Source: an uncultured Bacteroidales bacterium (GTDB lineage Bacteria > Bacteroidota > Bacteroidia > Bacteroidales > UBA932). Taken from it: 39,713 nucleotides of DNA. Positions 1 through 39,713 of this stretch are shown piece after piece (within the stretch, counting starts at the first letter, position 1; each line of letters opens with the position of its first letter). A program made the translations under genes and the position numbers. The notes beneath the pieces are model-generated. The model had not been told where the DNA came from. It saw only the letters and a list, made by a program, of their open reading frames with translations, and searched no databases. The stretch lies in the NCBI GenBank assembly GCA_934667175.1, contig CAKULN010000025.1:1-39713 (forward strand). The letters run 5' to 3'.

Positions 1-122
1 GCGGATGCCTTTGCATCATGGAATGGCCGGAGAACATCGAGGAGATACTGCCGGAGGAGACGCTGCGTGTGCACATCTCGGTCAATCCTGACGAATCACG
101 TACTGTTTCGTGGGAGGACTGA
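1..122 (+). CDS. tsaE: TsaE, tRNA threonylcarbamoyladenosine biosynthesis ATPase (3' end only)
   Basis: Only the last 39 codons are inside the window, read in the frame that ends at the TGA at 120-122. The peptide contains an I-M-E-W-P-E-N-I segment followed by L-P-E-E-T-L-R-V, then a strand and a short charged tail. This matches the C-terminus of the small P-loop protein TsaE, where an E-W-P-E/D motif precedes the last strands. TsaE partners TsaB and TsaD in making t6A37 on ANN-decoding tRNAs. The Walker motifs lie outside the window, so the call rests on this short tail. A long hairpin follows 11 bases after the stop and may end the transcript. Confidence 0.75.
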   Translation, partial: GCLCIMEWPENIEEILPEETLRVHISVNPDESRTVSWED

Positions 123-133
123 TTGACAGGGAT

Positions 134-200
134 GGCCAGAAAAAATCAAACGCCAAATTTTGCACGGTGGACCAAAATTTGGCGTTTGATTTTTCTGGCC
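134..200. terminator. Very long near-perfect hairpin downstream of tsaE
   Basis: Arms 134-162 (29 nt) and 173-200 (28 nt) are complementary except for one extra A in the left arm, around the 10-nt loop CACGGTGGAC. The arms begin and end GGCCAGAAAAA / TTTTTCTGGCC. The position just after a stop codon suggests transcript termination or 3' protection. The U-run is inside the arm rather than after it, so a mobile or palindromic element is an alternative. Confidence 0.6.
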
Positions 201-235
201 GCTGTGTATCTAACAATGTGGCTTCATAGTTTCCT

Positions 236-356
236 AAGTCGCTTCGATGCTTCGACAAGCTCAGCAACCGCAGGCTCAGCGACCGAAAAAACATAGCCGC
301 CTCGGCAAGTTTTACGGAATAATAATTATGGTCGCTGAGCCTGTCGAAGCGACTTT
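236..356. repeat. Dispersed repeat element with GCTTCGACAAGCTCAGCGACC-type inverted ends
   Basis: The left end has the core at 249-270, preceded by AAGTCGCTTCGA at 236-247. The right end is its inverted copy at 330-350, followed by GCGACTT. A partial third copy (GGCTCAGCGACCG) sits at 273-285. The element is about 120 bp and could fold into a hairpin with an AT-rich centre. The same core recurs inside aroK and near 39.5 kb. It lies between tsaE and the convergent comM gene. Short open frames here are by-products of the repeat. Confidence 0.7.
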
Positions 357-362
357 AAATGG

Positions 363-1937
363 CTATCCAAAGGTTTCAAGATTCAGACGGTCAAGGAAGC
401 GGTAGGTTGCGGCTTCTCGGAGATGTTCCGGCCTGATGTCTTTCACCATTTCAAGATCGGCGATGGTCCGGGCTACTTTCAGGATTCTTGAATATGCCCG
501 GGCTGACAATCCAAGCCGTCCGATGAGAATCTCCATCACTTTGCGGCATTCATCATCCAATAGGCAATATTTTTCCAGAAGACGGTTGTTCATCTCGGCG
601 TTCGTGAATATTCCGTCATCGGCGAAACGCTGCTTCTGTAGGATCCGGGCCTTGAGGACTCGTTGCGCCACAATCTCGCTGGATTCTCCTTTCTGTCGGC
701 CGACCAGTTTAGCCGTGTCGACGGGATGTAGCCATAATTGAATATCTATGCGGTCCATTACCGGGCCGGAAAGTTTGGACAGATAGTTCAGTCTCTGGCC
801 GGGAGTACAACGGCACCTGTCACCTTCCCCGTAATAGCCGCACGGACATGGATTCGATGCGGCCACCAGCATGAACGAGGCGGGATATTCAAGCTTGGAC
901 CTGAGCCTTGAGATTGTGACTTTTCTATCCTCCATCGGGCCACGCAAAGCCTCCAGGACAGATTTCGGCATCTGACCGTACTCGTCAAGGAACAGAATCC
1001 CATTCTGGGCTAGTGTGACCTCACCGGGACGGATGTCCGAGCCGGCTCCACCACCGATGATCGCAGGAAGGGACGCGCTGTAATGGGGTGCGCGGAAAGG
1101 TCGCTCACGGATCAAACCGATCTGCGAGCCTTTCATCCCGGCCACCGAGTAGATCTTGCTCGTAACGATAGCTTCTTCCGTGGTCATCGGAGGCAGGATT
1201 CCGGCCATGGCCTTGGCAAGGGAACTTTTGCCGCTGCCTGGCGGCCCTACCATGATGAGATTATGCCCTCCGGCCGCGGCGATCTCCACTCCCCTCTTGG
1301 CTCCCTCCTGACCGATGATCTCGGAGAAATCCATCACGTCCTGTCCTACAGGCCTTTTACTCCGATGCGCGTTTCTGGACAGTTTTCTATAAAGCCTTGT
1401 GTTCCAGACAAGGAGATCGCTACAGTCCTCCTGTCCCTCAAGAATCCGTATGACATCAGCCAATGTCTCCACACCGAATATTGACAAATTATCGCATTCC
1501 GTGGCCTCAAGGGCAGAGCGAAGCGGAAGAATGCACCCGGATATTCCCAAGCCGGTCACAAGATCGGCGAACGGCAGGGCTCCTTGAACCTCCCGAACGG
1601 AACCATCCAGACCGAGTTCACCCATGATCAGATATTTGTCAAGACCCGGGAAATGTTTCTGCTCGGAAGCGGCAAGGATGCCGATGGCGATCGGAAGATC
1701 ATAGCCACTGCCGTTCTTCCGCACGTCCGCCGGAGCGAGATTGATCACAATCTTCTTTCCCGGAATCCTGAATCCCAACGATTGGAGCGCCGTAACAGTC
1801 CTTAGAAGACTCTCCTTGACCGCGGCATCCGCAAGTCCGACAAGATGTATTCCTATTCCATGCGTTATGTCCACCTCCACGGTGACCGGGACAGCCTCGA
1901 TTCCGACGCACTTCGCCCCAAGAATGTCAATCAACAT
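363..1937 (-). CDS. comM: ComM/YifB-family Mg-chelatase-like AAA+ ATPase
   Basis: This 524-residue protein has the full ComM layout. The N-terminal ChlI-like domain (about 1-170) contains G-L-A-D-A-A-V-K-E-S and the N-L-A-P-A-D segment. The AAA+ core has a Walker A G-P-P-G-S-G-K-S near 229-236 and a Walker B I-L-F-L-D-E-Y near 311. A Cys cluster, N-P-C-P-C-G-Y-Y-G followed by C-R-C, lies near 360-375. The Mg-chelatase C-terminal helical domain completes it. Length is normal for the family. In naturally transformable bacteria ComM is a hexameric helicase that extends branch migration during DNA integration; in Bacteroidota its role is less clear. The gene stands alone, converging on tsaE and diverging from the nucleoside kinase. 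The ATG at 1935-1937 fits the upstream promoter. Confidence 0.9.
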   Translation of the reverse strand: MLIDILGAKCVGIEAVPVTVEVDITHGIGIHLVGLADAAVKESLLRTVTALQSLGFRIPGKKIVINLAPADVRKNGSGYDLPIAIGILAASEQKHFPGLDKYLIMGELGLDGSVREVQGALPFADLVTGLGISGCILPLRSALEATECDNLSIFGVETLADVIRILEGQEDCSDLLVWNTRLYRKLSRNAHRSKRPVGQDVMDFSEIIGQEGAKRGVEIAAAGGHNLIMVGPPGSGKSSLAKAMAGILPPMTTEEAIVTSKIYSVAGMKGSQIGLIRERPFRAPHYSASLPAIIGGGAGSDIRPGEVTLAQNGILFLDEYGQMPKSVLEALRGPMEDRKVTISRLRSKLEYPASFMLVAASNPCPCGYYGEGDRCRCTPGQRLNYLSKLSGPVMDRIDIQLWLHPVDTAKLVGRQKGESSEIVAQRVLKARILQKQRFADDGIFTNAEMNNRLLEKYCLLDDECRKVMEILIGRLGLSARAYSRILKVARTIADLEMVKDIRPEHLREAATYRFLDRLNLETFG

Positions 1938-1962
1938 AGTTTGAGTTCATTATGTACTCCGA

Positions 1963-1995
1963 CAAAGATGGCACAACAAAACGTAAATTTTCAAA
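1963..1995 (-). promoter_or_regulatory. Probable promoter of comM
   Basis: On the minus strand a TTTG at 1992-1995 is followed after 21 bases by CATCTTTG at 1963-1970. That is one base off the Bacteroidota -7 consensus TAnnTTTG at the expected spacing, and about 25 bases upstream of the comM ATG. Confidence 0.5.
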
Positions 1996-2012
1996 AGAAA
2001 CATAAAAATCGT

Positions 2013-2042
2013 CATAAGAAACATAAATATTTTTTTCTTATG
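2013..2042. other. Inverted repeat in the comM / nucleoside kinase intergenic region
   Basis: CATAAGAAA (2013-2021) and TTTCTTATG (2034-2042) form a 9-bp stem around a 12-base AT-rich loop, between the divergent promoters. It could be an operator or a fold-back element. Its function is not known. Confidence 0.35.
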
Positions 2043-2129
2043 TGACGTACAAGGCGGCCGAATCGGGACCTTGCCATCTACCGAATGTTAATTTATAGTT
2101 ACAACGGCAAGTTTGACATCATTTTTGAT

Positions 2130-2137
2130 TAACTTTG
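2130..2137 (+). promoter_or_regulatory. -7 box upstream of the nucleoside kinase
   Basis: TAACTTTG matches TAnnTTTG exactly and lies 27 bases before the ATG. A TTTG at 2112-2115 is the only upstream candidate, and its 14-base spacing is shorter than usual, so the -33 element is uncertain. Confidence 0.5.
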
Positions 2138-2164
2138 AGAGATTTCTTTTAACAAAAACTGAAT

Positions 2165-3895
2165 ATGAACAAGAATGATATAACATTGTTTTGCGTCAAT
2201 GACGGCAAGAACCATAAGATTGAAAGCGGTCAGGACTTGAAGGCTCTGTCCGACAGATTCTACTCATCCGTCACGGACAAGAAGACGGGACAGAAGTTCG
2301 ATGTGCTTGCGGCCTTGGTGGACAACAAGCTGAAGGAGCTGAGTTTCAAACCGGCCAACCTGCATCAGGTTGAGTTCATCGGCTACAATCATCCGGACGG
2401 AAGGAGAAGTTACGTGCGGTCGCTGTGCTTCGTGCTCCAGAACGCGGTCCGGGAACTTTACCCGGACAAGGTGCTGGTGATCGACCACTCGCTTCCGAGC
2501 GGACTCTACTGCGAGATTGTGGAGAAAGCCAAGAATGAGGACGGGCGGAACAAAGCCTATTTCGTGACAGATGACGAGATCGACAGGATCAGGGAGAAGA
2601 TGAGGGACATCGTGGCGAAAGATCTGCCGTTCTCAAAGGTCAAGATGTTCTCCGAAGAGGCCGAGGCACTGTTTATCGCCAACAACCAGCCACAGAAAGC
2701 CGAACTTCAGAAGAGTCTCGGAACGTTCAGTTGCAGCGTATACTATCTGGATGGGAACGCGGACACGTTCCACGGGCCGCTGATTCCGTCTACCGGTTAC
2801 CTTAAGGTGTTTGACATCAGCGGCATGGGAGACGGATTCTGCCTCCAGTCCCCGATGATGACCGATTTCAACAAAGTCATGCCGATGAAGCGGCAGGGCA
2901 AAATCTCAGCGGCGCTGAAGGAATATTCCGACTGGTGCTCCATCATCAACATCGGGAGCGTCGGCACATTGAACAAGGCCGTGAAAGACGGAAAGGCGGT
3001 AAGCATCATCAATCTGGCGGAGTCTCTTCATGAAAGAAACTATGCAAGGATCGCGGACAGAATCTATACCGAGAGAGGCACGAAGAGAATCGTGATGATA
3101 GCCGGACCATCCTCCAGCGGCAAGACTTCTTCGTCACTACGAATCGCCCTCCAGTGCAAGGTACTGGGACTCAAGCCGAAAGTCATCGAACTGGACAACT
3201 ACTTCGTGGACAGGGCACACACTCCGAAAGACGAGGACGGCAACTACGATTTCGAGTCGCTCTACGCTATGGATCTTGATTTCCTCAACAAGCAGCTTAA
3301 CGAAATGCTTGAGGGTAAGGAAGTAGAGATCCCACGATTTGACTTCAAGACCGGAAACAGAATCTTCGAAGGCAACAAACTTCGCCTTGAAGACAAGGAC
3401 ATCCTGATCATGGAAGGCATCCATGCCCTTAACCCTGAGATGACTTCGGCGGTTGACAACTCAAGGATATTCAGAGTCTATGTCTCCGCCCTCACCTCAC
3501 TGAACATCGACGAGAACAACAACATGTCCACTTCGGACAATCGTCTGCTACGCAGGATGGTACGCGACAACCGGGTAAGGGGCATAACTCCAGAGGAGAC
3601 CATCATGAGATGGAACAGCGTGCGCAGGGGAGAAAGCCGGAATATTTTCCCGTTCCAGGAAAACGCCGACGTGCTGTTCAACTCCGCGCTGATTTTCGAG
3701 CTCCCGATGCTTAAATACTATGCGGAGCCGCTCCTGCGCAGAATAGCCCCGAACTCACCCGCCTACGCTGAAGCCGTGCGGCTGCTCAAGTTCCTAGACT
3801 ACATCGTGGCTCTTCAACCAAGTGAGATCTCAGCGATTCCTCCGACCTCAATCATGCGTGAGTTCATCGGCGGGCAGACTCTGACAAGAGACTAA
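2165..3895 (+). CDS. Nucleoside (uridine) kinase with ThrRS/TGS-like N-terminal region
   Basis: The 576-residue protein has an N-terminal half resembling the ThrRS-type second additional domain found in the Bacteroidota nucleoside kinase family. This includes a histidine-bearing segment E-F-I-G-Y-N-H-P-D-G near 69-78. The C-terminal half is a uridine kinase/phosphoribulokinase P-loop domain with Walker A G-P-S-S-S-G-K-T at about 314-321. Downstream lie an I-E-L-D-N-Y-F segment and an I-L-I-M-E-G-I-H-A-L strand, both typical of uridine kinase. It probably phosphorylates a pyrimidine nucleoside in the cytoplasm; the substrate cannot be read from sequence. The first ATG is used, just after the -7 box. 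It converges on the Bat operon, with a shared hairpin in between. Confidence 0.85.
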   Translation: MNKNDITLFCVNDGKNHKIESGQDLKALSDRFYSSVTDKKTGQKFDVLAALVDNKLKELSFKPANLHQVEFIGYNHPDGRRSYVRSLCFVLQNAVRELYPDKVLVIDHSLPSGLYCEIVEKAKNEDGRNKAYFVTDDEIDRIREKMRDIVAKDLPFSKVKMFSEEAEALFIANNQPQKAELQKSLGTFSCSVYYLDGNADTFHGPLIPSTGYLKVFDISGMGDGFCLQSPMMTDFNKVMPMKRQGKISAALKEYSDWCSIINIGSVGTLNKAVKDGKAVSIINLAESLHERNYARIADRIYTERGTKRIVMIAGPSSSGKTSSSLRIALQCKVLGLKPKVIELDNYFVDRAHTPKDEDGNYDFESLYAMDLDFLNKQLNEMLEGKEVEIPRFDFKTGNRIFEGNKLRLEDKDILIMEGIHALNPEMTSAVDNSRIFRVYVSALTSLNIDENNNMSTSDNRLLRRMVRDNRVRGITPEETIMRWNSVRRGESRNIFPFQENADVLFNSALIFELPMLKYYAEPLLRRIAPNSPAYAEAVRLLKFLDYIVALQPSEISAIPPTSIMREFIGGQTLTRD

Positions 3896-3941
3896 AGTAA
3901 GAAGTCTGTCTCCAGACTTAATCGAGACTGACGGTTCGAGC

Positions 3942-3989
3942 AAATGGAAAAGGTCGGCAAAAATCACTTTCCGCCGGCCTTCTTCATTT
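3942..3989. terminator. Bidirectional terminator between nucleoside kinase and Bat operon
   Basis: Arms 3942-3958 and 3973-3989 form a 17-bp stem (two G-U pairs and one A-C mismatch) around a 14-base loop. The GC-rich core GGTCGGC/GCCGGCC has A-rich and T-rich flanks, so a U-rich tail follows on either strand. It lies between two convergent stop codons. Confidence 0.65.
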
Positions 3990-4001
3990 ACTATCATTTT
4001 A

Positions 4002-6638
4002 TTAGATTATCTCTATGTCAGCGGCCTGGATCCACCCCTGCCGTCCGTCCGCAAGGGAGATGTTCTTCCACGAACCCACCTCGTCAAGGATTGTGACCTT
4101 GGTGCCTTCGTGAATCACGAACAGATCCTTGGATGAGCCGGAGGACGGTGAACTCTTCACTGAAGAAACCGGTGACATCACAATCGCCGTGTCGGCCTTC
4201 ACACTGTCGGATTTCTGCCAGATTGAGAAACTCAAAGCCCCGGCGGAAAGCAACAGAAGCACTATTCCGCAATAGAACCCTGCACGTCTCTTGCCGGTAG
4301 ACGAACCCAAAAGGAACAAAAGCCCCATCACCAAGGCGACAGCAAGCAGCACAAGGAATATGATGGCCCATGCGTTGGAGCTCATCGCATAGCAGATCTT
4401 CCTGGCCACACTCTTGAGGATGAACTCCGGCACCGGCTCGATCTTGTCCTGCACGAAATTACCGGCGAACTTAAGATTGTAGCGCGCGTCCGAATATGAA
4501 GGGTCAAGCCTCAAAGCCCTCTCGTAATTCAGAATCGCTTTCGGATAGTTCCCCTGCTTGAACCAGGCGTTACCGATGTTGTAGTAAAGAGTGGCTGATT
4601 TCTGACCGGATTCCTCTATTGAGGTCCAAGCGTCAGACGCATCCGCGAACCTGCCGTCAGTGTAGGCCTGGACACCGGATGTCCAAAGAGAGTCCAGATC
4701 CTTTGCCTGAATATTCATTGAAAACCCGACAGAAATGAGCAGAGCGACGATCGTCGCGGCCTTCCGCAATGATTTTCCGCCTGTCTTAAGACCGGAGTCG
4801 ATTGACGAGATCACCTTGAGAGCCTGGTCGTAGTGAGATCTCATGGCCTCGTTGCCTCCATCAGGAGAATAGCGTGCGAACTCGCAGGCGTCCAGAAGAT
4901 CAGTGAAAGCCTTGGTCTGCTCCTCGCTCACACCTCCGGTGGTAAGGGCGGAAGCGATGTTATCCTTACTTATCTCAGACATATCCATGTTCAATTTGTC
5001 GGAAACAAATCCGATGAGAGCCTTGTGAAGCTCCTCATAGAAAGCCGTGTAGAGGTTCTTGTCAAGATATTCACCGGCCTGCCTGAGTCGTTTCTGAGCC
5101 ATCTTGGTCGCCCGACGGTTCTTTGTCCCGGCCACATCAGCACGCATGGCAGCCACTTTCCTATACGCAAGATAAATCACGGCCGCTCCCAAAATCATCA
5201 AAACCAACAAGATCCAGAACAACACCGATCCTACAAAGAAGGCTCCTGATCCGGAAAGTTTCGGTTTGCCTGTGAATATAAATCTGATGTCATCCGCAAG
5301 GCTCTTAACGTCCTTTCTCTCGACTCCTGATGTGACAGTAGTGGCAGGAGCGGAATCACCTCCCTTCCCCTTGGCGACTTTGATGTGCAGCGGGTCGGTC
5401 CTGAGAGTCACGTATTTGCCTTGATTGACATCGTAGTAGGAATATTCCACCGGCTCGATTGTGAAATCCCCGTGACTTCTCGGAATGAAAGGATACTCAA
5501 AAGACTTGCTTCCGGATGTACCTCCAGTGCTCTTGTCCGTGTTCTCTGTCGTCTTTGTGTCATAAACCTCGAAATCCGGCGGGAAGTTGACTTTAGGCTC
5601 CTCCAGCAAGGCCACATTCCCACGTCCGGAGACAGTTATGATCAACGAAGCCGCATCGTGAGTCTTGAGATTGTCCGTTGTGAGACGGGCGGATATTCCA
5701 AAATTACCGACACCACCGCCGAATGACGCAGGCTGCCCGGACGGCAAAGGATTCACCTTCACTTTGACTGGCGAGGTCGTGACCCTCTTGCGTATTGTAC
5801 GGTAATCATCCTGAAAGAACCTGTCAAACACGCTGCCGGAAGAGGATGTGTTGTTCCTGACGCTGATGACGCATACAAGTTCCGACGGGTCAATCGTGAT
5901 TGTGCCCGCCTGCTGAGGAATCAGGACATAGGATCGCAGCACCGCTGTCTGGTAGATTTTGTCATCCAGACTTTCGCGCTTGAACTCAATGTTGGTGGGA
6001 ACGTATGTTTCCTGACTCCAGAAACCATTGAATGTAGGCAATTTGGCATTTTCGAACTGCACGACGTTCACCCTCTGGTAAATCTTGAGAGTGGCTGTGA
6101 TCGGCTCTCCGATCACGACCTCCGAACGGCTGAGGGAGAGCCGCAGGAAGAGGTCATTTGACGGAATTTCCCCCGATGATGACGCGGAACGCTGGCCGCT
6201 TCCTGTCGAATTACCTCCCTGAGCGGAAGACTGTGAGGAAGACGCTCCGTCAGTCACGACCTGAATCGAGACCTGTGACGAGGCGATTTTGTTCCCCGAG
6301 AGCATTGCCGTGGCTGAAGGAAGTTGGAATGTTCCTGTCGCCTTGGGGATCAGGATGTAGGTAAAAGTTGTCTGATGTGAGGACGACCGCTTTCCATTGA
6401 TAATCTGAATGCTTGAGCTTGAACCTCTTTGCGGTCCCCAGACCAGTTGGAAATCATCTCCTTGAGACCACTGAAAATCAGTAGGGCTTTTCTCTCCTTC
6501 AATAATGAATGTAACATTGAACTGCTCGTTCACAGCAACCACATCCGGAGCCTCGACCCGGATGACATCCTGGGCCGACACCTGAAAAATGGCCATGAGC
6601 AAAAAAGCCGCAATGTAAAACAATCTCTTCATATTCAC
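4002..6638 (-). CDS. batD: BatD-BatE fusion: BatD domain plus TPR and SH3-like BatE domain
   Basis: This 878-residue protein joins two usually separate Bat proteins. A signal peptide (1-22, ending V-S-A-Q) leads a BatD-type region of beta-sandwich repeats. A membrane helix (about 470-495) and a cytosolic helical domain follow. Near 625-643 there is a second signal-like hydrophobic helix that would start a stand-alone BatE. TPR repeats (about 645-735), two membrane helices (about 755-775 and 782-803) and an SH3-like domain reaching the C-terminus complete it. Known: Bat proteins were linked to aerotolerance in Bacteroides fragilis. Inferred: one polypeptide crosses the inner membrane several times and exposes both halves to the periplasm. 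It is the last gene of the operon, 4 bases after batC. Confidence 0.85.
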   Translation of the reverse strand: MNMKRLFYIAAFLLMAIFQVSAQDVIRVEAPDVVAVNEQFNVTFIIEGEKSPTDFQWSQGDDFQLVWGPQRGSSSSIQIINGKRSSSHQTTFTYILIPKATGTFQLPSATAMLSGNKIASSQVSIQVVTDGASSSQSSAQGGNSTGSGQRSASSSGEIPSNDLFLRLSLSRSEVVIGEPITATLKIYQRVNVVQFENAKLPTFNGFWSQETYVPTNIEFKRESLDDKIYQTAVLRSYVLIPQQAGTITIDPSELVCVISVRNNTSSSGSVFDRFFQDDYRTIRKRVTTSPVKVKVNPLPSGQPASFGGGVGNFGISARLTTDNLKTHDAASLIITVSGRGNVALLEEPKVNFPPDFEVYDTKTTENTDKSTGGTSGSKSFEYPFIPRSHGDFTIEPVEYSYYDVNQGKYVTLRTDPLHIKVAKGKGGDSAPATTVTSGVERKDVKSLADDIRFIFTGKPKLSGSGAFFVGSVLFWILLVLMILGAAVIYLAYRKVAAMRADVAGTKNRRATKMAQKRLRQAGEYLDKNLYTAFYEELHKALIGFVSDKLNMDMSEISKDNIASALTTGGVSEEQTKAFTDLLDACEFARYSPDGGNEAMRSHYDQALKVISSIDSGLKTGGKSLRKAATIVALLISVGFSMNIQAKDLDSLWTSGVQAYTDGRFADASDAWTSIEESGQKSATLYYNIGNAWFKQGNYPKAILNYERALRLDPSYSDARYNLKFAGNFVQDKIEPVPEFILKSVARKICYAMSSNAWAIIFLVLLAVALVMGLLFLLGSSTGKRRAGFYCGIVLLLLSAGALSFSIWQKSDSVKADTAIVMSPVSSVKSSPSSGSSKDLFVIHEGTKVTILDEVGSWKNISLADGRQGWIQAADIEII

Positions 6639-6642
6639 ACTT

Positions 6643-7425
6643 TTACCAATTCTTATCTTTCTGACGGGACTTCAGCAGAGCCGCCTTCTCCTTGTTGACC
6701 TTGTCCTGAGTTTCCTTCTCCCGCACCTGGACCGCCTTCAGCATCTGCTGAGCCTGCTGAGGGGAAATCTTGGCATCCCTCTGCCCTTCGCCTTGCTGAG
6801 GTTTTGGCTGATCACCCTGATTCTGATCTTTGTTCTGATCATTATTCTGGTTCTGATCCTGATTACCACTCTGGTCTTGATTGTTATTCTTGTCCTTGTT
6901 CTGGTCGTTGTTGTTCTGACCGTTCTGGTTTTGGTCGTTACTCTGGTCCTGGTTCTTTTGATCATCGCCTCCGCCGCCTCCACCCTCGTTCTTCAGCATC
7001 TGCTTGGCGTAAGCGTAATTCTCCTTGGCGTCCAGATCGCCCGGATTTCGCAGCAAAGACTGCCTGTAGGCATCCACAGCGGACTTCCAATCCTTTTTCT
7101 GAACGGAGATATTACCAAGATTATAGTAATAGTCCGCGGAATTGGCAGACATCGGAGCGGCCTCCTTCAACCTCTCCATAGACTTTCCCGCCTCATCGAA
7201 ATTGCCCTCACGATAAAGCGCACCGGCCAAATTATAATTGGCGGCGAAAGACGATGTGTCCTTCGCCTGAGCCTTACGATACTCGATCTCAGCGTTCTGC
7301 CAATTGCCTTTCTTGTACTGGCGGTTACCCGCGCGGACTTCCTTGCGGTCAGTCTGCGCCAAAGCCACAGAACACGAAAGCATCAGCAAACAAACTGTCA
7401 ATGAATATTTCAATAAATTCCTCAT
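6643..7425 (-). CDS. batC: BatC, TPR protein with Gln/Asn/Asp-rich tail
   Basis: The 260-residue protein starts with a signal peptide (1-23, ending A-L-A-Q). TPR repeats cover about residues 30-150, with A-x-Y-N-L-A-G-A-L-Y and Y-Y-N-L-G-N-I-S segments. A Gly stretch leads into about 60 residues built almost only of Q, N, D and K (about 155-215). A charged helical tail ends the protein. In the family, BatC is an exported scaffold next to the BatA and BatB von Willebrand proteins. The start overlaps the batB stop by 4 bases, so translation is probably coupled. The biased tail makes the DNA at about 6800-6965 repetitive and prone to length change. Confidence 0.85.
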   Translation of the reverse strand: MRNLLKYSLTVCLLMLSCSVALAQTDRKEVRAGNRQYKKGNWQNAEIEYRKAQAKDTSSFAANYNLAGALYREGNFDEAGKSMERLKEAAPMSANSADYYYNLGNISVQKKDWKSAVDAYRQSLLRNPGDLDAKENYAYAKQMLKNEGGGGGGDDQKNQDQSNDQNQNGQNNNDQNKDKNNNQDQSGNQDQNQNNDQNKDQNQGDQPKPQQGEGQRDAKISPQQAQQMLKAVQVREKETQDKVNKEKAALLKSRQKDKNW

Positions 7426-8432
7426 TTCTTTTCCTCAAACAAATGTCTGCGCGAGCGTCTTTCCCCGATGAGCATTTCAAGGGCGAAGAGCGCCAACGCT
7501 ATTCCGAGAAAATACATAAACTGCTCGTCATATTCCTCAAAGACCACGGAATTATATTCCTCATCCTCCATCCTACGGATGTCATTGATAATAGGTGTCA
7601 GGCCGAACTCATCGTTGCCTGCATGAACGTAGGCTCCACCGCCTGCGGCAGCGACTTCCTTCAACGTCTCCTCGTCCAGACGTGTCACGACAATATTGCC
7701 GTCCTTGTCCTTCAGAAGACCGCCGTCCATCGGAATCGGCTGTCCGTCAGTTGATCCGACACCGATGGTGTAGACCTTGATCCCGGCCTCGGCGGCCTGC
7801 TTGGCGGCGGCCACAGCGTCATCCTCATGATTCTCGCCGTCGGTGATCACGATAATGGCGCGGCTATGCTCGCTCTGGGCGCTGAAACCACGGATCGCCG
7901 TGTTGATCGCATCGCCTATGGCAGTTCCCTGAATAGGAATGGACGCCGTGGAAATGGTGTTCATGAACATCTTGGCACTCACGTAATCCGAAGTGATCGG
8001 AAGTTGGACGAACGATGTCCCGGCAAATACGATCAGCCCGATCCTGTCATCCTGAAGCTTGTCCGTGATTCTGGAAATCGCCAGTTTGGCCCTTTCCAGT
8101 CTGTTTGGAGAATAGTCCTTGGCAAGCATCGAGTTTGACACGTCCAAGGCGATCATGATCTCGGCGCCTCTGGTCTTGTGTTCCTTCAGTTTCGCTCCCA
8201 TCTGAGGTCGGGACAGACCGATCACAAAGAAGAAAAACGCCAATGCAAACAGGACCGTTCTCACCCACAATTTGTTACGAGACCACGACGGCATCAGTTC
8301 GCTCACGAGTGCCTCGTCACCAAACTTGCGCAGCCGGCGACGTCTGTTCCACAGCCAAAGTCCTATTCCGAGAAAGAAGAACGGAATCAGGAGCAGCAAT
8401 AAAAGATAATGTGGCGCGGCGAAAATTATCAT
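7422..8432 (-). CDS. batB: BatB, membrane-anchored von Willebrand factor A protein
   Basis: The 336-residue protein has two N-terminal membrane helices (about 8-27 and 58-73), then a vWA domain. The MIDAS motif D-V-S-N-S is at D97-S101, and V-I-T-D-G-E-N supplies the later metal-site aspartate. A final membrane helix lies near the C-terminus (about 308-325), followed by a short basic tail. BatA and BatB are paralogues; the vWA domain faces the periplasm and probably binds partners through a divalent metal. The gene overlaps batA and batC by 4 bases each, the tightest coupling in the operon. Confidence 0.88.
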   Translation of the reverse strand: MIIFAAPHYLLLLLLIPFFFLGIGLWLWNRRRRLRKFGDEALVSELMPSWSRNKLWVRTVLFALAFFFFVIGLSRPQMGAKLKEHKTRGAEIMIALDVSNSMLAKDYSPNRLERAKLAISRITDKLQDDRIGLIVFAGTSFVQLPITSDYVSAKMFMNTISTASIPIQGTAIGDAINTAIRGFSAQSEHSRAIIVITDGENHEDDAVAAAKQAAEAGIKVYTIGVGSTDGQPIPMDGGLLKDKDGNIVVTRLDEETLKEVAAAGGGAYVHAGNDEFGLTPIINDIRRMEDEEYNSVVFEEYDEQFMYFLGIALALFALEMLIGERRSRRHLFEEKK

Positions 8433-9412
8433 GGCAACCTCCTTATCAACAGTTTAACAAGTGCCTCCAAAAGCAGGCAGATCAAAGCGGCAAGTGCGTA
8501 GGTGCCGAACAGTTCCTTGTAGACCGGGAAGCTGTCAATCGTCGTGCGCGCCTTCTCCATCTTGTTGATGTCTGAATATATTTCCGCGAGCTTCGTGTTG
8601 TCGGTGGCCCTGAAATACTTGCCTCCGGTCATCGAGGCTATGCTGGAGAGCAGTTTCTCATCAAGTTCAACCTTGAGATTCTGCATCTGGACTCCCCACG
8701 GAGTCATCACCGGGTATGGAGCCTCGCCATTCGCCCCCACTCCGATTGTGTAAACCCTTATCCCGTAGGTCTTGGCGATCTCTGCGGCGGTCTCTGGAGA
8801 GATCTCTCCACAGTTGTTGACACCATCGGTCAGCAGAATCACGACACGGCTCTTGGCATCGGAATCCTTGATTCTGGCCACAGCCGTGGCAAGTCCGTTG
8901 CCGATGGCCGTTCCGTCCTCGATCAAATCCGTGGAAATCTCCTTCATCAGGTTGATCAGTGTGGCCCTGTCGGTTGTCAGCGGACATTGTGTGTAACTCT
9001 CACCGGCGAACACCACAATTCCCATCCTGTCGGAAGGCCTTTGGGCGATAAACTCGATGGCGATATCCTTGGCGGCACTGATTCTGTCCGGGGTGAAGTC
9101 CCTGGCCAGCATACTGGTCGAGACATCCATCGCAAGCACGATATCAATCCCTTCGGTGTCAACCTTTTCCACCTTTGTAGAGGAACGTGGACGGGCGATC
9201 GCCACGACAATCAGCGAAAGAGCCGCGATCCTTAGGACAAAGGGAATATGTCTGACCACGTTCAAGATCGTGTTTCCTCCTGATTTCCAAGGCGTGAGAC
9301 TTGAAACCCTGAGATGCGGCCTCCTATCCATCAGTTCCACGTACAGATAACGCAGAACCAACAGAGCCGGAATCACCAGCAGCCAAAGCAATTTAGGATA
9401 TTCAAAGAACAT
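8429..9412 (-). CDS. batA: BatA, membrane-anchored von Willebrand factor A protein
   Basis: The 327-residue protein has helices at about 7-24 and 56-74. The vWA domain follows with MIDAS D-V-S-T-S at D96-S100 and the second motif L-L-T-D-G-V-N. A C-terminal helix lies at about 302-320. The segment R-D-F-T-P-D-R after the MIDAS is shared with BatB (K-D-Y-S-P-N-R), showing the two are duplicates. The start codon overlaps the stop of the upstream gene by one base and the end overlaps batB by four. The family role is an inner-membrane metal-dependent scaffold of the Bat complex. Confidence 0.88.
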   Translation of the reverse strand: MFFEYPKLLWLLVIPALLVLRYLYVELMDRRPHLRVSSLTPWKSGGNTILNVVRHIPFVLRIAALSLIVVAIARPRSSTKVEKVDTEGIDIVLAMDVSTSMLARDFTPDRISAAKDIAIEFIAQRPSDRMGIVVFAGESYTQCPLTTDRATLINLMKEISTDLIEDGTAIGNGLATAVARIKDSDAKSRVVILLTDGVNNCGEISPETAAEIAKTYGIRVYTIGVGANGEAPYPVMTPWGVQMQNLKVELDEKLLSSIASMTGGKYFRATDNTKLAEIYSDINKMEKARTTIDSFPVYKELFGTYALAALICLLLEALVKLLIRRLP

Positions 9413-10461
9413 TATGCCTCTCCTCCTTCTTTTTTAGTGGAAGATTTCGCTTCCGCCGCCTTTCCCGCGGCCTCCTCTTCGGCAAGTTGAGACTGGTAAG
9501 TAACTGTCACAAAGCGCACTGCGGCAGGTAGAGCGGCCGCATTCTCCTCATCCGACGCGGAAGCCTTGGCGAACTTGACGAAATCAGCGGTCTCAAACAG
9601 CGTCTTCATTTCCTCGTAAAGGTCCGCCGGAACGCCGGAGTCCTTAAGGTCCTTGAATATCTCCGCCGTGGTCATCTCCATCGCATCTATGCCATAGCGT
9701 GCGTCGATATATTCCCTTAACGCGTCAGTGATTCCGGAATAGAAAGTCTTCTGCTTCTCCGGAGCCCAGTATTTGCTTCCACGGAAATGGTCGAGCCTCC
9801 GCAAAGCCACCAGATAAGGCGGATCCTTATGGACGGAGACAGATTCCTTTCCGCGCCTCATAGCGAAGAATGCCCAGATCAGGATGGCGACGATCGCGAC
9901 CGCCCATATTCCTACAATATAAGGAATGACTTCAGCGGCCTTGAGCGGATAGCGGATCTGTCCCTTGATGTCGTGTATCTGATAGGTCGTCGTGTCAACA
10001 GGCATCGTGAAGATGTCAAGCGTCTTTGGCGCGAAGACCAGCGTGTCGATCCTGTCCACACCTGAAGCCCTTATCAAAGAAAGCGGAAGGAGTTCGTAAT
10101 TACCTTCGTCAAAGGAGGTTATTATCATCGAGACATCGATGTCGTACGACTTAGGCTCGTTCTTCTTGCCTTGGACCTTGACCGTGTCCACCATGAAAGG
10201 CAGGACGATCTCCACGCTGTCCATGAACCCCTTCGAGAAGTCCGGAAGCGCGAACCTCGTGCCTTCGGCGACATCCTTCAAATGAAAGCCATAACGGAAT
10301 TGGTCTCCGATCAGAGCGGAATCACGCTTCTGCAACGGTTCGAGGAAGGAATCCTCGGACCTTATCAGCATTCCTTTACCTTGCGGAGCCTGCTGTCCTA
10401 TGGCGGCGATGGTGATCATCGCGGCGCATAAAAGCGACAGGCCGTAAACAAATCTCTTCAT
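9412..10461 (-). CDS. Bat-operon membrane protein of unknown function
   Basis: The 349-residue protein has a signal peptide (1-22). A periplasmic region of about 150 residues looks like a beta-sandwich. A single membrane helix (about 180-201) is followed by a basic stop-transfer M-R-R-G-K. The cytosolic helical part ends in an Ala/Glu/Lys-rich tail. The architecture, with domain outside, one helix, and a helical cytosolic part containing an L-R-E-Y-I-D motif, resembles the middle of BatD. A protein of this kind usually sits between DUF58 and BatA in Bacteroidota Bat operons. No catalytic motif is visible. It lies 2 bases after the DUF58 gene and overlaps batA by one base. Confidence 0.7.
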   Translation of the reverse strand: MKRFVYGLSLLCAAMITIAAIGQQAPQGKGMLIRSEDSFLEPLQKRDSALIGDQFRYGFHLKDVAEGTRFALPDFSKGFMDSVEIVLPFMVDTVKVQGKKNEPKSYDIDVSMIITSFDEGNYELLPLSLIRASGVDRIDTLVFAPKTLDIFTMPVDTTTYQIHDIKGQIRYPLKAAEVIPYIVGIWAVAIVAILIWAFFAMRRGKESVSVHKDPPYLVALRRLDHFRGSKYWAPEKQKTFYSGITDALREYIDARYGIDAMEMTTAEIFKDLKDSGVPADLYEEMKTLFETADFVKFAKASASDEENAAALPAAVRFVTVTYQSQLAEEEAAGKAAEAKSSTKKEGGEA

Positions 10462-10463
10462 TT

Positions 10464-11366
10464 CTATCTCCTCCCGAAAAATGTCATCAGCCCCTTGACG
10501 TAATCCTGGTTGGTGGCAATGTCGACAGAATCAATATGATAGCGGTTGAACAACTTCTTCTCCTCAGCCTCGGCGGCGCCGAACCATTTTGAATATTCAG
10601 CCCTCGTCTTCCTGCTGGAAGTATTGATCCAAGCTGACTCCCCTGTCTCGGAATCCTTTACGTGAACCAATCCTACATCCGGAATCGTCCTCTCGCGGGG
10701 ATCATGGACCTTGATGACAGAGATGTCGTGGCGGTTGCGTGCCACCTTCAGGGCATCCTCGTAGCGAGGAGAGCCATCAGGATTGGCGTCCAACATGTCG
10801 GAAAGCACGAAAGCCGTGCACTTCTTCTTGATGGCATTCGTCAAGTAACGCAGAGCCTGGCCGACATCGGTCCCGTTTGACTTCGGTTTGAGCTCGATGA
10901 TCTCGCGTATGATGTGGAGAAGATGGCTACGCCCTTTCTTCGGCGGGATGAACTCCTCAACCCTGTCACTGAAAAACAAAGCTCCGACCTTGTCGTTGTT
11001 GATGATAGCCGAAAAACTAAGAACAGCCGCAATCTCAGCGATCAGATCTCTTTTCGTCCTCACACTGGTTCCAAAAAGGCCGGAACGGCTGATGTCGATA
11101 AGAAGAACCACCGTCATCTCCCTCTCCTCCTCAAAGACCTTGACGTAAGGAGAGCGCAGACGAGCGGTCACGTTCCAGTCCATCGAGCGCACATCATCTC
11201 CGTACTGGTACTCACGCACCTCACTGAAGGCCATACCACGTCCTTTGAAGGCGCTGTGATATTCACCGGCGAAGATCTGGTGGGACAGAGCCCTTGTGCG
11301 GATCTCTATCTTGCGGACCTTGCGAAGCAGCTCGTTGGCTGAGTTAACTGATGAAGTCGCCGCCAT
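10464..11366 (-). CDS. DUF58 domain protein (vWA-like)
   Basis: This 300-residue cytosolic protein carries the DUF58 signature. The segment G-x-G-M-x-F-S-E-V-R-E-Y-Q-Y-G-D-D-V-R at about 42-60 is followed by D-W-N-V-T-A-R. A vWA-like core has D-I-S-R-S at D91-S95. Known: DUF58 proteins are nearly always encoded next to MoxR AAA+ ATPases and are thought to be their partners or substrates. It lies 40 bases after the MoxR gene, the largest gap in the operon. No membrane helix is seen. Confidence 0.88.
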   Translation of the reverse strand: MAATSSVNSANELLRKVRKIEIRTRALSHQIFAGEYHSAFKGRGMAFSEVREYQYGDDVRSMDWNVTARLRSPYVKVFEEEREMTVVLLIDISRSGLFGTSVRTKRDLIAEIAAVLSFSAIINNDKVGALFFSDRVEEFIPPKKGRSHLLHIIREIIELKPKSNGTDVGQALRYLTNAIKKKCTAFVLSDMLDANPDGSPRYEDALKVARNRHDISVIKVHDPRERTIPDVGLVHVKDSETGESAWINTSSRKTRAEYSKWFGAAEAEEKKLFNRYHIDSVDIATNQDYVKGLMTFFGRR

Positions 11367-11406
11367 GATTGCGATGTCTGTTTAAAACCCAACTACTCAT
11401 TGACCG

Positions 11407-12399
11407 TTACGGAACCTGCACGGCGTTGAGAACCTCGGCGATGATCTGCTCGGTCGTGACGTTTTCAGCCTCGGCCTCGTAGGTCAGCCCGATCCTGTGG
11501 CGCAGAACCTCGTTGCAGACGGCCCTGACATCCTCCGGAATCACATAGCCTCTTCTCTTGATGAAGGCGTAGGCCTTGGAAGCCATTGAAAGCGAGATGC
11601 TGGCACGAGGCGAGGCGCCGAATGAGACGAGGTCCTTTATCTTGCCGAGACCGTAGTCCTCAGGAGTACGGGTCGCATAGACGATGTCAACAATGTACCT
11701 CTCGATTTTCTCGTCCATGTAGACATCCCTCACGACACCTCTGGCACGCACGATGTCCTCCGGCTTGATCACCGGATTGACTGTCGGGAACTCACCGGTG
11801 TTGTTCATCCTTATGATCTGCCTTTCCTCCTCTTTCTTAGGGTAGCTCACAATGACCTTAAGCATGAAACGGTCCACCTGGGCCTCCGGAAGCGGATAAG
11901 TTCCCTCCTGCTCGATAGGGTTCTGGGTAGCCATCACGAGGAAAGGCTCCGGAAGCTTGAATGTCTGGTCACCGATCGTCACCTGACGCTCCTGCATGGC
12001 CTCAAGAAGGGCTGACTGCACCTTCGCCGGGCTACGGTTGATCTCATCCGCAAGCACGAAGTTGGCGAAGACCGGTCCCTTGTGGACCTCGAACGACTCA
12101 TCTTTCTGTGAATATATCATCGTACCGATGAGGTCGGCAGGAAGAAGGTCCGGGGTAAACTGGATACGGCTGAACTTCGCGTCGATGGCCTTTGACAGGG
12201 TACTGATGGCGAGAGTCTTGGCCAATCCCGGAACACCTTCCAAAAGAATATGCCCGTTGGCGAGAAGTCCGATCAGAAGGTTCTCCACAAGGTGCTTCTG
12301 TCCGATTATGACCTTGCCCATCTCAAGGGACAGCATGTCCACGAAGGCGCTTTCCTTCTGGATCCTGTCATTGAGTTCCTTGATGTTTACACTTTCCAT
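11407..12399 (-). CDS. MoxR-family AAA+ ATPase
   Basis: The 330-residue protein starts at the ATG at 12397-12399. An ATG 36 bases further upstream would add a lysine- and serine-rich leader that is not part of the family, so I chose the internal start. Walker A G-V-P-G-L-A-K-T is at 55-62, Walker B is L-A-D-E-I-N-R, and sensor 1 is M-A-T-Q-N-P. All are diagnostic of MoxR. MoxR proteins act as metal-insertion or assembly chaperones with vWA partners. This is the first gene of the Bat operon, transcribed divergently from truA across a 43-base gap. Confidence 0.9.
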   Translation of the reverse strand: MESVNIKELNDRIQKESAFVDMLSLEMGKVIIGQKHLVENLLIGLLANGHILLEGVPGLAKTLAISTLSKAIDAKFSRIQFTPDLLPADLIGTMIYSQKDESFEVHKGPVFANFVLADEINRSPAKVQSALLEAMQERQVTIGDQTFKLPEPFLVMATQNPIEQEGTYPLPEAQVDRFMLKVIVSYPKKEEERQIIRMNNTGEFPTVNPVIKPEDIVRARGVVRDVYMDEKIERYIVDIVYATRTPEDYGLGKIKDLVSFGASPRASISLSMASKAYAFIKRRGYVIPEDVRAVCNEVLRHRIGLTYEAEAENVTTEQIIAEVLNAVQVP

Positions 12400-12416
12400 A
12401 TTACTTTGTTTTTTAC

Positions 12417-12424
12417 TATTTTTG
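12417..12424 (+). promoter_or_regulatory. -7 box for truA
   Basis: TATTTTTG matches TAnnTTTG and ends 18 bases before the truA ATG. A TTTC at 12393-12396 is the best -33 candidate at 20-base spacing. The 5' UTR would be only about 12 nt. Confidence 0.5.
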
Positions 12425-12442
12425 CAATCAAACAATCTTAAA

Positions 12443-13213
12443 ATGCGCTACAGGATCATCCTTTCCTATGACGGTTCGTCATTCTGCGGCTGGCAGATTC
12501 AAAACCAAGCGACCACCGTTCAGGAGTGTCTTCAGAATGCTCTTTCGACTCTCTTGAAGGAGGACATTGCCGTCACGGGAGCCGGAAGGACGGATTCAAA
12601 GGTCAACGCGATCAATTACGTCGCCCACTTTGAGGTCTCCGATCCGGACATTGACGCAAGCGCGATTGGCTACAAAATAAATGCCATTTTACCAGCCGGA
12701 ATCAAGGTACATTCGATTTCGCTTTGCGATTCCGGGTTCCATGCCAGATTCGACGCCACGCAGCGTGAGTACAAGTACTTTATCCACCGCCGAAGGGATC
12801 CTTTCATGCGGGAATATTCCTACCTCTACACCTTTCAGTTGGATGTGGAGAAGATGAACCGCGCGGCGTTGGCCCTTTTGGGAAAACACGACTTCAGCTG
12901 CTTTGAAAAAGTAGGCAGCGACAACAAGACCTCCATCTGCACCGTCACCCTGGCGCGTTGGGAGGCATATTCCCCAGACCACGTCAGAATTATGGGCTAC
13001 CCCGCCGAAGAAGGCGACTACCTTGTCTTCACCATCCGCGCCGACCGCTTTTTAAGGAATATGGTCCGTGCCGTCGTCGGTTCCCTCCTCGAGGTGGGCC
13101 GCGGCAAGCGCGATGAGTCCTGGCTCGCCACCCTAACCCAAGGCGGCTCCCGCTCCCGCGCCGGCGAATCCGTCCCCGGCCACGCCCTCTTCCTCACCAA
13201 GGTGGAATATTAA
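12443..13213 (+). CDS. truA: TruA, tRNA pseudouridine(38-40) synthase
   Basis: The 256-residue protein begins M-R-Y-R-I-I-L-S-Y-D-G-S and contains the catalytic G-A-G-R-T-D-S motif with Asp51. Also present are F-x-A-R-F-D-A and Y-x-Y-F-I segments, and the C-terminal F-L-R-N-M-V-R with V-G-x-L-L-E-V-G-R-G. It isomerises U38-40 in tRNA anticodon arms. The open frame extends far upstream, but that extension is antisense to the MoxR gene. The last 31 bases, including the stop, are repeated at 15339-15369 on the far side of an AT-rich cassette, suggesting insertion at the gene's 3' end. The reading frame itself is intact. Confidence 0.92.
   Translation: MRYRIILSYDGSSFCGWQIQNQATTVQECLQNALSTLLKEDIAVTGAGRTDSKVNAINYVAHFEVSDPDIDASAIGYKINAILPAGIKVHSISLCDSGFHARFDATQREYKYFIHRRRDPFMREYSYLYTFQLDVEKMNRAALALLGKHDFSCFEKVGSDNKTSICTVTLARWEAYSPDHVRIMGYPAEEGDYLVFTIRADRFLRNMVRAVVGSLLEVGRGKRDESWLATLTQGGSRSRAGESVPGHALFLTKVEY
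13183..13213 (+). repeat. Direct repeat, left copy (3' end of truA)
   Basis: These 31 bases encode the truA C-terminus A-L-F-L-T-K-V-E-Y plus stop. They match 15339-15369 at 30 of 31 positions (CACCAAG here, CACTAAG there). The two copies bracket the ATPase/partner cassette like attachment sites. Confidence 0.8.
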
Positions 13214-13240
13214 CGAGCCCGCCGAATCATCACTTACTAA

Positions 13241-13263
13241 GGTGTTCAAAATTTTTGAACACC
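13241..13263. promoter_or_regulatory. Perfect 23-base palindrome upstream of the ATPase cassette
   Basis: GGTGTTCAAAA and TTTTGAACACC are exact inverted copies around a single T. A further half-site, TTTTGAACAC, lies at 13271-13280 in the orientation of the right arm. The arrangement looks like a dimeric regulator operator plus half-site, 80-100 bases before the cassette promoter. It could also act as a weak terminator for truA, but no U-run directly follows. Confidence 0.5.
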
Positions 13264-13342
13264 AACTGATTTTTGAACACAACCTCACATAACATCCTAA
13301 TAAACAAAGATTTACAAACATTCGGCATCATATTTTTCAAGT

Positions 13343-13376
13343 TTTGGCGATATGTTGGAAATTATTGATACCTTTG
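13343..13376 (+). promoter_or_regulatory. Promoter of the ATPase/partner cassette
   Basis: TTTG at 13343-13346, a 22-base spacer and TACCTTTG at 13369-13376 fit the Bacteroidota consensus. The ATG follows 21 bases after the -7 box. Confidence 0.65.
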
Positions 13377-13397
13377 TTATATAAACGTCATTACTTT

Positions 13398-14558
13398 ATG
13401 GAAAGCATTTATATTAAGAACTTCGGTCCCCTGAAAGAAGTCGAAATTCAAGACATAAAAAAGGTAACAATTTTCATAGGAGAAAGCGGTAGCGGCAAGA
13501 GTACGATAATGAAAGTCATCGCACTGTTCAGATGGTTGTACAAAATGATGAACATCCGCTCATTTCTCAAATATTCAAAAGTGCCCAAGAGTCCATTCCG
13601 TTTTCAATTTATAAGCCTGCTAAGAAACTGTGGGCTGATTGACTATTTGAAGTCAGACAGCGAAATAGTGTACAGGAATGGGGAACTAGAACTCATGTGG
13701 GATCCTGACAGTAAAAAACTTAAAGGAACGTCTTCCTATATTCCCAAAGAAGAATTAAGCCTCGAAAAGATTTCCTTTATTTCAGACAAGCGTAATCTGA
13801 TCTCAGACATTGTTGACAATCATCTGCCATTAAAGAAGGATATGTACTATCTCTCAGAGACATATTCCGACTTTGAGACAGCGGTCAGAGAAGTCAAAGA
13901 GATGGAGATTTCAGACCTAGGCGTCAAGTTTATCATAAAAAAGACTAGTCAAGGGAATAAATATCTAATCGTTCCAGCCGATGACTCAGGATCTTTTGGA
14001 GTGAAATTAAACTCAGCCTCCTCAGGCACACAAAACCTTGTGCCAATGAATATCATTGTCGAATATTACTCAAAACACTATGACTTAGTCTCGTCAATCA
14101 ACAAAGCCATTCTTGCGTATGTCTCTAAATCAGATAGTCTTAGTGACTTTAAGGCCGTAAAGAATATCGGAGAATTCGCCAACAAAAATGTGCATCTTAT
14201 TATCGAAGAACCGGAACTAAGCCTTTTTCCTTCCAGCCAAAGGGAATTGATGGAGTTTTTGTTTAGAAGCATTTCGGACGACAATGGAAGAGAGTACAAT
14301 ACAACGTTGATGTTTGCCACGCATAGTCCCTATATCGTTAATTATCTGAATATACTTCTTCTACGACAGGGACACATTGAGAATAATCAGAGTTCGATAA
14401 ACAAGGACGACCTGTCTGTCTATCGGGTTTATCAAGGATCAATACAAAATCTCGTAGGGACAGTGAACGGAAACACCCTTGTTGACACAAGCGATCTCAG
14501 TGAAGAGATTGAACGAATCTATTATGAATATTCAACCTTGAAGAATAAACTACTATGA
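13398..14558 (+). CDS. AAA ATPase of the OLD/ABC-type group, putative defence protein
   Basis: The 386-residue protein starts at the ATG at 13398, giving M-E-S-I-Y-I-K-N-F-G-P-L-K, the classic start of RecF/OLD-like ATPases. An earlier in-frame ATG would overlap the promoter. Walker A is G-E-S-G-S-G-K-S-T (28-36). An ABC-signature-like S-S-G-T-Q-N is near 204-209. Walker B I-I-E-E-P-E-L-S-L-F-P lies near 266-276 and the H-loop F-A-T-H-S-P-Y near 304-310. Known: such ATPases are often paired with a nuclease or toxin in anti-phage systems (Septu, PARIS, Gabija, retrons). Inferred: it is the sensor or motor for the gene overlapping its 3' end. Low GC and flanking repeats suggest recent acquisition. 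Confidence 0.8.
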   Translation: MESIYIKNFGPLKEVEIQDIKKVTIFIGESGSGKSTIMKVIALFRWLYKMMNIRSFLKYSKVPKSPFRFQFISLLRNCGLIDYLKSDSEIVYRNGELELMWDPDSKKLKGTSSYIPKEELSLEKISFISDKRNLISDIVDNHLPLKKDMYYLSETYSDFETAVREVKEMEISDLGVKFIIKKTSQGNKYLIVPADDSGSFGVKLNSASSGTQNLVPMNIIVEYYSKHYDLVSSINKAILAYVSKSDSLSDFKAVKNIGEFANKNVHLIIEEPELSLFPSSQRELMEFLFRSISDDNGREYNTTLMFATHSPYIVNYLNILLLRQGHIENNQSSINKDDLSVYRVYQGSIQNLVGTVNGNTLVDTSDLSEEIERIYYEYSTLKNKLL

Positions 14559-15160
14559 AGGATCTTATCGAGCGGGCGTTTTCCACCTATAATCCCAACC
14601 TTAGGGTTTCAGAGAACATAAAAGATGGCGATTTCGGTTTGACGGATACGAAATCGTGTAATGACTGTTGGAACAACACAAGATATTTCGCGGAAAGTTG
14701 TGATGATAAAACAGTTCTGAATATTCATAACACGGAAGAGGTCAGGGTAATCTGTTTGGAAAAGGTATTTCAAGATTGCACAAATACAGAAGCCGCTGTA
14801 GGAGGTTGTTGTGACTATTTATTGTATTCCAATCACAAAATCGCCGTCACTGACTTAACCTGCTCAAGGCCAGAATTTATAGCCCAAGGTGCAAAAGGCG
14901 GGAAACGAGCAATCGCATATCAGCAGATGTCCGATTCTATCGAGAAGCTCCAAAAATTCGAATCTATAACTGATAGAATCAGCCAAATGGATTCTAAAGT
15001 GGCCATCTTTGCCATTAGAAAAAAGGTATTCGCTGTAGAGGAAGATAGCCCACAACGTTCGATGAAAGCATTTCTTCAGATGAACGTTAATCCGGCAATA
15101 GATATGGGAAATGGCTTCCATTTTATAACTCAAGAATACCCTTTGGCCTACACCTGGTAA
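14555..15160 (+). CDS. Cys-rich partner of the AAA ATPase, possible nuclease-like effector
   Basis: I do not recognise this 201-residue protein with certainty. It overlaps the ATPase gene by 4 bases (ATGA), so the two are coupled. It has eight cysteines in its N-terminal half (35, 38, 49, 67, 75, 85, 86, 103), including C-N-D-C. The segment G-G-C-C-D-Y-L-L-Y, then about ten residues, then A-V-T-D-L-T-C-S, is followed by a helix with A-Y-Q-Q-M. This layout (acidic strand, beta hairpin, acidic strand, Gln helix) resembles PD-(D/E)xK nuclease-like cores found beside defence ATPases, but the usual E-x-K is D-L-T, so catalysis is uncertain. No HNH motif and no membrane helix are seen. Confidence 0.6.
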   Translation: MKDLIERAFSTYNPNLRVSENIKDGDFGLTDTKSCNDCWNNTRYFAESCDDKTVLNIHNTEEVRVICLEKVFQDCTNTEAAVGGCCDYLLYSNHKIAVTDLTCSRPEFIAQGAKGGKRAIAYQQMSDSIEKLQKFESITDRISQMDSKVAIFAIRKKVFAVEEDSPQRSMKAFLQMNVNPAIDMGNGFHFITQEYPLAYTW

Positions 15161-15240
15161 GGTTCTTCCCAAAATCCACCTTAATTCCGCAACCGCATCG
15201 CATTTCAAAGGAGCAAAAACAGTTAATACCGCTCCAGTTG

Positions 15241-15369
15241 ATGGCTGAAATTCATACGTCGGAAGCATTTTTCCATATAACTTCCATCGGAGACTTCTTG
15301 CCTATTTTCAAAGAGCTTTATGAATATGAATCCCCAAGCGCCCTCTTCCTCACTAAGGTGGAATATTAA
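15241..15369 (+). other. Small chimeric frame ending in the truA C-terminus
   Basis: A 42-codon frame from the ATG at 15241 runs through about 30 unrelated residues and then A-L-F-L-T-K-V-E-Y-stop, the exact truA ending in the truA frame. It reads as a junction of foreign DNA with a truA 3' fragment, not as a working gene. The rest of the 316-base gap (15161-15476) shows no other gene, only the exbB promoter near its end. Confidence 0.4.
15339..15369 (+). repeat. Direct repeat, right copy (truA 3' end fragment)
   Basis: This is the second copy of 13183-13213, with one mismatch in 31, including the TAA. It marks the right edge of a segment of about 2.15 kb that carries the ATPase and its partner. 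Confidence 0.8.
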
Positions 15370-15394
15370 TGAACGAGGTCTCGAAAATTTTGCG

Positions 15395-15402
15395 TATCTT
15401 TG
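15395..15402 (+). promoter_or_regulatory. -7 box for the exbB-exbD-tonB operon
   Basis: TATCTTTG matches TAnnTTTG and lies 74 bases before the exbB ATG. No clear -33 TTTG is present at the usual spacing. The upstream side of this promoter is formed by the truA fragment junction. Confidence 0.5.
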
Positions 15403-15476
15403 TGGTTTAGTGGCGTGAAATGTGCAGATACGCACGCCTGGCATATTTGTAAATAATAAAAACGTACGTGATAATT

Positions 15477-16229
15477 ATGTTGTTCCAAGTTTTGCAGGCC
15501 GTGGGCCTGGATTCTGCGGCGGCTGAGATGGCCGAGGACATGGCACAGGGAGCCGCACCTGTGGCGGATCTTGCTCCACAGCAGGTTGAGCAGTCGTTCT
15601 CACTTATCGAGATGGCGACCAAGGGCGGCTGGCTGATGATCGTGCTGGCGCTTCTGTCTGTGATCGCCATCTACATATTCGGAAAGAAATGGTGGATGAT
15701 CCACAAGGCGGGGCAGGTTGACAAGAACTTTATGAGGGACATACGCGACTATATTCATGAAGGGAAGGTGAAGTCGGCTGTTTCGCTCTGCCAGAAGTAT
15801 GACTCTCCGGTGGCGCGTCTCGTCGAGAAGGGAATCGAGCGCATCGGCAGGCCTCTCGCGGACATCCAGACATCTGTCGAGAACATGGGCAACGTCGAGA
15901 TCGCACGGCTTGAGAAAGGGCTTCCGATGCTCGCGACCATCGCCGGCGGAGCGCCTATGATCGGATTCCTCGGAACCGTGCTCGGTATGGTGCAGGCGTT
16001 CTTCAACATGGCGAACGCCGGCAACAACATCGACATCACGCTGCTTTCCAGCGGTATCTACACAGCGATGATCACAACAGTCGGCGGTCTTATCGTCGGA
16101 ATCCTCGCCTACTTCGGCTACAACTATCTGGTCGCTCAGATCTCCAACCTGATGTTCATGATGGAGAACGCCACCATCGACTTTATGGATCTTCTGCACG
16201 AACCTGCAGGCAACGGGGAGGAGAAATAG
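15477..16229 (+). CDS. exbB: ExbB/TolQ/MotA-family proton channel
   Basis: The frame opens with a GTG at 15468; I prefer the ATG at 15477, giving 250 residues. An N-terminal hydrophobic segment, a helix near 50-66 and two conserved helices in the C-terminal half (around the G-G-A-P-M-I-G-F-L-G-T-V-L-G-M and T-V-G-G-L-I-V-G-I motifs) give the ExbB fold. ExbB forms the inner-membrane pentamer that uses the proton gradient with ExbD to energise TonB. It is first in a three-gene operon, 3 bases before exbD. Confidence 0.88.
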   Translation: MLFQVLQAVGLDSAAAEMAEDMAQGAAPVADLAPQQVEQSFSLIEMATKGGWLMIVLALLSVIAIYIFGKKWWMIHKAGQVDKNFMRDIRDYIHEGKVKSAVSLCQKYDSPVARLVEKGIERIGRPLADIQTSVENMGNVEIARLEKGLPMLATIAGGAPMIGFLGTVLGMVQAFFNMANAGNNIDITLLSSGIYTAMITTVGGLIVGILAYFGYNYLVAQISNLMFMMENATIDFMDLLHEPAGNGEEK

Positions 16230-16232
16230 TCA

Positions 16233-16643
16233 ATGGCATTCAAGAGAACCACAAAGGTCTTGTCGGACACAGCGATGTCTTCGATGACTGACTTGGTGTT
16301 CCTGCTGCTGATCTTCTTTCTGATCACCTCGACACTGGTCAATCCGAACGCGCTGAAGCTCCTGCTCCCGAAGAGTACGGGACAGGTTTCCGCCAAGCCT
16401 ACCGTCACTGTCTCAATCAAGGATTGGGGCGACGACACCTACACCTATCACCTCAACGGGAGCGAGACCCCGGTACAGTACTCCGAGTTGGAGGACGATC
16501 TCGTGGACTTGCTTCAGACAGAAGAGGATCCGACATTCTCGATCTATTCTGACGAGAGTGTGCCGATCAAGGAGGTCGTGTCGCTGATGAACATCGCGAA
16601 ACGCAATCATTACAAGGTAATCCTAGCGACACAGCCTGAATGA
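16233..16643 (+). CDS. exbD: ExbD/TolR-family biopolymer transport protein
   Basis: The 136-residue protein has one N-terminal helix (about 20-37) with the conserved M-T-D-L-V-F-L-L-L motif. Asp20 is the expected proton-carrying residue. The periplasmic domain ends V-I-L-A-T-Q-P-E. Length is usual for Bacteroidota ExbD. It overlaps the next gene by 4 bases. Confidence 0.88.
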   Translation: MAFKRTTKVLSDTAMSSMTDLVFLLLIFFLITSTLVNPNALKLLLPKSTGQVSAKPTVTVSIKDWGDDTYTYHLNGSETPVQYSELEDDLVDLLQTEEDPTFSIYSDESVPIKEVVSLMNIAKRNHYKVILATQPE

Positions 16644-17413
16644 TGAAACCGTATCTTCGTGACAGACAGAAGGAGGCCAAGGTCTCCACGGTGACCGGGA
16701 TCGTTCTCACGGTCTCTGTTCACGTGCTTGCCTGCCTGCTTTGCGTGTTCACGGGGATGAAGTACATCTACCCGCCGCCACAGGAACAGACTTTCCTCGT
16801 GGACTTCAGTGAGGACGAGCCGCAGCCGGTCAAGCGGCAGAACAGAGGCCGCCAGCCTCAGGCCGAGGAGATCGACAAGACAAAGCCGGTGGAACTGATC
16901 CAGAGGAGCGAGTCCCCACACAAATCGGAAAAGGCGAACAAGACGGCGGAGGCCAAGCCTGATGATTTCGGGGATGTCGAGACCCCGGTACAGAAAGAGG
17001 AGATCAACAAGAACGCCCTTTTCCCGGGGATGAGCCAGAAGGATTCATCAAATGCCCCACACAGTGCCACTGATCCGAAAAACGAGTTCAAAGCCGGACA
17101 TCCTAAGGGGAACACGACCAACGGCAAGTCCGAGGGTACGCCCAACGCGCGGCTGAAAGGGAGAAACACCTTGGGAGCGATTCCAAGGCCGGCATATTCA
17201 GAGCAAGACTACGGCACTGTCGTGGTGGACATCTGGGTTGACAACTATGGAAACGTGACGAAAGCTGTTCCGGGAGGACAAGGGACAACCGTGAACAACT
17301 CCAAACTATGGGCTGCGGCAAGAGCCGCGGCCTTGCAGACACACTTCAACCAAAGCGCTGACGCGCCGGCGTTGCAGCAGGGAACGATAACATACGTATT
17401 TAAACTTCAATAA
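16640..17413 (+). CDS. tonB: TonB-type energy transducer
   Basis: The 257-residue protein has a single membrane helix (about 18-39) and a Pro/Lys/Glu-rich periplasmic linker (about 45-170). A TonB C-terminal domain follows, with G-T-V-V-V-D-I-W-V-D-N-Y-G-N-V. It transmits energy from ExbBD to outer-membrane TonB-dependent transporters. The start overlaps exbD (ATGA-type). Many Bacteroidota carry several TonBs, so the specific partner transporter is not known. Confidence 0.85.
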   Translation: MMKPYLRDRQKEAKVSTVTGIVLTVSVHVLACLLCVFTGMKYIYPPPQEQTFLVDFSEDEPQPVKRQNRGRQPQAEEIDKTKPVELIQRSESPHKSEKANKTAEAKPDDFGDVETPVQKEEINKNALFPGMSQKDSSNAPHSATDPKNEFKAGHPKGNTTNGKSEGTPNARLKGRNTLGAIPRPAYSEQDYGTVVVDIWVDNYGNVTKAVPGGQGTTVNNSKLWAAARAAALQTHFNQSADAPALQQGTITYVFKLQ

Positions 17414-17461
17414 CTTATATTCAATTACTTATTTATTTTAATGGCGTGAGCCACAAACATT

Positions 17462-19063
17462 ATGGAAGAAAATTTCAATGGTGGTGAGAACCACGAGGAG
17501 CGTAGGGATTACGCTGCGGAAGGACCGAAAACAGGTTATTCATCAGAAGGCAGGAAACTTAGACCGAGAAAGAAGGTAGTGCCTGCCGCATCATCCTCCG
17601 CTGACGGAGAGTACAAGTCTTACGACAACAGCCACAGGAGCTACTCCAGCGACAATCGCGGCGGCTACGGCCAGCGTGGCGGTTACCAGAGCCGTGGCGG
17701 CAACGGCGGAAGAGGAGGATATTCATCAGACCGCAGGAGCTATGGAGACCGCAACGACAACCGTGGCGGCTATGGACAGCGAAGAAGCTACGGCGACAAC
17801 GCCGAGGGCGGAGAGAGAAGGACTTCATCCTACGGACAGGGCCGTCCTTCATACGGGGACAGACCTTCTTACGGACAGCGAAGAAGCTACGGAAGCAACA
17901 ACAGCTACGATGGAGGCGAGAGAAGATCGTCTTACGGCCGCCCGTCATTCGGTGAGGGTCGTCCTTCATACGGACAGAGAAGAAGCTACGGCAACAACTC
18001 CGAAGGAGGAGAGGAAAGAAGATCCTCTTACGGACAGAACCGTCCTTCATTCGGTGAGGGACGCCCGTCATACGGACAGAGAAGAAGCTACGGCGCCGGC
18101 AATGAAGGCGGAGAGAGAAGGCCGTCATATTCAAGGAAGCCGGCCGGACACGGATTCGGCCCTAAGCAGGGAGGTTTCTCCGCCGGAAGAGGCGCGGGCC
18201 GTCCGGGGCCAAAGAAATTCGGCCGTAAGGACGAGCCGCATTTCACAGAGACGGACGAGGCGGGAATCAACCAGATGCTTTCAAGGAGACCGCAGGTTGA
18301 CGCCGCTCTTTCCGACAACGACAATGTACCTACACCTATAAAGGAAGAGATACGTCTCAACAAGTACATCGCCAACTCGGGAGTATGCTCACGCCGCGAG
18401 GCCGACAACTTCATCCAGGCAGGCGTTGTGACCGTGAACGGTGAGGTTGTGACCGAGCTTGGAACAAAGGTCAACGTCCTCAACGATGACATCCGCTTCA
18501 ACGGAGAGAGGCTTAAGGGCGAGGAGAAGGTGTACATCGTGATGAACAAGCCTAAGGGCTTTGTCACCAGCGCCAGCGACCCTCACGCCGAGAAGACCGT
18601 CATGGATCTCCTCAAGGGCTGCAAACTCCGTGTGTTCCCTGTCGGAAGGCTTGACAAGAACACCACCGGTGTGCTGATGTTCACGAACGACGGCGAGATC
18701 GCCGAGCAGCTCACACACCCTTCCTACAACAAGAAGAAGATCTACCAGGTGATCCTCGACAAACCGCTTGAGGAAGCCGACAAGGAGAAGATCCTTACAG
18801 AGGGCCTTAACCTCAACGACGGCAACATCAAGGCTGATGAGCTTGAATATATCGACGCGGACGACCACAGAAGGCTCGGCATCGAGATCCACTCGGGCAA
18901 GAACAGGATTGTCAGAAGGATATTCGAATCCCTCGGCTACGATGTGAAGGCGCTTGACAGGGTTTACTTCGCCGGCCTCACCAAGAAGGGTCTCAAGAAA
19001 GGCGAGTGGAGATACCTCAGCGAGGGCGAGGTGAATGTCCTCAAGATGGGGGCCTATGTCTAG
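17462..19063 (+). CDS. RsuA/RluB-family pseudouridine synthase with a long RGYS-rich N-terminal extension
   Basis: The 533-residue protein has a normal catalytic half. An S4 RNA-binding domain lies near 295-345 (L-N-K-Y-I-A-N-S-G-V-C-S-R-R-E-A). The pseudouridine synthase domain has the catalytic G-R-L-D-K-N-T-T-G motif near 396-404 and G-K-N-R-I-V-R-R-I-F. Family members modify 16S or 23S rRNA. The first 270 residues are low-complexity Gly, Arg, Tyr and Ser, with at least four repeats of a P-S-Y-G-Q-R-R-S-Y-G type block. The tail overlaps era by 8 bases. Which rRNA uridine is targeted cannot be told; RluB is the nearest guess. Confidence 0.85.
   Translation: MEENFNGGENHEERRDYAAEGPKTGYSSEGRKLRPRKKVVPAASSSADGEYKSYDNSHRSYSSDNRGGYGQRGGYQSRGGNGGRGGYSSDRRSYGDRNDNRGGYGQRRSYGDNAEGGERRTSSYGQGRPSYGDRPSYGQRRSYGSNNSYDGGERRSSYGRPSFGEGRPSYGQRRSYGNNSEGGEERRSSYGQNRPSFGEGRPSYGQRRSYGAGNEGGERRPSYSRKPAGHGFGPKQGGFSAGRGAGRPGPKKFGRKDEPHFTETDEAGINQMLSRRPQVDAALSDNDNVPTPIKEEIRLNKYIANSGVCSRREADNFIQAGVVTVNGEVVTELGTKVNVLNDDIRFNGERLKGEEKVYIVMNKPKGFVTSASDPHAEKTVMDLLKGCKLRVFPVGRLDKNTTGVLMFTNDGEIAEQLTHPSYNKKKIYQVILDKPLEEADKEKILTEGLNLNDGNIKADELEYIDADDHRRLGIEIHSGKNRIVRRIFESLGYDVKALDRVYFAGLTKKGLKKGEWRYLSEGEVNVLKMGAYV
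17640..18130 (+). repeat. Imperfect coding tandem repeats in the pseudouridine synthase gene
   Basis: GGACAGCGAAGAAGCTACGG and close variants recur about every 100 bases, with Gly/Arg-rich units before them. Such arrays can change length by slippage without breaking the frame. Confidence 0.7.
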
Positions 19064-19958
19064 TCAGGAGAAACACACTGAACACAGAGCTGGATTTGTC
19101 AACATCATCGGTAATCCGAATGTTGGCAAATCCACGCTTATGAACGCCCTGGTCGGCGAGAAGCTGTCCATCGTCACGGCGAAGGCGCAGACCACAAGGC
19201 ACAGGATCATGGGAATCGTCAACACTGACGACTGCCAGATCGTATATTCGGACACTCCCGGCATGCTCAAGCCGAACTACCGCCTGCAGGAGGACATGAT
19301 GAAGTTCGTGGACGCCGCCATCGGTGACGCGGACATCATCCTCAACGTGACGGACGTGGTTGAAAAGAGCGACAAGAACAGTGAATATATTCAAAAACTC
19401 CAGAAGTTGGATTGTCCGGTGGTGGTAGTGATCAACAAGATCGACATCAGCGAGCAGAAGAAGGTGACCGACCTGATCGCCTACTGGCAGAAGCAACTTC
19501 CTGAGGCTGTGATCATTCCGGTGTCGGCAAAGGAGAGGTTCAACCTTGAGAGTGTTCTGAATGCCGTGATGAGCAAGCTTCCTGTCGCGCCGCCTTGGTT
19601 CGACAAGGACCAGTTCACTGACAGGAACCTCAGATTCTTTGCGTCCGAGATCATCAGGGAGAAGATTCTGGAGAACTACAGCCAAGAGGTGCCTTACAGC
19701 TGCGAGGTGGCTGTGGAGGCTTTTAAGGAAGGTCGAGAAAGGTACGAGATCAGTGCTGTCATCTACGTGATGCGTGATTCCCAGAAAGGGATCATCATCG
19801 GCAAGGGTGGCGCGGCGTTGAAGAAAGTCGGCACAGAAGCGAGGCTGGAGATGGAGGATTTCTTCCAGAAGAAGGTCTTCCTTCAGCTTTTCGTGAAGGT
19901 CAATCCGGACTGGAGGGAGAGCCGTAAGGAACTCAGGAAGTTCGGGTACGAGGAATAG
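19056..19958 (+). CDS. era: Era, ribosome-assembly GTPase
   Basis: The 300-residue protein starts at the ATG at 19056, inside the last codons of the upstream gene. An ATG 21 bases earlier is possible but adds residues the family lacks. The G1 box G-N-P-N-V-G-K-S is at 20-27, G3 is D-T-P-G and G4 is N-K-I-D. The C-terminal KH domain contains I-I-I-G-K-G-G-A-A-L-K-K-V-G. Era binds the 3' end of 16S rRNA and assists 30S maturation. Coupling to an rRNA pseudouridine synthase makes a small ribosome-biogenesis operon. Confidence 0.93.
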   Translation: MSSQEKHTEHRAGFVNIIGNPNVGKSTLMNALVGEKLSIVTAKAQTTRHRIMGIVNTDDCQIVYSDTPGMLKPNYRLQEDMMKFVDAAIGDADIILNVTDVVEKSDKNSEYIQKLQKLDCPVVVVINKIDISEQKKVTDLIAYWQKQLPEAVIIPVSAKERFNLESVLNAVMSKLPVAPPWFDKDQFTDRNLRFFASEIIREKILENYSQEVPYSCEVAVEAFKEGRERYEISAVIYVMRDSQKGIIIGKGGAALKKVGTEARLEMEDFFQKKVFLQLFVKVNPDWRESRKELRKFGYEE

Positions 19959-20030
19959 CACCGGCCGCAAATCGGCCCCGGCAGCAAACGATAATAAAGG
20001 GTTATCAATATAAACGAGGAATATTCAGGT

Positions 20031-22814
20031 ATGGCTAAAGACGAATGGGATGACATTGAGACTCCGGAAGGAGGCAACGAGGACGAGGAACTGAACGAGG
20101 CCCCGATTGACGAGACTTCGGCCAAGTCCTCAGGGAAATACGACAAGCTGCTTAGTTCAGACAGCAAGAAGTACAAACTTTCTGGAATGTTCAGAGACTG
20201 GTTTCTGGACTATTCCTCGTATGTCATTCTGCAAAGGGCTGTGCCTCACATCGTTGACGGACTCAAACCGGTGCAGAGGCGCGTGCTCCACGCGATGTAC
20301 AGGATGGATGACGGAAGCTACACCAAGGTGGCGAACATCGTCGGACAGGCGATGCAGTACCACCCGCACGGTGACGCTTCCATCTTGGGTGCCCTCGTGC
20401 AGCTCGGACAGAAAGGCCTCTTGATCGACTGTCAGGGAAACTGGGGAAACATCCTCACCGGTGACAGCAACGCCGCTCCCCGTTACATCGAGGCCCGCCT
20501 TAGCAAATTCGCCAAGGAAGTCGTCTTCGATCCGAAGATCACCAACTGGATGACATCCTACGACGGACGCAACCAGGAGCCGACTGAGCTTCCGGTCCGT
20601 TTCCCGCTTCTGCTTGCTCAGGGTACTGAGGGAATCGCAGTCGGTATGGCCTCCAAGATCCTCCCGCACAACTTCAACGAACTCATCGACGCCTCGATCA
20701 GCATCCTTCAGGGTGAGGACTTCACTATCTACCCGGACTTCCCTACCGGAGGTTCAGCTGATTGCAGCAACTACAAGGACGGAGCCCGTGGCGGCAGCGT
20801 GAAGGTGCGCGCAAAGATCGAGAAGATTGACAAGAACACGGTGGCCATCACCGAAATTCCATACGGCAAGACCTCCCACGTCCTCATAGACTCGATCCTC
20901 AAGGCCAAGGACAAAGGCAAGATCAAAATCAAGAAGATCGAGGACATGACAACCGAGAAGGTCGAGATCCTGATCCACCTTCCGAACGACGTGTCCCCGG
21001 ACAAGACGATCGACGCTCTCTACGCGTTCACCGACTGTGAGTGCAACATCGCCCCGAACGCATGCGTCATTGTGGACAACAAGCCTCAGTTCCTCTCCGT
21101 CAAGGACATCCTGATCTATGACACGAACCACACGAGGGACCTTCTCAAGTGGCAACTTGAGATCAGGCTCGCTGAGCTGGAGGACCAGTGGCACTACACC
21201 TCTCTCGAAAGGATATTCTTTGAGAACAAGGTCTATAAGATCCTGGAGCAGAACCAGAACAGTTGGGAGCAGCAGCTTCAGGATGTGTTCTTGGAGATGA
21301 AGACTTATCAAGACATTCTCCGCCGCGAGATTCTGATGGAGGACATCGAGAAGCTCGTTGAGAAGCCGGTGCGCAAGATCTCGAAGTTCGACACGAAAGC
21401 CATTGACGAAAAGATCGCCGCCATCGAGGCGGAGATGACAACCGTCAAGGACAACATCGAGCACATAACCCAGTACACTATCGACTGGTTCAAGATGCTC
21501 AAGACCAAGTACGGCAAGCCTTTCGTCCGCCAGACCGAGATCACGGCATTCGAGAGCATAGCCGTCACCAAGGTCGTCAGCAACAACGCCAAACTCTACG
21601 CAAACTACGAGGAGGGCTTCGTCGGTCTGTCGCTCAAAAGAGATGACAACGGCACGTTCGTCTGCGACTGCTCCGACCTCTCCGAGATCATCGTCATCGG
21701 CAAGGACGGCAAGTACCGCATCACCAAAGTCACGGACAAGGCGTTCTTCTGGAAGGACCTGCTCTACGTCGGTGTGTTCAACAGAGGCGACAGCAGAACC
21801 ATCTACAACGTCATCTACCGCGAGGGCAAGAGCAGCGTCTCCTACGCCAAGCGGTTCGCGATCACCAGCGTCACCAGGGACAAGGACTACGACATAACAA
21901 CAGGCGAGGAGGGCTCCAAGATCCTCTGGTTCACGGTCAACCACAACGGTGAAGCCGAATCTGTACGAATATACCTGCGTCCACGTCCGAAACTGAAAAA
22001 GACGCAGTTTGAATATGATTTCTCAACCCTTGCGATCAAGGGCAAGGCCTCCAGAGGCAACCTGGTGTCCAAGAACCCTATCGCGAGGATCCAGCTGAAA
22101 TCCAAGGGTGTGTCCACAATCGGTGGCAAGGACATCTGGTACGACGCTGACATCCAGAAGCTCAACGACGAGCAGCGCGGCCAGTATCTCGGCGAGTTCG
22201 GTCCGGAGGACAAGGTTCTGGCAATATTCAAGGACGGAACATTCTACACGACTTCGTTCGATGTCTCCAACCGTTATCAGGGCGAGGTGATCAAGATCGA
22301 GAAGTTCGATCCGAACAAGACTTACACTGCCCTATACTACGACGGGGCGGCCAAGGCATTCTACGTCAAGAGGTTCAGCTTCGTTCTGAGTGACAACACT
22401 CCGCTGTCGTTCATAGCTCCGGGAGCGAAATCCTACCTTGTGGACATTTCAGAGGACAAGCATCCACAGTTCCAGGTGATCTTCGGGGGCAAGTACGAGC
22501 ATCGTGATCCGGAGAACATCGACGCTGAGGAATACATCGCCAAGAAAGGTTATTCTGCCAAGGGCAAGAAATGTCATCAGTACGACCTCAAGGAGGTGAA
22601 GTTCATCGAGCCTCTGCACAAGCCGGAGGACGACATCGAGGACGAGCCGTTGGACATCATTGATGACGTGGAGTCTGACGAGCCACAAGGCGAGACAAAT
22701 TCCACAGAAGCTACAGGTTCAACAAATGACAGTGGTCAGACCAGCGCCGCAGACCTTCTCGGCTCCGGGAATATTCCGGACATCGGGGACATCGACGAAC
22801 CGACTTTGTTCTAA
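20031..22814 (+). CDS. parC: Topoisomerase IV/gyrase subunit A, ParC type
   Basis: The 927-residue protein has the GyrA/ParC winged-helix and tower region, with catalytic Tyr152 in A-P-R-Y-I-E-A-R. The quinolone-determining segment is H-P-H-G-D at 111-115, followed by Ala116 and Ser117 rather than Ser at the usual first position. Bacteroidota ParC proteins commonly show this, so it is not evidence of acquired resistance. The C-terminal half forms a beta-pinwheel-like region and I see no clear GyrA box, favouring topoisomerase IV. It ends in an acidic tail. No parE is adjacent. It starts 72 bases after era. Confidence 0.88.
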   Translation: MAKDEWDDIETPEGGNEDEELNEAPIDETSAKSSGKYDKLLSSDSKKYKLSGMFRDWFLDYSSYVILQRAVPHIVDGLKPVQRRVLHAMYRMDDGSYTKVANIVGQAMQYHPHGDASILGALVQLGQKGLLIDCQGNWGNILTGDSNAAPRYIEARLSKFAKEVVFDPKITNWMTSYDGRNQEPTELPVRFPLLLAQGTEGIAVGMASKILPHNFNELIDASISILQGEDFTIYPDFPTGGSADCSNYKDGARGGSVKVRAKIEKIDKNTVAITEIPYGKTSHVLIDSILKAKDKGKIKIKKIEDMTTEKVEILIHLPNDVSPDKTIDALYAFTDCECNIAPNACVIVDNKPQFLSVKDILIYDTNHTRDLLKWQLEIRLAELEDQWHYTSLERIFFENKVYKILEQNQNSWEQQLQDVFLEMKTYQDILRREILMEDIEKLVEKPVRKISKFDTKAIDEKIAAIEAEMTTVKDNIEHITQYTIDWFKMLKTKYGKPFVRQTEITAFESIAVTKVVSNNAKLYANYEEGFVGLSLKRDDNGTFVCDCSDLSEIIVIGKDGKYRITKVTDKAFFWKDLLYVGVFNRGDSRTIYNVIYREGKSSVSYAKRFAITSVTRDKDYDITTGEEGSKILWFTVNHNGEAESVRIYLRPRPKLKKTQFEYDFSTLAIKGKASRGNLVSKNPIARIQLKSKGVSTIGGKDIWYDADIQKLNDEQRGQYLGEFGPEDKVLAIFKDGTFYTTSFDVSNRYQGEVIKIEKFDPNKTYTALYYDGAAKAFYVKRFSFVLSDNTPLSFIAPGAKSYLVDISEDKHPQFQVIFGGKYEHRDPENIDAEEYIAKKGYSAKGKKCHQYDLKEVKFIEPLHKPEDDIEDEPLDIIDDVESDEPQGETNSTEATGSTNDSGQTSAADLLGSGNIPDIGDIDEPTLF

Positions 22815-22929
22815 CATTCAAGCACGGGCACCGTTCACTGCGCGGAGTGGCGCCCATACCTTATACAATGATAATTGCCGTTAATCAATGTAATTGGCGG
22901 TTATTCTCCTACATATTAATTAAATACTA

Positions 22930-23733
22930 ATGTCCTGCAAGGAGAAAGATATTGCCATCATAGGCTTTATGGGTTGCGGCAAGAGCAGTGTCGGGAAAAT
23001 CCTCGCGACGCTGATCCCCGAATGCCGCCTGATCGACCTTGACACCTACATTGAGGAAAAGCAGGGCAAGAATATTCCCGAAATATTCAATGAATATGGT
23101 GAAGCGGCTTTCCGCCGGATGGAATGTGAGGCCCTCGAGGAGATATTCAGAGATCCCGCCCGCCCCCGCGCCATCCTTTCCCTCGGAGGCGGCACCGTGA
23201 CTTCCGAGGAATGCCGCCAGCTAATCCACCGGCACACCGACTGTTTTTATCTCCGCGCCACCACCGAGACCCTCCTAGGCAACCTCGAAGGCCATTCCGA
23301 AGGCCGCCCGATGCTCAGTTCCGCCCAGCCGGTCCGCTTCGACAAGCTCAGCGACCGGTCTGGAAACTCACCGAATAACGGGACTACGGTCACCGAACCT
23401 ATGGTTCAACTTGGCTCACCCACCGACGAAACATCTAATGCTGATAATCAGCAGAGTAAAAGTCCTAAGATGTCCGGATCGGTCGCTGAGCCTGTTAATA
23501 TTACCGATAAAGCACCCGAGGCGGTCGCTGAGCCAGCCGAAGTGCCGTCAACTGAAACCTCAAGCGAAAAAGAAGCCCTCCGCCACCGCATCGAATCCCT
23601 GATGCAAACCCGCTCCCCACAGTACCTCGCCACAGCCCACCACATCATCGACATCGACGGACAGACCCTCGCCCAAATCGCCGCCCTCATCAAAGAGACC
23701 GTGAAGCACAACATACTGAATATCAAACGATAA
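22930..23733 (+). CDS. aroK: Shikimate kinase with a repeat-derived insertion in the LID region
   Basis: The 267-residue protein is far longer than the usual 170-180. The kinase parts are intact: Walker A G-F-M-G-C-G-K-S-S (12-20), shikimate-binding Asp in L-I-D-L-D-T-Y (34-40), F-R-R-M-E with Arg62/63, G-G-G at 86-88, LID arginine in E-G-R-P-M-L (Arg126), and the late Arg228 in T-R-S-P-Q-Y. Between Arg126 and about residue 213 lie some 80 extra Ser/Pro/Thr/Glu-rich residues, encoded by DNA that includes three copies of the dispersed GCTTCGACAAGCTCAGCGACC repeat. The frame stays open. It would phosphorylate shikimate if the insert loops out; activity is not certain. Confidence 0.88.
   Translation: MSCKEKDIAIIGFMGCGKSSVGKILATLIPECRLIDLDTYIEEKQGKNIPEIFNEYGEAAFRRMECEALEEIFRDPARPRAILSLGGGTVTSEECRQLIHRHTDCFYLRATTETLLGNLEGHSEGRPMLSSAQPVRFDKLSDRSGNSPNNGTTVTEPMVQLGSPTDETSNADNQQSKSPKMSGSVAEPVNITDKAPEAVAEPAEVPSTETSSEKEALRHRIESLMQTRSPQYLATAHHIIDIDGQTLAQIAALIKETVKHNILNIKR
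23336..23534 (+). repeat. Dispersed repeat copies inside aroK
   Basis: A forward core lies at 23336-23357. Inverted partial copies start at 23481 (GGTCGCTGAGCCTG) and 23523 (GGTCGCTGAGCC). The layout of forward end, AT-richer middle and inverted end matches the intergenic element at 236-356, here translated in frame. Confidence 0.75.
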
Positions 23734-23895
23734 GACATTCTCCTTTAGTTAATACCGACCAAAGACAAACCATTACTTCAGTAATATTCAATCAGTTATC
23801 CACCACGGCTAAAAACCATGAAGCGTATCCTACGCTGGAAAGAGAACCATTAGCACGATAACGAACCGGATATCTGTTGTTCGGGAAATATTCAT

Positions 23896-23903
23896 TATAT
23901 TTG
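23896..23903 (+). promoter_or_regulatory. -7 box upstream of the 31-residue frame and the DUF1016 remnant
   Basis: TATATTTG fits TAnnTTTG and lies 27 bases before the ATG at 23931. Nothing else recognisable is present between aroK and this box. Confidence 0.45.
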
Positions 23904-23930
23904 AGATTGTAACTCGTACACCTTGCAGCT

Positions 23931-24026
23931 ATGGGGATGAAAAGGGACAATAAATACCAAAGATTCGGTGTGAATATCTCAACCGAAACCCGCACCATCG
24001 AGAGCTGGGAAATCGAAGAGGAATAG
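23931..24026 (+). CDS. Possible 31-residue peptide
   Basis: ATG-GGG-ATG opens a 31-codon frame ending in an acidic W-E-I-E-E-E tail, 27 bases after a good -7 box and 2 bases before the DUF1016-like frame. I recognise no family. It may be a real short gene, a leader peptide for the next frame, or chance. The only support is position. Confidence 0.25.
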   Translation: MGMKRDNKYQRFGVNISTETRTIESWEIEEE

Positions 24027-24028
24027 AC

Positions 24029-24540
24029 TTGAACCGAATAATACGCGAAATGGCAGAAAAGAACAATATACCACAGTTTGTAAACAGCGATTCATTTATG
24101 GCGGACAAGGACTATGTGAAATGGTTGTCTGACTTGAAGAAACGCATCCGAATCACGCAACTTAAGGCGGCTGTCAAGGTGAATGAGGAGATGCTCAAAT
24201 TCTATTGGAGCTTGGAAGAGGAGATTTGTGAGAAGCAGAAAGAACATAAGTGGGGTGCAAAAGTAATTGATAGGCTTAGTCTGGATTTGCGCACCGAATT
24301 TCCTCAGACAGAGGGTTTCTCAAGGGCTAATTTGTATAATGTAAAACGATGGTTTGCTTTCTATTCAAGCCAAATTGAATTTGTCTACCAAGCTGGTAGA
24401 CAATTACAAAAAGTAGATAATGCAAATACACCGATTCCCGAGATCCTACTTTGCGTGCCTTGGCGACACCAGACGATTATAGTTTCCAAATGCGATACTT
24501 TGTAATCAGCCGGCAACAAATCGAGCAAGGATATTCCTAA
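24029..24540 (+). pseudogene. YhcG/DUF1016 PDDEXK nuclease-family gene, frameshifted and truncated
   Basis: A TTG-started frame gives 158 residues matching the DUF1016 N-terminal domain: A-A-V-K-V-N-E-E-M-L-K-F-Y-W, W-G-A-K-V-I-D-R-L-S-x-D-L-R-x-E-F-P, F-S-R-A-N-L-Y-N-V-K-R-W and V-P-W-R-H. It stops at 24503-24505 just after I-V-S-K-C. A shifted frame then reads Y-F-V-I-S-R-Q-Q-I-E-Q-G-Y-S, like the next family segment (a-x-F-Y-I-x-x-T-I-E-x-G-W-S), before ending at 24540 against the recJ stop. The C-terminal nuclease domain is absent. The family is linked to recombination and phage defence. This copy looks dead, or reduced to its N-terminal domain. Confidence 0.7.
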
Positions 24541-26270
24541 ATAAACTCGTCGCGCTCCTTGATGTCTTTGATGCGGAGTTGGAGGGTGGTGTTGCCGCGG
24601 TAGTAGTTCTCGACGATGGAGTAGCAGATGTCGAATGGGTTGCCGGCTTTGATGTAGTCGTAGAACTCGGCCATGTTGAAGGCGATGGCGGGAATTTGGT
24701 GGAACGGCTGCTTCTCGTCGATGAGATCCAGCTTCATGTGGACACCGCCGGCTCCCACTTTACGGCCGTTGCCGCCGTCGGAGACGTTCTCGGTCAGGAA
24801 GACCGGATTGGTGTTGCCGGGGCCGAAAGGCTGGAACTGCTTCAGGAGACGGAAGAATTTCGGGGTGATCTGGCTGAACTCCAACTTGGCGTCGATGTCG
24901 GTCATCGGGGTAAGCATCTCCTCGGTGATCTTTTCGGAGATGAACTTGTCGATTCTGCTGACAAACTCCTCCAGATTGCCCTCCTTCAGTGTCAGGCCGG
25001 CTGCATAGACGTGTCCCCCGAAGTTCTCAAGCAGGTCAGCGCAACTCTCGATGGCCTCATACAGGTCGAAACCAGCGACACTGCGGGCCGATCCGGTGAT
25101 GAATCCGTTCGATTTTGTCAGCACGATAGTCGGTTTGTAGAACGCCTCGACAAGGCGCGATGCCACAATCCCGACAACGCCCTTGTTCCAAGTCGGATTG
25201 TAAACTATTGTAGCGGCGTCTGTTGACAGAGCCGAACCGTTCTGAACCATCTCAAGAGCCTCCTGGGTGATCTCACGGTCGATGCTCTTGCGGTCGTTGT
25301 TGTTGTCGTTGATCTTCTCGCCGATCATTGTGGCGGTGTGGTCGTCGGAAGCGGTCAGGAGTTCAACGGCCAAACGGCCGGTCTCCATTCTTCCGGCGGC
25401 GTTAATCCTCGGGCCGATCTTGAACACGATGTCGTCAATAGTAAGATGTCCGAGTTCCAGTTTCGAGAGCGTCGCCATTGCGTGAAGCCCTTTGCGAGGA
25501 TTCTCGTTCAGCTGTTTGAGACCGAAGTGGGCCAGAACCCTGTTCTCCCCCACCATCGTCACGAGATCCGCTGCGATACTTACCACCAGCAGATCCAGCA
25601 GCGGAATCAAAGTCTCGAACGGAATGCCATACTTCTGTGAATATGCCTGCACAAGCTTGAAGCCCACTCCGCAGCCACTCAGATCATCGAACGGGTAGGT
25701 GTCGTCCTCACGCTTGGGATCCAAAACAGCCACTGCCGGCGGAAGCGTGTCCTCCGGAAGGTGATGGTCGCAGATGATGACGTCAATTCCCTTCGTGGCG
25801 GCATATTCAACCTTCTCGTTGGCCTTGATGCCGCAGTCCAGGGTGATGATGAGCCCGAAACCATTGTCTCCGGCCCAGTCGATGCCTTTGTAGGACACCC
25901 CATAACCCTCATCGTAGCGGTCCGGAATGTAGAAATCCACCTTGGAGGAGTACCTTCTGAGGAATGAATATACCAACGAGACGGCGGTAGTGCCATCCAC
26001 GTCGTAGTCACCATAGACCAGAATCTTCTCCTCTGATGTGATTGCCTTGCGGACCCTCTCCACGGCCACGTCCATGTCCTTCATCAGAAACGGATCATGG
26101 AGGTCATTCAGGCTCGGACGGAAAAACGAGCGCGCCTGCTCGAAAGTCTCGACTCCCCTCTTGACAAGAAGGTCGGCGAGAACCCGGTCAATGCCCAGTT
26201 CGGCGGAAAGCCTTCCCACCTTTTCCGGATCAGCCGGCTCCTTCAAAATCCATTTGCGCTCTTTTCCCAT
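24537..26270 (-). CDS. recJ: RecJ, single-strand-specific 5'-3' exonuclease
   Basis: I take the ATG at 26268-26270 (577 residues); a TTG three codons upstream lies against the promoter. The DHH motifs are present: D-Y-D-V-D-G-T (88-94), L-D-C-G-I (145-149), and C-D-H-H (167-170). G-P-R-I-N-A-A-G-R-M and the DHHA1-type segment G-G-H-x-x-A-A-G-L-T also appear. RecJ degrades 5' single-stranded ends in recombinational, base-excision and mismatch repair. It is a single gene converging on the DUF1016 remnant, with stop codons overlapping by a few bases, and diverging from lysS. Confidence 0.92.
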   Translation of the reverse strand: MGKERKWILKEPADPEKVGRLSAELGIDRVLADLLVKRGVETFEQARSFFRPSLNDLHDPFLMKDMDVAVERVRKAITSEEKILVYGDYDVDGTTAVSLVYSFLRRYSSKVDFYIPDRYDEGYGVSYKGIDWAGDNGFGLIITLDCGIKANEKVEYAATKGIDVIICDHHLPEDTLPPAVAVLDPKREDDTYPFDDLSGCGVGFKLVQAYSQKYGIPFETLIPLLDLLVVSIAADLVTMVGENRVLAHFGLKQLNENPRKGLHAMATLSKLELGHLTIDDIVFKIGPRINAAGRMETGRLAVELLTASDDHTATMIGEKINDNNNDRKSIDREITQEALEMVQNGSALSTDAATIVYNPTWNKGVVGIVASRLVEAFYKPTIVLTKSNGFITGSARSVAGFDLYEAIESCADLLENFGGHVYAAGLTLKEGNLEEFVSRIDKFISEKITEEMLTPMTDIDAKLEFSQITPKFFRLLKQFQPFGPGNTNPVFLTENVSDGGNGRKVGAGGVHMKLDLIDEKQPFHQIPAIAFNMAEFYDYIKAGNPFDICYSIVENYYRGNTTLQLRIKDIKERDEFI

Positions 26271-26276
26271 AATAGA

Positions 26277-26284
26277 CAAAGGTA
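26277..26284 (-). promoter_or_regulatory. -7 box of recJ, implying a near-leaderless mRNA
   Basis: TACCTTTG on the minus strand ends 6 bases before the ATG. If transcription starts at the usual distance, the 5' UTR is almost absent. This supports the ATG start over the upstream TTG, which lies inside the box. Confidence 0.5.
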
Positions 26285-26317
26285 CGGATTTAATTTCAGA
26301 ATGTGAATTAAAAGTAG

Positions 26318-26325
26318 TATTTTTG
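26318..26325 (+). promoter_or_regulatory. -7 box of lysS
   Basis: TATTTTTG fits TAnnTTTG and lies 54 bases before the lysS ATG. A TTTC at 26294-26297 is a weak -33 candidate at 20-base spacing, as at truA. Confidence 0.5.
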
Positions 26326-26379
26326 CATATTCTGGGCTACGGCTCTATCTTATTATTTTGAATATTAAAAATTAACGAT

Positions 26380-27930
26380 ATGGCAAACATCGAACTCAGC
26401 GAGCAGGAGAGAATCAGACGCGAGTCTCTCGCAAAGTTAAGGGAATTGGGCATAAACCCTTATCCGGCACCTCTTTATCCGGTCAACGCGACCGCCAAGG
26501 AGATCGAGGCAGGTTTTGATCCGGAGAAGGGCAACTTCCAGGAAGTCTGCATCGCGGGCCGTCTGATGTCCCGCAGAATCATGGGCGCGGCCTCGTTCGG
26601 CGAGATCCAGGACGCCACTGGAAGAATCCAGATCTATGTCAAGAGAGACGAGATCTGCCCTGGCGAGGACAAGACGATGTACAACACCGTCTGGAAGAAG
26701 CTGCTTGACATCGGTGACATCATCGGCATCAAGGGATTCGCGTTCATCACCCAGACCGGCCAACTCAGCGTTCACGCCAAGGAACTTACGGTTCTGAGCA
26801 AGTCCCTTAGGGTTCTCCCTATCGTGAAGGAGGTTGACGGTGTTGTCTATGACGCGTTCACTGATCCGGAGCTCCGCTACCGCCAGAGGTACGTTGATCT
26901 CATCGTAAACCCTCAGGTAAAGGACGTTTTCGTCAAGAGGGCCCAGATCATCGCCACGATGAGGGAATATTTCAACGCGGCCGGCTGCCTTGAGGTCGAG
27001 ACCCCGATCCTCCAGCCTATTCCGGGAGGAGCGACCGCACGTCCGTTCATCACCCACCACAACGCCCTCGACATCGATCTCTACATGAGAATCGCCAACG
27101 AGCTTTACCTCAAGAGACTCATCGTCGGTGGCTACAACGGTGTCTATGAGTTCGCCAAGGACTTCCGCAACGAAGGCATGGACAAGACACACAACCCTGA
27201 GTTCACCTGCATGGAGATCTACGTTGCCTACAAGGACTACATCTGGATGATGGACTTCGTGGAGAAGATGCTCGAAAAGATCGCCCTCAAGCTGCACGGC
27301 ACCACAGTCGTGAAGATCGGCGACAAGGAGATCGACTTCAAGGCCGGCTACCGCAGACTGCCTATCCTTGAAGCCATTAAGGAATATGCCGGCGTGGATG
27401 TGAAGGGGATGGGAGTTGACGAGCTCCGCGAGACCTGCAAGAAACTCAATGTCGAGTACGAGCCTTCGATGGGTGTAGGCAAACTGATCGACGCCATATT
27501 CGGAGAATATTGCGAGGAGCATCTCATCGAGCCTACATTCATCATCGACTACCCTGTCGAGATGTCTCCTCTGACAAAGAGGCATCGTGAGGATCCGACC
27601 CTCACGGAGAGGTTCGAGCTGTTCGTATGCGGCAAGGAACTCGCGAACGCATATTCAGAGCTCAATGATCCTATCGACCAGCTGGAGAGGTTCGAGGAGC
27701 AGGCAGCCCTCAAGAGCCACGGCGACGACGAGGCGATGTTCATCGACTACGACTTCGTCCGCGCCCTTGAATATGGAATGCCTCCTACCTCCGGTCTCGG
27801 AATGGGCATCGACCGTCTGACCATGTTCATGACCGGCCAGACGACCATCCAGGATGTGCTCTTCTTCCCTCAGATGCGTCCGGAGAAGATCGTGAAAAAC
27901 GACAAGGGCGCGGAGGCGACAGAGGAATAA
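26380..27930 (+). CDS. lysS: Lysyl-tRNA synthetase, class II
   Basis: The 516-residue protein has the N-terminal OB-fold anticodon-binding domain (about 50-150). The class II core has motif 2 F-R-N-E-G-M-D-x-T-H-N-P-E-F-T near 262-276 and motif 3 G-L-G-M-G-I-D-R-L near 473-481. It charges tRNA-Lys. Length matches other Bacteroidota LysS. It is a single gene with its own promoter and a strong terminator. Confidence 0.95.
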
Positions 27931-27959
27931 TCAATTTTGAATATTCAGGAAGGGTGGCC

Positions 27960-27989
27960 GTGACCTTGAAGTCCAGGTCACCTTTTTTT
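27960..27989 (+). terminator. Intrinsic terminator after lysS
   Basis: GTGACCT (27960-27966) and AGGTCAC (27975-27981) form a stem around an 8-base loop, followed by a run of seven T at 27983-27989. Confidence 0.85.
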
Positions 27990-28052
27990 GAATATGATTG
28001 ATTACCACTATCTGTCATATTCGTAAACTTTTGACCATCAGAAACAGGCATT

Positions 28053-28862
28053 ATGAGAATCGAGAACATCACATCTGCGCAGAACCAGAAGATCAAGGAG
28101 TTGCTGGCGCTTCAGGAGAAGTCGAAACTGAGGCGGTCGGAAAGGTTGTTTGTGGTCGAAGGCCGCAGGGAACTCGGCCACTGCCTTGACGCAGGATTCG
28201 TTCCGAAGACTCTGTTTATCTGCGGAGAGCTGCTGACAGAAGAGGAGCTGAACGACATTCTTGGCAAGGCGGAAAGGCTGAATCCGAAAGTCGGTGTCGT
28301 CCAGGTTCCGTACGAGCTCTACGGCAAGATAGCCTACAGGGGCGGCACGGAGGGTGTCATCGCTGAGGTTGAGTTCCGGGAAAGGACTCTGGAGAGCCTG
28401 AGACTCAGCAGGAATCCGCTTGTTATCGTGCTCGAGAGCGTGGAAAAGCCTGGCAACCTCGGTGCCGTCCTCAGAAGCGCAGATGCTGCCGGAGCCGATG
28501 CCGTCATCATCTGCGACCCTCTCACCGACATCTACAACCCGAATCTCATCAGGGCCAGCATCGGAGCCGTGTTCTCCAGACAGGTGGCCGTCGCCTCCTC
28601 CGAAGAGACCATCGCATGGCTCAAAGGCAAACATATTCAGATACTCACCGCGCAGCTTCAGGACTCTTCCCTGTACTACGACACGGACATGAAGAAGCCT
28701 ACCGCCATAGTGATGGGTACCGAGTCCACAGGCCTGACCGACATCTGGCGCAAGGCCGCTGACACCCACATCCGCATCCCGATGCTCGGTGATCTCGACT
28801 CCCTAAACGTCTCCGTCTCCGCTGCCATCCTCCTCTTCGAGGCCCTCCGCCAGAGGCAGTAA
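28053..28862 (+). CDS. SpoU/TrmH-family RNA 2'-O-methyltransferase
   Basis: The 269-residue protein has a short N-terminal substrate-binding domain (E-x-x-x-S-K-L-R-R-S-E-R-L-F-V-V-E-G) and a SPOUT knot domain. Motif 1 is E-K-P-G-N-L-G-A-V-L-R-S-A-D, motif 2 is I-V-M-G-T-E-S-T-G-L, and motif 3 is I-P-M-L-G-D-L-D-S-L-N-V-S-V-S. It transfers methyl from S-adenosylmethionine to a ribose 2'-OH in tRNA or 23S rRNA; RlmB-like or TrmH-like specificity cannot be separated here. The last 112 bases of the gene are present again, diverged, at 31824-31935. Confidence 0.88.
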   Translation: MRIENITSAQNQKIKELLALQEKSKLRRSERLFVVEGRRELGHCLDAGFVPKTLFICGELLTEEELNDILGKAERLNPKVGVVQVPYELYGKIAYRGGTEGVIAEVEFRERTLESLRLSRNPLVIVLESVEKPGNLGAVLRSADAAGADAVIICDPLTDIYNPNLIRASIGAVFSRQVAVASSEETIAWLKGKHIQILTAQLQDSSLYYDTDMKKPTAIVMGTESTGLTDIWRKAADTHIRIPMLGDLDSLNVSVSAAILLFEALRQRQ

Positions 28863-28915
28863 AGGCATCCACTTCAGAACAGAATACTCTTAACCAAGGC
28901 GATAAAATCAGCACG

Positions 28916-28951
28916 TTCGGGATTTACTGCAAAATTGCAGCAAATCCCGAA
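28916..28951. repeat. Palindromic repeat, copy 1 (no ATPase beside it)
   Basis: TTCGGGATTTACTGC and GCAGCAAATCCCGAA are near-exact inverted arms, a 36-base hairpin sharing its core with copies at 31981-32020 and 33329-33376. It lies about 50 bases after the methyltransferase stop. The remaining intergenic DNA to 29225 holds the 50-base repeat array and a terminator. Confidence 0.85.
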
Positions 28952-29004
28952 TGCCGCTTATCCAACCAAACTTTCTCTGCACGCTTAATAATCAAACACA
29001 CGCA

Positions 29005-29165
29005 CCGGTGCGCGGAAAGATCAGTCTGACGCACGGTGAATATGTCAAAAGATTGCCGGTGAGCGGGAATGCCATTTGGACGCACGACCGATCGTTAAAA
29101 AGCTACCGGTGCGCGGAAAGAGCAGTCTAACGCATGGACAGGTGGAAAATCCTTGCCGGTGACAC
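29005..29165 (+). repeat. Degenerate 50-51-base tandem repeat array
   Basis: CCGGTG begins at 29005, 29056, 29106 and 29156, a regular 50-51-base period. Units share CCGGTGxGCGGxAA and, about 30 bases on, an ACGCA. The first and third are closest (GCGCGGAAAGA, then CAGTCT). Units differ throughout, with no constant repeat and variable spacer, so this is not a CRISPR array. Confidence 0.65.
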
Positions 29166-29171
29166 AAAAAT

Positions 29172-29204
29172 AATGCGAGGATGACAGCCGACAATCCTCG
29201 CATT
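29172..29204 (-). terminator. Intrinsic terminator of the lipoprotein operon
   Basis: AATGCGAGGAT (29172-29182) and ATCCTCGCATT (29194-29204) pair perfectly over 11 bp around an 11-base loop. On the minus strand the stem is followed by ATTTTTG, about 20 bases after the lipoprotein stop. Confidence 0.85.
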
Positions 29205-29225
29205 TTGATTATGGAATATTATGCA

Positions 29226-31466
29226 TCAGTCTGTAACGTCTTCCACTAAAGTCCAGTTATCTGGAAGGCAGAGCGCTGTTTTAGTAGCGTCAAGTAATCC
29301 GCTTCTTATATGCAGTTTGCCGTTTTTCGCTGTACTGGTCAGCCAATAGCTGAAAGGGTTAAACTTTGTGTCAAAGTTATTGACATATAGAATAACTTCA
29401 TCTATTTTTTTGCAACCTCTGAACATCTCAGCGCAACACCCATCGGCCATTTTCTTGGCCATCAACTTTGGAGCATTAGTTAGAGAACTGCACCCATAGA
29501 ACATTCTATTATAGCACTTTTCTTTAAGTTCTGTCGCAGGAAGGGATTCCGGGCCGGATTCCATCCCGGTGCAATTCACAAACATCCGCTCGTAGCCGAA
29601 TTTCCTCACTTCTGTTGCTGGCAGTGCCGGTGCTGCTTTCAGACGGGTACAGTTCGCAAACATCCGCTGATAACTGCCCTCATTAACTGTTTCAGCATTG
29701 AGTTCCGGAGCAGAAGATAAATTCTCGCATCCGTTAAACATATCCTGATAACAATAATCAGCGAGCGTTGTTGCCGGAAGTTTTGGTGCGGCAGTAAGGT
29801 TCTTGCAGTAGGCGAACATGTTGGCGCAGTTATAACCAACGCCATTATTATTATTCTTAAAAGTTTCGATGCAAAGGTCTGTCACCGTGGACAGCCTGCT
29901 GCACCCATAAAACATTTCTTGCATTCCGTATGCATTGACAGTTTTGGCTGAAATCGTCGGCATTACTTCAAGTGACGTACAGCCGTAGAACATTTCATTA
30001 TATGCATTGTCTGGAACCGTTTCAGCAGGCAAATCAGGGGCATTCTTCAATAAAGTACAGCTATTGAACATGGATTCATAGCAGGACTCTGCAAGTGCTT
30101 TTGCAGGAAGTGCGGGAGCAGTTGTCAGGCTGGTACAGCCCTTGAACATCTGCTCATAGCAACTCTTTGCAAGCTCTGTCGCAGGAAGTGCGGGAGCAGT
30201 TGTCAGGCTGATACAGCCCTCGAACATCCTAAAATAGCAGTTAGATGACAAATTGTTCGACGGGAGATCCGGAGCTGAAGTCAAGACTGAACAGTTCTGG
30301 AACAAATATGAAAAACGGGCGTCTTTGGTTTCAACCGTTGCATAATTTTCCCAATCAATGAGGGTGCGGATGTCACCTTTGCAACTTACCGGCACATCTT
30401 TTTCAGTAAAACTGATTGTAGTGGTTATGCCGCTGAGATAAGTTCCACTCGTATTCTTATTCTTATCATTTCCCCCACGAAGCCTCAAGTCTCCATTTGA
30501 GCCACCGAATTCCACTTCAGTGTTAGCCGTAACACTTTGCCAATCGGAATCTCCGACAGAATAGTAGAGGTAAAAGAAGTCCTGCGAGATTTTGAACTTC
30601 TGCGTGGCGTCCGCCGTGAATGTGATGTAAGGATATTCTCCTCCCTTCACCCCGCCGAGGTTGGTTACATAATTGCGCTTGATTGTCAGAGGCTTATCCG
30701 AAGTTTTGCAGGTGTTCTGTCCGTCAGAGGCCGTAAAGGTCAGGCTGAAACTTTCCATTTCTGCCGGGAAAATTGCAATGTAGTAAGTCTTGCCGGCCTC
30801 GATGTCACCAGATATGGAGACGCTGCTTGAAGCCTTGTCTTTGACCGTGGCCACTGGCAAACCTTCTTTGTTCATGGTGATATCTGCTGTTCCTGCAAGC
30901 GCGGCTGAACTCGTGCCCGTGAGGGTGATCTTCTTACATGAGACGGTAGGGGTCAACTTCACAAAGCCCACTATATTCTTGAAACTCAGATTTGTGCTTC
31001 CGTCCCCGGTAGTACCCATCATCAAGGCCGCCTCCGGGTCGAATGAGCCGGGCACTGCCGTCTGTTCGCTTTTCAGAACCACTCCTTTCAGAGTTATAAT
31101 ATTAAAGGCCTTCTGGAAGGTCACGTCCTTCTGATAAGGGTAGAGTGCCGTGTAGCTCGTCGCCTGGCTGGCTTTTTCGCTCTCGAACTTGCCCGTTGTG
31201 GTGCCGGTGCCATCTGTCAGAGTAAACTTGACATTCTTTTCTTCACCGTCTATCACCGTGATTGCGTCATCCTTGGTCCAGTTGATGAGTTTGCTGTTTT
31301 CCGAACTGATTTCGGCCTTGGTACCGGTGTTCTCCTGGTCGGCTGTCAATGTCACAGTGGCGTTGCCGGACAGGTTCTTCTCTGGAGAGCTAAGGTTTTC
31401 TTTGGCACAACCTGCAAGCCCGAGCAGGGCTGCAAGTGTCATTGTCGCTTTTGTAATTGCCTTCAT
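29226..31466 (-). CDS. Fimbrillin-like lipoprotein with BspA-type leucine-rich repeats
   Basis: I start at the ATG at 31464-31466, giving 746 residues; the upstream extension overlaps the small gene and lacks a signal. A lipoprotein signal ends L-L-G-L-A-G-C. The next roughly 280 residues resemble the fimbrillin-like beta domain of Bacteroidota surface lipoproteins (T-K-A-E-I, I-N-W-T-K-D-D-A-I-T-V). From about residue 390, twelve repeats follow the pattern M-F-x-G-C-x-x-L-x-x-A-P-x-L-P-A, a BspA-type LRR. Such proteins are surface-exposed adhesins. It follows a 43-residue gene under one promoter with a G8 spacer, so it may be switched on and off. Confidence 0.85.
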   Translation of the reverse strand: MKAITKATMTLAALLGLAGCAKENLSSPEKNLSGNATVTLTADQENTGTKAEISSENSKLINWTKDDAITVIDGEEKNVKFTLTDGTGTTTGKFESEKASQATSYTALYPYQKDVTFQKAFNIITLKGVVLKSEQTAVPGSFDPEAALMMGTTGDGSTNLSFKNIVGFVKLTPTVSCKKITLTGTSSAALAGTADITMNKEGLPVATVKDKASSSVSISGDIEAGKTYYIAIFPAEMESFSLTFTASDGQNTCKTSDKPLTIKRNYVTNLGGVKGGEYPYITFTADATQKFKISQDFFYLYYSVGDSDWQSVTANTEVEFGGSNGDLRLRGGNDKNKNTSGTYLSGITTTISFTEKDVPVSCKGDIRTLIDWENYATVETKDARFSYLFQNCSVLTSAPDLPSNNLSSNCYFRMFEGCISLTTAPALPATELAKSCYEQMFKGCTSLTTAPALPAKALAESCYESMFNSCTLLKNAPDLPAETVPDNAYNEMFYGCTSLEVMPTISAKTVNAYGMQEMFYGCSRLSTVTDLCIETFKNNNNGVGYNCANMFAYCKNLTAAPKLPATTLADYCYQDMFNGCENLSSAPELNAETVNEGSYQRMFANCTRLKAAPALPATEVRKFGYERMFVNCTGMESGPESLPATELKEKCYNRMFYGCSSLTNAPKLMAKKMADGCCAEMFRGCKKIDEVILYVNNFDTKFNPFSYWLTSTAKNGKLHIRSGLLDATKTALCLPDNWTLVEDVTD

Positions 31467-31479
31467 GATTTCCTGCTGA

Positions 31480-31611
31480 TCACCAATCGAATGTTTCTTC
31501 TTCCAGATTTTCAGTGTTACCACTGTTGTTGAGGAGCACGCTTTGTTCCAGTTCCATGTTCAGGACCTCCACGACTGGAGACTGGTAAGGTTTAAGAGAA
31601 TTGATTTTCAT
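31480..31611 (-). CDS. Small peptide preceding a fimbrillin-like lipoprotein
   Basis: The 43-residue frame begins M-K-I-N-S-L-K-P-Y-Q-S-P-V-V-E-V-L and ends in an acidic E-E-E-T-F-D-W. I prefer the internal ATG at 31609-31611 because earlier codons overlap the promoter. Small genes with a K-x-Y-x-x-P-x-x-E-V start and an acidic or aromatic end are often seen just before fimbrillin/BspA lipoprotein genes in Bacteroidota. Their role is unknown to me. The lipoprotein ATG follows 13 bases after the stop. Confidence 0.65.
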   Translation of the reverse strand: MKINSLKPYQSPVVEVLNMELEQSVLLNNSGNTENLEEETFDW

Positions 31612-31637
31612 TTGTAAATTAATGTTTAAAAATTTTA

Positions 31638-31668
31638 CAAATATACCCCCCCCATTTTGATTTTGCAA
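31638..31668 (-). promoter_or_regulatory. Promoter of the lipoprotein operon with a G8 tract in the spacer
   Basis: On the minus strand TTGC (31665-31668) and TATATTTG (31638-31645, exact TAnnTTTG) are 19 bases apart. Eight consecutive G (C on the plus strand, 31646-31653) directly adjoin the -7 box. An A8 run lies just upstream (31672-31679). Confidence 0.65.
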
Positions 31669-31823
31669 TAGTTTTTTTTGTCTGACCGTCGATTTTTACG
31701 TTGCTCCCCAACTGTGTGCTAGAGTAGGGGTGTATATAGCGGTTTTCACCCATACATAGGCACCCCATCCCGTTCCGGCATCCCTCCATGCCTTCTACAG
31801 CCATCTGCATGTTGCATATTACA

Positions 31824-31935
31824 CAAGGCCGCTGACACCCACATCCGCATCCCGATGCTCAGAGCACTCGACTCCCTCAACATCTCCGTCTCCGCCGCCA
31901 TCCTCCTCTTCGAAGCCCTCCGCCAGAGGCAGTGA
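31824..31935 (+). pseudogene. Diverged 3' fragment of the SpoU methyltransferase gene
   Basis: These 112 bases align without gaps to 28751-28862 with about nine differences (about 92% identity) and end in TGA instead of TAA. The key motif M-L-G-D-L-D becomes M-L-R-A-L-D, so it could not work even if attached to a full gene. Similarity continues weakly past the stop (GAACAGAATA in both) to the palindrome. The stretch from 31680 to 31823 shows no gene. Confidence 0.85.
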
Positions 31936-31980
31936 GATAATTCCACCTCTGAACAGAATAATTTCAACAGGCTCATGATG

Positions 31981-32020
31981 TTTTCGGGATTTATTGTAAA
32001 TTTGCAGTAAATCCCGAAAA
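31981..32020. repeat. Palindromic repeat, copy 2 (upstream of the DUF4143 ATPase)
   Basis: A 40-base inverted repeat TTTTCGGGATTTATTG...GCAGTAAATCCCGAAAA forms a 20-bp stem with two G-U pairs and no clear loop. It lies 43 bases before the ATPase ATG and shares the GGGATTTA core with copies 1 and 3. Confidence 0.85.
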
Positions 32021-32063
32021 TGTTATGGGAACAACTTTACGGACAAACAAATAATCAAAAGAT

Positions 32064-33329
32064 ATGGCGGCATATATTCAACGAGATGTATATCTACGAA
32101 AACTCATTGACAGTAGGTTCAATGGTGATGTCAAAGTCGTAACCGGGCCAAGACGGTGCGGTAAATCTTGGCTCTTGACCAAGTTATACAAAGACTTTTT
32201 GATTAAGGATGGAGTGCCCGAGGACAACATCATAATTGTCTCTCTTGATATGGATGATGAAAGCAATCAAAGCGATCTTGCCGACAAGGATAAACTTAAA
32301 TCATATCTGTACAGCAAGATCACGGACCAGCACGCTGATTACTACGTGATTCTTGATGAGATACAAGAGGTGAACGGGTTTGAGAAGCTAGTCAACGGCC
32401 TTAGGAACAAAGAAAACGTGGATGTCTATGTCACTGGCAGCAATGCGAGATTCCTATCAAAGGAAATCAGCACCATATTCCGTGACAGAGGGCACGAGAT
32501 AAGGTGTAATCCATTTTCTTTCAAAGAATTCAGCTCTGGAAGAGCGGAACAAATCCGTGAGCTATGGCAAGAGTTCTACACTTATGGGGGTATGCCAGGG
32601 CTTCTAAGGAGGAAAACGAAGTTACAAAAAGCGGCTTACCTCCAAGATCTTTGGAGAAAGACTTATCTGACAGACATTAAGGACAGGTATAACATCGAGA
32701 ACTCAGCAGCCTTGGAAGCCATTACGGATAGCCTTTGTTCCTCAATAGGCTCGCTATCAAATCCAGGAAAGATTGCGAACTCACTAAAAAGCATCCAGAA
32801 CATAAAGATTGACGAGGAAACTGTGAAGAAATACTTGGATTGCATCTGCGATTCATTCCTTTTCGAAGGAGCGCGACGTTATGACATCAAAGGCAAGGAA
32901 TACTACAAATCATTCAAGAAATATTACTGTGTTGACGTAGGGATAAGGAATGCACGCCTGAATTTTCGCCAGCAGGAAATCACGCATATTATGGAAAACG
33001 TCATCTACAATGAGCTACGTGCAAGGGATTATATGGTGGATGTCGGCATGGTCGGGTCCCGGGAAATGCGTAATGGAAAATCAGAATATATTCAGTATGA
33101 GGTAGATTTCATTGCGACCAATGGTATTGATAAGTATTACATCCAATCCGCATATTCAATGCCCACTGAAGAAAAACGTCAACAGGAGTTCAGGTCACTC
33201 AAGAAAATCGGAGACTCCTTTCGCAAGATAGTCATAGTCGGAGATGATATTGCCACTTACACGAATGACGATGGTATCACCGTTATGGGGTTGTACCAAT
33301 TTCTTCTTAATAACGATATTCTAAAATAG
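32064..33329 (+). CDS. ATPase of the AAA_14/DUF4143 family
   Basis: The 421-residue protein has the AAA_14 N-terminal domain: Walker A G-P-R-R-C-G-K-S (about 28-35), Walker B V-I-L-D-E-I-Q-E (about 93-100) and sensor V-T-G-S-N-A-R. A middle Y-G-G-M-P segment follows. The DUF4143 C-terminal region holds E-N-V-I-Y-N-E-L and E-V-D-F-I-A then Y-Y-I-Q-S-A-Y, a PD-(D/E)xK-like pattern with Gln in place of Glu/Lys. Many copies of this family occur in Bacteroidota genomes; the role is not settled, with links to mobile and toxin-like elements proposed. It is AT-rich, and its stop codon touches palindrome copy 3, with copy 2 in front. Confidence 0.88.
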   Translation: MAAYIQRDVYLRKLIDSRFNGDVKVVTGPRRCGKSWLLTKLYKDFLIKDGVPEDNIIIVSLDMDDESNQSDLADKDKLKSYLYSKITDQHADYYVILDEIQEVNGFEKLVNGLRNKENVDVYVTGSNARFLSKEISTIFRDRGHEIRCNPFSFKEFSSGRAEQIRELWQEFYTYGGMPGLLRRKTKLQKAAYLQDLWRKTYLTDIKDRYNIENSAALEAITDSLCSSIGSLSNPGKIANSLKSIQNIKIDEETVKKYLDCICDSFLFEGARRYDIKGKEYYKSFKKYYCVDVGIRNARLNFRQQEITHIMENVIYNELRARDYMVDVGMVGSREMRNGKSEYIQYEVDFIATNGIDKYYIQSAYSMPTEEKRQQEFRSLKKIGDSFRKIVIVGDDIATYTNDDGITVMGLYQFLLNNDILK

Positions 33330-33376
33330 TTCAATTCGGGATTTACTGCAAAATTGCAGTAAATCCCGAATTGAAC
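33329..33376. repeat. Palindromic repeat, copy 3 (at the ATPase stop codon)
   Basis: A 48-base inverted repeat with arms GTTCAATTCGGGATTTACTG and CAGTAAATCCCGAATTGAAC is perfect over 23 bp. The last base of the ATPase TAG is its first base. It may also end transcription. Confidence 0.88.
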
Positions 33377-33398
33377 TTATCTATACGCAAAAAGGCAA

Positions 33399-33510
33399 TC
33401 GGTGCGTGGGAATGCACCTTGGGCGCACAGAAACAATGGGCGGCCAAGGTTTGGGTTGAAATTTGCAATGGGCAGGGTGGTCTGCCGACACGGGGTCGGT
33501 GCGGACTGAA
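33399..33510 (+). repeat. Degenerate relatives of the 50-base repeat
   Basis: TCGGTGCG begins at 33399 and again at 33496, 97 bases apart (about twice the 50-base period). The first unit, GGTGCGTGGGAATGC then GGGCGCACAG, matches the second unit of the array at 29056 (GGTGAGCGGGAATGC then GGACGCACGA). As at 28.9 kb, the repeats follow a palindrome. Confidence 0.45.
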
Positions 33511-33531
33511 TAACTTTAAGATGATTGCGTT

Positions 33532-33927
33532 ATGGAAGAATTCTCTTTAGTGACTCCTACGTTGCTGTTCTCAGCGGTGTCTTTGATTATGCTTGCCTAC
33601 ACCAACAGGTTTCTGTCTTACGCGCAGCTTGTGAGGAACCTCAAGGACAAATATGTCAAGGACAGATCTGAGGTGACAGCAGCGCAAATCGCCAATCTAC
33701 GCAAAAGGCTGAACCTGACACGTAGCATGCAGATTCTTGGAATCACAAGCCTGTTCTGCTGCGTCGTGTCGATGTTCTTCTGCTTCATCAGCCTGAGGAT
33801 CACAGCGATAATCATCTTCGGAATCGCCCTGCTGCTACTGATCTCCTCCCTAGGCCTCTCGATCCGTGAGCTGGTCATCTCCACCAAGGCGCTGGAGATT
33901 CACCTCAACGATCTGGAGCACAAATAA
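33532..33927 (+). CDS. DUF2721-family membrane protein
   Basis: The 131-residue protein has an N-terminal helix (about 8-28) with the P-x-x-L-F-S-A-V-S-L-I-x-L-A-Y-T-N-R pattern. A basic loop follows, then two close membrane helices (about 64-84 and 86-108) and a short S-x-x-A-L-E-I-H-L-x-D-L-E tail. This is the usual shape and length of DUF2721 proteins, whose function is unknown. GC content is nearer to the core genes than to the flanking accessory genes. No partner is obvious. Confidence 0.8.
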   Translation: MEEFSLVTPTLLFSAVSLIMLAYTNRFLSYAQLVRNLKDKYVKDRSEVTAAQIANLRKRLNLTRSMQILGITSLFCCVVSMFFCFISLRITAIIIFGIALLLLISSLGLSIRELVISTKALEIHLNDLEHK

Positions 33928-34004
33928 ATTGTAACCGGAATCTATCGCTCATAAGACAAGAATTGAAGCAGTAATCTGAAATTTCTGAAGATTTCCTCCG
34001 CAAA

Positions 34005-34036
34005 TTTGTTTGTTACAAAAATATAAACTACCTTTG
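34005..34036 (+). promoter_or_regulatory. Promoter of the exported-protein / radical SAM operon
   Basis: TTTG at 34005-34008, a 20-base spacer and TACCTTTG at 34029-34036 fit the Bacteroidota consensus well. A second TTTG overlaps at 34009-34012. The first gene starts over 300 bases later, so the transcript has a long leader. Confidence 0.65.
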
Positions 34037-34042
34037 AGTTGT

Positions 34043-34312
34043 TCAGCTAGCCTTCAGGGGCTGGGTGGCAGACATATTGACAAAGACGTAACTTGACGTT
34101 TATCTGCGACATTCAAACTTCGCAACTTTGATTATTAGCAAGCAGATACGGCAACGGGTGCGTCCATATTCGGTGTATATTCATGCATCCTATTCTGATA
34201 TAGGAGTATTGTATATCCATCTGACGTGGGCTAGCTGTTGCTTATCCTTGCTAATAGGCAGCGAAGGCCTGAATGTTGGATGAGCGAAGGGCAGACTCCC
34301 ACGTCTTTTTTA
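34043..34312 (+). ncRNA. Unidentified structured leader or small RNA ending in a terminator-like helix
   Basis: The stretch 33928-34352 has no gene. After the promoter, GACGTGGG (34223-34230) pairs with CCCACGTC (about 34297-34305), followed directly by six T. Within it, TGCTTAT pairs with ATAGGCA. Upstream, TCCTAT pairs with ATAGGA around TCTGAT, and TATCTGC pairs with GCAGATA. CAGCTAGCC near 34045 is the exact complement of GGCTAGCTG near 34229, which overlaps the terminator arm, so two folds may compete. A second hairpin (TGTCCG/CGGACA) lies just before the first ATG. It could be a riboswitch, an attenuator or a separate small RNA (a 6S-type RNA is one untested idea). I match no family. 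Confidence 0.45.
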
Positions 34313-34352
34313 TAGTTGTCCGCCGGGGAGTTTCGGACACAGAACACCATTT

Positions 34353-35387
34353 ATGAAACGACTAGCCCCACTATTTACGTTTCTTCTAATAACAAGTTCT
34401 TCCGTGCTTTTCGGCCAGAATTATCCTCCTGAATGGAGACAGTTTACAAAAGCAGGATATATATATGATATTCAGCACGACAGGAATTTGTCTGGACGTG
34501 CTGAGACCGACTTTAAGAATTATCTCACCGACATCGCCCGAACAAATATAGGCAAACAGATCCAGATACGGATCTCTGACCATGCGGCACTAAACAAGGT
34601 ATCAATAAACGGAAGGTCATTCATCAATTATACATCTTCCACAAAGTTTTCCACAAATCTGAACATCAAGTTGATAGAAACAAAAGCATACTATAACTCT
34701 TTCACAAAAGAAGGATACTCAATTGCATATATAGATGAGTCCAAAGCTATCTCAACATATATTAAGGATGTCAGGATCATTTATAACAAGATAGGAAATG
34801 CGATTGCCATAGCTGACACTTATGTCTCAACTGGCTTCAAAACAAAAGCACGTACCGAATTGGAAAACGCGAGATGCGAGTTTTCCAAGTTGGAAGAACC
34901 TTATTTTTGGTTGGCTATATTAAACTACCCGGAGAATGATTTTAATAATCTTCTTTTGGATAAGACTTCTCTGGAACAAACACTGACGCACAAATTGTCA
35001 GAATTACAGCATGATATCAACATCTATGTTCAATGTTATTCAGACATGTTTGGGACACCATACCTGCAATTAGAGGGCGATATCAAAGAACCACTCTCGA
35101 CAATCGGATGCAATTTCTGCAATGACGCGAATGAAGCAGATTGGATAGTTACTATAAGATCAGCGGCTGAAGAATATAACCACATCACAATCGGAGGCAA
35201 CTCGGCATACTTTTCTTACATTCATGCAAATATAACTCTTACAAAAACAGCTACTCAGCAAGTCGTTTATAATGGTGAAATCTCAGAAAAGGGGAGCCAC
35301 ACCCATAACTATAATCAAGCCGCACGGGACGGATATAAAAAGATGTCTCAGCATATATCTGAAATATTATTAAAACATATAGAGTAA
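34353..35387 (+). CDS. Exported protein of unknown function, LPP20/CsgG-operon type
   Basis: The 344-residue protein has a signal peptide (1-22, ending L-F-G-Q). The N-terminal part (P-P-E-W-x-x-F-T, then D-I-A-R-T-N-I-G-K-Q-I-Q-I-R-I) looks like LPP20/FlgT-type domains. The middle is helical and TPR-like. The C-terminal region contains A-D-W-I-V-T-I-R-S-A, a beta fold with two nearby cysteines (C-N-F-C). No lipobox is visible. It is the first gene after the structured leader and overlaps the next by one base (TAATG). I infer an envelope-complex component; function is unknown. Confidence 0.6.
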   Translation: MKRLAPLFTFLLITSSSVLFGQNYPPEWRQFTKAGYIYDIQHDRNLSGRAETDFKNYLTDIARTNIGKQIQIRISDHAALNKVSINGRSFINYTSSTKFSTNLNIKLIETKAYYNSFTKEGYSIAYIDESKAISTYIKDVRIIYNKIGNAIAIADTYVSTGFKTKARTELENARCEFSKLEEPYFWLAILNYPENDFNNLLLDKTSLEQTLTHKLSELQHDINIYVQCYSDMFGTPYLQLEGDIKEPLSTIGCNFCNDANEADWIVTIRSAAEEYNHITIGGNSAYFSYIHANITLTKTATQQVVYNGEISEKGSHTHNYNQAARDGYKKMSQHISEILLKHIE

Positions 35388-35908
35388 TGAAAAAGACTGT
35401 ATTACTGATATTCCTATTGATTTCAACCGCCATAAACGCACAGAATATCGAGAAGAAAATAGCGATCCTTAAAGTCATTGATCGTGATGAGAATGTTGCG
35501 CAAGGGCTGAAATTAATGCTCAGAGGCAAACTGACGGCAGCGGTGACCGCGACTCCTGGATATACAGGTTTGGACAGAGTGGATATAGATGCGGTTCTTT
35601 CGGAGCAAAACTTCCAAAGAAGCGGATTGGTCAAAGAGGCCCAGATAAAGCAGTTAGGTGTAGCATTAGGTGCAGATTTAGTGATGGTCGCAGAAGCAGC
35701 TTGGCTTAACATATATAAGACGGAGCTTGTAATCTCTGCCAAATTGATCGATGTGGAATCTTTTCAGGTCGTAAAGACAGCCATGATTACCACGACAGTA
35801 AACTCATTTTCCGTAAACGAAAATTGTCATCGGTTAGCGAGGCTGCTGTTAAAACCATCGAATGTCATCCAACAGACACCAGGAAGTGGAATCATTCCGA
35901 AATACTAA
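35387..35908 (+). CDS. CsgG/LpoB-like exported protein
   Basis: The 173-residue protein has a signal peptide (1-19, ending I-N-A-Q). A compact alpha/beta domain of the CsgG/LpoB type follows: I-A-I-L-K-V-I-D, L-R-G-K-L-T-A-A-V, G-L-D-R-V-D-I-D-A-V-L-S-E-Q-N-F-Q-R-S-G-L-V, and L-G-V-A-L-G-A-D-L-V. The same landmarks appear in the N-terminal domain of the gene at 36498, so the two are paralogues. Family members bind penicillin-binding proteins or form secretion channels. No lipobox cysteine is present. The start overlaps the previous stop. Confidence 0.72.
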   Translation: MKKTVLLIFLLISTAINAQNIEKKIAILKVIDRDENVAQGLKLMLRGKLTAAVTATPGYTGLDRVDIDAVLSEQNFQRSGLVKEAQIKQLGVALGADLVMVAEAAWLNIYKTELVISAKLIDVESFQVVKTAMITTTVNSFSVNENCHRLARLLLKPSNVIQQTPGSGIIPKY

Positions 35909-35923
35909 TTTAAAACACATAAA

Positions 35924-36490
35924 ATGAGAACTTTAATTATCACCGCGTTGTTATTTGTGTCACTAACAACAGCTTCAGCACAGTCCTATTCAAAAGGGAC
36001 AGAATCAACCAAACTGCATGGCTTGGAAATGGCAGAAACGCTAAGCGATGACGGGATGGAGATTGTAAAAAGGCCTTTCAAATGGTTCGCCGGAATCGGA
36101 GAATCCGATGACAAGCAGATAGCCATTGAGATAGCCCAGAGAGAAGCGCAGTCTGCCGTTTCCAGAATCATCCGAAATGAAGTAATAGATCAAGCCACAA
36201 AGATAGGAGTTGCCGCCAACGGTCGTGTATGTCAAGCATTGGTCACTTCATGGGAGCAATATTCCCATAGTATCCTTGTCGGCTGCGAGCCGTTTGGCAA
36301 AGCGAAAGTCCAATACAATCCGAATACCGGAATATACCGAGTAACAGCCAGAATCGGCATTCAAGGAGATCGGTTCAAAAAGATGATGGGTGAATATAAA
36401 GAGTGTCCTTCAGAAGAACTTACTCCTGTAGAGAGCCAGCAATATATTCAGATCAGCAAGGCTGTTGTCAAAGTAATGATTTCCGAATAG
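35924..36490 (+). CDS. LPP20-like exported protein
   Basis: The 188-residue protein has a signal peptide (1-19, ending A-S-A-Q). A single domain contains W-F-A-G-I-G-E-S, A-I-E-I-A-Q-R-E-A-Q-S-A-V-S-R-I-I and G-I-Y-R-V-T-A-R-I-G. This is the pattern of LPP20/FlgT-type domains, in which a helix with repeated A-x-x-x-A-x-x-x-A packs on a sheet. It lies 15 bases after the CsgG-like gene and 7 bases before its larger paralogue, clearly one transcript. Function is unknown; an envelope role is inferred. Confidence 0.65.
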   Translation: MRTLIITALLFVSLTTASAQSYSKGTESTKLHGLEMAETLSDDGMEIVKRPFKWFAGIGESDDKQIAIEIAQREAQSAVSRIIRNEVIDQATKIGVAANGRVCQALVTSWEQYSHSILVGCEPFGKAKVQYNPNTGIYRVTARIGIQGDRFKKMMGEYKECPSEELTPVESQQYIQISKAVVKVMISE

Positions 36491-36497
36491 TCTGAAT

Positions 36498-37709
36498 ATG
36501 AAAAAGATATTAACATTATTATTTCTATTGTGCGGAACGACCTTGATGGCTCAGAACAAAGCTGTCGCGATTACCGAGGTGGTGGACAAGGAAGACAAAG
36601 TTCCTTATGCTGTAGAGATAATGGTAAGGACCAGGTTGACAGCGGCCATTTCCATGAAGCAGGGATATAATGCGTACGACAGGGTTGACCTGCAGACCAT
36701 TATGGCAGAACATAACTTCCAGAGGACGGGCCTAGTTGATGATGCTACAATAAAAAAACTAGGAGAGATGACAGGGGCGTCTTTAGTCCTGATACCGGAA
36801 GTCGCTGCATCTGATGACGGGAAAATATATGTGGCTGTAAAAATGCTTGATGTGATGACAGCCCAGACTATGATGTCAACAGGACAACTGATGGGAAGTT
36901 CTTCCAATGAGGTTGATGAAGGATGTAGGTTATTAGTAGAAAAAGTTCTGGGAAATGGAGTTACAACATCAAGTATTTCTGCCCCTACAGATGAGCCTGT
37001 AACATTATATGGTTATCTACATGTCTTTCCGAAAGATGTAGGCGAGTTTAAAACCTTGCCGGAGCAGTTGCTTCAAGCAATCAATAAATCAAGTCAGTAT
37101 GGATATGATTCTTGGAGATTGCCCACAACAGAGGAACTTTCCATAATGCGCGCCAATAGTGATTTGATACCGAATTTAAAGAATGCAGACTATTTGTGCT
37201 CGGATTCTTCAAATGGTGGATATGCAAGGTTAGTCACCACTGACGCTTCTGTCGAGCAGAGGAAGCTACGTAAAAAAGCTATTTACAATTTATTAGGGAC
37301 TGAAGACTGTATAATCTGCGATAGTATAGCTGTTGCCGCAAAGCGTGTAGACATAATAGAAGGACAATGTGGAGAACAACCATCCTCATATCTATACCCA
37401 AGCAAAAAATTCCATCTCACTTGCCAAATAGCACTAATTCAAAAATATAGTAAACTATTTGAGATTTCTGCGACATATGGGTACTATATTGACAGAACAG
37501 CGGAAATCAGAAACGACATCACGTTTATTACACTCTCTTTTATATATGATGGGGAAAAGTCCACGAAACGCCTAAGTTTTTTTCGTAATGACGATGGAAC
37601 TTACCATTATGTGGGTTATAGCGGTAGTTATCTTGCAATGTATATAGCAAAGTTACCCTCAGAAGAGGCCATCCAACAAGAAATGCAACGACTTTCAAAA
37701 CAACAATAA
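36498..37709 (+). CDS. CsgG/LpoB-like exported protein with a DUF1566-like C-terminal segment
   Basis: The 403-residue protein has a signal peptide (1-18, ending M-A-Q). Its CsgG/LpoB-like domain matches the 35387 protein (L-T-A-A-I, Y-D-R-V-D-L-Q-T-I-M-A-E-H-N-F-Q-R-T-G-L-V). Near 205-213 there is W-R-L-P-T-T-E-E-L, the signature of DUF1566/FGE-sulfatase-like domains, then S-S-N-G-G-Y-A-R-L-V. After this comes about 120 residues I do not recognise. The combination of a PBP-activator-like domain with a possible ligand-binding or lectin-like fold is unusual. It ends one base before the small Tyr-rich peptide gene. Confidence 0.7.
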   Translation: MKKILTLLFLLCGTTLMAQNKAVAITEVVDKEDKVPYAVEIMVRTRLTAAISMKQGYNAYDRVDLQTIMAEHNFQRTGLVDDATIKKLGEMTGASLVLIPEVAASDDGKIYVAVKMLDVMTAQTMMSTGQLMGSSSNEVDEGCRLLVEKVLGNGVTTSSISAPTDEPVTLYGYLHVFPKDVGEFKTLPEQLLQAINKSSQYGYDSWRLPTTEELSIMRANSDLIPNLKNADYLCSDSSNGGYARLVTTDASVEQRKLRKKAIYNLLGTEDCIICDSIAVAAKRVDIIEGQCGEQPSSYLYPSKKFHLTCQIALIQKYSKLFEISATYGYYIDRTAEIRNDITFITLSFIYDGEKSTKRLSFFRNDDGTYHYVGYSGSYLAMYIAKLPSEEAIQQEMQRLSKQQ

Positions 37710-37710
37710 C

Positions 37711-37881
37711 ATGTCATTGAATATGAAGACCCTCAACAATCTGACATTCGCTCAGAAAATGATACTGAAAAAGGTAAGCGAAAAAACACATGACAGTTTC
37801 CAAGACAATTGGGTGGAATACGAAGAGTCGTATAACACTGACTACAATGATTGCCATGGTGATTATTTCGATGCTGAATAG
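37711..37881 (+). CDS. 56-residue peptide with acidic Tyr-rich C-terminus, candidate RiPP precursor
   Basis: The ATG lies one base after the previous stop. The N-terminal half (T-F-A-Q-K-M-I-L-K-K-V-S) is basic and helical, like a leader. The C-terminal 25 residues are acidic and aromatic: W34, Y37, Y41, Y45, Y52 and F53, with Tyr every four residues in Y-E-E-S-Y-N-T-D-Y-N-D, then C48 and a D-Y-F-D end. Aromatic-x-Asp/Glu/Asn/Thr triads (W-V-E, Y-E-E, Y-N-T, Y-N-D, Y-F-D) resemble sites crosslinked by cyclophane-forming radical SAM enzymes. It lies in the same operon as a radical SAM/SPASM protein. That it is a substrate is inferred from position and composition. Confidence 0.65.
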   Translation: MSLNMKTLNNLTFAQKMILKKVSEKTHDSFQDNWVEYEESYNTDYNDCHGDYFDAE

Positions 37882-37887
37882 AATACA

Positions 37888-38337
37888 ATGAGTATAATAA
37901 TCTTTTCCGATGTCATCTTACCGACATCAATAGGCATACTGACAGCTGGAATAAGTTGGTTCTTTGCCAACCACGTTTTCTGTCCGCATCTCGAAATATC
38001 AGATCTAAAGTACAACAGCAACAACCGACCATACTTGCTTATCTCCAACAGATCCAAGCACATGAATGCGTATGAGGTTGTCTGTCACATAAGCTATTAT
38101 GCCAACAAGAAGCATGCACACTCAAGGACAGACATAACAAGGTATGTACTTGAGACAACTCAAATGGAAGAGTCCAACTATCAAGTTAAATTAGATGGAT
38201 CGGCAAAGACTCACGCTTTGTTCAGCAAGACCGTCGGCCTTATGCTATATGTTGTCGTATCATACCAGAATAAATTCGGAGTCAAGAAGAGCATCGTTAA
38301 AAAAATAATAGCAAAAGACGATGGTAATAATTATTAA
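37888..38337 (+). CDS. Small membrane-anchored protein in the radical SAM operon
   Basis: The 149-residue protein has one N-terminal helix (about 4-27), then a beta-rich domain with C-P-H-L-E-I-S, Y-L-L-I-S-N-R-S, H-I-S-Y-Y-A and V-V-V-S-Y-Q-N-K-F-G, resembling an immunoglobulin-like fold. It ends in a basic segment. I do not recognise a family. It begins 6 bases after the peptide gene and overlaps the radical SAM gene by 17 bases, so it is very likely part of the same pathway. It might be an immunity, docking or export-assisting protein; none of these is shown by sequence. Confidence 0.6.
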   Translation: MSIIIFSDVILPTSIGILTAGISWFFANHVFCPHLEISDLKYNSNNRPYLLISNRSKHMNAYEVVCHISYYANKKHAHSRTDITRYVLETTQMEESNYQVKLDGSAKTHALFSKTVGLMLYVVVSYQNKFGVKKSIVKKIIAKDDGNNY

Positions 38338-39427
38338 GCCTACATATTCTTGCAACTTTCGTTGTAAGTACTGCTATTTAAGCAATGGCACAAAAACCAA
38401 TTCTACAAGATTTGACGTGTCATTCATCAACGACGCTATTCGTCAAATCAAGGAATATGTCCTTAATAACAAGCTTCGAAAGAAAATCACTTTCATCTGG
38501 CATGGAGGCGAACCTTTATTATGGGGCGTCGATAATTTCCGAAAAGTCCTTGAGTTCCAAGAAAAAGAGTTATCGGAGCTTGACTATGGCAATTCCTTAC
38601 AAACCAATCTCTCGCTTTTATCCGTAGATTATGTGGATTTGTTCATAAAACACAATGTTCACATTGGCTTTTCCATTGATGGGTTCAGGGAATTAAACGA
38701 CTCTCAAAGAGTGTTTGCAGATGGCAGTAGTACTTATGACACGATTATTGACAGGCTGAATTTCGCCAGAACAAAGGGGCTGAGTATGGGTTGCATCATC
38801 GTGGGCACGAAGAACAGTATAGGAAAAGTTAAGGAGTTATATCAATTCGTTTGTGAGCACAAGCTGAATTTCAAGTTTAATCCTTTGTTCATATCCGGCG
38901 AGGCACAAAACAATGATACTGAATTAGGTATTACTCCTCAGGAGTATGCTGATATGGCGATAGAATTATTTGATTTGTGGTACAATGACACGAAGAGTAG
39001 AATAACAGAATCAAACTTTGTGGAAATCGCAAGCAACCTGCTTACCGGACATACATCAGGATGTTTATTCGGAAAGAACTGCCAAGAACATTTTTTTGCC
39101 ATCGCACCCACGGGCGATGTCTTCCCTTGTGGCAGATTCTGCGACGAAAGCACCGCAGCATATTCATACGGCAATCTGCATACTGACAGCCTCGCTGATA
39201 TCTTAGCAAAAGCAAAAAAAACAGACTGCTATAATAGATTTAAGTATATTGAGAACAGCGGATGCAGATCATGCGTATATTTCAGCGTTTGCCACGGAGG
39301 ATGTTTGCATGACGGGTATTTGAAGCAGGGGGATTTCAAATCAAAGACTTTCTTGTGTCCTGCATATTTGATGATATTCAAGCATATCAAAGACATCGTG
39401 CGATCCACAAGTCTGATAGCCCAGTGA
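38321..39427 (+). CDS. Radical SAM/SPASM peptide-maturase-like enzyme
   Basis: The 368-residue protein has the radical SAM motif C11-x3-C15-x2-C18 (S-C-N-F-R-C-K-Y-C-Y), W-H-G-G-E-P-L-L and S-I-D-G-F. The C-terminus has a complete SPASM cysteine set: C-x10-G-x4-C around Q-E-H-F-F-A-I-A-P-T-G-D-V-F-P, then C-R-S-C-V-Y-F-S-V-C-H-G-G-C (C-x2-C-x5-C-x3-C), then a last Cys in F-L-C-P-A-Y. SPASM proteins with two auxiliary clusters include sulfatase maturases and RiPP enzymes. No sulfatase is present, and the short Tyr-rich peptide upstream favours peptide modification. The start codon overlaps the preceding gene. Confidence 0.88.
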   Translation: MVIIIKPTYSCNFRCKYCYLSNGTKTNSTRFDVSFINDAIRQIKEYVLNNKLRKKITFIWHGGEPLLWGVDNFRKVLEFQEKELSELDYGNSLQTNLSLLSVDYVDLFIKHNVHIGFSIDGFRELNDSQRVFADGSSTYDTIIDRLNFARTKGLSMGCIIVGTKNSIGKVKELYQFVCEHKLNFKFNPLFISGEAQNNDTELGITPQEYADMAIELFDLWYNDTKSRITESNFVEIASNLLTGHTSGCLFGKNCQEHFFAIAPTGDVFPCGRFCDESTAAYSYGNLHTDSLADILAKAKKTDCYNRFKYIENSGCRSCVYFSVCHGGCLHDGYLKQGDFKSKTFLCPAYLMIFKHIKDIVRSTSLIAQ

Positions 39428-39483
39428 CCATGTCACCCCATTCCTATCACTAAGCCCGACGAAGTTATCATCTGCATCAGATC

Positions 39484-39533
39484 GCTTCGACAAGCTCAGC
39501 GACCGGAGACTAAGCGACAGTAGGCTCAACGAC
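39484..39533 (+). repeat. Dispersed repeat, copy near the right edge
   Basis: The core GCTTCGACAAGCTCAGCGACC is at 39484-39504, followed by a degenerate GGCTCAACGACC at about 39522-39533. It lies between the radical SAM stop and a convergent gene, like the element at 236-356. The rest of 39428-39563 shows nothing else. Confidence 0.75.
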
Positions 39534-39563
39534 CTTTATGTTCTGGACTACAAACTCTATGCT

Positions 39564-39713
39564 CTAAAAAACGACCTCGGACATGGCTTTGAGGTCGGGC
39601 TGGTGGCCGGTCATGATGGAGTAGCCGGTCAGGGCCTGGTAGAGAAGCCAGCGGCGGCCGGAAATGTAGGTGCAGTCGGCGGAGGCGAGTTTCATCCGGG
39701 CCTCTTCATCGAA
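39564..39713 (-). CDS. Unidentified protein, C-terminal 49 residues
   Basis: An open frame enters from the right edge and ends at the TAG at 39564-39566. The tail reads A-R-M-K-L-A-S-A-D-C-T-Y-I-S-G-R-R-W-L-L-Y-Q-A-L-T-G-Y-S-I, then H-Q-P-D-L-K-A-M. Codon use is GC-rich like the core genes, so it is probably real. I do not recognise the family. Confidence 0.55.
   Translation of the reverse strand, partial: FDEEARMKLASADCTYISGRRWLLYQALTGYSIMTGHQPDLKAMSEVVF

Follow-up and report, generated by a model that had tools for sequence, protein, structure and literature searches.

A conserved precursor-maturase cassette is encoded near the end of the window, i.e. the whole stretch of 39,713 nucleotides from an uncultured Bacteroidales bacterium that was analysed here. 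It consists of three open reading frames (ORFs) on the forward strand, namely a short gene for the precursor peptide (37711-37881; 171 bases, 56 aa), a gene for a membrane partner (37888-38337; 149 aa) and a gene for a radical SAM/SPASM maturase (38321-39427; 368 aa). The original prediction, which was made from the sequence alone, had placed a peptide, a one-helix membrane protein and a radical SAM enzyme at these positions; the ORF coordinates agree, and W34, Y37, Y41, Y45 and Y52, to which it had drawn attention, are all present in the translation. We consider it probable that the peptide is a RiPP precursor which would carry up to six three-residue cyclophanes and belong, as a variant from Bacteroidales, to the triceptide kind. 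This reading builds on computed observations, i.e. the pairing of peptide and enzyme, the selection acting on the peptide, a motif rule together with its direction, the clade formed by the enzyme, and the loss of the catalytic Asp of sulfatase maturases.

The three genes are the last three of seven tightly spaced genes on the same strand (34353-39427), which are separated by at most 15 bases or overlap slightly. The upstream neighbour of the peptide gene ends at 37709, the peptide ORF starting one base further on, and the ORFs of the membrane protein and the enzyme share 17 bases. In an alignment of homologues M5 is the start column in 11 out of 16 sequences, and translation of the peptide may begin at this residue, giving 52 aa.

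Peptide and enzyme are firmly paired. An alignment scan with one genome per species yielded 349 relatives of the enzyme, the best 80 of which were kept, corresponding to 78 distinct loci. The window's group comprises 35 of these loci (L001-L033, L037 and L066; identity at least 48%), and the 33 rows of this group that entered the tree, window included and L018, L021 and L066 absent, form one clade with a support of 100/99. Co-occurrence of peptide and enzyme in Bacteroidota had been suggested as a check, and enzyme homologues lacking the peptide would have spoken against a common pathway; all 34 relatives having upstream sequence carry the peptide next to the enzyme. Scoring small ORFs by their count of [WYH]-x-[DE] motifs, with at least four required to pass, identified a passing ORF beside the enzyme at 31 of the 35 loci (32/176 small ORFs there), whereas only one of 3,069 control ORFs, i.e. 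ORFs that are distant or on the opposite strand at all 78 loci, passed, and this one, in L039, itself reads as such a precursor. As to the four loci below the threshold, L030 has no upstream DNA, and the peptides of L016, L037 and L066 have the leader motif together with a lower number of scored sites. When 393 evenly sampled Bacteroidales genomes were searched, the enzyme (E <=1e-100) was found in four genomes (five copies) and the peptide in three, all four peptide matches being located no more than 0.8 kb from an enzyme copy. Just ahead of the fifth copy (G178) there is a short ORF that had been missed by the profile and was recognised by eye from a stretch resembling the leader and from its sites Y-N-E and H-Y-D. 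As three of the four enzyme-bearing genomes were already among the loci, this sample mainly tests the absence of the peptide where the enzyme is absent. With an occurrence in about 1% of the sampled Bacteroidales genomes the cassette is accessory. Together with the selection on the core described below, the pairing across relatives supports the proposal that the peptide is the substrate of the SPASM enzyme.

Several loci show a variant organisation. At L002, L005, L006, L008, L010, L029, L031 and L066 there is a second precursor-like ORF, or the precursor is located between the membrane protein and the enzyme. In L018 and L021 the available sequence of the enzyme gene (from 8001) has its reading frame interrupted within the first third, reflecting either decay or an assembly error, and the cassette of L023 lies on a contig titled Christensenellaceae (Bacillota) in a clade that otherwise belongs to Bacteroidota, which may indicate transfer or mis-binning. 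Outside the window's group 10/43 loci have similar precursors nearby, five of them archaeal, and nine of the ten precursors are found downstream of the enzyme. The archaeal contigs L034, L039, L043, L045, L050 and L052 contain relatives of the enzyme together with precursors that exhibit several aromatic-x-acid sites and have a leader different from that of the window's group, in several cases of an N-P-x-x-R type.

The peptide family is sizeable and essentially unannotated. The single peptide sequence of the window used as query matched 16 protein clusters, and a profile of 24 relatives retrieved 350 peptide clusters at E <=1, 120 of which were listed. One peptide cluster was found on 1,000 contigs; nine of the 120 listed clusters are named, eight as 'hypothetical protein' and one as transposase. 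The peptide can be divided into a leader, covering residues 9-29 in the window (37735-37797, forward strand) with a T-x-A-Q-x2-I motif (T-x-A-Q in 138/156 unique peptides), and a C-terminal core. Conservation in the alignment is much stronger in the C-terminal half, F-Q-D-N-W-V-E-Y-E-E-S-Y-N-T-D-Y-N-D-C-H-G-D-Y-Y-D-A-E, than in the leader.

The core is under strong purifying selection and the leader less so. Over all pairs pN/pS is 0.315 for the core and 0.602 for the leader, and in ten chosen pairs the core reaches pN/pS values of 0.014 (L027/L028) to 0.181 in those with saturated synonymous sites and dN/dS values of 0.030 and 0.199 in the unsaturated ones, as compared to 0.22-0.58 for the leader, all these figures being rough owing to the short sequences. 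Moreover, synonymous codon positions vary beneath the invariant D-Y-N-D-C-H-G-D-Y. An unconserved peptide frame or a lack of purifying selection, which would have counted against the original prediction, is thus not observed. Near-invariance of the core in the nearer relatives of the window is also what one would expect if one product was made in many species, as in the case of cofactor RiPPs, where an invariant core is anticipated. The enzyme might accordingly introduce another radical modification of Tyr or Asp, e.g. an ether bond or an epimerisation, or the core might be the source of a small redox cofactor that is cut out in the style of PQQ or mycofactocin, and the chemistry cannot be fixed from a sequence pattern. 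We regard this as improbable, as the wider clade varies the number and order of its aromatic-x-acid sites (3 to 10 per peptide), a pattern more in keeping with local rings formed repeatedly than with one fixed cofactor.

Cyclophane formation agrees with a simple rule in the core that the original prediction had not recognised, i.e. an acidic residue (Asp/Glu) two positions after Trp, Tyr, His or Phe. In the 40 distinct cores from the loci, 201 of the 285 W/Y/H residues have D/E at position +2, while 2,000 within-core shuffles give a mean fraction of 0.294 (sd 0.023, max 0.375); in a larger set that includes database relatives (143 cores) the numbers are 782/1,088 versus 0.315 in shuffles. As the peptide sequences are related, these counts are not independent and the shuffle odds overstate the certainty. 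Resolved by residue, the larger set has an acid at +2 of W in 92/96, of F in 123/159, of H in 158/206 and of Y in 532/786 cases, and +2 is the top acid offset for all four residues alike. Acids are also frequent at -2 of W (72/98), -2 of H (126/201) and -1 of Y (486/800), because the sites often succeed each other at three- or four-residue steps. An acid has an aromatic residue only two positions before it in 150 cases, only two positions after it in 38, on both sides in 79 and on neither side in 72, as compared to 70, 70, 26 and 173 in shuffles, and in the larger set the direction is likewise biased, with 490 to 127. This asymmetry identifies aromatic-x-acid as the unit, although the direction test answers the enrichment of acids at -2 only statistically.

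Six such sites are predicted in the peptide of the window, all on the forward strand, and the 156 unique peptides have 3 to 10 of them with a median of 7, F included. These are F30-Q31-D32 (37798-37806; F-Q-D in 121/156 peptides), W34-V35-E36 (37810-37818), Y37-E38-E39 (37819-37827), Y45-N46-D47 (37843-37851), H49-G50-D51 (37855-37863; H-G-D in 130/156 peptides) and Y52-F53-D54 (37864-37872), the latter being based on the alignment and the counts of acids at +2. Y41-N42-T43 (37831-37839) is an exception in the alignment of homologues, with no acid at +2 and D44 at +3; it departs from the rule in the closest relatives of the window, too, and many relatives have Y-D-D or Y-G-D at this position instead. 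Four of the five sites listed in the original prediction (W-V-E, Y-E-E, Y-N-D and Y-F-D) hence fit the rule, whereas Y-N-T breaks it, and F30-Q-D32 and H49-G-D51 had been missed, as had the conserved residues C48 and H49 and the leader motif.

C48 (37852-37854, forward strand), which lies between two predicted sites, is not explained by cyclophanes and would permit thioether chemistry. The sulphur of Cys48 could be linked in a ranthipeptide-like manner to one of the acidic residues, e.g. D51 or D54, the Tyr-Asp pattern then serving recognition or metal binding. The Cys-bearing stretch DYNDCHGDY, which also includes Y45-N46-D47, is found in 123/156 peptides, and the enzyme scores 127.4 bits with the model of the ranthipeptide maturase PapB (NF047865), an enzyme that links Cys to Asp/Glu according to the available text of PMC9413430. 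This score misses the cutoff of 340 bits, and 17/156 peptides lack any Cys and all retain at least three aromatic-x-acid sites, those at L005, L009, L010 and L022 adjoining enzymes of the same clade. We consider the thioether to be unlikely. A further point against the cyclophane reading is that cross-linking at the Cβ of Glu has no precedent in the available text of PMC11002830. Still, cyclophane-type cross-linking, which the original prediction favoured as the likeliest chemistry, is supported by the aromatic-x-acid rule and by the precedent of the maturase YxdB (PMC11002830, as far as available).

The enzyme contains Pfam Radical_SAM and SPASM domains. The full set of SPASM cysteines that the original prediction had noted comprises eight residues (C248, C254, C270, C315, C318, C324, C328 and C346), which are conserved in 27/27 aligned homologues and align with the set of anSMEcpe. 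In the structure model (pLDDT 87.2) the first barrel strand opens the chain directly, so that there is no N-terminal RRE domain. The nearest folds are those of anSMEcpe, with a TM-score of 0.79-0.82, and of the radical SAM part of ChlB, with 0.81-0.83. The similarity to anSMEcpe, both in the fold and in the cluster cysteines, and 210.8 bits with the sulfatase maturase model TIGR03942 would be compatible with an anaerobic sulfatase maturase that lies beside an unrelated small protein by chance. This score is, however, below the cutoff of 349.45, Gly271 takes the place of Asp277 of anSMEcpe (located beside Cys276), which we take to be the catalytic residue of the sulfatase maturase, the stretch P-C-G-R-F-C-D being invariant across 27 aligned sequences, and the peptide adjoins the enzyme too consistently (34/34), so that the probability of such a coincidence is negligible.

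The top NCBIfam model for the enzyme is DynA (NF041298) with 291.5 bits, which raises the question whether the product might be a dynobactin-like antibiotic from a relative of that pathway, whose rings form a β-strand mimic that blocks BamA. The conserved His near a Tyr would be in line with the bonds of dynobactin, i.e. Trp-Asn(i+3) and His-Tyr (PMC11002830, as far as available). Nevertheless, the cutoff of 450 bits is missed, whereas the Photorhabdus australis locus (L065), our positive control, reaches 603 bits, the tree places its three dynobactin-type loci in a clade of their own, and the core of the window ends with acidic residues, unlike the L065 precursor, making a dynobactin-like product very unlikely. 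Among the other named cyclophane maturase models, YhhB, AmcB, GrrM/OscB, XyeB and FxsB score 96 to 133 bits versus cutoffs of 310 to 450, none of which is reached, and no YxdB model is found among the best 25 of 68 NCBIfam matches listed. As these models mark subgroups, the missed cutoffs exclude the respective subgroups, and not the triceptide kind. In L041 (from 6283; contig titled Dehalococcoidia) and L046 (from 8001; contig titled Aminicenantes) the enzyme continues C-terminally into a poly-Gly linker, which is followed by a Tyr-rich tail containing two (L041) or three (L046) aromatic-x-acid sites, and these proteins are apparent natural maturase-substrate fusions.

Homologues of the membrane protein are present at 29/34 loci with upstream sequence as judged by BLAST linkage, which did not find them at L019, L022, L023, L027 and L066, L027 having a 72-aa ORF that carries the helix and L066 an unlinked 163-aa ORF. 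The model of the protein (pLDDT 79.5) consists of a 29-residue N-terminal helix and an Ig-like β-sandwich. A clear hydrophobic stretch can be found in 28/30 members (L003 and L015 are below the threshold), and K/R residues are more common after than before the most hydrophobic stretch in 28/30 members (exceptions L021 and L026). This excess beyond the hydrophobic stretch suggests that the Ig-like domain faces the cytoplasm, so it is probably located on the side where enzyme and peptide are.

Based on these findings we propose that the leader helix with its T-x-A-Q-x2-I motif would dock directly on the radical SAM/SPASM enzyme, without the help of an RRE. The enzyme would then proceed along the C-terminal core and join the aromatic ring of each site to the β-carbon of the Asp or Glu at +2, resulting in up to six rings (F30-D32, W34-E36, Y37-E39, Y45-D47, H49-D51 and Y52-D54) and a loss of 2 Da per ring. 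The membrane protein would be anchored by its helix, with the Ig-like domain on the inner side of the membrane, and probably retains the enzyme or the product there.

The genes next to the cassette bear on the fate of the product. In the window, the peptide gene is preceded by a gene for a secreted protein with a CsgG-like N-terminus and an Lcl_C-like stretch (36498-37709, forward strand; Lcl_C 21.0 bits, under the cutoff of 34.9), whose N-terminus shares 37% identity with its 173-aa neighbour, and by three further operon genes on the same strand that encode proteins with signal-like N-termini (34353-35387, 35387-35908 and 35924-36490). The product of 35387-35908 is CsgG-like (20.1 bits, slightly under the cutoff of 20.8), and those of 34353-35387 and 35924-36490 (344 and 188 aa) have homologues in L001 and L004. 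Homologues of the 36498-37709 product are located upstream of the peptide at five loci by direct BLAST and at seven by linkage. Overall, the upstream proteins fall into fn3/Lcl_C surface proteins, paired CsgG-like proteins (seven loci and the window), the 344-/188-aa set and others, and the largest BLAST cluster of downstream proteins has at most five members. A Pfam scan of chosen neighbours (96 upstream and 43 downstream proteins) revealed no ABC transporter or peptidase families among the families present in at least two proteins, although some Ig-like domain names include transporter or carboxypeptidase, i.e. there is no conserved dedicated exporter or peptidase beside the cassette among the neighbours scanned. 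CsgG is an export component of curli, and as CsgG matches occur in six upstream proteins the CsgG-like proteins could provide an export route at some loci, contrary to the idea that the product is not secreted.

The near-invariant core in nearer relatives, together with the lack of a conserved exporter or peptidase, points to a fixed job in the cell envelope rather than to a fast-evolving antibiotic. A RiPP core that is more conserved than its leader would thus suggest a physiological role instead of warfare, and peptides of this kind are not usually employed in that way. Going further, and with more doubt than confidence, we speculate that a single enzyme takes all four residues, Phe, Trp, Tyr and His, pairs them with Asp as well as with Glu within one core and forms six or more rings, and that the D-Y-N-D-C-H-G-D-Y-Y-D product is kept at the inner membrane, unsecreted, as a rigid carboxylate/Cys/His element, metal-binding or structural, that serves the envelope proteins encoded in its operon, the whole constituting a distinct poly-cyclophane family of Bacteroidales.

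Other parts of the window contain an AAA_14/DUF4143 ATPase gene (32064-33329; AAA_14 is also found in 4/43 downstream neighbours and perhaps merely common), a large repeat protein gene on the reverse strand with a weak DUF285 match under the cutoff (29226-31523), a 62-aa ORF (31480-31668) and an AAA_15/AAA_21 ATPase gene (13398-15157) that is directly followed by a 201-aa ORF with no Pfam match and may form a defence-type pair with it.

A literature search returned no paper recognisable as dealing with this Tyr/Asp-rich peptide family, and the words tyrosine, cyclophane and triceptide are absent from the main text of a survey of Bacteroidales RiPPs (PMC10352776). The chemistry is likely of a known kind, and enzyme clade, leader, mixed-residue multi-site core and membrane partner are unnamed in the libraries searched. 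Among known systems anSMEcpe resembles the enzyme in its overall structure and differs in the residue at the catalytic position and in its partner, which is a sulfatase there and a peptide gene here. ChlB (PDB 9gm3, 9gmc), the radical SAM part of which was solved with a precursor leader, is also close in fold, but shares only ~22% identity with the enzyme. The dynobactin pathway of P. australis (DynA/DynE) has the nearest NCBIfam model, a SPASM enzyme of similar length and aromatic cross-links in common with the cassette. It is set apart by the missed cutoff, the separate clade and the different precursor core. Its precursor is encoded downstream of the enzyme and not upstream and ends with WNSNVHSYRF, and the peptide of the window has no core ending of this WNxNVHxY type. 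The proposed chemistry has its parallel in triceptides. In the available text of PMC11002830, the triceptide maturase YxdB (Sugiyama et al. 2022) bonds C3 of Tyr to Cβ of Asp, OscB bonds Trp to Cβ of Asn/Asp as well as Phe to Asn, the bond formed by HaaB connects His with Ala, and YhhB couples either Tyr or His to Arg. Tyr-x-Asp being the motif of YxdB, the statement in the original prediction that no named RiPP class fits the peptide does not hold as far as the chemistry is concerned. As in triceptides, a maturase gene adjoins the precursor gene and the core contains aromatic-x-X3 motifs, with cross-linking predicted at X3. Compared with YxdB by its published description, as far as available, the cassette shares a SPASM-kind radical SAM maturase and an aromatic-x-acid core motif, but combines sites at four different residues (W, H, F and Y), with either Asp or Glu as the partner, within one core, so that a single enzyme is predicted to tolerate four aromatic and two acidic residues per substrate and to install more rings than the two of dynobactin.
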